Shown here piece after piece: positions 1 to 64,000 of a stretch of DNA of 64,000 nucleotides. The position numbers and the translations under genes are program-made. Under the pieces are notes generated by a model. It worked only from the letters and a program-made list of their open reading frames with translations, was not told where the DNA came from and ran no database searches. This DNA is from Actinomycetes bacterium (GTDB lineage Bacteria > Actinomycetota > Acidimicrobiia > Acidimicrobiales > RAAP-2), in the NCBI GenBank assembly GCA_021778895.1, contig JAJYBR010000003.1, positions 1-64,000 on the forward strand, in the 5' to 3' direction. The first letter of the stretch is position 1, and the number at the start of each line of letters is the position of its first letter.

Positions 1-634
1 GCTCGGCCGAGGTCGACGTGCGGCTCCGCGACGTGCGCTTGGCCGGGGCGGCTGGTACCGGCTCGGCCGCTACCGCTTCGACGGGCGGCTCGGGCGAGCG
101 CCGGCGCGAGGTGCGCCGGGCCGGGGCGGCCGGTACCGGCTCGGCCGGGGTCGGGGGCGCCGCGGCGAGCGCGGCCTTCTTCGCGGCCCGCACCGACTTG
201 GCACCGCGCACGGGCAGTCTCGGCGTGAAGATCCACCCCACTCCGGGCACGGGTTTGCCCCCGATCAGACGTCCCTCGTCGAAGAGCCACGGGTAGAGGT
301 GGTGGAACTCCTGGAACGAGTCGTTGGACAAGACGACGCCCGTGATGCGGTCGGCGATCTTCAAGATGAACGCATCGCCGCGCCCGATGGCCCCGGCCGG
401 CGGGGTCACGATCGTGCCCTCGCTCTCGCGCTCGTGGAAGCGGCTTCTCTCACTGGCCGCCACGCGGTGCGCGAAGGTGGCATCGGCCACGACGATCAGC
501 TCGGCGCGAGGGTTCTCGGCGCGAAACGCGCGGAGCACCTCGTCGAGTTGCGCCAGGCTGGGGTCACTGCGGCCCTCCGTGGCCATATTGGATCCGTCGA
601 CGACGACCTGGACCTTGCCGCGCTGACTGGTCAC
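1..634 (-). CDS. NYN/PIN-like (Zc3h12a-type) putative ribonuclease with Pro/Ala/Arg-rich C-terminal repeats; partial at window edge
   Basis: Reverse frame from GTG at 634: VTSQRGKVQVVVDGSNMATEGRSDPSLAQLDEVLRAF...VVADATFAHR...RGDAFILKIADRITGVVLSNDSFQEFHHLYPW; the tail repeats PVPAAPA(K/R)RTS. The ORF runs off the left edge and overlaps the kgd stop as GTGA. Confidence 0.75.
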   Translation of the reverse strand, partial: MTSQRGKVQVVVDGSNMATEGRSDPSLAQLDEVLRAFRAENPRAELIVVADATFAHRVAASERSRFHERESEGTIVTPPAGAIGRGDAFILKIADRITGVVLSNDSFQEFHHLYPWLFDEGRLIGGKPVPGVGWIFTPRLPVRGAKSVRAAKKAALAAAPPTPAEPVPAAPARRTSRRRSPEPPVEAVAAEPVPAAPAKRTSRSRTSTSAE

Positions 635-3600
635 TGGAGCACTCGATCCAGCAGGTCACGTTGCTCGGCGGCGTGAACCAGCCCGCTGCCCGTCGCGGGA
701 CTCGCCGACTCGGCGCGCGCCACGTGGGACACCGCGACCTCGCGCAGCTGCTGGTGGACCTGGTGGTGCACAAAGGGCCACGGACCCATGTTCTCGGGTT
801 CCTCTTGCAGCCACACCACCTCTTGGACCCCGGGGTAACGGGCCAGCGTTGCGTCGATCTCCTCGTGTGGCCACGGGTAGAGCTGCTCCACGCGGGCGAT
901 CGCGATGTCCGCTCGCCCCTCGGCGTCGCGCCGCGCGAGCGCCTCGTGGGCGATCTTGCCCGACGCGAAGACCACGCGGCGCACGCCGGCGGGTTCGATG
1001 ACGTCGTCGAGGACCGGGCGGAACGACCCTTCCGTGAAGGCCGAGAGCGGCGAGCGCATGGCCGGCGAGCGCAGCATCGACTTGGGTGTGAAGACCACTA
1101 GGGGCGTGACCTTCTCGCGTCGCACCTGGCTGCGCAGCAGGTGGAAGTACTGGGCGGACGACGTGGGCTGGGCCAGGCGCAGGTTGTTGCGCGCGCACAG
1201 CGACAGGAATCTCTCGATCCGGCCACTGGAGTGCTCAGGCCCCTGGCCCTCGTAGCCGTGGGGCAGGAGCATCACCAGCCCCGCCTGCTGACCCCACTTG
1301 TCCTCGGCGGCGACCAGGAAGTTGTCGATGATGATCTCGGCCCCGTTGACGAAGTCGCCGAACTGGGCCTCCCACATCACGAGGGTGCGCGGTGCTTCGA
1401 CCGAGTATCCGTACTCGAACCCCAGGGCCGCGTACTCGCTGAGCAGCGAGTCGCGCACGGTGAATGCGGCCTCGGTGCCCAAGTGAGCCAGCGGCACGTG
1501 CTGGTCCCCCGTCTGGTAGTCGATCAGGGCGGCGTGGCGGTGCGAGAAGGTGCCGCGCCGCGAGTCCTGGCCCACCAGTCGCACCGAGGTGCCCTCGACG
1601 AGCAGGGTGCCGAAGGCCAGGGCCTCACCGAGAGCCCAGTCGACCTCTCCGGCCTCGATCGCGGCCCGTCGCTGGGCGAACTGGCGCTCCAACTTCGGGT
1701 GCAGGGTGAAGCCCTCGGGCGTCCACATCGTCGCCTCGGCGACCCGCGTCACGATCTCGGCGCTGACCCCCGTCTCGGGCGCGGGCGGATCGGCGGGTAC
1801 GTCAGCCGCTGGCACGCCCTCGAGCGTCGGCACCGGTACGGTGCGCACCTCGTCCAGCACCGCCTGCAGGCGTGCGTTGAAGGCCTCCAGAGCCGACTCC
1901 GCCTCTTCCATCGAGAGGTCCCCGCGGCGCACCAGCGTCTCGGTGTAGCCCTTGCGCACCGAGCGAAGCTGATCGATCACCTGGTACATCTGGGGCTGCG
2001 TGTAACTGGGGTCGTCCCCCTCGTTGTGGCCGTGGCGCCGGTAGCAGACGATGTCGAGGACGACGTCGCGATGGAAGGCCTGGCGGTAGTCGAAGGCCAG
2101 GCGCGCGGCACGCGCGCAGGCCTCGGGGTCGTCGCCATTGACGTGGAAGACCGGTGCCTGGATCATCTTGGCGACGTCCGTGGGATAGACGCTCGACCGG
2201 GCGGACTCGGGGGCCGTCGTGAAGCCGACCTGGTTGTTGATCACCACGTGGATCGCCCCGCCGACGTGGTAGCCCGACAGCAGCGAGAGGTTCAAGGTCT
2301 CGGCGACGACGCCCTGGCCGGCGAACGCGGCGTCGCCGTGGATCAGGATCGGCAGGTACGGGTACATGTCGGCCACGTGGTCGCGCTCGCTGGCCTCGCC
2401 GGGCCGCACGACCTGATCCTGCTTGGCCCGCACGATCCCCTCGACCACCGGGCTGACGGCCTCGAGGTGCGAGGGGTTCGACGCCATCGAGACCGCGATC
2501 TCGGTCCCCGACGCGCTGCGGAAGCTCCCCCGGGCGCCCTTGTGGTACTTGACGTCACCCGAGCCCTGCACGCTCTCGGGATCGAGGTTGCCCTCGAACT
2601 CCGAGAAGATCTCGCTGTAGGACTTGCCCACGATGTTGGCCAGGACGTTGAGCCGGCCGCGGTGAGCCATGGCGATCACGGCTTCGCGCACGCCAGCCGC
2701 CGCGGCGCTGTCCAGGATCTCCTGCAGGGCGACGATGGTCGACTCCCCGCCCTCGAGCCCGAAGCGCTTCTGGCCGACGTAGCGCGAGTGGAGGAAGCGC
2801 TCGAAGACCTCGGCCTCGTTGAGCGCCTGCAGGATGCGTCGCTGCTCGGCGGCGTCGAGCAGCGACGTGACACCCTCGACGCGCTCCTGGATCCACCGCT
2901 TCTGGGCCGGGTCCATGATGTGGCCGTACTCGATGCCGGTCGTGCGGCAGTACGCCTCACGCAGCAGCGACAGGATCTCCTCCAGGGTCGCCTGGTCGCG
3001 CCCGGCCAGTCCTCCCGTGACGAAGCGACGAGGGAGGTCCCAGATCGTCAGCCCGTAGTTCGAGAGCTCGAGCTCGTCGTGCACCGGCGGCGGGTCGCTG
3101 TGCAGCGGGTCGAGGTGCGCATAGAGGTGCCCGCGCACCCGGAACATGTTGATCAGCTCCTGGACCCGGATCTGCTTGAGGATGCGCTCGGCCTCGTCAG
3201 CGGCTCCCGCGTTGCGGTCGGGCGACCACCGTGACGGCTCGTAGGGAATGCCCAGCGAGAAGAACACGTCGTCGTAGAACTGGTGGCCACCGGTCAGGCA
3301 CTCGGCGACGTACTTCAAGAACAGGCCGGACTCGGCACCCTGGATGATGCGGTGGTCGTAGGTGGACGTCAGGTTCATGACGCGCCCGACCCCCATCTCG
3401 GCCAGCGCGCGAGCGTCGGCCGCCTCGAAGCCACTGGGCCAGCTGAGTGCCCCGACGCCGATGATCGTCCCCTGGCCAGGCATCAGGCGCGGGACCGACT
3501 GGATCGTCCCCAATGTCCCGGGATTGGTCAGGGTCACCGTGGCACCCACGAAGTCGTCGGCGCCGATGGCTCCCGCGTGCACCTTGCGCACCAGGTCCTC

Positions 3601-4233
3601 GTAGGCCAGGAGGAAGGCGCGGAAGTCCAGCGTGTCGGCGTCGCGGATCACCGGGACCATCAGGTTGCGCGTCCCGTCGGGCCGCTGCACGTCCACCGCC
3701 AGTCCCAGCCCCACGTGGTCGTGGCGCACGATTCCGGGCGTTCCCTTGACGTCGATCGACTCCACGAACGTGGCGTTCATCGCCGACACCTGGCCCAGAG
3801 CACGCACGACGGCGAAGGCGATGAGGTGGGTGAAGGACACCTTGGCGCCGCTGGAGCGCGAGAGTGCCGTGTTGAGTGCCGCCCGGTTCACCTCGAGGAG
3901 CCGCGCGGGCACCGAGCGGACGCTGGTCGCGGTCGGGACGTCCAGGCTCGCCCGCATGTTCGCCACGATGCGCGCGGCCGCGCCGCGCAGCGCCTGGGCG
4001 CCCTCGGCCGCCGCCGGCACGGGCGCCGGGGCTGCAGGGGGAGCTGGCGGCGGTGCCACGGCGCTCGCCACGGGAGGGACGGTGGAGCGCTGGTAGTCGG
4101 TGAAGAACTCCTGCCAGCTGGCCGAGACCGAGTTCGGATCGGCGAGGTACTGCTCGTAGAGGTCGTCCACGAGCCAGGCGTTGGGCCCAAAGGAGCCCCG
4201 GGAGGGTTCGGGGGCGGAAGTCGCGTTCGTCAC
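631..4233 (-). CDS. kgd: Multifunctional 2-oxoglutarate decarboxylase/dehydrogenase E1 with N-terminal E2-like domain
   Basis: 1200 aa; N-term PNAWLVDDLYEQYLADPNSVSASWQEFF, E2-like STYDHRIIQGAESG, ThDP E1 domain GRLNVLANIVGKSYSEIFSEFEG and LPHGYEGQGPEHSSGRIERFL. Confidence 0.97.
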   Translation of the reverse strand: MTNATSAPEPSRGSFGPNAWLVDDLYEQYLADPNSVSASWQEFFTDYQRSTVPPVASAVAPPPAPPAAPAPVPAAAEGAQALRGAAARIVANMRASLDVPTATSVRSVPARLLEVNRAALNTALSRSSGAKVSFTHLIAFAVVRALGQVSAMNATFVESIDVKGTPGIVRHDHVGLGLAVDVQRPDGTRNLMVPVIRDADTLDFRAFLLAYEDLVRKVHAGAIGADDFVGATVTLTNPGTLGTIQSVPRLMPGQGTIIGVGALSWPSGFEAADARALAEMGVGRVMNLTSTYDHRIIQGAESGLFLKYVAECLTGGHQFYDDVFFSLGIPYEPSRWSPDRNAGAADEAERILKQIRVQELINMFRVRGHLYAHLDPLHSDPPPVHDELELSNYGLTIWDLPRRFVTGGLAGRDQATLEEILSLLREAYCRTTGIEYGHIMDPAQKRWIQERVEGVTSLLDAAEQRRILQALNEAEVFERFLHSRYVGQKRFGLEGGESTIVALQEILDSAAAAGVREAVIAMAHRGRLNVLANIVGKSYSEIFSEFEGNLDPESVQGSGDVKYHKGARGSFRSASGTEIAVSMASNPSHLEAVSPVVEGIVRAKQDQVVRPGEASERDHVADMYPYLPILIHGDAAFAGQGVVAETLNLSLLSGYHVGGAIHVVINNQVGFTTAPESARSSVYPTDVAKMIQAPVFHVNGDDPEACARAARLAFDYRQAFHRDVVLDIVCYRRHGHNEGDDPSYTQPQMYQVIDQLRSVRKGYTETLVRRGDLSMEEAESALEAFNARLQAVLDEVRTVPVPTLEGVPAADVPADPPAPETGVSAEIVTRVAEATMWTPEGFTLHPKLERQFAQRRAAIEAGEVDWALGEALAFGTLLVEGTSVRLVGQDSRRGTFSHRHAALIDYQTGDQHVPLAHLGTEAAFTVRDSLLSEYAALGFEYGYSVEAPRTLVMWEAQFGDFVNGAEIIIDNFLVAAEDKWGQQAGLVMLLPHGYEGQGPEHSSGRIERFLSLCARNNLRLAQPTSSAQYFHLLRSQVRREKVTPLVVFTPKSMLRSPAMRSPLSAFTEGSFRPVLDDVIEPAGVRRVVFASGKIAHEALARRDAEGRADIAIARVEQLYPWPHEEIDATLARYPGVQEVVWLQEEPENMGPWPFVHHQVHQQLREVAVSHVARAESASPATGSGLVHAAEQRDLLDRVLQ

Positions 4234-4305
4234 GGGCCCAGCCTAGGGCTGGATCCCTCCTGATCGATGGGGCCCACCGTCGCTCCTCACCGGTAGATTG
4301 CTCGC

Positions 4306-5112
4306 GTGGTCGACCCCTCGAATCGATGGATGTCTCGTGAGGAGGGACCCGTCGAGGGCCTCGCCCAGTGGGCCCAGCGCGTCCCAGGACCGCGCGCGAC
4401 CCTGGTCACCGTCCACGGGGGGCTCGACCGCGGGCGATCCTTCGCGCGCATCGCTCGTCGTCTGCCCGATTGGGACGTCGTCACCTACGACCGGCGGGGC
4501 TACCAGTCGTCTCGAGCCCTCGGCGTGGGCACCGTCGAGGACCACGTACGCGACCTTCGCAGCGTCATCGACCGCGAGCGCCACCGGCACGATGCCCCGA
4601 TCGTGGCCCTCGGCCACTCCTTCGGCGGTGTCGTCGTGCTGGGGGCGCTAACCGCCGCGTCCGACCTGGTGGCCGGGGCGGTCCTCTACGAGGCGCCCCT
4701 CCCCTGGATCCTGAGTCGAACCGACCACCGAACGATTCCCGCGACGGCCGGCAACCGGGCCGCCGAGCTGTTCTTCAAGCACGTGATGTCCGCGGCGGCC
4801 TGGGAGCGCTTGAGCGACACCGAAAGGCACTCGCGCCAGATGGACGGACCCGCACTGCTGAGCGACCTGGGGGCGCTCGAGGGTCCCGTCCCCTTCGATG
4901 TGACCACCCTCGACGTCGACGTCATCTACGCCTACGGGCACTGGGAGAGGACCCCGTACTACCGCGAGCTCGGCACGCGAGTGGCCGCGTTGACCGACGC
5001 CATTTGCTTCGTGGAGGTGGGAGACGCCCGCCACGACGCCCACCTGCGCCGGCCCGAAGCGTTGGCCGCGCTCGCGCGCCAAGCCCTGGAGGACGCGTGC
5101 GCGTCGGCGTGA
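4306..5112 (+). CDS. Alpha/beta hydrolase
   Basis: ATLVTVHGGLDRGRSF..., nucleophile elbow ALGHSFGGVV. Confidence 0.85.
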   Translation: MVDPSNRWMSREEGPVEGLAQWAQRVPGPRATLVTVHGGLDRGRSFARIARRLPDWDVVTYDRRGYQSSRALGVGTVEDHVRDLRSVIDRERHRHDAPIVALGHSFGGVVVLGALTAASDLVAGAVLYEAPLPWILSRTDHRTIPATAGNRAAELFFKHVMSAAAWERLSDTERHSRQMDGPALLSDLGALEGPVPFDVTTLDVDVIYAYGHWERTPYYRELGTRVAALTDAICFVEVGDARHDAHLRRPEALAALARQALEDACASA

Positions 5113-6008
5113 CCGGATCGTCCGGGCTCATCGGACGCTCGCTGGTCCGGGCGCTGTCCGCCCGCGGCGACCAGGTCGTCCGATTCGTGCGACCCGGCAC
5201 GACGGCCCCCGGCGGCGCCGTCGTGCGCTGGGATCCCGCCACGCGGGATGTCGACGAGAACGATCTGCGTCAGGCCGGGCCCCTCGACGCGATCGTCAAC
5301 TTGGCGGGGACGGGAATGGGCGACCGGCGCTGGACCGCGGCACGACGCGAGGCCATCGTTCGCTCGCGCCTCGCGGCCACCGGCCTCGTCGTCGAGATCA
5401 TCGAGCGTCTGCCCGGCGGGCTGACGGCGCTCGTCAACGCGTCAGCGGTCGGCTACTACGGTTCCCATCCCGCAGCAGCCGTCGACGAGACCAGCCCGAC
5501 CGGGACGGACTTCTTGGCCAGCGTGTGTCGCCAGTGGGAGGATGCCGCCAACCAGGCCCAGCGCTTCGGCACGCGCGTGGCCCTGTTGCGCTCCGGGGTG
5601 GTGCAGAGTGCCGCCGGCGGTGCGCTGGCGCGCCAGCTGCCGCTGTTCCGGCGCGGACTGGGGGGAACCCTCGGCTCAGGTCACCAGTGGGTCAGCCTCA
5701 TCTCGCTCACCGACGAGGTGCGCGCGATCGAGTGGATCCTCGACACCGATCAGGCGGGCCCGCACAACCTCGTGGCACCGACGGCTGCCACCAACGCAGA
5801 CCTGACGGCGAGCCTGGCCCACGCGCTCGGGCGGCGCGCCGCCCTGCGCGTCCCGGCCGTAGCACTCGACGTCGCCTTGGGTCGGGGCCTGTCGCGCCAG
5901 GCCGTTCTGGCCAGCCAACGCGCCCAGCCACGACGTCTGCTCGAAGAGGGATTCACCTTCCAGCACCCCGACGTGACAGCCATTGTGGCGGCAGCACTCG
6001 CTTCGTGA
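5097..6008 (+). CDS. TIGR01777-type NAD-dependent epimerase/dehydratase family protein
   Basis: GTG start inside the end of the hydrolase gene: VRVGVTGSSGLIGRSLVRAL...LVNASAVGYYGSHP...; ends FTFQHPDVTAIVAAAL. Confidence 0.85.
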   Translation: MRVGVTGSSGLIGRSLVRALSARGDQVVRFVRPGTTAPGGAVVRWDPATRDVDENDLRQAGPLDAIVNLAGTGMGDRRWTAARREAIVRSRLAATGLVVEIIERLPGGLTALVNASAVGYYGSHPAAAVDETSPTGTDFLASVCRQWEDAANQAQRFGTRVALLRSGVVQSAAGGALARQLPLFRRGLGGTLGSGHQWVSLISLTDEVRAIEWILDTDQAGPHNLVAPTAATNADLTASLAHALGRRAALRVPAVALDVALGRGLSRQAVLASQRAQPRRLLEEGFTFQHPDVTAIVAAALAS

Positions 6009-6186
6009 ATCCGTGCGCCGCTCCATCGCTATCCCCTGACCAGCGCTTCTTATATTGCAATTAGGTGAATTTCACCCTGGGATGAACTTGTGAGACACCT
6101 AACCGCCCGGTACAGTGACCCACAGTCCATCGTTGATGGGCTCCAACAGTTGAGGCCACTTCGGTGGCCCAGGGAGGCAAGTTGAT

Positions 6187-8004
6187 ATGCATCTAGGGCG
6201 CAAACTAAGGCTCGCGATGTCGGTTGGCGCAGTCGCCAGTTCGCTGTCGCTGGGTCTCATCGCTCCAGCCACGAGTGGAGCGAGCGCTCCCTCAGGGACC
6301 ATTACCTATGCGGAGGGTGCGGGGGCTAACCCGAACTACATCTTCCCGTATATGGGCTGTGCCTACTTCTCAGTGGACAACATCAACCAGTTCCAGGACT
6401 TGATGTTCCGGCCGCTGTACTGGTTCGGCCTCGGTGCCTCGAGCGCGTACGTTCCCAAGCTGTCCCTGGCTGCATCGCCAGCCTTCTCAAACGGGAACCG
6501 GACGATCACGCTCAACATGAAGGGATGGAAGTTCGCTGACGGTCAGGTCGTTAACGCCCGCTCGGTGATGTTCTTCCTCAACATGTACAAGGCCGACCCG
6601 ACCTCCTACTGTGGGTACAACGGTGGCTACGGCATCCCTGACCAGGTGAAGACCGCCTACGCCAAGGGCGCAAACTCCGTGGTGATCAACTTCACCACCT
6701 CGGTGAACCCAGGCTGGATCTTGTACAACTACCTGTCAGAGATCACTCCATTCCCGAACTCCTGGGACTACACGGCACCGGGTCACCACTCCAACTGCGC
6801 GGGTGGCAAGTACGGCGCGGCGTCGACCAACGCCCAGTGCAAGGCCGTCGAGACGTACCTCGACAACCTGTCGAGCAACACATCGACCTACACCAACAAG
6901 CTGTGGCAGAGCGGCGTTGATGGACCGTTCCGTCTGACGCACTTCGACAACCTCGGCAACGCGACCTTCGTGCCGAACCGGGCGTACTCGGGACCGCAGA
7001 AGGCGCAAGTTGCCCAGGTGAAGGAAGTGGCCTTCACGTCGACGCAGGCTGAGGAGAACGCCCTGCAGGCCGGCCAGATCGACCTCGGGTACGTTGACCC
7101 GTCGATCTTGACGGCACCGGCACCGGCACCCGGCAAGGTGGGCCCGAACTGGGGTCAGCTCTCTCAGCGCTACAACATGTACACGGGCTCGACGTGGGAC
7201 TTCAACTACGCGCCGTTCAACTTCAGTACCAAGGACCCGAAGCACGCGGCGATCGCCCAGCTCTACATCCGCCAGGCGCTCCAGACAGCCGTGGACCAGC
7301 TCGGGATCATCCAGAAGGTGGACAAGGGCTACGGCTTCCCGATCTACAGCCCGCTGCCCCCGAACACTCCTAGTTCGATCAGCGGCGCGGTGAAGAACCC
7401 CTACCCGTTCAACCTCACCGCGGCCAAGGCTCTGCTGACGAGCCACGGTTGGACTGAGCAGGGCGGCGTCATGACGTGCACCAGCCCCGGAACTGGCGCG
7501 AACCAGTGCGGCGCGGGAATCACGCAGGGCTACCAGCTCAAGTTCAGCATCATCTGGGCGAGCGGCACCCCGTCGCTGGACCAGACGTTCAGCGCGGAGA
7601 TCGCTGACTGGGCATCGATCGGTATCCAGTTCTCGCACTCCACTGCGACGTTCAACAACGTGATCGCGGCGTGCAACGGTGGCAGCGGCTACGAGATCTG
7701 CTCGTGGGGCGGCGGCTGGATCTACGCGCCGGACTACTACCCCTCTGGCGAGACGCTGTTCACGCCGACCGGTGGCTTCAATGTCGGCAGTTACAACGAC
7801 GCGCAGATGACGACGCTGATCAAGCAGACGACCTTCGGCCGGGCCAAGCTGACCGCGTACGCCCAGTACGCCGCGCAGCAGCTGCCGGTGCTCTACCAGC
7901 CCCAGGCGACTGGCGCCGGTGAGGTCATCAAGACGCTGAAGAGCACCATCGGGTTCACGCCGAACCCCCTGATGAACTTCATGCCGGAGTACTACCACTT
8001 CTAG
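6187..8004 (+). CDS. Family 5 (peptide/oligopeptide) ABC transporter substrate-binding protein
   Basis: Signal-peptide-like N-term; FQDLMFRPLYW..., LNMKGWKFADGQVVNARSVMFFLNMYK; followed by two permease genes. Confidence 0.92.
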   Translation: MHLGRKLRLAMSVGAVASSLSLGLIAPATSGASAPSGTITYAEGAGANPNYIFPYMGCAYFSVDNINQFQDLMFRPLYWFGLGASSAYVPKLSLAASPAFSNGNRTITLNMKGWKFADGQVVNARSVMFFLNMYKADPTSYCGYNGGYGIPDQVKTAYAKGANSVVINFTTSVNPGWILYNYLSEITPFPNSWDYTAPGHHSNCAGGKYGAASTNAQCKAVETYLDNLSSNTSTYTNKLWQSGVDGPFRLTHFDNLGNATFVPNRAYSGPQKAQVAQVKEVAFTSTQAEENALQAGQIDLGYVDPSILTAPAPAPGKVGPNWGQLSQRYNMYTGSTWDFNYAPFNFSTKDPKHAAIAQLYIRQALQTAVDQLGIIQKVDKGYGFPIYSPLPPNTPSSISGAVKNPYPFNLTAAKALLTSHGWTEQGGVMTCTSPGTGANQCGAGITQGYQLKFSIIWASGTPSLDQTFSAEIADWASIGIQFSHSTATFNNVIAACNGGSGYEICSWGGGWIYAPDYYPSGETLFTPTGGFNVGSYNDAQMTTLIKQTTFGRAKLTAYAQYAAQQLPVLYQPQATGAGEVIKTLKSTIGFTPNPLMNFMPEYYHF

Positions 8005-8026
8005 ACGTCACTATCCAGAAACGCTG

Positions 8027-8069
8027 GAGGGCAGAAGCGGGGCCCTCTTGGGGCCCCGCTTCTGCCCTC
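8027..8069. terminator. Strong hairpin between substrate-binding protein and permease genes (possible attenuator)
   Basis: Perfect 19-bp inverted repeat GAGGGCAGAAGCGGGGCCC / GGGCCCCGCTTCTGCCCTC with TCTTG loop; no long T-tract follows. Confidence 0.65.
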
Positions 8070-8123
8070 TGAGCACCCTCGTGGACCCAGTTCACCGAGG
8101 CAGCACTGCTAGGATGGCTTCCC

Positions 8124-9095
8124 GTGCTGGCTTACATCATCCGGCGGATCATTCAGTCGATCATCGTCGTTCTGATTGTCCTCTTCATCACGTTCTCTCT
8201 GCCCTACTTCCAGCCTCACGGAATCGTGGCACCCGCCTATGTGGTGTACGGGACCAAGGCCACACCGGCGAACATCGCCCTGTGGGCGCACCAGAATGGG
8301 ATGGACCAACCCTTCCTGGTGCGCTTCTGGCAGTACATCACGCAACTGCTGTTGCACTTCAATCTGGGTCACTCCTACAAGCAGAACATGTCGGTGTGGA
8401 CCATCATCAAGTTGTACGTGCCTCGCACGATCTGGCTTGCGCTGACCTCGCTGATCCTGGCTACCGCGATCGGACTGGTCGTGGGCATCGTCCAGGCATC
8501 GCGTCGCAATACGGTCTTCGACTACACCGCGACGGGGACCGTGTTCATCCTCTACTCGGTCCCGACGTTCCTGCTGAGCCTCCTCCTGATCGACCTGTTC
8601 GCCTTTCACTGGCCGCACCTGCCCGCGTCACCGCCGACTGGCGTCGCGCCCTGGGCGATGTTCACGGATCCCAAGGGGTTCGTCTTGCCTGTGGCCGCCC
8701 TGACGCTGCTGTCGGTGGCCGGCCTCAGCCGCTTCTTCCGAGGTGCCGTGCTGGAGGTCCTGGTCCAGGACTACATCCGCACCGCTCGCGCCAAGGGTTG
8801 CGGGAACTGGCGCGTGCTCTTCCGTCACGCCTTCCGCAACGCGCTCGGCCCGATCATCACGCTGCTCGGTCTCTACATCCCCGGACTGCTCGGCGGTGCC
8901 CTGATCATCGAGTCCGTCTTCAACTACGAGGGACTCGGCCTCCAGACGCTGAACGCCGCGCTGAACCTCGACATCCCGACCGTCTTGGGCATCACACTGC
9001 TCGCATCGTTGCTGACCGTGGCCGGCAACCTGCTCGCTGACGTGATGCTCGGTCTGGTCAATCCACGAATCCGCATCGAAGGGGGCGGCCGATGA
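8124..9095 (+). CDS. Peptide ABC transporter permease (DppB/OppB family)
   Basis: MLAYIIRRIIQSIIVVLIVLFITFSLPYFQPHG; DYIRTARAKGCGNWRVLFRHAFRNALGPIITLLG (EAA-type loop). Confidence 0.93.
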   Translation: MLAYIIRRIIQSIIVVLIVLFITFSLPYFQPHGIVAPAYVVYGTKATPANIALWAHQNGMDQPFLVRFWQYITQLLLHFNLGHSYKQNMSVWTIIKLYVPRTIWLALTSLILATAIGLVVGIVQASRRNTVFDYTATGTVFILYSVPTFLLSLLLIDLFAFHWPHLPASPPTGVAPWAMFTDPKGFVLPVAALTLLSVAGLSRFFRGAVLEVLVQDYIRTARAKGCGNWRVLFRHAFRNALGPIITLLGLYIPGLLGGALIIESVFNYEGLGLQTLNAALNLDIPTVLGITLLASLLTVAGNLLADVMLGLVNPRIRIEGGGR

Positions 9096-10012
9096 TCTCC
9101 GCGGAAGCCACCGCATTAACCACCACGACCGAGTCTCCGCAGACGTCCAGCGAGGTCGTCCCGATGTGGCGTCAGCGCTGGCGCATCTTCCGTCACAACA
9201 AGCTGGCGGTCATCTCGCTGGGCTACCTCATCGTCATCACCTTGGCGTGCTATTTGGTTCCGTGGCTCCATCCCACGAACCAGACGAATCAGGCCGCCAC
9301 GTTCAACGTGCCGTGGAACGCTCCCCCGTCTGCGGCCCATCTCCTCGGGACCGACAGCTCGGGCTTCGACGAGTTGGGTCGCATCTTCTATGGAGGCGAG
9401 TACTCGTTGACTCTGGGCTTCCTGGCGGGCTTCATCACCATCATCGTCGGCACCGTCTACGGCATGGTCTCGGGCTTCTTCGGCGGTATCGTCGACACGG
9501 TCCTGATGCGCATCGTGGATGCCGTGCTCTCGATCCCGTACCTGTTCTTGCTGATCGCGCTGATCTCGGTCTTCGGGCGCTCGACCATGTTCCTGATCCT
9601 CGTGATCGGATTGTCCGGATGGTTTGGCAACTCCCGTATCGTCCGAGGCGACGCGCTGCTCATCAAGAATCTCGAGTACTCGCAGGCGGCGACCGCCATG
9701 GGGGCGGGCAAGGCGCACATCATTCGCCGCCACGTCTTCCCCAACTCAATCAGCAACATCGTGACGGTCGCCACCTTCTCGGTGGCCGACGCGATCCTGT
9801 TCCTGTCAGCGTTGGGCTTCCTGGGTCTCGGCATCCAGACGCCACAGACCGACTGGGGAACGATGCTGCAGGCCGGCGCCTACCAGCTGCAGAACGGGTT
9901 CTGGTGGGAGGTCTACCCCCTCGCCATCGTCTTCATCCTCGTCGTCGTGTCCCTCAACTACATCGGTGACGCTCTGCGCGACGCATTCGAGGTTCGCCTC
10001 ATCGAGCGCTGA
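9092..10012 (+). CDS. Peptide ABC transporter permease (DppC/OppC family)
   Basis: MWRQRWRIFRHNKLAVISLGYL; HLLGTDSSGFDELGRIFYGGEYSLTLGF; 4-nt overlap with the upstream permease. Confidence 0.93.
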   Translation: MISAEATALTTTTESPQTSSEVVPMWRQRWRIFRHNKLAVISLGYLIVITLACYLVPWLHPTNQTNQAATFNVPWNAPPSAAHLLGTDSSGFDELGRIFYGGEYSLTLGFLAGFITIIVGTVYGMVSGFFGGIVDTVLMRIVDAVLSIPYLFLLIALISVFGRSTMFLILVIGLSGWFGNSRIVRGDALLIKNLEYSQAATAMGAGKAHIIRRHVFPNSISNIVTVATFSVADAILFLSALGFLGLGIQTPQTDWGTMLQAGAYQLQNGFWWEVYPLAIVFILVVVSLNYIGDALRDAFEVRLIER

Positions 10013-10013
10013 G

Positions 10014-10043
10014 CCACATGCCGACCGCCCGGTCGGCATGTGG
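10014..10043 (+). terminator. Hairpin at end of permease operon
   Basis: CCACATGCCGACC-GCCC-GGTCGGCATGTGG, 13-bp perfect stem starting just after the TGA at 10010-10012. Confidence 0.65.
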
Positions 10044-10322
10044 GGTGCGAACGGGGCCGCCAGCATGCTGGGTGGTGGGCAGGCGAGTGGGCAGCGGGCC
10101 CTGGAGATGGCGGCTGCATGACCGCGCTAGCGATCCGCCTCGGCCGACACGCATCGCGCTCTATCGCGCCCGTGACCCACCAGCTCGGGCGCGCCCGCTC
10201 GGTGGCCCCCCCGACGGCTACGCGATTCTTGCTACAGGGAGCATCCCCCTTTGTGCAGCCAACACTTGCCAGACCCCGGTGATTGCTCACGATCCGCCGA
10301 CGGGACAGGTCGTCTTCGAAAT

Positions 10323-10330
10323 CTAGCGAG
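10323..10330. repeat. Left 8-bp target-site duplication CTAGCGAG
   Basis: CTAGCGAG immediately precedes the left IS end TGGGGGTATCCATTT. Confidence 0.9.
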
Positions 10331-11454
10331 TGGGGGTATCCATTTCCGGACAGTAAAGTCCTGACGTTGAGGTAGCCTCGTTGGGGTGATGCCACCCCCG
10401 TGGCCCACCTCCACTACCCAACGGACCTGGCCGAGTTCGTGGCGTGGTTCTCCACTGACGAGGGCTGCCGCGACCACCTTCACTGGCTGCGCTGGCCCGA
10501 CGGCTTTCTCTGTCCCGAGTGCGGTGGTCCGGGGTGGCTGCCCAGGAATGGGCGCTACGAGTGCGCCGCGTGTGGCCTTCGCACGAGCCTCATCGCCGGA
10601 ACGATCTTCGAACGTACTCGTCTGCCACTCACTCTCTGGTTCCACGGTGCCTGGCTCTTCGCCACCAACAAAGACGGCGTATCGGCCAGCGCCCTCCAAC
10701 GCCAGCTCAACCTCCACAGCTACCAGACCGCCTGGACGATGCTCTCGAAGTTCCGCGTGGCGACCGCGGCCACGGACCGCGCTCTGCTCTCGGGTGATGT
10801 TGAGGTGGATGAGACCCTCTTCGGCGGGCTCACCCAGGGCCTGCGTGGTCGCGCTCCGGGAGCAAAGATCCTGATAGGGATAGCCGTTGAGCGTGTGCCG
10901 GGCGGTGGCTTTGGGCGGTGTCGGATGGTCGTGCTGGACAGCGCGAGCGGCGCGAACCTGCGGGCCTTTATCAAGGCCAACGTCGAGCCTGGCTCGACCA
11001 TCTACACCGACGGCTGGGGCCCCTACGTGACCGCGCTGCGCGGGTGCCCCTACCAGCACGTCTCCACGGTCGCCCCGGGTGCTCAGGCGGCGTAGGCCCT
11101 GCCTGGAGTCCATCGGATCGCCTCGCTCTTCAACCGCTGGGTGCTGGGCACGCACCAGGGCAGCGTCGGCTGGGACCACGTTGCGCTCTACCTCGACAAG
11201 TTCGTCTTCCGGTTTAACCGCCGGCGCAGTCGGCATCGCGGGCTGGTCTTCCTACGCCTGATGGAGCTCTCCGTCAGGCACTCTGCGGTCTATTACAAGG
11301 ACCTCACGCCCAACGTCGGGCGCACCAAGGGTCAGGCGCGCACACCTCCGCCCGCTGTCGGGAGGGGCCGCAGTGCCAGCGTCGAGAGGCCTCGCGCGGA
11401 CCGCCCGTGGCGTGGCCCCTGACGAGGACTGCTCCTGTTAAATGGATACCCCCA
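10331..11454 (+). mobile_element. IS1595-family (ISXO2-like transposase) insertion sequence, 1124 bp
   Basis: Terminal inverted repeats TGGGGGTATCCATTT (left) and AAATGGATACCCCCA (right), flanked by identical CTAGCGAG; contains a Zn-ribbon transposase ORF. Confidence 0.92.
10400..11422 (+). pseudogene. IS1595-family transposase interrupted by in-frame TAG at 11093-11095
   Basis: N-part 10400-11095 (CPECGGPGWLPRNGRYECAACG zinc ribbon; DVEVDETLFGG; TIYTDGWGPY). The same frame continues after TAG: ALPGVHRIASLFNRWVLGTHQGSVGWDHVALYLDKFVFRFNRR to TGA at 11420-11422. Confidence 0.88.
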
Positions 11455-11462
11455 CTAGCGAG
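11455..11462. repeat. Right 8-bp target-site duplication CTAGCGAG
   Basis: Follows the right IS end ...GGATACCCCCA directly. Confidence 0.9.
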
Positions 11463-11952
11463 ATCCGGAGTCGAATTCGAGAAAGCCAAGCTTTCGGTAC
11501 AAGTGGACGGCTGGGTTTGTCCGAGTGACAACCAACCTCAGTTCGCGAAACCCCTGTTCCTTGAGCAGTTCGGCACTCTGGGAAATCAGTTGATTCCCGA
11601 TGCCGCGTCGCTGCCATTCCGGCAGGGTAAAAGTAAACGCCAGCAAGGGAAACTGTTGCCAAGTCGTCACCAGACTTGACGAGATTGGTGTGGTGCCAAC
11701 CTCCGCTACCAGACTCGCCGCCCAGTTGAATTCTCCATGCTTGCCGTCCAGAGTTCCCTCAAGTTCCCCTATGGCGTCGAGCTCAGTCTCGCCCTCGTCA
11801 TCGGCAGTTCCTCGGTATGCCTGGTGCATCACCCGGCCAAGCGCCGGCAGGTCATCGCGGACTATAGCTCGAACAAGAATGGAGGATGCGGGAGCAGTCA
11901 ACGGATGTACGCCCTCCAAGTTGAGCCGCATCGAGACTGCGTCACGTTCCAT
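11455..11952 (-). CDS. GNAT family N-acetyltransferase
   Basis: LVRAIVRDDLPALGRVMHQAYRG..., LPEWQRRGIGNQLISQSAELLKEQGFRELRLVVTRTNPAVHLYRKLGF. Confidence 0.85.
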   Translation of the reverse strand: MERDAVSMRLNLEGVHPLTAPASSILVRAIVRDDLPALGRVMHQAYRGTADDEGETELDAIGELEGTLDGKHGEFNWAASLVAEVGTTPISSSLVTTWQQFPLLAFTFTLPEWQRRGIGNQLISQSAELLKEQGFRELRLVVTRTNPAVHLYRKLGFLEFDSGSR

Positions 11953-12101
11953 TCATCCCCTTCCGCTGGATAGCAGGGAACTCTAACTCGGCCACTTCAA
12001 TGGGTCCGGCCGTCTCTTGAAGAGGTCCGTTTGTCTGCCTGCACTGACCTTGCCCTGAACCGAGCCCGACACACTCATCTTTCTGTCGCGTGGCAAGTTC
12101 G

Positions 12102-12440
12102 TCACATCTGCATTTCAGCTGCACGACGCCAGGGCTTCGGTCGCACTGTGCTGTCAAGGGCGTTGGCGTGGACATCATCGATGTCGGGTGGCGTAGTGGG
12201 CTTGGACTCCGGCACCGAACGCCTAAGCACGTTGGCCCGAGTCACGAGTGGTGCCGCGACGGACTGCTCGGTCAATCGGGAGAGGAGCATTCCGCGTTTC
12301 CTCGAGTTTCGGTAGTCGAACCGGAAGCAGAACTCTTCACGGTAGGCCCGCGGATGCACCGGTTGAACAGAGCCCTGGTAAGTGCCGAGCATCCACCGCG
12401 TGGTTAGTCTGGCCACGCGATGCACCCCAGGCCGGTCCAC
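12102..12440 (-). pseudogene. Remnant of an IS1595-family transposase C-terminus
   Basis: PGVHRVARLTTRWMLGTYQGSVQPVHPRAYREEFCFRFDYRNSRKRGMLLSRLTEQSV resembles the intact-IS segment PGVHRIASLFNRWVLGTHQGSVGWDHVALYLDKFVFRFNRRRSRHRGLVFLRLMELSV; no N-terminal half seen. Confidence 0.8.
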
Positions 12441-12546
12441 GTGCGCCTGGTTGCCTGATACGGAGACGTTGAAGCCTGGGTCGTGTTTACCGGTCGTGAG
12501 TGCCAGTTGGCGGATCTCCTGCCCAAGACCGATACTTCCTCCATTG

Positions 12547-13110
12547 CTATTGCGCCAACTCGCCCGGCAACAAGCTCCACATGAGGCAGTCGCGACGCTC
12601 TCGGGAGTGTTGGTGCAACTCGTACGCGCGCAGGAGTCCCTCGTTCTGAAACCCGCACCGCTGAGCGACGCGCTGTGAGGCGGTGTTCCGTGGATCAGTC
12701 GTCAACTCGATCCGGCCAATCGGGAGTGTCGCAAACAGCCACGAGCACAGCAGGCGGACGCCGGTCGTCATGTAGCCGTGACCCTGGGCTTCGGGGACGA
12801 GCCAGTACCCGATGCTGGCCGACAACCTCCGTCCATCGATGCGGGCCCCCAGCGAGCCCAGCACAGAGTCGACGTGTACGTTGGCGATCGCCAACGCCAG
12901 GCTCGTCCCGGCCAGCCGGTCGGGCTCGTGCGTGGCCAGCCAGGCTCGGGCGTCGTCGTCCCCGTAGGGGCTGGGCAGGTTCACCAGGAACCTCACGACG
13001 GTGGGGTCAGAGCACGCCTGGACGATGGCCGGCACGTCGGTCGCGCGCCAGGGGCGCAGCAGCACGTCTCCGCGCTGCAAGGCCGGCTCGGGGAACGGCA
13101 GTCCCGCCAC
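12547..13110 (-). CDS. GNAT family N-acetyltransferase (RimJ/RimL-like)
   Basis: LLRPWRATDVPAIVQACSDPTVVRFL..., IGYWLVPEAQGHGYMTTGVRLLCSWLF...IELTTDPRNTASQRVAQRCGFQNEGLLR. Confidence 0.88.
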   Translation of the reverse strand: MAGLPFPEPALQRGDVLLRPWRATDVPAIVQACSDPTVVRFLVNLPSPYGDDDARAWLATHEPDRLAGTSLALAIANVHVDSVLGSLGARIDGRRLSASIGYWLVPEAQGHGYMTTGVRLLCSWLFATLPIGRIELTTDPRNTASQRVAQRCGFQNEGLLRAYELHQHSRERRDCLMWSLLPGELAQ

Positions 13111-13304
13111 GGGGCGACGCTACCAAAGTGCTCGCGCGCACTGGCTGGTCCCCACCTAAGGTCTCATTCCGGCCAGTTGCAATCCGGGAACTGCGCGTCT
13201 GCCTGACCGCCAGTACCCGGGACTGCGCGTGCGGGCAGGCGAGTCAACGGGTCACGCTGCGCGCGCGGGCACGTCGGGATCTCGGAACTGCGTGGCGCGA
13301 GACT

Positions 13305-13326
13305 CCTGTCGGGTGACCTCGACAGG
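13305..13326 (-). terminator. Hairpin downstream of fused ABC ATPase
   Basis: CCTGTCG-GGTGACCT-CGACAGG just past the stop codon at 13332. Confidence 0.4.
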
Positions 13327-13331
13327 TCGGA

Positions 13332-15353
13332 CTAGGCGCGGCCGTTCAGCTCGACCGGCGTGCGCAGTGGGAAGTGGCAGGCGGCCTGGTGGGACGGCCC
13401 GAAGTGCTGGAAGGCTGGCTCCTCGTTGGCGCAGATGTCCTGGGCACGCGGGCAGCGTGTCCGGAAGCGGCAGCCGGAGGGGGGGTTGACCGCGGAGGGC
13501 AACTCCCCAAACACCTGGCGCCCTCGCCGCTTGCGCGCCTCGGTGGGCTCGGGCACCGGGACTGCGTCGAGCAAACCCTGGGTGTAGGGGTGCGCCGGTG
13601 TGCGGAACACCGACTCGGCGTCGCCCAGTTCCACGATCTTGCCCAAGTACATCACGCCGATTGTGTCGGCCATGTAGTAGACGACAGCGAGGTCGTGCGA
13701 CACCATGATGTACGTCAGGTTGTGCTTGCGCTGCAGTTCCTTCATCAGGTTCAGGATCTGCGCCTGGATCGACACGTCGAGCGCCGACACGGGCTCGTCG
13801 GCCACGATGAGTCGCGGGTTCAGAGCCAGAGCTCGAGCCAGACCGATGCGCTGGCGCTGGCCCCCGGAGAACTCGTGCGGGTACCGATCGGCTGCAGACG
13901 CCTCGAGCCCGACAGACAAGAGCAGCTCGCTGACGCGCTCCCGCTGCTCAGCGCGCGTTCCCTGCTTGTGCACCTGCAGCGGCTCGCCCAGGATGCCGGC
14001 CACGGTCATGCGCGGGTTCAGCGAGGAGTAGGGGTCCTGGAACATCATCTGCCGATTGCGGCGCTCGAGCCGGGCGGCCCGGTGGTTGCGCGAGGACACC
14101 TCGGCCCCCTCGAAGAGCACCTTGCCGTCGGTGGGCCGCTCCAGGCTCACGACCATGCGCCCGATGGTCGTCTTGCCACACCCGGACTCGCCCACAAGTC
14201 CGAAGGTCTCGCCCTCGCGGATCGTGAACGACACGTTGGAGACCGCGTGGATCGCTCCAACCTTGTGGCGCACCAGCCCAGCCTTGATGGGGAATTCCTT
14301 GACCAGCTCGTCGACCTTCAGCATCTCCCCGGCACCGCGCTCGGCCCCCGTCATAGGCGGCCGGAGGCTCACGGGACGTGGTCCGTGCACCGGGTGGAAG
14401 CAGGCGAACTCGCGGCCGTCATCCGTCTCGAGGGGCGGGTCCTCGACGTGGCAGCGCTCGGTCGCGTACTCGCAACGCGGTGCGAACCGGCACCCGACGA
14501 TCTCCTTGCTGAGGTCCGGCGGCAGGCCGGCGATCGAAGCCAGCTCGTGCTTCGACGTGTTCTCCAAGTTGGGCATCGAGGCCAGGAGGGCCTGGCTGTA
14601 GGGGTGCCGCATGTCGTGGAAGAGCTCGTCGGTGGTGGCTTGCTCCGCCTTGCGCCCGCCGTACATGACGACGACGCGGTCGGTCCGGCCAGCGATGACA
14701 CCCATGTCGTGGGTGATCAGGAGCACGGACATCTTCAGGCTCTCACGCAGGTGGTCGATGATGTCGAGGATCTGGGCCTGGATGGTGACGTCCAGCGCCG
14801 TGGTCGGCTCGTCGGCAATCAGCAACTTGGGGTTGTTGACCAGTCCCATCGCAATGATGACGCGCTGGCGAAGGCCCCCGGACAGCTCGAAGGGGTACTG
14901 GTCGAGTCGCTCGGTCGGGCGCGGCATCTCGACCATCTCGAGGACCTCGAGCGCCCGCTTACGGGCCTCGGCGTCGGTCGCGCCGTGATGGAGGCGCAAG
15001 CCCTCGCCGATCTGCTTGCCGATCTTGGTGGTCGGATTGAGCGAGCTCATCGGGTCCTGCGGGATCAGCGCCACTGCCCGGCCACGCTGGTGACGCATCT
15101 CCTTCTCGGGCAGCGACGTGATGTCGACACCGTCGAGTTCGATGGACCCCGACGCGATGTGCCCGTTATTGGGCAGGAGCCGCATGATCGCGAGTCCCGT
15201 CGTCGTCTTGCCGCACCCGGACTCGCCCACGAGTCCAACGGACTCACCGGGCTCGATGTCGAGCGAGAAGTCGTCGACGGCCGTCACGAAGGCGGCCCGA
15301 GTCGAGAATTGGACTTTGAGATTGCGCACGGAGAGCAGTGAAGCCATAACCAA
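13332..15353 (-). CDS. Dipeptide ABC transporter ATP-binding protein with two fused ATPase domains (DppD-DppF type)
   Basis: 673 aa; two Walker A motifs (GESGCGKTTTG, GESGCGKTTIG) and two signature motifs (LSGGLRQR, FSGGQRQR). Confidence 0.95.
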   Translation of the reverse strand: MVMASLLSVRNLKVQFSTRAAFVTAVDDFSLDIEPGESVGLVGESGCGKTTTGLAIMRLLPNNGHIASGSIELDGVDITSLPEKEMRHQRGRAVALIPQDPMSSLNPTTKIGKQIGEGLRLHHGATDAEARKRALEVLEMVEMPRPTERLDQYPFELSGGLRQRVIIAMGLVNNPKLLIADEPTTALDVTIQAQILDIIDHLRESLKMSVLLITHDMGVIAGRTDRVVVMYGGRKAEQATTDELFHDMRHPYSQALLASMPNLENTSKHELASIAGLPPDLSKEIVGCRFAPRCEYATERCHVEDPPLETDDGREFACFHPVHGPRPVSLRPPMTGAERGAGEMLKVDELVKEFPIKAGLVRHKVGAIHAVSNVSFTIREGETFGLVGESGCGKTTIGRMVVSLERPTDGKVLFEGAEVSSRNHRAARLERRNRQMMFQDPYSSLNPRMTVAGILGEPLQVHKQGTRAEQRERVSELLLSVGLEASAADRYPHEFSGGQRQRIGLARALALNPRLIVADEPVSALDVSIQAQILNLMKELQRKHNLTYIMVSHDLAVVYYMADTIGVMYLGKIVELGDAESVFRTPAHPYTQGLLDAVPVPEPTEARKRRGRQVFGELPSAVNPPSGCRFRTRCPRAQDICANEEPAFQHFGPSHQAACHFPLRTPVELNGRA

Positions 15354-15387
15354 CCGAGTTTACTCCGGCGTCACCCCCGCGCTTGGT

Positions 15388-16062
15388 TCACTGCCCCCGA
15401 GGCAAGTTCCAACTCCGACGATGCAGGACGGTCGGACCCAGCTCGCGCAGAGCCGCCAAGTGCCCGCTGGAGCCGTATCCGACGTTGGACGACCACCCGA
15501 AGTCCGGGAATGCTTGGGCCAACTGCTGCATCAGGCGGTCGCGAGCGACCTTGGCCAGGACCGCCGCTCCCGCGATGCTCGCGCTGCGCCGGTCACCGTG
15601 CACCAGGCGCGCGTGGGGCAGATGGGACCAGCCCGCCGGGCGCTCCGTCGCGGCCCAGGGTCGAGGCTCGAGGAGATCGTCGCGCCCGTCGAGGAGCAAG
15701 AAGGTCGGAGCCACGCGGAGTTGGCGCAGTGCGCGATCGGCGGCCAGGGCAATCGCGGCGCGGATGCCCCAGGTGTCGACCTCGGCGGCCGAAGTGAACG
15801 CCACGGCGGCGTCGGCGGCCCACGCGTGAAGAGGCGCGACCAGGGCCCGGCGCTGCGCCGCACTCAGCAGCTTGGAGTCGTTGAGGCCACGAGGAGGCGG
15901 AGCCGACGACTGCACGACCACCACGCCGACGGCCACGGGACCCGCGAGTGCCCCTCGCCCCACCTCGTCGATGCCCGCGACGGTCTGCCCGTCGTCGACC
16001 AGTGGGCGTTCGAAGGCCAGCCAGTCCGCGCTCACGGACCGCAGGCTAGCGATACCTAGCAT
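15388..16062 (-). CDS. rnhB: Ribonuclease HII
   Basis: TVAGIDEVGRGALAGPVAVGVVVV...LNDSKLLSAAQRR...HGDRRSASIAGAAVLAKVARDRLM; the longer ORF upstream is antisense to cofC. Confidence 0.93.
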   Translation of the reverse strand: MLGIASLRSVSADWLAFERPLVDDGQTVAGIDEVGRGALAGPVAVGVVVVQSSAPPPRGLNDSKLLSAAQRRALVAPLHAWAADAAVAFTSAAEVDTWGIRAAIALAADRALRQLRVAPTFLLLDGRDDLLEPRPWAATERPAGWSHLPHARLVHGDRRSASIAGAAVLAKVARDRLMQQLAQAFPDFGWSSNVGYGSSGHLAALRELGPTVLHRRSWNLPRGQ

Positions 16063-16068
16063 GGTCGA

Positions 16069-16641
16069 GTGTCCCCTCGCGACATGACCCGAGATCTGAT
16101 GCGCCACGCCATGGTCGTTCCGCTCAAAGACTTCACCGAGGCCAAGAGCCGGCTGCGCCACGGGGGCCAGCCCGATGTCGAGGCGCTGGTACAGGACCTC
16201 GCGGCCTCCGTCATCGCGAGTTGCGCGCCCCACCCCACATTCGTGCTCACCGAGAGCGATGACGTCGACGCTTTCGCGCGGCGCCGCGGGTGGGCGGTCC
16301 TGCGATCCCCCCACGGTGGCCTCAACGCGGCGTCGCAGTGGGCGTTCGGCCAACTGCAAGACGTCTTCGCACGCGTCACCTTCGTGCACGGGGACATCCA
16401 GCACCCGGCAGGAATCGCCGACCTGCCGATCACCGCAGACGTGATGATCGTGCCCGACCACCACGGAGTGGGAACGACCATCCTCTCCTTGCCAACCCAC
16501 CGGGACTTTCACATCCGCTTCGGGCCAGAGTCGGCGCGCGCTCATGTGCGTGAGGCCGCGGTCCAGGGACTGTCCTGGGAACTTCTCACCCCGTCGCCGT
16601 GGTCGCACGACGTCGACGTGCCGTCGGATCTTCAGCCATAA
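16069..16641 (+). CDS. cofC: 2-phospho-L-lactate/phosphoenolpyruvate guanylyltransferase-like (F420 biosynthesis)
   Basis: MVVPLKDFTEAKSRL...FVHGDIQHPAGIADLPITADVMIVPDHHGVGTTILSLP. Confidence 0.82.
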   Translation: MSPRDMTRDLMRHAMVVPLKDFTEAKSRLRHGGQPDVEALVQDLAASVIASCAPHPTFVLTESDDVDAFARRRGWAVLRSPHGGLNAASQWAFGQLQDVFARVTFVHGDIQHPAGIADLPITADVMIVPDHHGVGTTILSLPTHRDFHIRFGPESARAHVREAAVQGLSWELLTPSPWSHDVDVPSDLQP

Positions 16642-16647
16642 GACGGC

Positions 16648-16679
16648 GAGAGCGAGGGAGGTGACCCTCCCTCGCTCTC
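16648..16679. terminator. Bidirectional hairpin between convergent cofC and Lys/Ala-repeat gene
   Basis: GAGAGCGAGGGAGG-TGAC-CCTCCCTCGCTCTC, perfect 14-bp stem. Confidence 0.65.
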
Positions 16680-16709
16680 CGACAGGTGTTGATGCTGTTG
16701 TTCAGCTAA

Positions 16710-17045
16710 CTACTTGGCTGCAGCCTTCTTGGCCGGAGCCTTCCTGGCCGGAGCCTTCCTCGCGACGGCCTTCTTGGCGACGGCCTTCTTCGCCGGAGCC
16801 TTCTTAGCGACGGCCTTCTTGGCCGGTGCCTTCCTCGCGACGGCCTTCTTGGCCGGAGCCTTCTTGGCAACCGCCTTCTTCGCCGGTGCCTTCTTCGCGA
16901 CCGCCTTCTTCGCCGGAGCCTTCTTAGCGACGGCCTTCTTGGCCGGTGCCTTCTTGGCGACCGCCTTCTTGGCCGGTGCCTTCTTGGCTACGGCCTTCTT
17001 GGCCGGAGCCTTGGCTGCCGGAGCCTTCTTCGCGGCTGTTGCCAC
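16710..17045 (-). CDS. Lys/Ala/Pro repeat protein resembling a histone H1 C-terminal tail
   Basis: AAGGAGG ribosome-binding site followed by GTG at 17045: [32 protein letters not shown]...; the whole 111-aa protein is basic repeat. ORF-track start at 17072 has no such RBS. Confidence 0.8.
16720..17030. repeat. Degenerate about 30-bp tandem repeats encoding [10 protein letters not shown] units
   Basis: Repeated TTCTTxGCGACGGCCTTCTTGGCCGGTGCC units on the plus strand. Confidence 0.85.
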
Positions 17046-17277
17046 TTTCCCTCCTTGGGACATATCACTCAATCAATCCGGAACCTCGAGACAGCCCCGA
17101 TCGGATCCGCACCGATACCCAGACACTCGTCCGACTCGCTCGACCATCCAGTCGTGCTCCCCGGCGCAGTGCCTGGTCCCTCTCCGAGGGACGAACTCCG
17201 ACCTCGTCATCGACGACGATGTGGACTCCGTCTTCTTCCTCTTTGGAAGGACACTAAAAGTTCACTCGACATGATGA

Positions 17278-18636
17278 GTGATGTCAAGCATTTCGAATCG
17301 TCGACCGTTGCGATGCGTGCGCGACGACGACGGCGTCTACCTCGGACGCTCGTCCGTCGGTGATGTGACGAGTGGGTCGGAGCGATCGACACTGGTGCTC
17401 GGTCCCTCGCGCAGCGGCAAGACGTCGTCCATCATCGTGCCGAACCTGCTCCTCACGATGCGTGCTGCGGTGACGACGTCGACCAAGGACGACGTCTTGC
17501 GCACCATCGCCGAACGACGCACCGATGGGGCCACACTCGTCTTCGATCCCTCGGGCATGGTGGCGTTGCCGCGCGGCGCGCAGCGCGTCGGCTACTCGCC
17601 CCTGCGCCAGGCGCAATCGTGGGATGGTGCGGTGCTGGCGACGCGCACGCTCACCGACGTCGCACGCCGGCCGCGAGGCGATGGTGCCGACGACCACTGG
17701 ACCGAGCGCGCCGGCGCGCTGGTCGCGCCACTGCTCCACGCCGCGTCGCTCGAGGGTGCCTCTCTCGGCCAGGTGGCGGCCCAGCTCGACCGCCGCGATC
17801 CCCAGCGCGCGGTAGCGGTGCTCAACGAGCGCTACGGCACCGAGCACCCCTCGACCGCGCTCCTGAGTGGCGTCCTCCAGACCGATGCGCGCGAACTGTC
17901 GGGCATCTGGTCGACGGCGTCCGGCCTGTTCGCGGGCCTGCGCACGGAGGCGGCTCGATCGGCGTCCCGCGATCCGGCCCTTGACCTGGACGAATTCCTG
18001 CGCGGACCCAACCAGCTGCACATCGTCTCGCCCAGCCGGGTCCAGGCCGTCTCCACCCCCCTGGTCGTCGGAGCGCTCGACGAGATCGTCCACGCCACCT
18101 ACCAGCGGCACCACCAGGGGGCCCGGCTGCTCCTCGCCCTCGACGAACTGGCCAACGTCGCTCCCCTGCCGCGACTCGCCAGCATCGTGTCCGAAGGGGG
18201 TGGGCAGGGCGTGGTGACCGTCGCCTGTCTCCAGGACCTGAGCCAGGCGCGCACGCGCTGGGGTGCGGCCGCGGCGGGATTCCTGTCGCTCTTCCCGACG
18301 ACGGTGGTGCTGCCGGGCATCGCGGACCGCGACACCCTCGAATTGATCAGCCGCCTGTCGGGGCACGTGCACCTGCCGAGCCGATCGCGGCACGCCGGGC
18401 GCGGGCGCACGTCGACGGTCTCGACGGCGTGGGTGGAGCGCGAGCGACTCGGCGTCGCCGAGGTGGCGACGGGCCGGCCGGGGTTCGCCCTCGGTCTGCG
18501 CGCTGACAAGTCGCTCGGATGGATCCGCCTGACGCCAGCTCACACAGACGCGCGCTGGCGCTCCGTCGAGCCGCCACGCACGGCGGGCTACCGCACTCGT
18601 GAGAACTCGTCGCGCCCGATGTCGCGCGAGCGCTGA
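17278..18636 (+). CDS. VirD4/TraG-like type IV coupling ATPase without N-terminal transmembrane region
   Basis: Walker A LGPSRSGKTSSIIVPNLLL, Walker B ARLLLALDELANVAPLPRLASIVSEGGGQGVVTVACLQDLSQARTRWG; no hydrophobic N-terminus. Start (GTG 17278 or ATG 17281) uncertain. Confidence 0.85.
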   Translation: MMSSISNRRPLRCVRDDDGVYLGRSSVGDVTSGSERSTLVLGPSRSGKTSSIIVPNLLLTMRAAVTTSTKDDVLRTIAERRTDGATLVFDPSGMVALPRGAQRVGYSPLRQAQSWDGAVLATRTLTDVARRPRGDGADDHWTERAGALVAPLLHAASLEGASLGQVAAQLDRRDPQRAVAVLNERYGTEHPSTALLSGVLQTDARELSGIWSTASGLFAGLRTEAARSASRDPALDLDEFLRGPNQLHIVSPSRVQAVSTPLVVGALDEIVHATYQRHHQGARLLLALDELANVAPLPRLASIVSEGGGQGVVTVACLQDLSQARTRWGAAAAGFLSLFPTTVVLPGIADRDTLELISRLSGHVHLPSRSRHAGRGRTSTVSTAWVERERLGVAEVATGRPGFALGLRADKSLGWIRLTPAHTDARWRSVEPPRTAGYRTRENSSRPMSRER

Positions 18637-19625
18637 GGAGCTCGCAGCCGCACCGGACCTTCGCGGACCGGCGCGCGCGCCTCATCGACCGTGAACTGGT
18701 AGCGACTGAGGCCACGCTCGAAGCGCCGCCCCGGGTGCTGGCGATCGATCACGCGGTCGACCACTCCGGGCGCAGCGCCGTAGGGGGACGCGTCGGCCCA
18801 CGCGCGGACCAGGTCCGCTCGGTGGATCGTCACGGCCCCCTCGAAGGCAGCCGCATAGGCGTGCGCGTCCACGCCGGTCGCGCTCGGCGGCTCGAGGGAG
18901 CCGATCGGCCACAGGCGGTCCCTCTCCTCGCGCCACCGCTCCATCGCCGCCTCTCGCGACCAGTGCAGCTTGGGGGCACGCCGGTCGTCGTGTCCCGGCC
19001 ATAGGGCGCGGTAGCCCTCATCGACTCCTGCGACGTGCTCGTTCCCGCCGCGTGCCCACACGCGCCAGGAGGTCGTGGCGCTGATCTCGAAGCGCAGGGC
19101 CGCGCGGTACAGGGCATCGGCCGCGGGGAGGTGGACGCGCAGCGCCCGACCGTCCAGGACTCCGGTGTGGTGCGCCGGACGGGCTCCGACGAGCACGTGA
19201 TCGTGCAGGTGCGGCTCGCCCGCGCGGCTGATCCCGTGGGTGAATCCCACGACGTGCTCCCAGGTCGCGGCCGCCCCGAAGCGCTCCCCGTCGCGGGTGA
19301 CGGGAACCACCAATGCCCGGCGCTCGAGATAGTCCAACGCCCCACCGACCGCGAGGCGCTGGGCCGCCACGAGCGCGCCCGACGACTCCGGGTCCACCGC
19401 GAGCAGGATGGAGACCGCCCGGGGTGCCGCGAACACCATGTCGTACCCCGTCACCGAGGATCTCGGCGACGTGCGCAGCACCGCGGCCACGTCGCGCTCG
19501 GACGTCGCGTCGCCTCCGCCGCGCCACCACCACCCCGCCGCGTCCCGGTGGCCTGCGAGCTCATCGGCTCGATCATTCACGAGGTAGGAGACGTCCTGGC
19601 TCTTGCGCACCAGCAGTCGGATCAC
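18588..19625 (-). CDS. Stand-alone MobF/TrwC-type relaxase (HUH endonuclease) domain protein
   Basis: GTG at 19625 preceded by GGAGG; SSVTGYDMVFAAPRAVSILL...FTHGISRAGEPHLHDHVLVGARPAHHTGVLDGRALRVHLPAADALYRAALRFEI; no helicase domain follows. Confidence 0.83.
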   Translation of the reverse strand: MIRLLVRKSQDVSYLVNDRADELAGHRDAAGWWWRGGGDATSERDVAAVLRTSPRSSVTGYDMVFAAPRAVSILLAVDPESSGALVAAQRLAVGGALDYLERRALVVPVTRDGERFGAAATWEHVVGFTHGISRAGEPHLHDHVLVGARPAHHTGVLDGRALRVHLPAADALYRAALRFEISATTSWRVWARGGNEHVAGVDEGYRALWPGHDDRRAPKLHWSREAAMERWREERDRLWPIGSLEPPSATGVDAHAYAAAFEGAVTIHRADLVRAWADASPYGAAPGVVDRVIDRQHPGRRFERGLSRYQFTVDEARAPVREGPVRLRAPQRSRDIGRDEFSRVR

Positions 19626-19656
19626 GGGTCCCTCCGGGACCCAACGGTCGGCGCCC

Positions 19657-21591
19657 TCAGAGGCTGGCGAGCATGCGTGCGGCCACGGCGTGACCCGCCT
19701 CGCGGAAGCGGGGCGTGACCACCACCGCGCCGGCTCCGGCCTCGACCATGAGCTGGTCGAGGAACCCCTCGTTGGCCACCCGCAGGCGCACCAGATGCCG
19801 GCCATCACCGAGTGCGTGCCACTGCGCACGTGGCAGGGACTCGAACAGCCAGCGCGACGATGCCTGCACCAGGACGAGGACGTCCTCGCCGACCTCGCCG
19901 ACCTGGGTGAGCCAGTTGGTCACGGTGTCGGGCGGCCGCGCCTCGTCGGCGGCCGAGCTGGCCAGGACCGCGATGATGCGATCGATCCGGAACGTGCGCC
20001 AATCGAGATTCGTGAGGCAGTAGGCCCGGGTGTACGCGTGGCCGTTGAGGAAGCGCACCTCCCGCGGCTCGATCGTGCGATCGGTGGTCTCGCCGGTGGT
20101 GCCCGAGACGTAGCGGATCTTCATGCGCTGGTGCGCCTGTGCGGCCTCCTGCACCTGCACCTCGACCTCGTCGACGACGACCTCGTCCATCTGCACCCAG
20201 TTCTGGGCCAGGCCCTCGATCTTGTCGATCACCGCGCGCACGACGGGATCGTCGTGGATCGCCAGCGCCTCGCGCAGCGCGATGTTGATCTCGAAGAGGT
20301 CCCGCCACGTGAGAGCCGGCAGCGCCGCCGTCCCCGTGACGACCACCTCGGGCACGTAGAGGGCATCCTCGGTATCCTCGTGCTCCCAGTCGTCGCACTC
20401 CTTGATCACGTGGGCGGGAAACCCGTAGTCCCCGTGGAGGGGCTCGAAGGTCACCAGGCGATCCATGATGTGGCGCACGACGTCCTCGGCCATCCCCGAG
20501 CGCTGGGCGAGGGAGCTGAGCCGCACGCCCTCGGGCTCGAGATGCACCATGTGCAAGAGCCGCAGCGCCTGACCCAGCGTGCTGTCGGTGCTCGGCGCCT
20601 CGAAGACGACCTCCCCCACTTCGGGGACGGGACCCGCGTTGACGCCCTCCAGCCAGTCGCGCAGCGCCCGCCGCAGGACCTTGGGCCCCCGGACGCGAAC
20701 GCGATCGCCGGCCCGCAGGGCGAAGCGCAGCGCCGCCCGCAGGCTCTCGAACGTCAGTGCCACGTCGACCTCGCCCGACGGTCGTGCGTGGAGGTCGGCA
20801 TGGGTGAACTGGCGCGCGATCAGGTGCGCGTAGTTCTCACTGGTCGCGAGCTGGGCACGCACGGGCGACAGAGTCGCGCCGAACTCCGGGCGCCAGGCCC
20901 GTGCCACCGAGGCCAGGTCCTCGTCGACCTCGAAGGTCTCGTCACTGACGTGGGGCATCGACGTCATGCGCGTGAGGCGGTAGCCCTTGACCTCGCTGGA
21001 TCCCCGCACCCGGGCGACGAGGTACACCACACCGTGGAAGAGCCCGATCACCAGCGGCTCGACGACGCGGGCCCGGTTGGCCGAGGAGTGGTAGTCGAAG
21101 CGGACGACGCGGTGGAGCCGTACCGCCCGCAGGATGGGGGTGAGGTACGTCGTGTCCTCGAGCCCGCTGTCGGCTCCCGGACCCTCGTTGAAGAGGCTGA
21201 ACGCCCCCGAGGCGCCGAACCCGTAGAGGCGCAGCGCCAGCTGGATGACTCGGCGCTCGTCGTCGTCCCAGTGCAGGACCGGCGCCATCACGCTGTCGGC
21301 ATCGATCCAGTAGCCCACACCACCCTCGGGCAAGGCGATCGTCTCGATCTGCCAGCCCAACTCGCGGATGCGGACCTTGTCGCGCTCGAACTTCTGGCGC
21401 ACGGCCACCGGCGAGCCCTCGTAGGCGCGAACCTTGCGCGGCGAGCGGCCCCGCTGGGGATATTCGTCGATGAGCAACTCGTTGACGATGGTGTCCTGCG
21501 AGAGAGGATGCTCCCGCGATGCGCTCTGCAAGAGCAGGGTCAGCGCCACCAGGCGCTCGCGGCTCTCCTCGACGCTGCTGCGAACGCTCAT
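19657..21591 (-). CDS. pafBC: Fused PafB-PafC-like WYL-domain transcriptional regulator
   Basis: 644 aa with two HTH/WYL halves: KFERDKVRIRELGWQIET... and LGQALRLLHMVHLEPEGVRLSSLAQRSGMAEDVVRHIMDRLVTFEPLHGDYG. Confidence 0.8.
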   Translation of the reverse strand: MSVRSSVEESRERLVALTLLLQSASREHPLSQDTIVNELLIDEYPQRGRSPRKVRAYEGSPVAVRQKFERDKVRIRELGWQIETIALPEGGVGYWIDADSVMAPVLHWDDDERRVIQLALRLYGFGASGAFSLFNEGPGADSGLEDTTYLTPILRAVRLHRVVRFDYHSSANRARVVEPLVIGLFHGVVYLVARVRGSSEVKGYRLTRMTSMPHVSDETFEVDEDLASVARAWRPEFGATLSPVRAQLATSENYAHLIARQFTHADLHARPSGEVDVALTFESLRAALRFALRAGDRVRVRGPKVLRRALRDWLEGVNAGPVPEVGEVVFEAPSTDSTLGQALRLLHMVHLEPEGVRLSSLAQRSGMAEDVVRHIMDRLVTFEPLHGDYGFPAHVIKECDDWEHEDTEDALYVPEVVVTGTAALPALTWRDLFEINIALREALAIHDDPVVRAVIDKIEGLAQNWVQMDEVVVDEVEVQVQEAAQAHQRMKIRYVSGTTGETTDRTIEPREVRFLNGHAYTRAYCLTNLDWRTFRIDRIIAVLASSAADEARPPDTVTNWLTQVGEVGEDVLVLVQASSRWLFESLPRAQWHALGDGRHLVRLRVANEGFLDQLMVEAGAGAVVVTPRFREAGHAVAARMLASL

Positions 21592-21652
21592 CGCGCGGAC
21601 CCCCCTGGGCGACAGCGCCGCCGGAGCCAGCTCGCCGCCGGAGCCGCGACCG

Positions 21653-22147
21653 TCACGTCGCGTCGGCGCCGCCGTCGCGGCGCCACAGTCCCGAGCGTCC
21701 CCCCGACTTCTCCCACAGTGCGATGTCGTGGATCGTCATGGTGCGGTCGATCGACTTGCACATGTCGTAGATCGTGAGCGCGGCGACCGAGACGGCCACC
21801 AGTGCCTCCATCTCCACGCCCGTCCGGTCCACCGCGTCGACACTGGCCTCCACGGCGATGTCCGTGTCTCCGATCGTGAAGTTCACGTAGACGTTGCCCA
21901 CGAGCACCGGGTGCGCCATCGGCAGCAGGTCCGCCGCACGCTTGGCGGCCTGGATCCCCGCCACGCGGGCCGTCGCCAGGACGTCCCCCTTACCAACCGC
22001 ATTGGTCGCCACGGCCGCCGTCGTCGTCGGCTGCATGCTCACGCGCCCGCGAGCCAGCGCTCGCCGGACCGTCGCGTCGCCGGGGCTCAGATCGCGGGGC
22101 AGCGAGCCCTCCCGGGCAATCCGGCGCGGCGGTGAGAATTCGTCCAC
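21653..22147 (-). CDS. moaC: Cyclic pyranopterin monophosphate synthase
   Basis: KGDVLATARVAGIQAAKRAADLLPMAHPV...VDRTGVEMEALVAVSVAALTIYDMCKSID. Confidence 0.95.
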   Translation of the reverse strand: MDEFSPPRRIAREGSLPRDLSPGDATVRRALARGRVSMQPTTTAAVATNAVGKGDVLATARVAGIQAAKRAADLLPMAHPVLVGNVYVNFTIGDTDIAVEASVDAVDRTGVEMEALVAVSVAALTIYDMCKSIDRTMTIHDIALWEKSGGRSGLWRRDGGADAT

Positions 22148-22231
22148 GGCGCCATGCTACCGGGGTCGTTCGAGCGCACCTGGGGGCCGGTACACTGGCA
22201 GAAACGTGTGGGATTCTGGGAGTTCGCAACG

Positions 22232-22435
22232 ATGCCGACGTACGAGTATGAGTGTGAGCAGTGCCGCGATCGCTTCGAGATGGTGCGACACTTCTCGGAT
22301 CCCGAGTTGACCGCCTGCCCGCGCTGCGGCGGACCCGTGCGCAAGGTGATTTCGTCAGTGGGAATCGTCTTCAAGGGGAGCGGCTTCTACAAGACCGACA
22401 GCCGCAAGGCGTCCTCGACCTCCTCGGCCGACTGA
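22232..22435 (+). CDS. FmdB-family zinc ribbon protein
   Basis: MPTYEYECEQCRDRFEMVRHFSDPELTACPRCGGPVRKVIS. Confidence 0.9.
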   Translation: MPTYEYECEQCRDRFEMVRHFSDPELTACPRCGGPVRKVISSVGIVFKGSGFYKTDSRKASSTSSAD

Positions 22436-22472
22436 CCGGGGCACCCAACCACCCCCGAAACCCCCCGGTAGT

Positions 22473-24407
22473 GTGGATTCGGTGATTCTGCCGTCGATCT
22501 CATCCCCCGATGACCTGCGCGGACTCTCTTACGCCGACCTGAACCAGCTCAGCGCCGAGATCCGGACGCTCATCATCGACACGGTGACTTCGACCGGGGG
22601 GCATCTGGGGTCCAACCTCGGCGTCGTGGAGCTGACGATCGCCCTGCATCGCGTCTTCCACTCCCCCCACGACGTGATCCTCTTCGACACCGGGCATCAG
22701 GCCTACGTCCACAAGATCCTCACGGGGCGCCAGCACGACTTCTCCCGTCTGCGCCAGCGCGGGGGGTTGTCGGGCTACCCCAGCCGCTCCGAGAGCCCCC
22801 ACGACTGGATCGAGTCGTCACACGCCTCGACGGCCCTCTCCTACGCCCACGGCCTGTCCGTGGCGCTCGAGCGGCGCGGTCAGCTCGCGGGGCGGGGCGG
22901 CGACCGCCACGTCGTCGCGGTCGTGGGTGACGGTTCGCTCACCGGCGGCATGGCCTTCGAGGCGCTCAACAACCTGGGGCACGCCAACCAGCGCGTGGTG
23001 ATCGTCCTCAACGACAACGGCCGCAGCTACGCGCCGACCGTCTCGCGCCTGTCGGCGTCCCTGACGGCGCTCCGGCTCAACAAGACGTACCTCACGTGGC
23101 GCGACCGCCTGCGTCGAATGGTGCGCGGGGTGCCGGGCCTGGGCAGCGCCGCTGACCGCAGCTTCGAGAGCTTCACGACCGTGGTGCGCGAGATGGTCAC
23201 CCCCCGCACATTCTTCGAGACTCTGGGAGTGCGCTACATCGGGCCCATCGATGGTCACAACATCGCCGCCTTGGAGGCGATCCTGCGCAGCGCGAGGGAC
23301 TGGGACGGACCCATCCTCCTCCACGTCCTCACGCAGAAGGGTCGGGGCTACGAGCCCGCGGTCACCGACTCGTTGCGGATGCACGACTTCAAGCTGCCCC
23401 CGCGCCTCAACGAGGAGGACGTCGTCCCCCAGTCCTTCACCCAGGCCTTCTCCGACGCGCTGGTGACCATGGCGGACATCGACGACCGCATCGTCGCTCT
23501 CACCGCGGCCATGGCCGGCCCGACGGGCCTCCTGCAGTTCCAGCAGCGCTACCCCCGCCGCTTCTTCGACGTGGGCATCGCCGAGCAGCATGCGGTGACC
23601 GCCGCTGCCGGGATGGCCATGGGCGGCATGAAGCCGGTCGTCGCGGTCTACGCCACCTTCTTCAGCCGCGCCTTCGACCAGGCACATCTCGACGTCGGGC
23701 TGCTGAACCTGCCGGTGGTGTTCGTCTTCGACCGGGCCGGCATCACCGGTGACGACGGGCCCAGCCACCACGGCATCTTGGACATGGCGCTGTGCCTGTC
23801 GATCCCGAACGTCACCGTTTTCGCCCCCTCGAGTGCCGAGGAGGTGCCGGGGATGCTCGCGACGGCCCTCTCCATGGCCTCGCCCACCGCTCTGCGCTTC
23901 CCCAAGACGCTGCCCACGCCCTTCGACGGAAAGGTCGGCGAGGGCCGCCGGGCCCGCCAGGTCGTGCGGGGGTCGGGCGAGCTGTGCGTCCTAGCCGTGG
24001 GCAAGATGACTCCAGCGTCCTACGCGGCCCTCGACCTCATGGCCGACGCCTCGGGCGTCACCCTCTACGACGTGCGCGTGCTGCCACCGGATCCGGCCAT
24101 GATCGATGACGCGCTCGATCACCACCGCGTCATCACCGTCGAGGACGGCACGCGCCACGGCGGGGCGGGCACCTTCATGGTCTCGGCGGTGCGCGAGCGC
24201 GCCCAGGAGCGCGGCCTGCCCTTCCCGCCCACGCGGATCCTCGGGGTTCCCCGCGCGTACCTGCGCCACGATCGACCCGACAACCTGCTCGCGGACCTGG
24301 GGCTCAACCCCGCGGGGCTGGCCGAGGCGTTCACCCGCATGGTCCGCGACGAGCCCGAGTTCGCCCGCCGCCTTCCCGAGTCCCCGCGGTCCGCCTACGA
24401 GTCCTAG
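22473..24407 (+). CDS. dxs: 1-deoxy-D-xylulose-5-phosphate synthase
   Basis: GGHLGSNLGVVELTIALHRVF, FDTGHQAYVHKILTGR, VVGDGSLTGGMAFEALNN, VGIAEQHAVTAAAGMA. Confidence 0.97.
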   Translation: MDSVILPSISSPDDLRGLSYADLNQLSAEIRTLIIDTVTSTGGHLGSNLGVVELTIALHRVFHSPHDVILFDTGHQAYVHKILTGRQHDFSRLRQRGGLSGYPSRSESPHDWIESSHASTALSYAHGLSVALERRGQLAGRGGDRHVVAVVGDGSLTGGMAFEALNNLGHANQRVVIVLNDNGRSYAPTVSRLSASLTALRLNKTYLTWRDRLRRMVRGVPGLGSAADRSFESFTTVVREMVTPRTFFETLGVRYIGPIDGHNIAALEAILRSARDWDGPILLHVLTQKGRGYEPAVTDSLRMHDFKLPPRLNEEDVVPQSFTQAFSDALVTMADIDDRIVALTAAMAGPTGLLQFQQRYPRRFFDVGIAEQHAVTAAAGMAMGGMKPVVAVYATFFSRAFDQAHLDVGLLNLPVVFVFDRAGITGDDGPSHHGILDMALCLSIPNVTVFAPSSAEEVPGMLATALSMASPTALRFPKTLPTPFDGKVGEGRRARQVVRGSGELCVLAVGKMTPASYAALDLMADASGVTLYDVRVLPPDPAMIDDALDHHRVITVEDGTRHGGAGTFMVSAVRERAQERGLPFPPTRILGVPRAYLRHDRPDNLLADLGLNPAGLAEAFTRMVRDEPEFARRLPESPRSAYES

Positions 24408-24428
24408 CCGCACCGCTACGGTGACGTC

Positions 24429-24833
24429 ATGGACTTCCCGGTACAACGCAGCCTCGAGGAGTGGCGCCAGATCCTCGATCCCGAGCGCTTCGCCGTCTTG
24501 CGCGAGGCGGCCACCGAGACGCCCTTCACGGGCAGCCTCCTGACCCTCGACGACGACGGCGTCTACCGGTGCGCCGGCTGTGGCCAGCGGCTCTTCGCCT
24601 CGGACCGTAAGTTCGACGCCGGCTGCGGCTGGCCGAGCTTCGACCGCTGCGAGGACGGGTCGATCGTGGAACGGCCCGACACGTCTCTCGGGCGCGTGCG
24701 CACCGAGATCCTCTGCGCGTCGTGCGGCGGCCACCTGGGCCACGTCTTCGACGACGGACCCACCGACACGGGCCTGCGCTACTGCGTCAACTCGCTGGCA
24801 ATGAGCTTCGAGCCCGAGAGCCCCGCGAGCTAG
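24429..24833 (+). CDS. msrB: Peptide-methionine (R)-S-oxide reductase
   Basis: YRCAGCGQRLFASDRKFDAGCGWPSF...CASCGGHLGHVFDDGPTDTGLRYCVNSLAM. Confidence 0.96.
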   Translation: MDFPVQRSLEEWRQILDPERFAVLREAATETPFTGSLLTLDDDGVYRCAGCGQRLFASDRKFDAGCGWPSFDRCEDGSIVERPDTSLGRVRTEILCASCGGHLGHVFDDGPTDTGLRYCVNSLAMSFEPESPAS

Positions 24834-25683
24834 ACGTCCAGGAACCGGCGGATCGCCAGACCGGAGCCCACCGATCCGATCAGGACCCCGACGACCAGCA
24901 CGACGGCGTTGGTTCCCATCAGAGCACTGGTGGTGAGGACGAACTCGTTGTGCAGCGGATACCAGGTGTGCAGAGCCGTGACTGCACCGATGGCCACGGC
25001 CGAGCCCAGCAGCCCCTGGATGAACCCCTCGGTCATGTAGGGGATCCGGATGAACCAGTTCGTCGCCCCGACGAGCTTCATCACCGACACCTCCCGGCGC
25101 CGCGCGAAGATCGCCATGCGGATGGTGTTCAAGATCAAGACGGTGGCCGAGAGCAGCAGCACCGCGGCCAGCACCAAGAAGACGATCTGCAGGATGCGGA
25201 TGGCCCGGTTCATCTCCCGGATCTGCTGCTCGGGTGCGGTCACCTTGTAGACGCCGGGCTGGTTGGCGAAGGTCGACTCGACGACGAAGGCGTTGGAGGG
25301 CACCGTGGGGACACAGCGGAACGAGGACGGGACGTCACTGACCTTGAGGACGGTCCACTCGACCGTGGGGAGGATCTTCTTGGCCTCCTGGTAGTCCTGG
25401 GCCTGCGAGAAGAAGGCGCAGTCCTTGACGATGGGCAGGCTCTCGAGCTGGGAGCGCACGTTGACCAGCTCGCTGCTGGTCGCGGTCGGCTCCATCCATA
25501 CCGTGACGCGAGTGCCTTGCTGCCACTGGGCCGACGCCTGGGCGGCACTCTGCTTGAGCAGCAGCGCCGCCCCCACGAGCGACAGGGAGACCGCGACGGT
25601 GAGAACCGCGGCGATCGTCATGAGACGGTTGCGCCACAGGTTGCTCAGTGTCTCGCGGATGGCGTAGCGAAGGTAGACCCGCA

Positions 25684-25687
<4 letters not shown>
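24830..25687 (-). CDS. ftsX: Cell division protein FtsX
   Basis: [34 protein letters not shown]; four hydrophobic segments; adjacent to ftsE. Confidence 0.95.
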
Positions 25688-26406
<719 letters not shown>

Positions 26407-26475
26407 CCTCGACGGCCCGCCTGGCGACGGAACGGGAACCAGCCTACTGGACGGTGCGGTCGGGCAGGGCCCAGC

Positions 26476-27601
26476 TCACCGGTGCGCCCGCTGGCGCCGC
26501 AGCTCGGCCTCCATGAACGCGTCGATGTCGCCGTCCAGGACCGCGTCGACGTTTCCCGTCTCCACCTCGGTGCGATGGTCCTTGACCAGCTGGTACGGCG
26601 CCTGGACGTAGGAGCGGATCTGGGAACCCCACGCGTTGTCGGCCCGCTCACCGGTCAGGGTGTCCATCGCGGCCTGGCGCTCGGCCCGGGCCCGCTCGGC
26701 CAGCTTGGCGGTCAGGATCTGCATCGCCCGGGCCCGGTTCTGGTGCTGGCTGCGCTCGTTCTGGCAGCTGACGACGATCCCCGTCGGCAGGTGCGTGATG
26801 CGGATCGCCGAGTCCGTCTTGTTCACGTGCTGCCCGCCCGCGCCCGAGGAGCGGTAGGTGTCGATGCGCAGCTCGCGCTCGTCGATCTCGACCTCGTGGG
26901 AGTCGTCGGGCAGCAGCGGGGTGACCTCGAGGCTGGCGAAGCTCGTCTGGCGGCGGGCCTGCGAGTCGAAGGGGCTGATGCGCACCAGCCGGTGCACGCC
27001 ACGCTCGGAGGAGAGCCAGCCGTAGGCAAAGGGCCCCTTGACGATCATCGTGGCCGAGAGCAGCCCGGCCTCCTGGCCCTCGGCCACCTCGTCGATCTCG
27101 ACCCCGAATCCGCGGCGCTCGGCCCACCGCACGTACATGCGCAGCAGCATCTCGGTCCAGTCCTGGGCGTCGGTCCCGCCGGCTCCCGCGTGGAGCTCGG
27201 CGATGGCATCGTTCTCGTCGTAGGGCCCGCTCAGGAGGCTCTGGGTCTCGAGCGTGGTGAGGTCCGCCTCGAGGCGGCCAATGGCCTCACGCAGCTCGTC
27301 GAGCAGCGACCAGTCGGCCCCGCCGTCGGCCAGGGCCTGGCCCGAGAACTCGGCCAGGACGGCACAGTCATCCAGGGCCCGGCGCAAGCCGTCGAAGGAA
27401 TCGAGCTGGCTGGTCAGGCGGCCGAGCTCCTTGGTCACTTCGCGGGCGTGGTCGACATCGTTCCACAGGTCCGGCGACGCCGCCTCCTCACCCAGCGCGG
27501 CCGCCCGCTCGCGGTGCTCGTCGATGTGCAGGTAGTGCGCGGCCGCCCCCCACCGGCGCTCGAGCTCGTCGAGCGTCGCCAGAGATTCGCGCTGTGCCGC
27601 C

Positions 27602-27621
<20 letters not shown>
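26476..27621 (-). CDS. prfB: Peptide chain release factor 2 (no programmed frameshift)
   Basis: AGAGGTDAQDWTEMLLRMYVRWAERRGF...RSSGAGGQHVNKTDSAIRITHLPTGIVVSCQNERSQHQNR; continuous frame from MADPKAEAAQ. Confidence 0.96.
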
Positions 27622-30286
<2,665 letters not shown>

Positions 30287-30439
30287 GTCGTGCATCACCC
30301 TACCGGTCGGGCCGACCGTCTCGAGGGGCTGCGGCCGTCTGACCTGGTCTTTGACCCCACACCTGCCTGCAGCAGCGTCCGCGGGCCCCGCCGGCAGCCA
30401 CAGCTCTCCGGCGATCACGGCTCGCACTCCGCCGGCTCC

Positions 30440-30464
30440 CACCGGTGTCCTCGTGACACCGGTG
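30440..30464. terminator. Hairpin between glycosyltransferase gene and secA
   Basis: CACCGGTGTC-CTCGT-GACACCGGTG perfect 10-bp stem in a 299-nt intergenic region; no T-tract. Confidence 0.4.
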
Positions 30465-30585
30465 AGGCAGGACTTACTTCTAAACCGCGCCATGCTCAGC
30501 GTCCCAGAGACGCCTTACGTGGGTCGTTTCGCCCGCGGCTGGCCTCGACTTGCAACCACAGACCCGTCCGCAGCCCCGCTGCAGT

Positions 30586-31428
30586 CTACGCCGGGGGCCG
30601 CAGGCGCAGCCGGCGCACGGCCAGGACCGCCACCAGGCGCAGCCCGAGCACGACCGCCGCCAGGGGCACCGCCGCGCGGCGCCAGCCCCGCGCCGCGTGG
30701 GCCTCGAAGCGCAGCGCGCTGGCGTGGTGGGCGATGACCATCGCGGTGGCCGCGTGGCGGCGCGACAGGCCCTCCACGTGCGTCACCACCGCATCCGCCG
30801 CGGCCACCACCGACCAGCCGGCCTGGCGCACGCGCCAGCACAGGTCCATGTCCTCGGCGAACATGAAGAACCGCTCGTCGAAGCCGCCGACCGCGTCGAA
30901 GGCCGCACGGCGCACCAGCAGGCAGGCCCCTGACACCCAGTCGACACTCCCGTCGCCGCGGGGCGAACGGTAGCGACGCGTGAAGGGGTTGGTGGGCCAC
31001 CACGAGCCGAGCGCCGCGTGGGCCGCGGCCAGCAGGGGGCTGGGGAACACGCGGTGCGCGGGGTAGGTGCTGCCATCGGGACGCTCGATCGTGGGGCCGA
31101 CGATCCCGACGTGCTCGTCGGCGTCGAGGCGCGCCACAAGCGTGTCGATCGTCCCGGGGTGGATCTCCACGTCGGGATTGAGGATCAGGATGGGAGCGTC
31201 GCCCTGGCCGAGTGCGGCCACCCCGCGGTTGGCCCCCGCGCCGTATCCGAGGTTGGCCCCCGGCTCCACGACCGTGGTCGCGGCGTCGACGTAGGGCCGC
31301 GACGTCCCCGGGTCGGCATTGTCGACGACGACGACGCGCTCGATCCCCTCGGCCCGCAGCGACGCCAGGCAGGACTGGAGGGCGTCGCCCGACCGGAAGT
31401 CGACGATCACGGCGGCGACCCGGCTCAC
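30586..31428 (-). CDS. Family 2 glycosyltransferase (rhamnosyltransferase-like)
   Basis: VSRVAAVIVDFRSGDALQSCLASL...VVVVDNADPGTS...LILNPDVEIHPG...MFAEDMDLCWRVRQAGW. Confidence 0.9.
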   Translation of the reverse strand: MSRVAAVIVDFRSGDALQSCLASLRAEGIERVVVVDNADPGTSRPYVDAATTVVEPGANLGYGAGANRGVAALGQGDAPILILNPDVEIHPGTIDTLVARLDADEHVGIVGPTIERPDGSTYPAHRVFPSPLLAAAHAALGSWWPTNPFTRRYRSPRGDGSVDWVSGACLLVRRAAFDAVGGFDERFFMFAEDMDLCWRVRQAGWSVVAAADAVVTHVEGLSRRHAATAMVIAHHASALRFEAHAARGWRRAAVPLAAVVLGLRLVAVLAVRRLRLRPPA

Positions 31429-32342
31429 GGTGCGACCGCCACCCAGGCGCCGAGGAGCCGGTCCACGCCTTCGGTCCACGGCGGCAGGCTCGTCCAGCGG
31501 GCCCGCCACTTCGCGGTGTCGAGGTCGCTGCGCGTCGGGCGCGGCGCCAGCGGGGGCGGCTCGAGCTCGCCGGTGGTGATCGCGGTGGCGAATCCCTCGT
31601 CGCGCCCGAACCACCCGCCGACGAAGCGGGCCAACTCGTACCACGTCAGCGACTCGGCGTTGGCGACGTGCCAGAGCCCGCCCGGACGCTCGCGGACCAG
31701 CGTCACCAGGGCGCGCGCGAGGTCCGCGGCCACGGTGACGGTCCCGCGCTGGTCGTCGACGAAGCGGACCGGCTGGCCGTCGCGGGCCCGCTGGGCGATG
31801 ACGTGCACCACGCTGCGCCCGCGAACTCCCATGACCCACGAGGTGCGCACCACGGTGTCGCTGGGACGGCACCGCCGCTCCCCCAACCACTTGGAGATGC
31901 CGTAGACGCTGCGCGGATGCGGGGCGTCGGTCTCCCCGTAGGCCCGTGTCGCCCGCCCGTCGAAGACGTAGTCGGTCGAGACGGCGATCAGGTGGGCACC
32001 CGCGTCGGCACACGCGTCGCTGAGGTGACCGGTGCCGTCCGCGTTGACCGCGATGCAGGTCGCGACGTCGCGCTCGGCCCGGTCGACGGCGGTGTAGGCG
32101 GCGAGGTGGACGACCACGTCGGGGGAATGCATCGCGATCATCGCGGCGACCGCGTCGCGGTCGGTAACGTCGAGGTCCTGGTGAGTGAGGGCCACGACGG
32201 CGAACTCGCCGCGGCTGACTGGCCGCTGGTCCGGCTGGAAACGCACGTCCTCCCCGGGCACCGGGGCACCAGCCAGCATGTCGACGAGATCACGTCCCAC
32301 CTGGCCTCCCGCCCCGGTGACCACGACGCGCGTCGGCCTCAC
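31425..32342 (-). CDS. rfbD: dTDP-4-dehydrorhamnose reductase
   Basis: RVVVTGAGGQVGRDLVDML...HLAAYTAVDRAERD...STDYVFDGRATRAYGETDAPHPRSVYGISKWLGE; GTGA overlaps on both sides. Confidence 0.92.
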   Translation of the reverse strand: MRPTRVVVTGAGGQVGRDLVDMLAGAPVPGEDVRFQPDQRPVSRGEFAVVALTHQDLDVTDRDAVAAMIAMHSPDVVVHLAAYTAVDRAERDVATCIAVNADGTGHLSDACADAGAHLIAVSTDYVFDGRATRAYGETDAPHPRSVYGISKWLGERRCRPSDTVVRTSWVMGVRGRSVVHVIAQRARDGQPVRFVDDQRGTVTVAADLARALVTLVRERPGGLWHVANAESLTWYELARFVGGWFGRDEGFATAITTGELEPPPLAPRPTRSDLDTAKWRARWTSLPPWTEGVDRLLGAWVAVAP

Positions 32343-33076
32343 GAGACGTCCGCCCACCGCACGTGCGTGACGTCGCCGGCGGCCAGCACGCGGACGCCGT
32401 CCTCGGTATCCACGCGCAGGCGCCCCTCCTCGTCGACGCCGATCGCGCGCCCGACGAGGACCTGATCCGCCAGGTCCACCCGGACGTCACGCCCGATCGT
32501 GGCCAGGCCACGCTCGTACTCGGTGCGCAGCCGGTCCCGGCCCGCCACGTCGTCGAGAGCCGCCCGGCGCCGCTCCACACCCTCGAAGAGGAGGTCGCAG
32601 ACCGCGGCCGGCTCCAGGGTCACGCCCGCGCAGCGGCGCACGTCCGTCGCGCCGACCCCCGCCGGGTGGGCCGTCAGGTTGACCCCCAGCCCCACGACGA
32701 CGCCGACGGGATCAGTCTCCACGAGCTGGGCCAGCACGCCGCCCAGCTTCAGGTCCCCGACCAGGAGGTCGTTGGGCCACTTCAGGGACGGACGCACGCC
32801 CGCGAGCCGGGTCAGGGCGTCGCGCGCGGCCAGCGACACGATGGCGGTGGCCCACGACACGCCAGCCAGGCTGGCCGGCCGCAGCAGCAGGGAGACCAGG
32901 AGTGCGCTGCCGGGCTGCTCCTCCCAGGAGCGCCCCAGGCGGCCCCGGCCCTCGGTCTGGTGGTAGGTGAGGACGGCGCGCCCCTCGGGCACACCCTGGC
33001 GAGCCTCCGCGGCCAACCAGGCATTGGTCGATCCCAGGGACTCGACGATCTCCAGGCGCCAGGTGATCGATGCCAT
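32339..33076 (-). CDS. birA: Biotin-[acetyl-CoA-carboxylase] ligase
   Basis: TEGRGRLGRSWEEQPGSALLVSLLLRP...LKWPNDLLVGDLKLGGVLAQ...VVGLGVNL. Confidence 0.95.
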   Translation of the reverse strand: MASITWRLEIVESLGSTNAWLAAEARQGVPEGRAVLTYHQTEGRGRLGRSWEEQPGSALLVSLLLRPASLAGVSWATAIVSLAARDALTRLAGVRPSLKWPNDLLVGDLKLGGVLAQLVETDPVGVVVGLGVNLTAHPAGVGATDVRRCAGVTLEPAAVCDLLFEGVERRRAALDDVAGRDRLRTEYERGLATIGRDVRVDLADQVLVGRAIGVDEEGRLRVDTEDGVRVLAAGDVTHVRWADVS

Positions 33077-33138
33077 GGTTCGACTCTACGATCCGGGGGC
33101 CAGTGGTAGAACTTATCGATGCCGGGACGGAGGATCGA

Positions 33139-34884
33139 GTGCTGAACAAGGTCGTCATCGCCAACCGGGGTGAGATCGCCGTTCGCGTCGCGCGGACCTG
33201 CCGCGAGTTGGGGGTCGCCACCGTGGCGGTGTACTCCGAGCTCGACCGCAACGCACTGCACGTGCGCCTGGCCGACGAGGCGTACGCCCTGGGGGGCTCG
33301 ACGGCTGCCGAGAGCTACCTCAACACCGAGGCGATCCTCGCGATCATCGAGCGCAGCGGCGCCGACGGCGTCCACCCGGGTTACGGGTTCTTCTCGGAGA
33401 ACACCGACTTCGCCCGCGCCATCACCCAGCGGGGCGTGACCTTCATCGGTCCGCCTCCGGAGGCGATCGAGGTCATGGGGGACAAGATCTCGTCACGCCT
33501 GGCAGCCGAACGGGCCGGCGTCGCGGGGGTCCCGGGCCGCAGCGAGGTCCTGACGTCACCCGACGAGGTCGTCGAGTTCGGCGAGACCCACGGGTGGCCG
33601 GTGGCGATCAAGGCGGCCTACGGCGGCGGCGGGCGCGGCATGCGCGTCGTCGCGGGCCGGGATCAGGCGGCCGAGGCGCTCGAGAGCGCTCAGCGCGAGG
33701 CCCAGAGCTACTTCGGCCGCCCCGAGTGCTACGTCGAGCGCTACCTGACCTGGCCCCGGCACATCGAGATGCAGGTGCTGGCCGACAGCCACGGCCACAC
33801 CCTCTGGCTCGGCGAGCGCGACTGCTCCTCCCAGCGCCGCCACCAGAAGCTCATCGAGGAGTCACCGGCGGCCAACTTCCCCGACGAGGTGCGCCAGGCC
33901 ATGGGCGAGGCAGCGGTGCGCGTCTCGGAGGCCTGCGGGTACGTGAACGCGGGCACCGTCGAGTTCCTGTACCAAGACGGCGAGTTCTACTTCCTGGAGA
34001 TGAACACCCGTCTCCAGGTCGAGCACCCGGTGACCGAGCTGGTGACGGGACTCGACCTCGTCGAGTGGCAACTCCGCATCGCCAGCGGCGAGTCCCTGCC
34101 CTTCACCCAGGAGAGCATCCACCGCTCCGGTCACGCCATCGAGGTGCGGATCAACGCCGAGGACCCCGCGGGCGGCCGCTTCATCCCCTCGCCCGGGGCG
34201 ATCACGACCTTCACCGCACCGGCCGGGCCCGGTGTCCGCCTCGACGCCGGCTACGGCCCGGGCGACGAGGTGTCCCAGTACTACGACAACCTGATCGCCA
34301 AGCTCGTGGTCTGGGCGCCAGACCGGGAGCGCGCCCGCCTGCGCCTGCTGCGGGCCATCGAGGAGACGGACATCCGGGGGGTCGCGACGACGCTGCCCGC
34401 CGACGTGGTCATCCTCTCGGACCCCGACTTCATCGCGGGCACGCACTCGACCAAGTGGGTGGAGGAGAGCCTGGACTTCTCGGGCATCGCGACCGGGCCG
34501 AACGATCAAGCACCGGAGGATCCCCGGGTCCGCCGCGACGTGGTCGCCGAGGTCGACGGCCGCCGGGTGAGCGTGGCGCTCTGGCTGGACGGCGCCGTCG
34601 CGGGCGCCCCGGTCGCCACCACTTCCGCGCGAGCTCGCCGGGGCCACCCCTCGAACGTCGTGGGCAGCGGGTCGGGCACGGTGCGGGTGCCCATGCAGGG
34701 CACGATCGTCAAGGTGGCCGTCCAGGTCGACCAGGAAGTCCACGCCGGCGACACGATCGTGGTGCTCGAGGCAATGAAGATGGAGAACGCAGTCACGTCG
34801 GAGCGCGACGGCGTTGTCACCTCCATCTCGGTCAAGCCGGGCGACGCCGTCTCGGCCGGCGACGTGGTCGCGCAGGTGGAATGA
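33139..34884 (+). CDS. Acetyl/propionyl-CoA carboxylase alpha subunit (biotin carboxylase + BCCP)
   Basis: GTG with GGAGG RBS; VLNKVVIANRGEIAVRVARTCRELG...EMNTRLQVEHPVTE...C-terminal VLEAMKMENAV biotinylation motif. Confidence 0.96.
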   Translation: MLNKVVIANRGEIAVRVARTCRELGVATVAVYSELDRNALHVRLADEAYALGGSTAAESYLNTEAILAIIERSGADGVHPGYGFFSENTDFARAITQRGVTFIGPPPEAIEVMGDKISSRLAAERAGVAGVPGRSEVLTSPDEVVEFGETHGWPVAIKAAYGGGGRGMRVVAGRDQAAEALESAQREAQSYFGRPECYVERYLTWPRHIEMQVLADSHGHTLWLGERDCSSQRRHQKLIEESPAANFPDEVRQAMGEAAVRVSEACGYVNAGTVEFLYQDGEFYFLEMNTRLQVEHPVTELVTGLDLVEWQLRIASGESLPFTQESIHRSGHAIEVRINAEDPAGGRFIPSPGAITTFTAPAGPGVRLDAGYGPGDEVSQYYDNLIAKLVVWAPDRERARLRLLRAIEETDIRGVATTLPADVVILSDPDFIAGTHSTKWVEESLDFSGIATGPNDQAPEDPRVRRDVVAEVDGRRVSVALWLDGAVAGAPVATTSARARRGHPSNVVGSGSGTVRVPMQGTIVKVAVQVDQEVHAGDTIVVLEAMKMENAVTSERDGVVTSISVKPGDAVSAGDVVAQVE

Positions 34885-36038
34885 GCACCCGCGAGGACGC
34901 CGCCGCCGCGATCCGCGACGCTGAGGCCCAGCTGCTCGACCTGAGTCGATTCGTCCACGCCCATCCCGAGCTCGGCTACCAGGAGCACGAGAGCGCCGAG
35001 GCCGTGGCGTCCCTCGCCGAGCGCTTCGGCTTCACGGTCGAGCGCGGGGCCGCGGGCCTGCCCACGGCCTTTCGTGCACGCTTCGGCTCGGGCCGCCTCC
35101 ACGTCGCGCTGTGCGCCGAGTACGACGCCCTGCCGGCGGTGGGCCACGCCTGCGGCCACAACATCATCGCCGCTGCCTCGCTCGGAGCCGCCGTGGGCCT
35201 GGCCCGCGTCGCCGACGAGTTGGACCTGACGGTCGACCTGCTCGGGACGCCCTCGGAAGAGGGTGGAGGCGGCAAGATCGACCTCCTCGAGGCCGGCTAC
35301 TTCGACGGCGTGGACTTCGCCATGATGGTGCACCCCTGGCCCGAGGACCGTCTCGACGCGGCCTGCCTGGCTGTCGACCACCTCGAGGTGACCTACCACG
35401 GGCGCGAGGCCCACGCGTCAGCCGCCCCCTGGGAGGGCATCAACGCGGTCGACGCCCTCACCATTGCGCAGGTGGCGCTCGGCCTGCTGCGCCAGCAGCT
35501 GCCGCCGGGCGACCAGGTGCACGGCTTCGTCGTCGAGGGCGGCAGCGCCGCCAACATCATCCCGGCGCGTGCCGTGGCCCAGTTCATGTGCCGCTCGGTC
35601 ACCGCGGAGCGGCTCGATGCGCTGCGGGACCGGGTCGACGCGTGCCTCCGGGCCGGCGCCTTGGCCACGGGGGCCACTCTCGACGTGCGCACCCTGGGCC
35701 ACCGCTTCTCCCACATGGCGAGCGACCTCGAGATCCTGGCCCACTACCGCCGCGCCGCCGAGTCCCAGGGTCGCGCCTTCGCGCTTGACGACGCGGGTGC
35801 CCCGCGGCCCACGCTGTCCACCGACATGGCCAACGTCTCCCTCGCGGTGCCCGCGATCCACCCGCTCATCGGCATCGAGACGCGGGGTGCGGTCAACCAC
35901 CAGCCCGAGTTCGCCGCGGCGTGCCTGGGCCCCGACGCCGAGCAGGCAGTCCTCGACGGCGCGATCTCCCTGGCCCTGACAGCCATCGCCGTCGCCGGGG
36001 ACGCGCCGCTGCGCCAGAGACTGGAGGAGACCTCATGA
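34881..36038 (+). CDS. M20 family metallopeptidase/amidohydrolase
   Basis: HAHPELGYQEHESAEAV...VGHACGHNIIAAASLGAAVGL...GTPSEEGGGGKIDLLEAGYF; ATGA overlap with upstream gene. Confidence 0.92.
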   Translation: MSTREDAAAAIRDAEAQLLDLSRFVHAHPELGYQEHESAEAVASLAERFGFTVERGAAGLPTAFRARFGSGRLHVALCAEYDALPAVGHACGHNIIAAASLGAAVGLARVADELDLTVDLLGTPSEEGGGGKIDLLEAGYFDGVDFAMMVHPWPEDRLDAACLAVDHLEVTYHGREAHASAAPWEGINAVDALTIAQVALGLLRQQLPPGDQVHGFVVEGGSAANIIPARAVAQFMCRSVTAERLDALRDRVDACLRAGALATGATLDVRTLGHRFSHMASDLEILAHYRRAAESQGRAFALDDAGAPRPTLSTDMANVSLAVPAIHPLIGIETRGAVNHQPEFAAACLGPDAEQAVLDGAISLALTAIAVAGDAPLRQRLEETS

Positions 36039-36328
36039 TCATCGAGCACGCCGTGCTGCACGTCGCGCCGGACCGAGCCGCCGAGTTCGCGCTGGCCCTG
36101 CGCACCGCCTTCCCCATCATCGAGTCCGCTCCGGGCTGCCACGGCGCCGAGGTGCGCGTCCAGCACGAGGACCCGTCGGTCTGCCTGCTCACCGTCCAGT
36201 GGGATTCGGTCGAGGCGCACCAGGCCTTTCGCGCATCCGAGCTCTTCGAGCGCTGGCGGGCCGCGACGCACCACTTCTACTCGACGCCGCCCGAGGTCAC
36301 CCACTTCTTGGCCCCCATCGCGCGCTGA
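36035..36328 (+). CDS. Antibiotic biosynthesis monooxygenase (ABM) family protein
   Basis: MIIEHAVLHVAPDRAAEFALALRTAFPIIESAPGCHGAEVR...WDSVEAHQAFRAS. Confidence 0.82.
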   Translation: MIIEHAVLHVAPDRAAEFALALRTAFPIIESAPGCHGAEVRVQHEDPSVCLLTVQWDSVEAHQAFRASELFERWRAATHHFYSTPPEVTHFLAPIAR

Positions 36329-36330
36329 GG

Positions 36331-37911
<1,581 letters not shown>

Positions 37912-37952
37912 GGACCGTAGATTACGAGATCGTGCTGGGTGCCCGGGGCGGG

Positions 37953-39128
37953 TCAGGAACCGGCGGCCACCACGGGGACGTGCGGCATGCACAGGTCGTC
38001 GTACTCGGCGATCTGGATCGGACCGGCGTCGTCGCCGCACACCGGGCACGACGGGTCGCGCCGGACCTTGTAGGTGCGAAAGCTCTGGTCCAGCGAGTCG
38101 TAGGTCAGCAGCCGGCCGACCAGGGGCTCGCCCAGCCCGAGGAGCAGCTTGATCGCCTCGACCGCCTGGAGGGAGCCCACGATGCCCGGCAGGACGCCGA
38201 GGACTCCGGCCTCGGCGCAGCTGGGCGCCAGCTCCGGCGGCGGCGGCTCGGGGATCATGCACCGGTAGCAGGGCCCGACGTAGGGGCTGAAGATCGTCAC
38301 CTGGCCGTCGAAGCGGAAGATCGAGCCGTGCACCACCGGGATGCGCAACAGGAGGGAGGCGTCGTTGACGAGGTAGCGAGTCGGGAAGTTGTCGGTCCCG
38401 TCGACGATGACGTCGTAGCCGTTCAGGATGTCGAGCACGTTGTCGGCGCCGAGACGCGTGTCATAGGTGCGGACCTCGACGTCGGGGTTCAACGCGGTGA
38501 TCGTCTCGCGCGCGCTGTCCACCTTGCGCTGCCCGACGCGGTCCACGTTGTGCAGGATCTGGCGCTGCAGGTTCGACTCGTCGACGACATCCATGTCGAT
38601 CACGCCGATCGTGCCGACGCCGGCGGCCGCGAGGTACAGGGCCGCTGGTGAACCCAGCCCGCCGGCACCCAGCAGCAGCACGCGTGAGTCGAGCAGCCGC
38701 AGCTGGCCCTCCTCGCCCACCTCGGGCAGCAGCAGGTGCCGGCTGTAACGGTGGCGCTGGCTGGGCGTCAGGGTGCGGGGCTGGCGCCACGGGAGCCCCT
38801 CGTCCTTCCACCGATTGAACCCGCCGACGATGGACACGACGTCGCGGTAGCCGAGCTCCTGGAGGGTCTGGGCCGCGAAGACCGAGCGGATGCCGCCCGC
38901 GCAGAACACGGCGATGGGAGCACCCTTGTCGTTCAGCCGGCCTTCGACCGAGAATTCCAGCGTGCCGCGAGGGATGTGCACGGCTCCGGGCACGGATCCT
39001 TGCTCGTACTCGTCGGGCTCGCGCACGTCGAGCAGGGTCCAGTGGTCGAGCCCCGCCGCCACTTCGTGCGGGGCCATCTCGCGCACGCGCTCCTTGGCCG
39101 CGTCCAGCAGGTCCCGGGGCGTGCTCAT
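37953..39128 (-). CDS. ThiF/MoeB-family adenylyltransferase with N-terminal rhodanese domain (MoeZ-like)
   Basis: N-term [24 protein letters not shown]...[16 protein letters not shown]; then [46 protein letters not shown] and two Zn CxxC pairs. Confidence 0.93.
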
Positions 39129-39193
39129 CGGTCCTCCATCTCGAGAATGCTAGTCGAGGGGTCGAAAATTGAGCCTGCGTGGTAGAAGGGGGC

Positions 39194-39811
39194 ATGGACG
39201 TGGCCCGCGCTCTGGCACGCCGCCGCATGGTCCGCTCCTTCGACGGGACCCCGGTCGATCCGGACATGCTCGACGGGCTCTGCGCGACGGCCCTGTGGGC
39301 ACCCACCGCCGGGAACTGCGCCGGCGTGCGCATGCACACCGTCTACGGCGCGGCCCGACCGGAGTTCTTCGCCCGCGCGACCGACGTCGCGTGGCGTGCT
39401 CGCTCGCCGCGCTACGCGGGCCTGTCCCGGGCCGGCGCGATCGTCGTGGTGACCTCGCGGCCCCAGGACTACGGCGCCCGCTACGGCGAGGCCGACAAGC
39501 GGGCCTCGGGCCTCGAGACCCTCGACGCGTGGCCCGTGCCGTACTGGCACGGTGACGCGGCCATGGCCACGATGGCGCTCCTCCTCCTGCTCGAGGAGTC
39601 CGGCTGGTCGGCCACGCTGTGGGGCGACTTCGGCCGCGCCGCGGGGCTGCTCGCGTGGCTCGGGGCCACCGACGAGACCCTCTTCGCCTCGGTTCTGGTG
39701 GGGCGTGACGACCACGGCGACCGCCGCTCGGCCAGCCTCGATCGTGCCGTGCCCGCGCGCCGCGACCGCGTCAGCCGCGTGGGGATGCCGCCTGACGCGC
39801 CACCTCGATGA
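39194..39811 (+). CDS. Nitroreductase family protein
   Basis: MDVARALARRRMVRSFDGTPVDPDMLDGLCATALWAPTAGNCAGVRMHTV. Confidence 0.87.
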   Translation: MDVARALARRRMVRSFDGTPVDPDMLDGLCATALWAPTAGNCAGVRMHTVYGAARPEFFARATDVAWRARSPRYAGLSRAGAIVVVTSRPQDYGARYGEADKRASGLETLDAWPVPYWHGDAAMATMALLLLLEESGWSATLWGDFGRAAGLLAWLGATDETLFASVLVGRDDHGDRRSASLDRAVPARRDRVSRVGMPPDAPPR

Positions 39812-41273
39812 GCGTGCGCATCGAGAAGGCCGTCCCCCCGCGCGGGATGTGGTGACGAGCGGCCGTCGCTCGCGCCGGCCCGGCGATGTCCAGGTGCGCC
39901 CAGGGCCGGCCGTGGACGAAGCGCTCGAGGAACAGAGCGGCCACGACGGCGCCGGCCGATCGTGCGGGTCCCGCCTCGACGTTCGAGATGTCGGCGACGT
40001 CGGAGTGCAGCCGCCCCCGGTAGCTGTCGACCAGGGGCAGGCGCCACAGCGGCTCGCCGCTCAGCTGGCTCGCCCGCTCGACGAGCTGGGCCACATCGTC
40101 GTCACTGGCGAACAGTGCGCCCACCTCGTCCCCGAGTGCCACCTTCTGGGCACCCGTCAAGGTGGCCACGTCGATGATCACGTCGGGTGCGAGCTCGGCG
40201 GCCAGGCTCAGCGCGTCGGCCAGGAGCAGGCGGCCCTCGGCGTCGGTGTTCAGGACCTCGATGCGCGAGCCGTCGCGAGCCACGACGACGTCACCGGGTC
40301 GCATCGAGGAGCCGCCCACCGCGTTCTCGGCCAGCGGCGCCAGGGCGGTGATGCGCAGGCGCAGTCCCAGCCGGCTGGCCACCGACGTCGTGCCCAGCAC
40401 GATGGCCGCCCCGGTCATGTCGGTCTTCTGCGTGCTCATCGACTCGGCAGGCTTGAGCGCAAGTCCGCCCGAGTCGAACGTGACCCCCTTGCCCACGAGC
40501 ACGAGGTGCGTGAGCGGCTCACCCGGCGCGGGATCGTAGGTCGCGCGCACCAGCCTCGTCGGCTGCGCCGACCCGGCGCCCACCGCCAAGAGGGCACCGA
40601 GCCGCTCGGCCCGGATCCGTGACTCGGTCCAGACCTCGACGCTGACGTGGGGATCCCCGCCCAGGCGCTCGACGGCCGCGTCCGCCAGCTCGCGCGGTCC
40701 GAGCACGTTGGCCGGGCTCTGGATCTGGTGACGGGCCCAGTCGACGCCCTCGGCCACGGTGTCGCCGGCCGCCACCGCTCGCGTGATCGCGTCGTGCTCG
40801 GGCACCGTCGGCAGGGGCGTGCCCCAGGGGAGCACGCCTAGCGACCGCACGCGGTCACCATCGGCGCGAAACGACGCCAGCGCGGCACCCTCGACCAGGG
40901 CGCGAGCGCGCTGCTCCAGGCGCTCGGGTTGCGCCGTGGGGACGAGGAGCACCAGATCGCCGTCGCCGCTGGCCCGCGCCGCCGCCGCGCCGGCGCGGCG
41001 ATAGCCCTCGGCGTCACCGGCCTGCGAGTCGACGACCACCAGGACGACCGTCGGGCCCGCGGCCGCGGGCCACACCAGGGCGCTGCCCACTCCTCCCGTG
41101 AGGCCGTGGCGTTCGGCCAGCCCACTGGGGAGCTCCGCGGGCACCGGCCACCCCGGGAATTCCTCGGCGAGCCCCGCCGGCAGCGCGACGGCACCGCCGC
41201 GCACTTCGACGGGCACGGCCACCGTTGGCCAGCCCCGCGCCTCGCTCCGCCCGATGACCCGACTCCGCAACAT
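39771..41273 (-). CDS. pepA: Leucyl aminopeptidase (M17)
   Basis: LVLVGKGVTFDSGGLALKPAESMSTQKTDMTGAAIVLG...NTDAEGRLLLADALSLAAEL. Confidence 0.95.
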   Translation of the reverse strand: MLRSRVIGRSEARGWPTVAVPVEVRGGAVALPAGLAEEFPGWPVPAELPSGLAERHGLTGGVGSALVWPAAAGPTVVLVVVDSQAGDAEGYRRAGAAAARASGDGDLVLLVPTAQPERLEQRARALVEGAALASFRADGDRVRSLGVLPWGTPLPTVPEHDAITRAVAAGDTVAEGVDWARHQIQSPANVLGPRELADAAVERLGGDPHVSVEVWTESRIRAERLGALLAVGAGSAQPTRLVRATYDPAPGEPLTHLVLVGKGVTFDSGGLALKPAESMSTQKTDMTGAAIVLGTTSVASRLGLRLRITALAPLAENAVGGSSMRPGDVVVARDGSRIEVLNTDAEGRLLLADALSLAAELAPDVIIDVATLTGAQKVALGDEVGALFASDDDVAQLVERASQLSGEPLWRLPLVDSYRGRLHSDVADISNVEAGPARSAGAVVAALFLERFVHGRPWAHLDIAGPARATAARHHIPRGGTAFSMRTLIEVARQAASPRG

Positions 41274-41274
41274 C

Positions 41275-41841
41275 TCAGCGCTCCTCTCGTGCCGTGCGGT
41301 GCTCGGGACCCTCGGCCCACCGGGCCATCGTCCACACGAGATCGCTCAGGCGATTCAGGTACTCGAGCACGTGGGTGCTCGGATCCACCCGGCCGACCGC
41401 CACGCGCTCGGCCCGTCGCACGACGGTGCGCGCCACGTCCAGGGCCGCCGCCACGCGGTCGTCGCCCGGGACGACGAACTCTGATGGCATGGGGAACTCA
41501 CTGGTCAGCGCGTCGATCTCCTCCTCGAGTCGGCGCACCATCTCGTCGGTGACCAGCGTTCGACCCGCGACGAGCTGGGGCCGCTTGGTGGCACTCGTGC
41601 CCACGTCAGCCATCAGGACCCACAGGTCCCGTTCGACCGACACGAGCAGGACGTCGAGGCGGCTTCCGCGCTCGCACCACGAGCGCGCCCAGCCGAGTGC
41701 GGCTTGGGCTTCGTCGACCGCGCCGTTGACCTCGATGGGATCCGCGTCCTTGCTCACGCGCCCACCCAGGTACAGCCCGGTCGTGCCGCCGTCGCCCCGC
41801 CGGGTGTAGATCCTCACCCTGGGAAGCGTAGTGACTGGCAC
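41275..41841 (-). CDS. PduO-type cob(I)yrinic acid a,c-diamide/cobalamin adenosyltransferase
   Basis: RIYTRRGDGGTTGLYLGGRVSKDADPIEVNGAVDEAQAALGWAR. Confidence 0.94.
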   Translation of the reverse strand: MPVTTLPRVRIYTRRGDGGTTGLYLGGRVSKDADPIEVNGAVDEAQAALGWARSWCERGSRLDVLLVSVERDLWVLMADVGTSATKRPQLVAGRTLVTDEMVRRLEEEIDALTSEFPMPSEFVVPGDDRVAAALDVARTVVRRAERVAVGRVDPSTHVLEYLNRLSDLVWTMARWAEGPEHRTAREER

Positions 41842-41863
41842 CCGGCCAGTAGCCTGACCCCAG

Positions 41864-45355
<3,492 letters not shown>

Positions 45356-45358
45356 CCC

Positions 45359-45375
45359 CCGCCCGCCGCGGGCGG
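45359..45375. terminator. Hairpin between convergent metH and lipB-lipA
   Basis: CCGCCCG-CCG-CGGGCGG in the 25-nt convergent intergenic gap. Confidence 0.4.
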
Positions 45376-45380
45376 TGCCG

Positions 45381-47012
45381 TCAGCGTGTGCCGGCGCGGA
45401 TCTCGACGGGACGGGCCTCGGCCAGCGCCTCACCGGCGTGGTAGCTCGAGCGCGTCAGGGGCGAGGCCTGGACGTGGGCCAGTCCCAGGCGCCGCCCGCG
45501 CGCGGCGAGGTCGTCGAACTCGTCGGGCTCCCACCAGCGCATCACCGGCGAGTGGGCCCGCGTGGGCCGGACGTACTGCCCGATCGTGGCGATCGACACG
45601 CCAACCGCGGCCAGGTCGGCCAGCGTCTCTTCCACCTCGTCGACCGTCTCGCCCAGACCCACCATGAGTCCGGACTTGGTCGTGAGGCCCGCCGCGCCGG
45701 CGCGCGCCAGCACCGTCAGGGAACGTGCGTAGCCGGCGCTGGGCCGCACCGCCCGCTGCAGGCGTGCCACCGTCTCGATGTTGTGGTTCACGACGTCGGG
45801 TCGGGCATCGAGGATCAGCTCCAGCGACGCGACGTCTCCGCGGACGTCGCTGATCAGGACCTCGACGCTGGTCTCGGGGGAGCGGTCCCGGATCGCCCGG
45901 ATCGTCGCGGCGATCGCACCCGCACCACCATCGGCCAGGTCGTCGCGCGCGACGCAGGTAACTACCGCGTGGCGCAGGCCCAGGCGGACCACGGCTTCCG
46001 CGACGCGGGCCGGCTCCGTCGGGTCCAGGGGCAGCGGCTTCTGGGTGTCGACCAGGCAGAAGGTGCACGCCCGCGTGCACCGCTCGCCGTTGACCATGAA
46101 CGTCGCGGTCCCCGAGTCCCAGCACTCGAAGATGTTGGGGCAGCCCGCCTCCTCGCACACCGTGACCAGGCGCAGGTCGTCGTTGAGCCGCCGCATCGAC
46201 CGGAAGCCGGCTCCCATGTCCGCCTCGACCCGCATCCAGGCGGGCTTGCGCGCATGCAGGTCGACCCCGTCATCGGGATCCACGCCCGCCCGGCGCAGCC
46301 GGCGCAGGGCGGCGGGCTCGGCCGTCGCCACCGCCAGGGACCGATCGACGGACGCCACATGCTCCTCACCGCCGCCGAGGCGCGCGGCCAGGGCGGACCC
46401 GAGGTACGACTCGACGTCGGCCAGCTCGGCGTCGAGGCCGAGCGAGCGCATCGACGCGACGGGCTTGTCGGGGATGCCGCAGGGCACGATGGCGCTGAAG
46501 GCCGCCAAGTCCACGTCCACGTTGAGTGCGACGCCGTGCAGGGTGCGGCGCTGGCCGTTCCGGTTGCGTTCGGTGCGCACCCCGACCGCCGCCACCTTGG
46601 CCGGGCGGCTCTCCACGTGTGCCCACACGCCGGGATATCCCTCGAGCCGGTCGACCGTCCCCAGCCGGCCGTCGGGGTCGAAGTGCCGGACCGTCTCGAT
46701 GACCGCGTCCTCGAGCCGGTGCACGTGAGCCCGCCCCGAGCCGGGGTCGTCACCCACCGTGGCGATGGCCCAGGCAACGATCTGGCCGGGCCCGTGGAAG
46801 GTGACGTCGCCACCGCGATCCGCCTCGACCACGTCGGCGACGAGCGAGTCGACCGGGACCAGGAAGTGCTCAGGCACGGCCCGAACGCCGAGCGTGTACG
46901 TCGGCGGGTGCTGCATCACCAGGACGTAGTCGTCCCCTGACTCCAGCAGGGCCCGCTGCAGGTCGTTGGCCTCACGAAAGCTGACGCGACCGAGGTGGCG
47001 CCGCCGCAGCAC
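45381..47012 (-). CDS. Fused octanoyltransferase (LipB)-lipoyl synthase (LipA)
   Basis: One 543-aa frame. LipB half: HPPTYTLGVRA...RGGDVTFHGPGQIVAW...KVAAVGVRTERN...VPCGIPDKPVAS. LipA half: TVCEEAGCPNIFECW (CX4CX5C), CTRACTFC (CX3CX2C), RSSYHA. Confidence 0.95.
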   Translation of the reverse strand: MLRRRHLGRVSFREANDLQRALLESGDDYVLVMQHPPTYTLGVRAVPEHFLVPVDSLVADVVEADRGGDVTFHGPGQIVAWAIATVGDDPGSGRAHVHRLEDAVIETVRHFDPDGRLGTVDRLEGYPGVWAHVESRPAKVAAVGVRTERNRNGQRRTLHGVALNVDVDLAAFSAIVPCGIPDKPVASMRSLGLDAELADVESYLGSALAARLGGGEEHVASVDRSLAVATAEPAALRRLRRAGVDPDDGVDLHARKPAWMRVEADMGAGFRSMRRLNDDLRLVTVCEEAGCPNIFECWDSGTATFMVNGERCTRACTFCLVDTQKPLPLDPTEPARVAEAVVRLGLRHAVVTCVARDDLADGGAGAIAATIRAIRDRSPETSVEVLISDVRGDVASLELILDARPDVVNHNIETVARLQRAVRPSAGYARSLTVLARAGAAGLTTKSGLMVGLGETVDEVEETLADLAAVGVSIATIGQYVRPTRAHSPVMRWWEPDEFDDLAARGRRLGLAHVQASPLTRSSYHAGEALAEARPVEIRAGTR

Positions 47013-48260
47013 CTAGCGCTCGCTCTCGAGGTCCAGACCCGCCAGGAGCTCTCCCACGCGCTCGAGGTACGCCGTCGCGGTGAAGGGCTCGCAGACGCGA
47101 TGGTCGAAGGAGAGTCCCAGGATGACCTGCGACCCGACCTCGACGCGTGACGCGCCGTCCACCTCGCGCACCACGGGCACCTGACGCACCGCCCCCATCG
47201 AGATGACGGCCACCTGCGGCTGGATGATGATCGGTTCGGTCCACAGAACTCGCGACCCCGCCGGACCGACCAAGGTGAACGTCCCGCCGAGCAGGTCGTC
47301 GGTCGTCAGCTGACGGGACTCGACGCGCTCGCCGAGCTCGTGGACCCGGCGGGCCAGAGCGCGCAGCGTCAGGCCCGCGGCGGCGTGCACCACCGGGACG
47401 AGCATCCCGTCGCGGTGGACCTCGCGCATGTACCCGAGGTTGACGGTGCGGTGCACCACGAGCTCGTCACCGGCGAAGGTCGCGTTGAGGAACTCGAACT
47501 CGCCGAGTGCGCGAACGGCGGCCAGGCCCACGACCATCTCGTCGGTGATGGGAATGCCGTCGCGGGTGGCCCGACCCTCGCGGTCGAGCTCGGCGAACAC
47601 GGTTCCATCGACCTCCACGGCCACGAAGCCGTGCGGCGTCGTCTGGGCCGAGAGCGCCATGTGCTGGCCCATCCGGCGCAGCCCGTTCGACAGGGGCACC
47701 ACGAGGTCGTCGGTCGGGCCGTTGGCGACGGCGCGCTCGGCGTCACGTCGGGTGATCGCGCCACCGGGACCAGACCCGCGCACCGTTGCGGGGTCCACGC
47801 CGCCATCGGCCAGGATGCGGCGCACGACGGGTGACGTGACCAGGCCGGGGCGCTCGGAGACCGACGCTGGCGCGGCCGCGGCCGCGGCCGCGGGTGCCGG
47901 CGCAGGTGCGACCGGCGTCGGTGCGGCTGCGGGTGCTGGTGCGGCTGCGGGTGCTGGTGCTGGTGCGGGTGCGGGTGCTTCGGAAACCACCGGTGCGGCT
48001 GCGCTCGCCGCCGGCGCCGCCGTGGCGCCCTCGTCGATCACCGCGACCCGGGCCCCCGTCTCGACGGTGTCACCCTCCTCGGCCAGGATCTCGGTCAGGA
48101 CGCCCGCGGCCGGTGAGGGCATCTCGGAGTCCACCTTGTCAGTCGAGATCTCGAACAGCGGCTCGTCGCGTGCGACCTGGTCCCCCACGCTCTTGAACCA
48201 CCGCGTGATGATCCCCTCGGTCACCGATTCGCCGAGCGACGGCAGCGTTACGTCAGCCAA
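47013..48260 (-). CDS. 2-oxo acid dehydrogenase E2 component (dihydrolipoamide acyltransferase)
   Basis: MADVTLPSLGESVTEGIITRWFKSVGDQVARDEPLFEISTDKVDSEMPSPAAGVL; PSBD LVTSPVVRRILADGGVDPATVRGSGPGGAITRRD; C-terminal core with degenerate DHRVCEP motif. Confidence 0.95.
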   Translation of the reverse strand: MADVTLPSLGESVTEGIITRWFKSVGDQVARDEPLFEISTDKVDSEMPSPAAGVLTEILAEEGDTVETGARVAVIDEGATAAPAASAAAPVVSEAPAPAPAPAPAAAPAPAAAPTPVAPAPAPAAAAAAAPASVSERPGLVTSPVVRRILADGGVDPATVRGSGPGGAITRRDAERAVANGPTDDLVVPLSNGLRRMGQHMALSAQTTPHGFVAVEVDGTVFAELDREGRATRDGIPITDEMVVGLAAVRALGEFEFLNATFAGDELVVHRTVNLGYMREVHRDGMLVPVVHAAAGLTLRALARRVHELGERVESRQLTTDDLLGGTFTLVGPAGSRVLWTEPIIIQPQVAVISMGAVRQVPVVREVDGASRVEVGSQVILGLSFDHRVCEPFTATAYLERVGELLAGLDLESER

Positions 48261-49683
48261 TGTGGAGCCCCCTTCCAGCGAGCGCCAGCAGGGTCTCGCC
48301 GAAGGTCTCCGACAGGGACGGGTGCGGCTGGATGAGACCGGCCGCCTCTTCGGCGGTGGCCTCCCAGTTGACGGCGTAGTAGCCGGCGCCGAGCTGCTCG
48401 GTCACCCACGGTCCGGCCATGTGCACACCGAGGATCTGGCCTGCCGAACCATCGGGCCGCTTCTCGGCGATGATCTTGACCACGCCATCGGTCTCGCCGA
48501 TGATCTGGGCCCGGCTGTTCCCCCCGTAGGGGTCCTTCTTGACGACGACGTCGTACCCGCGCTCCTTGGCCGTGGCCTCGGTGAGCCCGCAGAAGGCCAC
48601 CTCCGGGTTGGAGTAGATCGCCCAGGGCACGCGGTCGTAGTCGACCGGCGTGGCGGGCTCACCCAGGATGGTCTTGATCGCGACGATCGCCTCGGCGAAG
48701 CCCACGTGCGCCAACTGGGGCGTGTTGGCCACGATGTCGCCGATCGCGTAGACGTGGGGATTGGCGGTGCGCATGGCCGGGTCGGCCACCACGAAGCCGC
48801 GATCGTTGACCTCGACCCCGGTCCCCTCGCCGAGCAGGCCCTCGCTGCGCGGCCGACGACCGACGGCCAGGATGACGGCCTCCACCTCGACGTCATCGCC
48901 GCCCTCGACGTGGACGTTGGTGGTCTTGGCACCCTTGCCGCCCTTGGCCGGCGTGTGCCCGGTGACCGTCACGGCGGTGCGCACCTCGATGCCGCGCTTC
49001 TTGAAGACCCGCTGGATGACGCTCACGACTTCGCTGTCGCAGCCCGCGAGGATCGTCGGCAGGCCCTCCAGGATCGTCACCTTGCTGCCCATGTCGGCCA
49101 GCATCGAGGCGAACTCGCACCCGATGGCGCCGCCACCGATCACGACGGCCGACGCCGGCAGGCTCGAAAGGTCCAGGAACTCATCCGAGGTCAGGACGAA
49201 CTTCCCGTCCAGGTCGAAGCCGGGCAGCGTGCGGGGCACCGAGCCGGCCGCCAGGATCACGTCGCGGCCGCGGCACACCACACCCGCGTCGGTCCCGTCG
49301 ACGACGCGCACCGTACGGTCGGCGTCGAGGCGCCCGGTCCCCTCGAAGATCGTCACCTTGCGGCCCTTGAGCAGCCCGCTCAGGCCCTTGTGCAGCTTGT
49401 CGACCACCTCGCCCTTGCGCTGCTGGCTGACGGCGAAGTCGGTGCTCAGGCCGTCCACCGCGAACCCGAAGGCCCCGGCGTGCTCGATCGTCCGGCGCAC
49501 GTGGGCGGTCTCGAGGAACTCCTTGGCCGGGACGCACCCGCGGTGCAGACACGTTCCGCCAACCTTGTCCCGCTCGATCATCGCGATGTGGAGCCCCGCT
49601 GCGGCTCCGTAGAGCGCGGCGGCGTAGCCTCCCGGCCCGCCACCGATGATCACGACGTCAAACTCCTGGACCTCGTCGGCCAC
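48253..49683 (-). CDS. lpd: Dihydrolipoyl dehydrogenase
   Basis: DVVIIGGGPGGYAAALYGAAAGLHIAMIERDKVGGTCLHRGCVPAKEFLETA. Confidence 0.97.
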   Translation of the reverse strand: MADEVQEFDVVIIGGGPGGYAAALYGAAAGLHIAMIERDKVGGTCLHRGCVPAKEFLETAHVRRTIEHAGAFGFAVDGLSTDFAVSQQRKGEVVDKLHKGLSGLLKGRKVTIFEGTGRLDADRTVRVVDGTDAGVVCRGRDVILAAGSVPRTLPGFDLDGKFVLTSDEFLDLSSLPASAVVIGGGAIGCEFASMLADMGSKVTILEGLPTILAGCDSEVVSVIQRVFKKRGIEVRTAVTVTGHTPAKGGKGAKTTNVHVEGGDDVEVEAVILAVGRRPRSEGLLGEGTGVEVNDRGFVVADPAMRTANPHVYAIGDIVANTPQLAHVGFAEAIVAIKTILGEPATPVDYDRVPWAIYSNPEVAFCGLTEATAKERGYDVVVKKDPYGGNSRAQIIGETDGVVKIIAEKRPDGSAGQILGVHMAGPWVTEQLGAGYYAVNWEATAEEAAGLIQPHPSLSETFGETLLALAGRGLHIG

Positions 49684-49730
49684 GATGTGTCCCCTTCGCT
49701 CGCACCACTGTCGACTGAGAATCCTAATGT

Positions 49731-50186
49731 TTATGCCGGAAAGATCGGCGGGCGCGCCACCCCGTCCTGGCGGTCGGCGGCGGTCGTGGCGAGGGCGTCG
49801 ACTAGTTCATTCATGGGGTCACCGGCGTGCCCCTTCACCCACCGGAAGCGGATCGTGCCGCGCGCTCCGACCACTTGGTCGACCAACGGTTCCCACAGAT
49901 CGCGGTTCGCGACGGGTCGTCCTTGGGAGTTGCGCCAGCCGCGGCGCTGCCACCCGACGTACCAGCGGTCGTGAAAGCACTTCACCACATAGGACGAGTC
50001 GCTGACGATCTCCAGATCCTCGCCGCCCAGGACGTGCAGCGCCTCCAGCACAGCGCGCAGCTCCATGCGCTGGTTGGTGGTGTGCGCCTCGGCACCACTG
50101 GCGTAGAGGTCGGCCGAGACCGCCCACGCCCAGCCCCCGGGCCCGGGATTGCCTCGGCAGGCGCCGTCGGTGTAGGCCGTCGTCAT
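49731..50186 (-). CDS. rnhA: Ribonuclease HI
   Basis: MTTAYTDGACRGNPGPGGWAWAV...TTNQRMELRAVLEAL...VSDSSYVVKCF...WVKGHAGDPMNELVDALA. Confidence 0.95.
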   Translation of the reverse strand: MTTAYTDGACRGNPGPGGWAWAVSADLYASGAEAHTTNQRMELRAVLEALHVLGGEDLEIVSDSSYVVKCFHDRWYVGWQRRGWRNSQGRPVANRDLWEPLVDQVVGARGTIRFRWVKGHAGDPMNELVDALATTAADRQDGVARPPIFPA

Positions 50187-50641
50187 CGGTGGCGGGTGAC
50201 CCACGCGTCCGGGTCGCGGGTGAAGCGCGTCACGGACTCGGGGAGCTCTCCGCGCAGGATCTGACCGACGCTGACGTGCTCGAGGACCTCGCGCAAGGCG
50301 GCGCGCACGGCGACCCAGACGTCACGCAGGTAGGTGGCCTCGCCGCCGTAGCTCAGCGTCTCGGGCCGCATGCCGCGCACCCCCGCCATGGGACCCGTCA
50401 CCACCCGCAAGACGTCGGCGATGCAGATCTCGTCGGGATCGCGGGCCAGGCGGAACCCGCCCTCGGGACCCCGCTGGCTGGTCACCAGGCCGCCGCGCCG
50501 CAGGTCCGAGAGGATGGCCCCCAGGAACTTCGCGGGCAACTCCTGCTCGGCCGCCAGGTGCTCGGCGCTCACCGAGTTCGAACTGCCCGCCAGCGTCAGC
50601 AGCGCACGGATGGCGTATTCGGCCTTCGCGGGAATCTGCAC
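50183..50641 (-). CDS. Rrf2 family transcriptional regulator
   Basis: VQIPAKAEYAIRALLTLAGSSNSVSAEHLAAEQELPAKFLGAILSDLRRGGLVTSQRGPEGGFRLARDPDEICIADVLRVV. Confidence 0.93.
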   Translation of the reverse strand: MQIPAKAEYAIRALLTLAGSSNSVSAEHLAAEQELPAKFLGAILSDLRRGGLVTSQRGPEGGFRLARDPDEICIADVLRVVTGPMAGVRGMRPETLSYGGEATYLRDVWVAVRAALREVLEHVSVGQILRGELPESVTRFTRDPDAWVTRHR

Positions 50642-50734
50642 GCCCCCATTCTGCCCCAGTCGCTCGTCGCGCACCGTGGACAGGCGGGTCGATCGGATCC
50701 CGCGACCGGTCACTGATCGCCCACTGCGTCGGGC

Positions 50735-51478
50735 TCAGCGGTGCCGATCCAACCAGCCGAGCAGTGTCGCCACCATCCGCGGGTCGGCCCGCAACTGGTG
50801 GCCCGCCCCCTGGATGAGACGCAGCTCGGCTCGGCCGTCCGCCGCGTCGACGAGGTCGCGGGCGTCTTGGACGGGGACCTCGACGTCGTCGGTCCCGTGG
50901 CCGATCAGGAGCCGCCGCGGGGGGATCCGGGTGACCGCCTCGAGGGGCGCCACTGCGAGCACGTCGGCCAGGAGCTCGTCGGCGCCCGGCAGCTCCTCGG
51001 TGGTCGAGACCACCCCGGCCTCGATCGTGCGGCGGTGCAGGCTCTCGGCCGAGCCGCACCAGGCCTCCAGGTGCGCGGGCGCGGCGAACGTCGCGACGCC
51101 GCGCGCCCGCTCGTCGCTGGCCGCCACCGCCAGAGCCAGCGCACCGCCGAACCCGAATCCGGCAAGCGAGATGCGCGCGTCGCCGTCGTCGGCCCAGTCG
51201 ATGACGCGGCCCAGGTCCCGCCGCCATCGCGCGGCCGAGAAGGTTCCCGTGCTGCCGCCGACACCCGACAGGGTGCCCGTCGCCACGCGCCAGCCGGACT
51301 CGGCGGCCAGGTGCTCGGCCAGCTCGGGCAGGAGGCCCGCCGCGTGCCGGCCCATGCCCGCGGCCCGCGGCAGCCCGTGGACCAGGATCAGGGTGCGCCC
51401 AGCAGCCGAACGACTGCCGGCAGCGACCTTGAGGTCGAGATAGGTTCCCGCGACCTCCAGGCGCTCGTGGGTCAGCAC
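50735..51478 (-). CDS. Alpha/beta hydrolase
   Basis: GRTLILVHGLPRAAGMGRH...LAGFGFGGALALAVA...LLIGHGTDDVEVPV. Confidence 0.8.
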   Translation of the reverse strand: MLTHERLEVAGTYLDLKVAAGSRSAAGRTLILVHGLPRAAGMGRHAAGLLPELAEHLAAESGWRVATGTLSGVGGSTGTFSAARWRRDLGRVIDWADDGDARISLAGFGFGGALALAVAASDERARGVATFAAPAHLEAWCGSAESLHRRTIEAGVVSTTEELPGADELLADVLAVAPLEAVTRIPPRRLLIGHGTDDVEVPVQDARDLVDAADGRAELRLIQGAGHQLRADPRMVATLLGWLDRHR

Positions 51479-51482
51479 TCGG

Positions 51483-52598
51483 TCAGATGCCCAGGTGTTG
51501 AGCCAACAGGCTGCGGTGGTACGCCGGGTCGCCGAAGAGGAGTTCCGAGCTCTTGGCCCGCTTGAAGTACAGGTGCGCGTGGTGCTCCCAGGTGAACCCG
51601 ATCCCGCCGTGGATCTGAATGTTCTCGGCCGCGCAGTGGAAGTACGCCTCGGAGCAGAAGGACTTGGCGAGGCTGGCCGCGATGGGCAGCTCGGAGTTTC
51701 GCTCCTGGGCGGCCCACGCCGCGTAGTACGCAGCCGACTTGGCCGACTCGACCTCGAGCAGCATGTCGGCGCACTTGTGCTTGATCGCCTGGAACGAGCC
51801 GATCGGGCGGCCGAACTGGATGCGCTCTTTCGCGTAGGCCACCGCGTTGTCGAGCACGCGCTGGGCGCCCCCGACCTGCTCGGCGGCCAGCGCGGCCAGG
51901 GCCACCTGGACGGCCGTGGCGAGGCCTTCGGCCGCCGCACCCTCGTGGCCGACCAGGGCGGCCGGGGTCTGCGACAACGTCAGGCGGGCCTGCTTGCGCG
52001 TCTGGTCCATGGTGGCCAGGGCTTCGCGGGTGACCCCGGGGGCATCGGGCGAGATGGCGAACAGGGAGAGGCCGTGTTCGGTCAGCGCAGGAACGAGCAC
52101 CAGCGTGGCGGTCATCCCGTCGAGCACGTAGCTGCGCGTCCCCATGACCGTCCACCCGTCCGGGCCCTCCGTGGCGACCGTTGACGTGGTGCTCAGGTCC
52201 CAGGACCCGTCGTCATCGGTCAGGGCCACGGTGGCGATGGTCGTGCCGTCGGCGATCCCCGGCAGGTACCGGCCCTTGTCCTCGTTCGTGCCGACCTCGA
52301 GGATCGCGGGTGCGGCCAGCGCGACCGTCGCGAAGAACGGGCTGCACAGCAGGGCCGCGCCCATCTCCTCGAAGACGACGTACTGCTCGACCGGTCCGAA
52401 TCCCTGACCCCCGTACTGCTCGGGGATCGCCAGGCCCTGCAGAGCGAGCTCCTCGGCCATCTGGCGCCAGACCGCCGGGTCGTAGCCCTCGGCCGTGGCC
52501 ATGAGGCGGCGCACCTCGGTCTCCGGAGACTTCTCTTCCAGGAAGCGGCGCACCATCCGGCGCAGTTCGTCCTGCTCGTCTGTGAATCCGAAGTTCAT
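51483..52598 (-). CDS. Acyl-CoA dehydrogenase family protein
   Basis: MNFGFTDEQDELRRMVRRFLEE...IPEQYGGQGFGPVEQYVVFEEMG...IQIHGGIGFTWEHHAHLYFKRAK. Confidence 0.94.
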   Translation of the reverse strand: MNFGFTDEQDELRRMVRRFLEEKSPETEVRRLMATAEGYDPAVWRQMAEELALQGLAIPEQYGGQGFGPVEQYVVFEEMGAALLCSPFFATVALAAPAILEVGTNEDKGRYLPGIADGTTIATVALTDDDGSWDLSTTSTVATEGPDGWTVMGTRSYVLDGMTATLVLVPALTEHGLSLFAISPDAPGVTREALATMDQTRKQARLTLSQTPAALVGHEGAAAEGLATAVQVALAALAAEQVGGAQRVLDNAVAYAKERIQFGRPIGSFQAIKHKCADMLLEVESAKSAAYYAAWAAQERNSELPIAASLAKSFCSEAYFHCAAENIQIHGGIGFTWEHHAHLYFKRAKSSELLFGDPAYHRSLLAQHLGI

Positions 52599-52724
52599 GA
52601 CCCACCCTCAGTTTTTACCGCCGAGTACGGCGGGGCACCTGCGACAATAGTCAAATCCCGTCGCGCGCGAGGACGGTCCGTCGCGGGCGCAGGACCGGCC
52701 AAAGGTCCCCGGTAGGCTGCGGTC

Positions 52725-53479
<755 letters not shown>

Positions 53480-53483
<4 letters not shown>

Positions 53484-54715
53484 GCTCCTTCGACCCCCGG
53501 CGCGTGCGCATCGATACGCCCGTCTTCTCCCGAGTGATCAACGACCGGCCCATCGTGTACCTGGACTCGGCCTCCTCGACCCTGCCGCCGCGCCCGGTGA
53601 TCGAGGCCATGGACCGCTACTACAGCGGCCACCACGCCAATGTGCACCGCGGGGTGTATCAGACGGCCAATGAGGCAACCGACATCTACGAGGGGACCCG
53701 TCTCGACGTGGGTCGCTTCATCGGGGCGCCCGATCCGCGCCACGAGATCGTCTTCACCAAGAACACGACCGAGTCGTTCAACCTGCTCGCGCGCTCGTGG
53801 GGCGCTGCCAACCTCCAGGCGGGCGATGTGGTCCTGGTCACCGAGATGGAGCACCACGCCAACATCGTCCCGTGGTTCCAGCTCCAGGCCGAGCGCGGCA
53901 TCGAGGTGCGCTTCGTCCCGGTCGGCGACGACTTCCGCTTGGACCTCACCGACCTGGACCGCCTGCTCGCCGGCGTCAAGCTGTTCTCGTTCACGGCCAT
54001 GTCCAACGTGCTGGGCACGCGCAACCCCGTCGCCGAGCTGGTCGGAGCCGCTCACGCCCACGGTGCCCTGGCCGCGGTCGACGCCGCCCAGTCGGTCGGG
54101 CACCAGCCCACCGACGTTCGTGGCTGGGATGCCGACTTCGTGTGCTTCTCCGCCCACAAGATGCTCGGCCCCACGGGGCTGGGGATCTTCTGGACGCGGG
54201 CCGACCTGCTTGAGGCCATGCCCCCCTTCCTGGGGGGTGGGGGCATGATCGCCGACGTGCGCACCGACGGCTTCGTCCCGGCGCACGGACCCACGCGCTT
54301 CGAGGCGGGGACCCCACCGATCGCCGAGACCGCCGGGCTGCGTACGGCCGTCCGGTACCTGACGGGCTTGGGCCTCGACGAGGTCAGCCGCTACGAGCAC
54401 GAGCTGACGCGGCAGGCCCTGGACCTTCTCGCCTCCTCGGTCGACGACCGCGTCCGCGTCATCGGTCCGGCCGACACCGTCGACCGGGGCGGTGTCTTCA
54501 GCCTCGACGTCGAGGGTGTCCACCCCCACGACGTCGCCCAGGTCCTGGACCAGTACGGCGTGTGCGTGCGGCCGGGCCACCACTGCGCCAAGCCGCTGAT
54601 GCGCCGCTTCGGGCTCGCGGCGACCGCCCGGGCCTCGCTCGGCCCCTACTCCTTGCGCAGCGACCTCGACGTCCTGGTCGAGGCGCTGAACGCCGCGATC
54701 AAGTTGTTCGCGTAG
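53480..54715 (+). CDS. sufS: Cysteine desulfurase SufS
   Basis: IVYLDSASSTLPPRPVIEAMDRYYSGHHANVHRGVYQTANEATDIYEGTR...SAHKMLGPTGLG...CVRPGHHCAKPLM. Confidence 0.96.
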
Positions 54716-54717
54716 TC

Positions 54718-55176
54718 ATGGCCAACCTCGACGACCTCTACCGGGAGATCATCCTCGATCACTACCGCTCGCCGCGCAATCGCGGCGAGCTGACCGAGGC
54801 CACGTCGCGCACCGAGGGGTTCAACCCCCTGTGCGGCGACGAGCTGGTGATCTACCTGGTGGTGCGGGACGGCGTGCTCGAGGACATCAAGCTCACGGGG
54901 CACGGGTGCTCGATCTCCCAGGCCTCGTCGTCGATGATGAGCTCGGCCGTCAAGGGCAAGCGCATCGAGGACGTGCGCCGCGCCATCGACCGCTTCAAGA
55001 CGATGATGACCCTCCACGAGGACGGCGCGGCGGCGGAGCCGGCAGCGGAGCCAGACTTGCGCTCCGACGGCGAGCTGGCCGCCCTGGCGGGCGTCGTGAA
55101 GTTCCCCGTACGCATCAAGTGCGCGACCTTGGCTTGGAACACCCTGACTCAGGCGCTGGACGAGGCAACGGCGTAG
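54718..55176 (+). CDS. sufU: SUF system sulfur-transfer/scaffold protein SufU
   Basis: LYREIILDHYRSPRNRGEL...NPLCGDELVIYL...GHGCSISQASSSMMS...RIKCATLAWNTL. Confidence 0.95.
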   Translation: MANLDDLYREIILDHYRSPRNRGELTEATSRTEGFNPLCGDELVIYLVVRDGVLEDIKLTGHGCSISQASSSMMSSAVKGKRIEDVRRAIDRFKTMMTLHEDGAAAEPAAEPDLRSDGELAALAGVVKFPVRIKCATLAWNTLTQALDEATA

Positions 55177-55233
55177 GGGCCGAACTCCGGCGACGGCGGT
55201 TCGAACGAAACTGCGACCCTCGAGGCTCCCCGC

Positions 55234-56586
55234 TCAGGGGTTGCAGGGCACCGGGTCGAAGTACGGGACTGCGGTCGTGGGATTGACGACCTGCTTGGTC
55301 CGCGCGGTCGAGGTCGTCGCCTTGGGTGCAGAGGTCGTCGTGCGGGCGACGGTCGTCGTGGTCGTGGGGGGCGCGATCTTGGGCGGCAGTGGGGTCTGCA
55401 GTTGCTGGTTCGGCGGCGGGTTGGTCGGCGTGAGCAGCGACGTGCCGAAGATCTTCACCAGCAGCTGCTGGACCTCGGGCTGCTGGGCGAACAGCACGTC
55501 CCCCAAGCCCGAGAGGGTCGCCGGCACGGTCGGCAGGGTGTACGTCATCATGCTCGCCGGGTTGTAGCTGTGGAACTTCACGGCCAGGCCGATCAGCTCG
55601 TTCAGCGTGAACTTGCTGTCCAGCGTGATGCCTTGGGGGATCTTGGACAGGAACGAGTTGATCGTCAGCGGGTTGTAGAGGTGCTTGGCCCGGCTGATGA
55701 GCGCTCGGATGAAGACGTTCTGGCGGTCGATGCGTCCGAAGTCGCTCGTCGGGTCGTAGTGCCATACGCCACCTTGCAACCACTGGTAGTGGCGGCTGCG
55801 CGCGACGGCGAGCGCTTGGAAGCCCGTGACCAATTGACATCCGGGGTGGAGGATCTTGAGTCCGGAATAGGCGTCCTTGGCCGGATACGGGAAGTCCAGG
55901 TAGACGCCGCCGATGGCGTCAGCGGCATTGATCAGTCCCGCGAAGCTCACCTGGATGACGTGGTTGATCGGGATGCCGAAGTTGGCCGTGATCGTCTGGG
56001 CCAGCAGGGACGGCCCGTTGGCGTAGTTGACATTGATCCGGTTGAACTGGCCGTACAGGCGCTGGTTGGCCAGCAGCGTCACCATGGTGTCACGCGGGAT
56101 CGACACGATCGAGATCGTCCCGGCAGCCGGATCGATGTGCATGATCTTGACGACGTCGCTGCGCTGGCCGCTGACGAGCCCCGCCGAGGCTCCCGTCTGG
56201 CGCGCGACTTGCCCGCTCAGGCCCACCCGGGAGTCCGAGCCGACCTCGAGGATGTTGAACGGCTGGCCCGAGATCTGGGGCAGCTCGCCCGCGACGTTGA
56301 TCTTGGGGATCTGTCCGAAGCGGTAGCGGGCGTAGAGATAGCCTCCGCCAACGAGCGCCACCAGCAGTCCGACGATGGTTATCCCGACGATCAGCGTCAC
56401 GCGGAAAGCGCGCCGCCGGGGACGCCGCGTGCGGTGTCGTCGCGTCTTGATCACGCGATCGGGGTGGGCGTTCTGCTCGATCTGCGTGCCCAGCTCCTCG
56501 AGCCGGCTGCCGTTGGCTAGGGGTCGATGGTGCCGGCCGCCTCGGTCGTCGCGCCCGCGCCCCGCGCTGTGACGTCCATCAGGCAT
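55234..56586 (-). CDS. LytR-CpsA-Psr (LCP) family protein
   Basis: One TM near N-term (LIVGITIVGLLVALVGGGYLYA); NILEVGSDSRVG...RSDVVKIMHIDPAAGTISIVSIPRDTMV...INHVIQVSFAGLINAADAIGGVYLDF. Confidence 0.93.
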   Translation of the reverse strand: MPDGRHSAGRGRDDRGGRHHRPLANGSRLEELGTQIEQNAHPDRVIKTRRHRTRRPRRRAFRVTLIVGITIVGLLVALVGGGYLYARYRFGQIPKINVAGELPQISGQPFNILEVGSDSRVGLSGQVARQTGASAGLVSGQRSDVVKIMHIDPAAGTISIVSIPRDTMVTLLANQRLYGQFNRINVNYANGPSLLAQTITANFGIPINHVIQVSFAGLINAADAIGGVYLDFPYPAKDAYSGLKILHPGCQLVTGFQALAVARSRHYQWLQGGVWHYDPTSDFGRIDRQNVFIRALISRAKHLYNPLTINSFLSKIPQGITLDSKFTLNELIGLAVKFHSYNPASMMTYTLPTVPATLSGLGDVLFAQQPEVQQLLVKIFGTSLLTPTNPPPNQQLQTPLPPKIAPPTTTTTVARTTTSAPKATTSTARTKQVVNPTTAVPYFDPVPCNP

Positions 56587-56607
56587 CGTGCAATCCTACC
56601 TGTGCCC

Positions 56608-57339
56608 CTACGCGTCAGATGACGGTGCGCCGAACGGCTCGTAGCCCTCGCGCTCCAGGACGGCTGCCAACTCGGGGCCACCCGTGGTCACGACCTGGCC
56701 AGCGCGCACCACGTGGATCTTCGTCGGCATGAGGTCGTGGAGGAGGCGCGAGAAGTGGGTGATCACCAAGACGCCGCATCCCCACTCCTGCGACGACGCG
56801 GCCAGGCGACGGGCGACCGCACCCAGTGCGTCGACGTCCAGACCCGAGTCCACCTCGTCGAACAACGCGAAGGCCGGCCGCAGCAGGGCGAACTGGACGA
56901 CCTCGGCGCGCTTGCGCTCGCCGCCCGAGAGGTCCACGTTCATGAATCGACTGAGCAGGTCCGGCCGCAGGCCGACGCGCTCGGCCTCGACGCGGATCCG
57001 CCCCTCGAGTCCCTCGGGGTCGACACCCGCGGCGCGCAGGACATCGGCCAGCCGCACGCCGGGGACCTCGATGGGCTGCTGGAGAGCCAGGAACAGGCCG
57101 CGGCGAACGCGATCCGTCGGCGAGAGGTCCAGGAGCGAGACGCCGTCGATCTCCGCCGTGCCCCCGGTGATCCGGTAGCCCGGGTGCCCCGCCAGGGCGT
57201 GGGCCAGCGTGGACTTGCCCGAGCCGTTGGGACCCATGATGACGTGGACCTCGCCCGACTGCATCGTCAGGTCGAGCCCGCGCACCACCTCGCGATCCCC
57301 CACCGCCACGCGCAGGCCCTGGATCGTCAGCACGCTCAC
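56608..57339 (-). CDS. Second, divergent SufC-like ATPase
   Basis: HVIMGPNGSGKSTLAHALAGHPGYRITGGTAEIDG...GLFLALQQPIEVPGVRLADVLR...VDLSGGERKRAEVVQFALLRPAFALFDEVDSGLDVDALG. Confidence 0.93.
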   Translation of the reverse strand: MSVLTIQGLRVAVGDREVVRGLDLTMQSGEVHVIMGPNGSGKSTLAHALAGHPGYRITGGTAEIDGVSLLDLSPTDRVRRGLFLALQQPIEVPGVRLADVLRAAGVDPEGLEGRIRVEAERVGLRPDLLSRFMNVDLSGGERKRAEVVQFALLRPAFALFDEVDSGLDVDALGAVARRLAASSQEWGCGVLVITHFSRLLHDLMPTKIHVVRAGQVVTTGGPELAAVLEREGYEPFGAPSSDA

Positions 57340-57650
57340 GCCAGGCTCACCTCCACGCGGCCGTCACGGACGACCGCCTCGTAGTGCCGCACCGGGTGGG
57401 TGGCCGGCAAAGTCAGCGCGGCACCATCGACGAGCGAGAACTGCGCGCCGTGTCGGGCGCACTCGATCGTGCAGGACTCCTCGTCCACCTCACCGCGCGC
57501 GAGGCTGAAGTCCTCGTGGCTGCACCGGTCGTCGAGCACGTAGACGTCGTCGCCGATGCGCACCACGACGACCACGTGGCCGTCCAGGGTCACCTGCTGC
57601 GTCCCGCCGTTGGCGAAGTCGTCCAGCGCCCCGGCATCGACCACGCTCAC
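57336..57650 (-). CDS. Rieske-type [2Fe-2S] ferredoxin in SUF operon
   Basis: VYVLDDRCSHEDFSLARGEVDEESCTIECARHGAQFSLVDGAALTLPA (CxH...CxxH). Confidence 0.94.
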   Translation of the reverse strand: MSVVDAGALDDFANGGTQQVTLDGHVVVVVRIGDDVYVLDDRCSHEDFSLARGEVDEESCTIECARHGAQFSLVDGAALTLPATHPVRHYEAVVRDGRVEVSLA

Positions 57651-58873
57651 CCCGCCACCTCCAGCGCGCCGAGGGCAGCATCCACGTCGGCGGTCAGCAG
57701 CTCGGCCACCGCCGGCGGCAGCGCGTCGAGCATCTCCAGGAAGAAGCCGCGAATCATCAGCCTCTGCGCCTCACGGCGCGGCACGCCGCGGGACTCCAGG
57801 TACCAGCGCTGGATCTCGTCGAGCGGCCCGACGCTGGAGGCGTGGGCGCACACCACGTCGTTCTCCCGGATGTCGAGGTTGGGAACGCTGTCGGCGTGCG
57901 CCTGGGGCGACAGCAACAGGTTGTGGTTCGTCTGGCGGGCGTCGGTCCGCCGCGCACCGTGCTCGATCTCGATCAGCCCCGTGTACACGGACCGGGCCTC
58001 GTCGGCCACGGCCCCCTTGGACAGGAGGGTCGAGCGGGTGCGCGGGGCGACGTGGTACTGGCGGGTGCGGAAGTCGTGGACCTGGTCACCGGACCCGAAG
58101 AAGGTCGTGCGCAGAACGTTCTCGGCGCCCGAGCCCAGCATGACCGCGTCGTTGCGGCTTCGGTCGTAGCGTGCGCCCAGTCCGACGACGGCGTGGCTCA
58201 GGCTGGCATCGCGGTCCAGGCGGGCCGTGGTGCGGGCGATGTGCCACGCCGTGTGATCCAGCCGCTGGTACGCCACGAGCGTCAATGCGGCGCCGGCGCC
58301 GAGGTCGTACTCGCCCACCATGTCGACCAGAGACTCGCGTCCCCCCTCGTGGGCCTCGATCACGACAGCTCGGGCACCGGGCTCGAGGACGACGTGCACC
58401 CGCGGGAACGACGCCGTCTCTCCGGCACCGCAGGCGATCACCAGGGGGCCCGGAACCTCGACGCCCGATCGCACCGTGATCGTGGTCACGCCCGGGGTCA
58501 CAGCGGCGTTGAGCAGGGAGAACGCATCGCTGGCGTAGGGCTCGAGATCCGCGCCCGCGGGTGCCGGGAGCCACGTGACATCAACGCCCGGCACCGGGCG
58601 TCCGCTGTCGAGGACGAATCCGTCACCGAGGCGGATCGTGGTGGCGGCCACCGTCGAGAGCGCGTCGGCCAGCGAGGTCGTCGGGGCGCTCGGCGCTGTG
58701 GTGGCCAAGGCGTAGCGGTCCAGGTCAAACGCGTCGAGCGGCGCGTAGCGCCAGACCTCCTCGCTGGCCGTGGGCATCCCGACGGCATCGAAGCGCTCCA
58801 GGGCGGCCAGGCGTCCCGCGGCATCGGGCTGGGCGCGCACGAAGTCGAGGGCACTCTCGCGGAAGGGAACCAT
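57647..58873 (-). CDS. sufD: Fe-S cluster assembly protein SufD
   Basis: EEVWRYAPLDAFDLDRY...RTRQYHVAPRTRSTLLSKGAVADEARSVYTGLIEIEHGARRTDARQTNHNLLLSPQAHADSVPNLDIRENDVVCAHASSVGPLDEIQRWYLESRG. Confidence 0.96.
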   Translation of the reverse strand: MVPFRESALDFVRAQPDAAGRLAALERFDAVGMPTASEEVWRYAPLDAFDLDRYALATTAPSAPTTSLADALSTVAATTIRLGDGFVLDSGRPVPGVDVTWLPAPAGADLEPYASDAFSLLNAAVTPGVTTITVRSGVEVPGPLVIACGAGETASFPRVHVVLEPGARAVVIEAHEGGRESLVDMVGEYDLGAGAALTLVAYQRLDHTAWHIARTTARLDRDASLSHAVVGLGARYDRSRNDAVMLGSGAENVLRTTFFGSGDQVHDFRTRQYHVAPRTRSTLLSKGAVADEARSVYTGLIEIEHGARRTDARQTNHNLLLSPQAHADSVPNLDIRENDVVCAHASSVGPLDEIQRWYLESRGVPRREAQRLMIRGFFLEMLDALPPAVAELLTADVDAALGALEVAG

Positions 58874-58954
58874 AGCTGGGCCTTGCCAGTGTACTGGCGG
58901 GGCCCCGGCGACCGGACCGACGCGTGCGTAGGCTCGACGCGAAGGGAGGCCACG

Positions 58955-59782
58955 ATGGCCGGGGACGCCGGGGTTGTAGAGGTCACCTACGAGGGAGCCG
59001 TGGCCACGGTGTGGCTGAGCCGCCCCGAGGCGCGCAACGCGCTCGGTCGAGCCTTCTGGCTCGAGCTGCCGCGAGCGAGCGCCGAGATCGCGGGTGACCC
59101 CGCGGTTCGCGCCGTCGTCCTGGGGTGCCGGGGAGACCACTTCACCGTGGGTCTCGACCTCAAGGAGCTGGGCGGTGACCTGATGGGCGCGGGTGCGACC
59201 GGCTCGAGCGCGACGCGCGCGAGTCACCGGCTGGCCCAGGTTCGCGCCATGCAGGACGCCGTCTCGTCCCTGGCGCGCCTGCCCGTCCCGGTCGTCGCGG
59301 GCGTCGGGGGCTACTGCCTCGGTGCCGGCGTCGACCTGATCACGGCGTGCGACATCCGCGTGGCCGCCGCCGACACCGTGTTCTCGGTGCGCGAGACCCG
59401 CATGGCGATCGTGGCCGACGTGGGAACCCTCCAGCGCCTCCCGCGCATCGTGGGCCCGGGCCACGCGGCCGAGCTCGTCTACACCGGAGCCGACATCGGT
59501 GCGACCCGCGCCGCCGAGATCGGCCTCATCAATCGGGTTGCGGGAGCCACGGCGGCCGAGGCGGTCAGCGCCGCGCAAGAGCTGGCCCGCACGATCGCCA
59601 GCAACTCACCGCTCGCGGTGCGCGGGTCCAAGGCCGTGCTCCAGGCCAACGACGGCCGCACGGTGGACGAGGGCCTCGACTTCGTCGCGCGCTGGAACAC
59701 CATGTTCCTCGAGAGCGACGATCTGCACGAGGCGCTCGCCGCCTTCCTCGAGCGCCGACCGCCGAACTACTCGGGCCAGTAG
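58955..59782 (+). CDS. Enoyl-CoA hydratase/isomerase family protein
   Basis: VATVWLSRPEARNALGRAFW...VAGVGGYCLGAGVDLITACDIRVAAADTVFSVRETRMAIVADVGTLQRLPRIVG; GGGAGG RBS. Confidence 0.94.
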   Translation: MAGDAGVVEVTYEGAVATVWLSRPEARNALGRAFWLELPRASAEIAGDPAVRAVVLGCRGDHFTVGLDLKELGGDLMGAGATGSSATRASHRLAQVRAMQDAVSSLARLPVPVVAGVGGYCLGAGVDLITACDIRVAAADTVFSVRETRMAIVADVGTLQRLPRIVGPGHAAELVYTGADIGATRAAEIGLINRVAGATAAEAVSAAQELARTIASNSPLAVRGSKAVLQANDGRTVDEGLDFVARWNTMFLESDDLHEALAAFLERRPPNYSGQ

Positions 59783-59783
59783 G

Positions 59784-60128
59784 TCACGACCGCCGGCGCC
59801 AGAACCGCCAGTTGCGCGAGCCCCGCTCGAGGTCGCGGCGACGCTCCTCGTTGAGCTGCGGAGCCACCTGCTCGATGATCCCGTCGGCCTCCTCGAGCAC
59901 GGACCGGCGCTCGTCGGAGGAGCTGCGCTCGGGGATGGGCTCGACGGGACGACTCACCAGCGTGCCGTGGGTCCAGCCGACGTCAGCCAGGCGCCGCTCG
60001 TAGGTCACGCAGTCCGCCGGGCAGGCCCAGGGCTGGTCCGGGGCGGCGCCCAAGACGCAGAAGCGCGCCACCTCTCCCGAGGCGTACGTCCGGCTCTGGA
60101 AGTGCTTGCACTCCTCGCGCATCGGCAT
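59784..60128 (-). CDS. Uncharacterised small four-Cys protein downstream of sufB
   Basis: MPMREECKHFQSRTYASGEVARFCVLGAAPDQPWACPADCVTYERRLADVGWTHG; Cys 7/24/36/40; 28-nt gap from sufB, same strand. Confidence 0.75.
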   Translation of the reverse strand: MPMREECKHFQSRTYASGEVARFCVLGAAPDQPWACPADCVTYERRLADVGWTHGTLVSRPVEPIPERSSSDERRSVLEEADGIIEQVAPQLNEERRRDLERGSRNWRFWRRRS

Positions 60129-60156
60129 GATGAGGGTCCTCCACTTGCCTCGGACC

Positions 60157-61557
60157 TCAGCCGACCGCGCCCTCCATCTGCAGCTCGATCAGTCGCGACC
60201 ACTCCACGGCGTACTCCATAGGCAGCGTACGCGTCACGGGCTCGATGAAGCCATTGACGATCATGCCCATGGCCTGGCTCTCGGTGAGCCCGCGGGACAT
60301 CAGGTAGTAGAGCTGGTCGTCACCGATCTTGGAGACGGTGGCCTCGTGGCCCACGGACGCGTCCTGCTCGCCCACTTCCATGTAGGGCTTGGTCTCGGAC
60401 GTCGACTCCTCGTCCAGGATCAAAGCGTCGCAGCGGACGAAGCTCTTGGCGCCGTGGGCCCCCTCCTCGACCTTGACCAGGCCCCGGTAGGTCGTGACGC
60501 CGCCGTCCTTGGAGATCGACTTGGACACGATGGTCGAGGTCGTCTCGGGAGCGGCGTGGATCATCTTGGCCCCGGCGTCTTGCACCTGGCCCGGACCGGC
60601 GTAGGCGACCGAGAGCACCTCACCGGAGGCCTTGGGGCCCATCAGGTACACCGACGGGTACTTCATGGTCAGGCGCGAGCCGATGTTGCCGTCGACCCAC
60701 TCGACGTGCGCCTCGGCTTCGGCGCGCGCCCGCTTCGTGACCAGGTTGTACACGTTGTTCGACCAGTTCTGGATGGTGGTGTAGGTGATCCGTGAGCCGG
60801 GCAGCGCCACGAGCTCGACGACGGCCGAGTGCAGGGAGTCGCTGGAGTAGACCGGGGCCGAGCAGCCCTCGACGTAGTGCACCTGGGAGCCCTCGTCGGC
60901 GATGATCAGCGTCCGTTCGAACTGTCCCATGTTCTCGGTGTTGATGCGGAAGTACGCCTGGAGCGGCTGGTCCACCTTGACCCCGGGCGGCACGTAGATG
61001 AACGAGCCACCGCTCCACACCGCCGAGTTCAGCGCGGCGAACTTGTTGTCATTGGGCGGAATGACGGTCCCGAAGTACCTGCGCACGATGTCGGGGTACT
61101 CGCGCACGGCGGTGTCCATGTCGCAGAACAGGACGCCCAGGCGCTCGAGGTCGGCCCGATTGCGATGGAAGACCACCTCGGACTCGTACTGGGCCGTGAC
61201 CCCGGCCAGGTACTTGCGCTCGGCCTCCGGGATGCCCAGGCGCTCGTAGGTCGTCTTGATGGCGTCGGGCAGGTCCTCCCAGCGATCGACCTGCTGCTCG
61301 GTCGGCTTGATGTAGTAGTAGATGTCGTCGAAGTTCAGGTTCGGCATGCGGTAGGCGAACCAAGGCGCCATCGGCTTGCTCTCGAAGCGCTTGAGCGCGC
61401 TCAGCCGGAACTTGCGCATCCAGGGAGCCTCGTCCTTCATGTCCGACATCTCGCGCACGATGGACTCGTTGAGCCCCTTCTTGGGCTTGAAGACTGGGAT
61501 CTGGTCGTCCGACCAACCCAACTGGTAGCGGCTGAAGTCGAGGTTGTCGAGTGTCAC
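60157..61557 (-). CDS. sufB: Fe-S cluster assembly protein SufB
   Basis: [66 protein letters not shown]...[20 protein letters not shown]. Confidence 0.97.
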
Positions 61558-61579
61558 GCCCTGCCTCCGGGAGTTTGTC

Positions 61580-61591
61580 CTATGTCCATAG
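61580..61591. promoter_or_regulatory. Palindrome CTATG-TC-CATAG upstream of sufB (possible operator)
   Basis: Perfect 5-bp inverted repeat in the AT-richer sufB leader, about 23 nt upstream of the GTG. Confidence 0.3.
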
Positions 61592-61639
61592 TAGTAAGAA
61601 GCCCACGTGGTCCGTCCCGAAAATACTGGCAGAGTGGGA

Positions 61640-63925
61640 GCCGTGCCCACGCCCCCCCGCGCAAAGCAGCGCCCCCACCAGATCGAACGTCACGGTGACG
61701 TGCGCGTGGACCCCTACCACTGGCTCCGCGATCGCGAGGACGACGAGGTCCTGACCCTGCTGCGCGAGGAGAACGACTACCTGGCGGCCGGCCTGGCCAG
61801 CCTGGAGGGTCTGCGCGAACGCCTCTACGCCGAGATTCGCCGGCGCATCGACGAGACCGACATCTCGGTCCCCGTGCGCCGCGGATCGTGGTGGTACTTC
61901 GAGCGCACGCGCGAGGGACTGGACTACCCGGTCTCGTGCCGCGTGCCCGCGGCGCCCGACGAGCCTCCACCACCGGTGGACGCCCAATCATCCCTGGAGG
62001 GCGAGGTCGTCATTCTGGACGAGAACGCCGAGGCCCGCGGGCACGACTACTTCTCGGTCGGGGTGTTCGAGATCAGCCTCGACGACCAGTGGCTCGCCCT
62101 GGCCACCGACGTCGCGGGCGATGAGCTGCATCAGTTGTGCTTCCGTCCCCTGGCCGGCCAGGCGCCCGCCGACGAGACCATCGACGACGTCTTTTACGGC
62201 GCCACCTGGTCGGGGGACTCGCGCACCTTCTTCTACACGCGCGTCGACGAGGCCATGCGCCCGCACCAGATCTGGCGCCACACCCTGGGGACACCCGCCA
62301 GCGCTGACGTTCTGGTCTACGAGGAGTCCGACCCCCAGTTCACGGTCTCCATCGGGCGCTCGCGGGACCACGACGTGATCGTGATCGTCAGTTCGTCGTC
62401 GACGAGCTCCGAGTCGCGCTGGTTGCCCGCCGACGACCCGACCGGGGACCTCCGCCTCGGCGAGCCGCGGCGCAGCGGCATCGAGTACGGCCTTGAGCAC
62501 GCGGTCGACGCGTCCGGGCAGCGGTGGTGGCTGAAGCTCACCAATGAGGACGCCACGGACTTCCGCCTGCTGGTGGGACCCAGCGCGACCGGACCGTGGC
62601 GCGAGCTCGTCGGACACCGTCCCGGAACCCGCCTCGACGGCGTCGAGGCCTTCGCCCGCCATCTGGTTCTGGCCGAGCGGCTCGAGGGCTCCTCGGCCGT
62701 CCGCGTCATCCCGCTGCCCGCCGAGGACCCGTGGGGCGGCGACCTGCTGGCCCGCTCGTGGCTGGTCGAGGGGCCCGAGCAGCCCAGCACCGTGGGCGTG
62801 GGCGCCAACCCCAACTACGAGACGTCGTCGCTGCGCATCGGCCTAACCTCCCTGGTCACGCCGTACCTCGTGGCCGACGTCGACCTCGCCAGCGGCGAGA
62901 TGGTCGTGCGCAAGCAGCAGCGGGTGCGGGGCGGCTATGACGCAGCGGCCTACGCCACGGGGCGCCTGTGGGTGACGGCCAGCGACGGCCAGCGCATCCC
63001 GGTCTCGTGGGTCGCGCGGCGCGACCTGCTTGAGGAGCGCGACGGGCAGATGGCTCCCCGGGCCGCCGCACCGCTCCTGCTCTACGGCTACGGCAGCTAC
63101 GAGATCTCCATCGACCCGACGTTCTCCTCGATTCGCCTCTCCCTGCTGGATCGCGGCATCGTCTTCGCCATCGCCCACATCCGCGGCGGCGGCGAGATGG
63201 GCCGCACCTGGTACGAGATGGGCCGCCTGGCCCAGAAGCCCACGACCTTCAGCGACTTCGTCGCGGTCGCCCGCCACCTGGTGGCGACCGGGTGGACCTC
63301 GCCGGAGCAGATGGCTGCGCGGGGTGGCTCGGCCGGTGGACTGCTCATGGGCGCGGTGATGAACCTCGCGCCGAGTCTGTGGCGCGCCGTCGTGGCCGAG
63401 GTGCCCTTCGTCGACGTCATGACGACGATGCTCGATCCGACCCTCCCCCTGACCATCGGCGAGTGGGAGGAGTGGGGCGACCCCGACGCCGACCCGCTGG
63501 CCTACCGCACGATTCGCTCGTACTCGCCCTACGACAACCTGCGCGCGACCGAGGCCGATGGCTCGGTGCGGCGCTACCCGCGCCTGCTGGCCACCGCCGG
63601 GCTCAACGACTCCCGCGTGGGCTACTGGGAGCCCGCCAAGTGGATCCAGGCGCTGCGCGCGGCCAACCCGGACAACGAGGCCTACCTCAAGACGGAGCTC
63701 GGTGCCGGGCACGGCGGACCGTCGGGACGCTACGACGCGTGGCGCGACGAGGCACTGGTCCTCGCCTTCGTCATCGACTCGATCGCGCCGGCTGCCGCCG
63801 ACCTCGGCGACTCAGTGGCCCGTGACGACGAGCGTCACGATGACGACCAGCACGGCGGCGACGGTCACGATGACGGCGACCCGGCGGCGCCGCGGATGGT
63901 GGCGGGGCCAGCGAACCCGGTGTGA
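61640..63925 (+). CDS. S9 family prolyl oligopeptidase / oligopeptidase B
   Basis: [26 protein letters not shown]...[13 protein letters not shown]...[16 protein letters not shown]...[16 protein letters not shown]...LGAGHGG. Start approximate (ORF open from 61607). Confidence 0.93.
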
Positions 63926-64000
63926 GCGCCGGCCGGCGAGGCTGAGCGCCCGCTGCACGTCGCGCGTCCGCGGGGCCGTGGGCGCCTCGGTCGCCTCGGG
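63812..64000 (-). CDS. C-terminus of a protein with a terminal transmembrane helix; partial at window edge
   Basis: Reverse frame ...[48 protein letters not shown] with TGA at 63814-63812; open to the window edge. Missing from the ORF track, probably because it is truncated. Confidence 0.5.
   Translation of the reverse strand, partial: PEATEAPTAPRTRDVQRALSLAGRRSHRVRWPRHHPRRRRVAVIVTVAAVLVVIVTLVVTGH

Follow-up and report, generated by a model that had tools for sequence, protein, structure and literature searches.

Conjugation machinery domesticated on the chromosome is known in archaea as the Ced and Ted systems, for which a link to DNA damage has been suggested; Ced imports DNA (PMC9905601). 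In Neisseria gonorrhoeae, a chromosomal relaxase, a coupling protein and a type IV secretion system (T4SS) of the F-like kind, carried by the genomic island GGI, move chromosomal single-stranded DNA (ssDNA) (PMC12857230). Here we describe a locus from an actinobacterium, found in a window of 64,000 nucleotides (the whole stretch of DNA analysed), which we favour, with modest confidence, as part of a probable domesticated machine for DNA transfer, encoded at two chromosomal loci in a clade of Acidimicrobiales; this locus would supply its relaxosome half. Such a machine would share with Ced and Ted its domestication on the chromosome, but would differ in being bacterial; it would also include a relaxase, itself conserved, and a pair of VirD4-type ATPases, none of which is among the four Ced proteins. 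It resembles the GGI in combining a chromosomal relaxase, a coupling protein and a T4SS, whereas its parts are a relaxase locus and, apart from it, a cassette of minimal, monoderm type, and it is conserved across at least six families where the GGI is an island. A literature search returned nothing on the relaxase-ATPase locus or on DUF6112, a component described below.

The locus and its flanks comprise the following features:

16069-16641, plus strand: cofC-type gene, a conserved flank outside the machine (synteny table)
16710-17045, minus strand: histone H1/HC2-like Lys-Ala-Pro repeat protein (PF07382), 111 aa from GTG (120 aa in the initial annotation)
17046-17280, no strand: intergenic region from the H1-like gene to the ATPase gene, unusually conserved
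17278-18636, plus strand: soluble VirD4/TraG-type coupling ATPase, 452 aa (451 aa from ATG 17281)
18588-19625, minus strand: stand-alone MOBF (TrwC/TraI)-type HUH relaxase domain, 345 aa, GTG start behind GGAGG
19657-21591, minus strand: fused PafB-PafC-like WYL transcription regulator, 644 aa, upstream of the relaxase and codirectional
21653-22147, minus strand: moaC, a flank conserved in the host's own genus and several others, outside the machine (synteny table)

Domain searches and gene coordinates bore out the four genes of the initial annotation, with their order, strands and domains. On rechecking, the ATPase and relaxase genes overlap by 49 nt (18588-18636) and the WYL and relaxase genes are separated by 31 nt, as had been described. 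The same ATPase/relaxase overlap occurs in a close relative (L060), and the two genes converge, with ends touching or nearly so, in all 53 measurable neighbourhoods of the host family. The start of the H1-like gene, formerly placed at TTG 17072, was revised to what is most likely GTG 17045, preceded by AAGGAGG and conserved in about 20 species; that of the ATPase is probably ATG 17281, since ATGTCAAGCATTTCG is conserved. The repeat protein matches HC2 (PF07382; E 5e-15), and its gene, divergent from that of the ATPase, occupies the same place in most loci of the family and also in a second family.

The relaxase matches TrwC (PF08751; E 4e-21), and its profile matches the TrwC structure 1omh (E 5.5e-53); its score against the NCBIfam MobF model (68 bits) falls below the cut-off of 100 bits. 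It has in common with the MOBF (TrwC/TraI) proteins of actinobacterial plasmids and integrative conjugative elements (ICEs) the HUH domain, a catalytic tyrosine (Tyr14) and the metal-binding histidine triad (H130, H141, H143). In an alignment of 32 members, Y14, H130, R134, H139, H141 and H143 are invariant, and the tyrosine and triad persist as sequences within the family diverge to about 27% identity. Most relaxases of the host's own genus have YL or YF in place of the usual YY pair, whose second tyrosine is kept in other genera. Unlike its plasmid and ICE relatives, the protein is the product of a core chromosomal gene and lacks the helicase domain: the relaxase domain is its last part in domain searches, the family members checked have no Walker A motif, and longer forms (from the second family, f40, and from Acidimicrobium ferrooxidans) contain no recognisable helicase.

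The ATPase matches T4SS-DNA_transf (PF02534; E 2e-20) and TraG-D_C (PF12696; E 6e-17), sharing with VirD4/TraG proteins such as TrwB and Cag5 both Walker motifs and the TraM-recognition domain. Its Walker A (GPSRSGKT) and Walker B (LLALDE) columns are invariant in 30 members. It differs from TrwB and Cag5 in being paired with a relaxase, outside the channel operon, and in having no N-terminal membrane helices; hydropathy shows no hydrophobic segment at the N-terminus that could represent a transmembrane anchor. A PADLOC match to mad8 (E 3e-4) looks like a generic match to the HerA/VirD4 fold. Neither the ATPase nor the relaxase matches a phage family in PHROGs. AlphaFold models of both had a mean pLDDT of 34, because the input comprised three sequences only.

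Within the host family, the relaxase was detected in 165 of 172 genomes and the ATPase in 170; each occurs in 100 of 101 good genomes and in all 21 genera, and the pair is single-copy in most genomes. The carriers form a group of actinobacteria from soil and acid water. Gene neighbourhoods proved conserved across genera and into the second family (L157 of f40): in most family loci pafBC and the relaxase gene run in one direction, the ATPase gene faces them, the H1-like gene returns to the first orientation and cofC opposes it. Every one of the 11 ATPase-bearing genomes outside family f1 has a match to the relaxase profile, adjacent or not. Both genes are under purifying selection (dN/dS 0.16-0.17 for the relaxase and 0.09-0.10 for the ATPase), and their dS is comparable in magnitude to that of the flanks. 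Pairwise distances of relaxase, ATPase and the VirB4 protein described below intercorrelate (r 0.75-0.80) and follow those of the housekeeping gene serS (r 0.63-0.72; senX3 control, 0.64).

These data bear on the possibility that the locus is the decaying remnant of a single integrated conjugative or mobilizable element, to which the loss of the helicase domain and the homology of the parts to MOBF and VirD4 genes of actinobacterial plasmids might point. The closest plasmid relatives of the pair share only 33-38% identity with it. Where such an element would be sporadic, the pair is core in its distribution: it occupies one locus family-wide, its synteny amid housekeeping genes is fixed, selection on it is purifying and its distances track serS. 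We regard the remnant reading as close to refuted and highly improbable; by its sequences, the relaxase-ATPase pair is a core, vertically inherited unit. The view of the initial annotation that the genes are domesticated and chromosome-encoded, and no ordinary mobile element, thus gains strong support from their family-wide occurrence, fixed synteny, serS-tracking distances and purifying selection.

The accompanying proposal of a stand-alone DNA-processing module is probably wrong, as a vertically inherited T4SS-like cassette co-occurs with the pair elsewhere on the chromosome. That no other conjugation genes lie nearby held for the neighbourhood and failed for the genome, in which the cassette, with VirB4 and VirD4 genes, lies on a contig other than that of the window; the T4SS escaped the earlier reading because of this separation. 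The cassette encodes (i) a DUF6112 protein with two transmembrane (TM) segments (VirB2/CedA1-like), (ii) a six-TM SCO6881-type protein (VirB6/CedA-like), (iii) an SCO6880-type VirB3/VirB4 N-part, (iv) a VirB4 ATPase and (v) a second VirD4; no homologues of VirB1 or VirB8 were recognised in it. In number and kind, the DUF6112 protein, the SCO6881-type protein and VirB4 correspond to the 2-TM pilin-like protein, the 6-7-TM channel and the VirB4/HerA-like ATPase of Ced, and, as in a Ced-like system, all three are inherited vertically at a fixed site, in a locus that tracks serS. Six families, that of the host included, have this site next to senX3-regX3: seven of an initial eight loci showed the arrangement, as did most of another 20 drawn from several families. 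A PF03135 search for VirB4 returned no match in the 172 family genomes and was misleading, because the VirB4 concerned is AAA_10-like; it was located through its VirD4 paralogue.

The cassette is present in 158 of the 172 family genomes. Among 246 genomes sampled from the class, VirB4 occurs in 29 of 29 genomes with the ATPase and in 19 of 217 without it, a co-occurrence that is phylogenetically confounded; outside the family it accompanies the ATPase in 11 of 11 genomes. Two genomes (G284 and G123) have lost the VirD4 of the cassette and kept the ATPase of the relaxase locus, which might mean that the channel can work with this ATPase. Under the favoured reading, the relaxase would nick chromosomal DNA and remain attached to its 5' end, the soluble ATPase would deliver the relaxase-DNA complex to the small membrane channel of the second locus, and this channel would move single-stranded chromosomal DNA into neighbouring cells for recombination or repair; co-transcription with pafBC might couple the machine to damage or ssDNA. 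The sequences themselves show to which families the proteins belong, that their catalytic residues are conserved, that they are inherited vertically under purifying selection, and that the two loci co-occur at fixed positions; we infer, beyond this, joint action of both loci as a single machine, DNA as its substrate, exit of this DNA from the cell and induction of the process by damage.

Several observations weigh against the favoured reading, among them the missing membrane anchor of the ATPase, the lost helicase, the absence of recognised VirB1 and VirB8, the confounding noted above, the erosion of the cassette in one genome of four contigs (G173), which keeps relaxase and ATPase, and a possible lack of VirB4 in G188 as well. 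The pair might instead work inside the cell, the relaxase nicking or rejoining chromosomal ssDNA and the ATPase acting as a soluble DNA translocase (HerA-NurA/FtsK-like) in repair or replication, with the cassette a separate system. An unanchored ATPase would suit this role, as would the retention of the pafBC and H1-like neighbours and the presence of the pair in nearly all family genomes, slightly more often than VirB4, and the survival of the pair without the cassette in G173. We nevertheless judge such a role unlikely: both proteins belong to conjugation families, the co-occurrence with VirB4 is perfect outside the family too, and of the eight good family genomes missing VirB4, five have contig ends at or within the cassette. 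It is less probable still that the cassette serves protein export or the building of an adhesive fibre, with relaxase and ATPase kept as its regulator or assembly motor and DNA transfer lost. Effector delivery or adhesion is the function of some domesticated T4SSs, for example the essential T4SS of epibiotic Patescibacteria (PMC12857230), and loss of the helicase would fit; the invariance of the catalytic tyrosine and HUH triad, needless in a non-nicking role, argues against it.

The regulator contains two WYL domains and WCX. It shares with mycobacterial PafBC the paired WYL domains and the PafBC-type arrangement, and differs in being fused and in forming an operon-like unit with the relaxase; among relatives PafB and PafC are separate or fused. 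HTH_PafC is unmatched in the window protein, and PF19187 is present in an Acidimicrobiaceae relative (L121), in whose genome pafBC also adjoins the relaxase gene. A pafC-type gene lies upstream of the relaxase in all 54 family loci, with a gap below 150 nt in 51. Mycobacterial PafBC is activated by ssDNA (PMC11804915), and co-transcription behind pafBC may tie the machine to ssDNA or DNA damage; PafBC control of the module, inferred from this arrangement, is neither favoured nor disfavoured by the sequences. A promoter scan gave 37 matches at ≤3 mismatches against 24 expected, with no convincing one at the module, and no RecA-NDp-type motif with ≤2 mismatches there, the consensus in both cases being mycobacterial and possibly not that of the host. 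The fuller proposition, that relaxase, coupling ATPase and minimal T4SS, divided between two core loci, form a vertically inherited, PafBC-linked system that exchanges chromosomal DNA between kin, like archaeal Ced, we put forward tentatively, at somewhat less than even confidence.

A chromosomal nicking enzyme and a DNA motor, with a secretion channel elsewhere, suggest that these cells have adopted conjugation for DNA exchange of their own. If so, several bacterial families would have retained a relaxase-bearing machine among their core genes, which would be relevant to tools that take a relaxase or VirD4 gene to indicate a mobile element. Programmed exchange of chromosomal DNA in bacteria would also become testable in a cultured species, A. 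ferrooxidans, which carries relaxase, ATPase and cassette on a single replicon of 2,158,157 bp (PMC3035218).

The intergenic region at 17046-17280 matched nothing in an Rfam scan, and folding revealed no clear structured RNA (z-scores -1.1 to -2.4, with one of four stretches below -2). It is 95-96% identical to its counterparts in two relatives (L060 and L061), compared with 74-91% for other intergenic regions and 83-92% for the sequences that code for the ATPase, relaxase, WYL regulator and DXS. With conserved blocks common to about 20 species, it is a candidate two-way promoter, oriT-like region or both.

The four genes of the relaxase locus (16710-21591) lie where the initial annotation had placed them, and the 49-nt overlap of the convergent ATPase and relaxase genes and the 31-nt gap between the WYL and relaxase genes proved correct; two starts are revised, to GTG 17045, downstream of a conserved AAGGAGG, as the most likely start of the H1-like gene, and to ATG 17281 as that of the ATPase. 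The relaxase (345 aa), the only TrwC gene in its genome, has no domain match besides the relaxase domain of TrwC (PF08751, E 4e-21), and its profile retrieves both TraI and TrwC (1omh, E 5.5e-53). For the ATPase (452 aa) the matching domains are PF02534 and PF12696, and the ATPase profile retrieves TrwB. Relaxase Tyr14 and the HUH histidines H130, H141 and H143 are invariant among 32 relaxases, down to 22% identity, as are the Walker A (GPxRSGKT) and Walker B (LDE) residues among 30 ATPases. Compared with two close relatives, the ATPase has a dN/dS of 0.09-0.10 and the relaxase one of 0.16-0.17; their dS values are similar in magnitude to those of the flanking genes. By sequence, both proteins are predicted to be active and under selection. 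The closest plasmid-borne relatives share merely 33-38% identity. All domesticated relaxase forms checked in the host's family lack a Walker A motif, and no recognisable helicase occurs in the longer forms of family f40 and Acidimicrobium ferrooxidans; the MOBF helicase part has been lost.

Among 172 genomes of the host's family, mostly fragmented-looking assemblies (the two publicly named relatives are metagenome-assembled), the relaxase occurs in 165 and the ATPase in 170, each in 100 of the 101 good genomes, and both are represented in all 21 genera. Gene order is conserved across this family, and also in f40 (L157). Detailed reading of 54 neighbourhoods showed the relaxase preceded in each, in the same orientation, by a pafC-type WYL gene (less than 150 nt away in 51), an order shared by an Acidimicrobiaceae genome (L121); the ATPase faces the relaxase in all 53 measurable loci, overlapping it in 30, and most loci carry the H1-like gene and then cofC on the ATPase side. 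Contigs of several relatives (L078, L085, L087, L092, L098) end within or just past the H1-like gene (window 16710-17045), probably because its repeats break assembly.

A PF03135 search for VirB4 in the host's family found none; the ATPase profile retrieved a paralogue on another host contig, C5, within a second locus.

Features of the T4SS-like cassette
C5:269110-273839 (L165:6111-10840): whole cassette, outside the window, chromosomal
DUF6112 protein, 93 aa: two hydrophobic segments
Six-segment (VirB6-like) protein, 369 aa: about six hydrophobic segments; relatives match SCO6881
VirB4-like protein, 733 aa: C-terminal half a VirB4-like ATPase; relatives' separate N-part matches SCO6880
Second VirD4-like ATPase: no N-terminal anchor

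In nearly all genomes of the family read, the cassette has senX3-regX3 and serS on one side and a ROK gene on the other, and senX3-regX3 also adjoins it in families f3, f5, f40, f49 and f50; these flanks were not found in the stretches read as L170 and L185. Its VirB4 is present in 158/172 genomes of the host's family and 93 of the 101 good ones. In five of the eight exceptions the contig breaks off at the cassette or within it; G188 probably lacks VirB4, G283 is an ambiguous case, and G173 has a real deletion, with unrelated ORFs (cytochrome P450-like and toxin-antitoxin-like by eye) replacing the cassette at L205:9200-11700 and the DUF6112 gene truncated.

The two loci co-occur. In a class sample of 246 genomes, an ATPase orthologue (at least 340 bits with profile A1, a threshold we set; next lower score 301) was found in 29, from seven families; all 11 carriers outside the host's family have a relaxase-profile match, adjoining in f40 and apart in others. 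VirB4 was present in 29/29 genomes with the ATPase versus 19/217 without it (Fisher p 3e-25, or 3e-11 leaving out the host's family, both overstated because related genomes are not independent). Of these 19, seven have no relaxase match and 12 do, nearly all in open frames of ~670-1640 aa, often several per genome, a size that points to the relaxase-helicases typical of mobile elements. The pairwise distances measured for ATPase, relaxase and VirB4 correlate mutually (r 0.75-0.80) and with those of serS (r 0.63-0.72), no worse than the senX3-serS control (0.64). In G284 and G123 (L189, L190) no cassette VirD4 was seen in the interval from VirB4 to the ROK gene, and the retained relaxase-locus ATPase is the sole VirD4 type detected. 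In A. ferrooxidans, published as a single replicon of 2,158,157 bp (PMC3035218), relaxase, ATPase and cassette occupy three chromosomal places.

Judged by predicted functions, the parts fit a donor machine: the relaxase would nick and pilot ssDNA, the VirD4-type ATPase would deliver it, and VirB4 with the six-TM and two-TM membrane proteins would move it out. The channel parts list resembles that of archaeal Ced (CedA, 6-7 TM; CedA1/A2, 2 TM; CedB, VirB4/HerA-like), a domesticated system that moves chromosomal DNA after damage (PMC9905601); Ced proteins include no relaxase, whereas the acidimicrobial system has one. Chromosomal location and a relaxase are shared with the gonococcal island T4SS, which can release chromosomal ssDNA (PMC12857230). 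In mycobacteria ssDNA activates PafBC (PMC11804915), which makes the conserved pafBC-relaxase operon suggestive of such regulation; the mycobacterial PafBC motif, whose consensus may not be the host's, was not found here. No other compared segment, coding or non-coding, is as conserved as the 235 nt between the H1-like and ATPase genes (17046-17280), which reach 95-96% identity versus 74-92% for the others; with motifs common to ~20 species (GAACTCG, CGCAGTGCACGG and AAAAGTTCACTCG), this stretch is the first candidate location of a nic site or of a promoter common to both genes.

Small genomes of another lineage, family f18 (G009, read as L191, G080 and G147), carry VirB4 and VirD4, with a DUF6112-like gene in L191, and have no relaxase match; these genes are possibly another chromosomal T4SS. 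G143 (a single 5-Mb contig), G351 and G030 each have 9 to 14 MOBF relaxase matches, which suggests many integrated elements. Within the window, GC falls to 0.62-0.65 at ~6000-13000, against ~0.70 in the rest.
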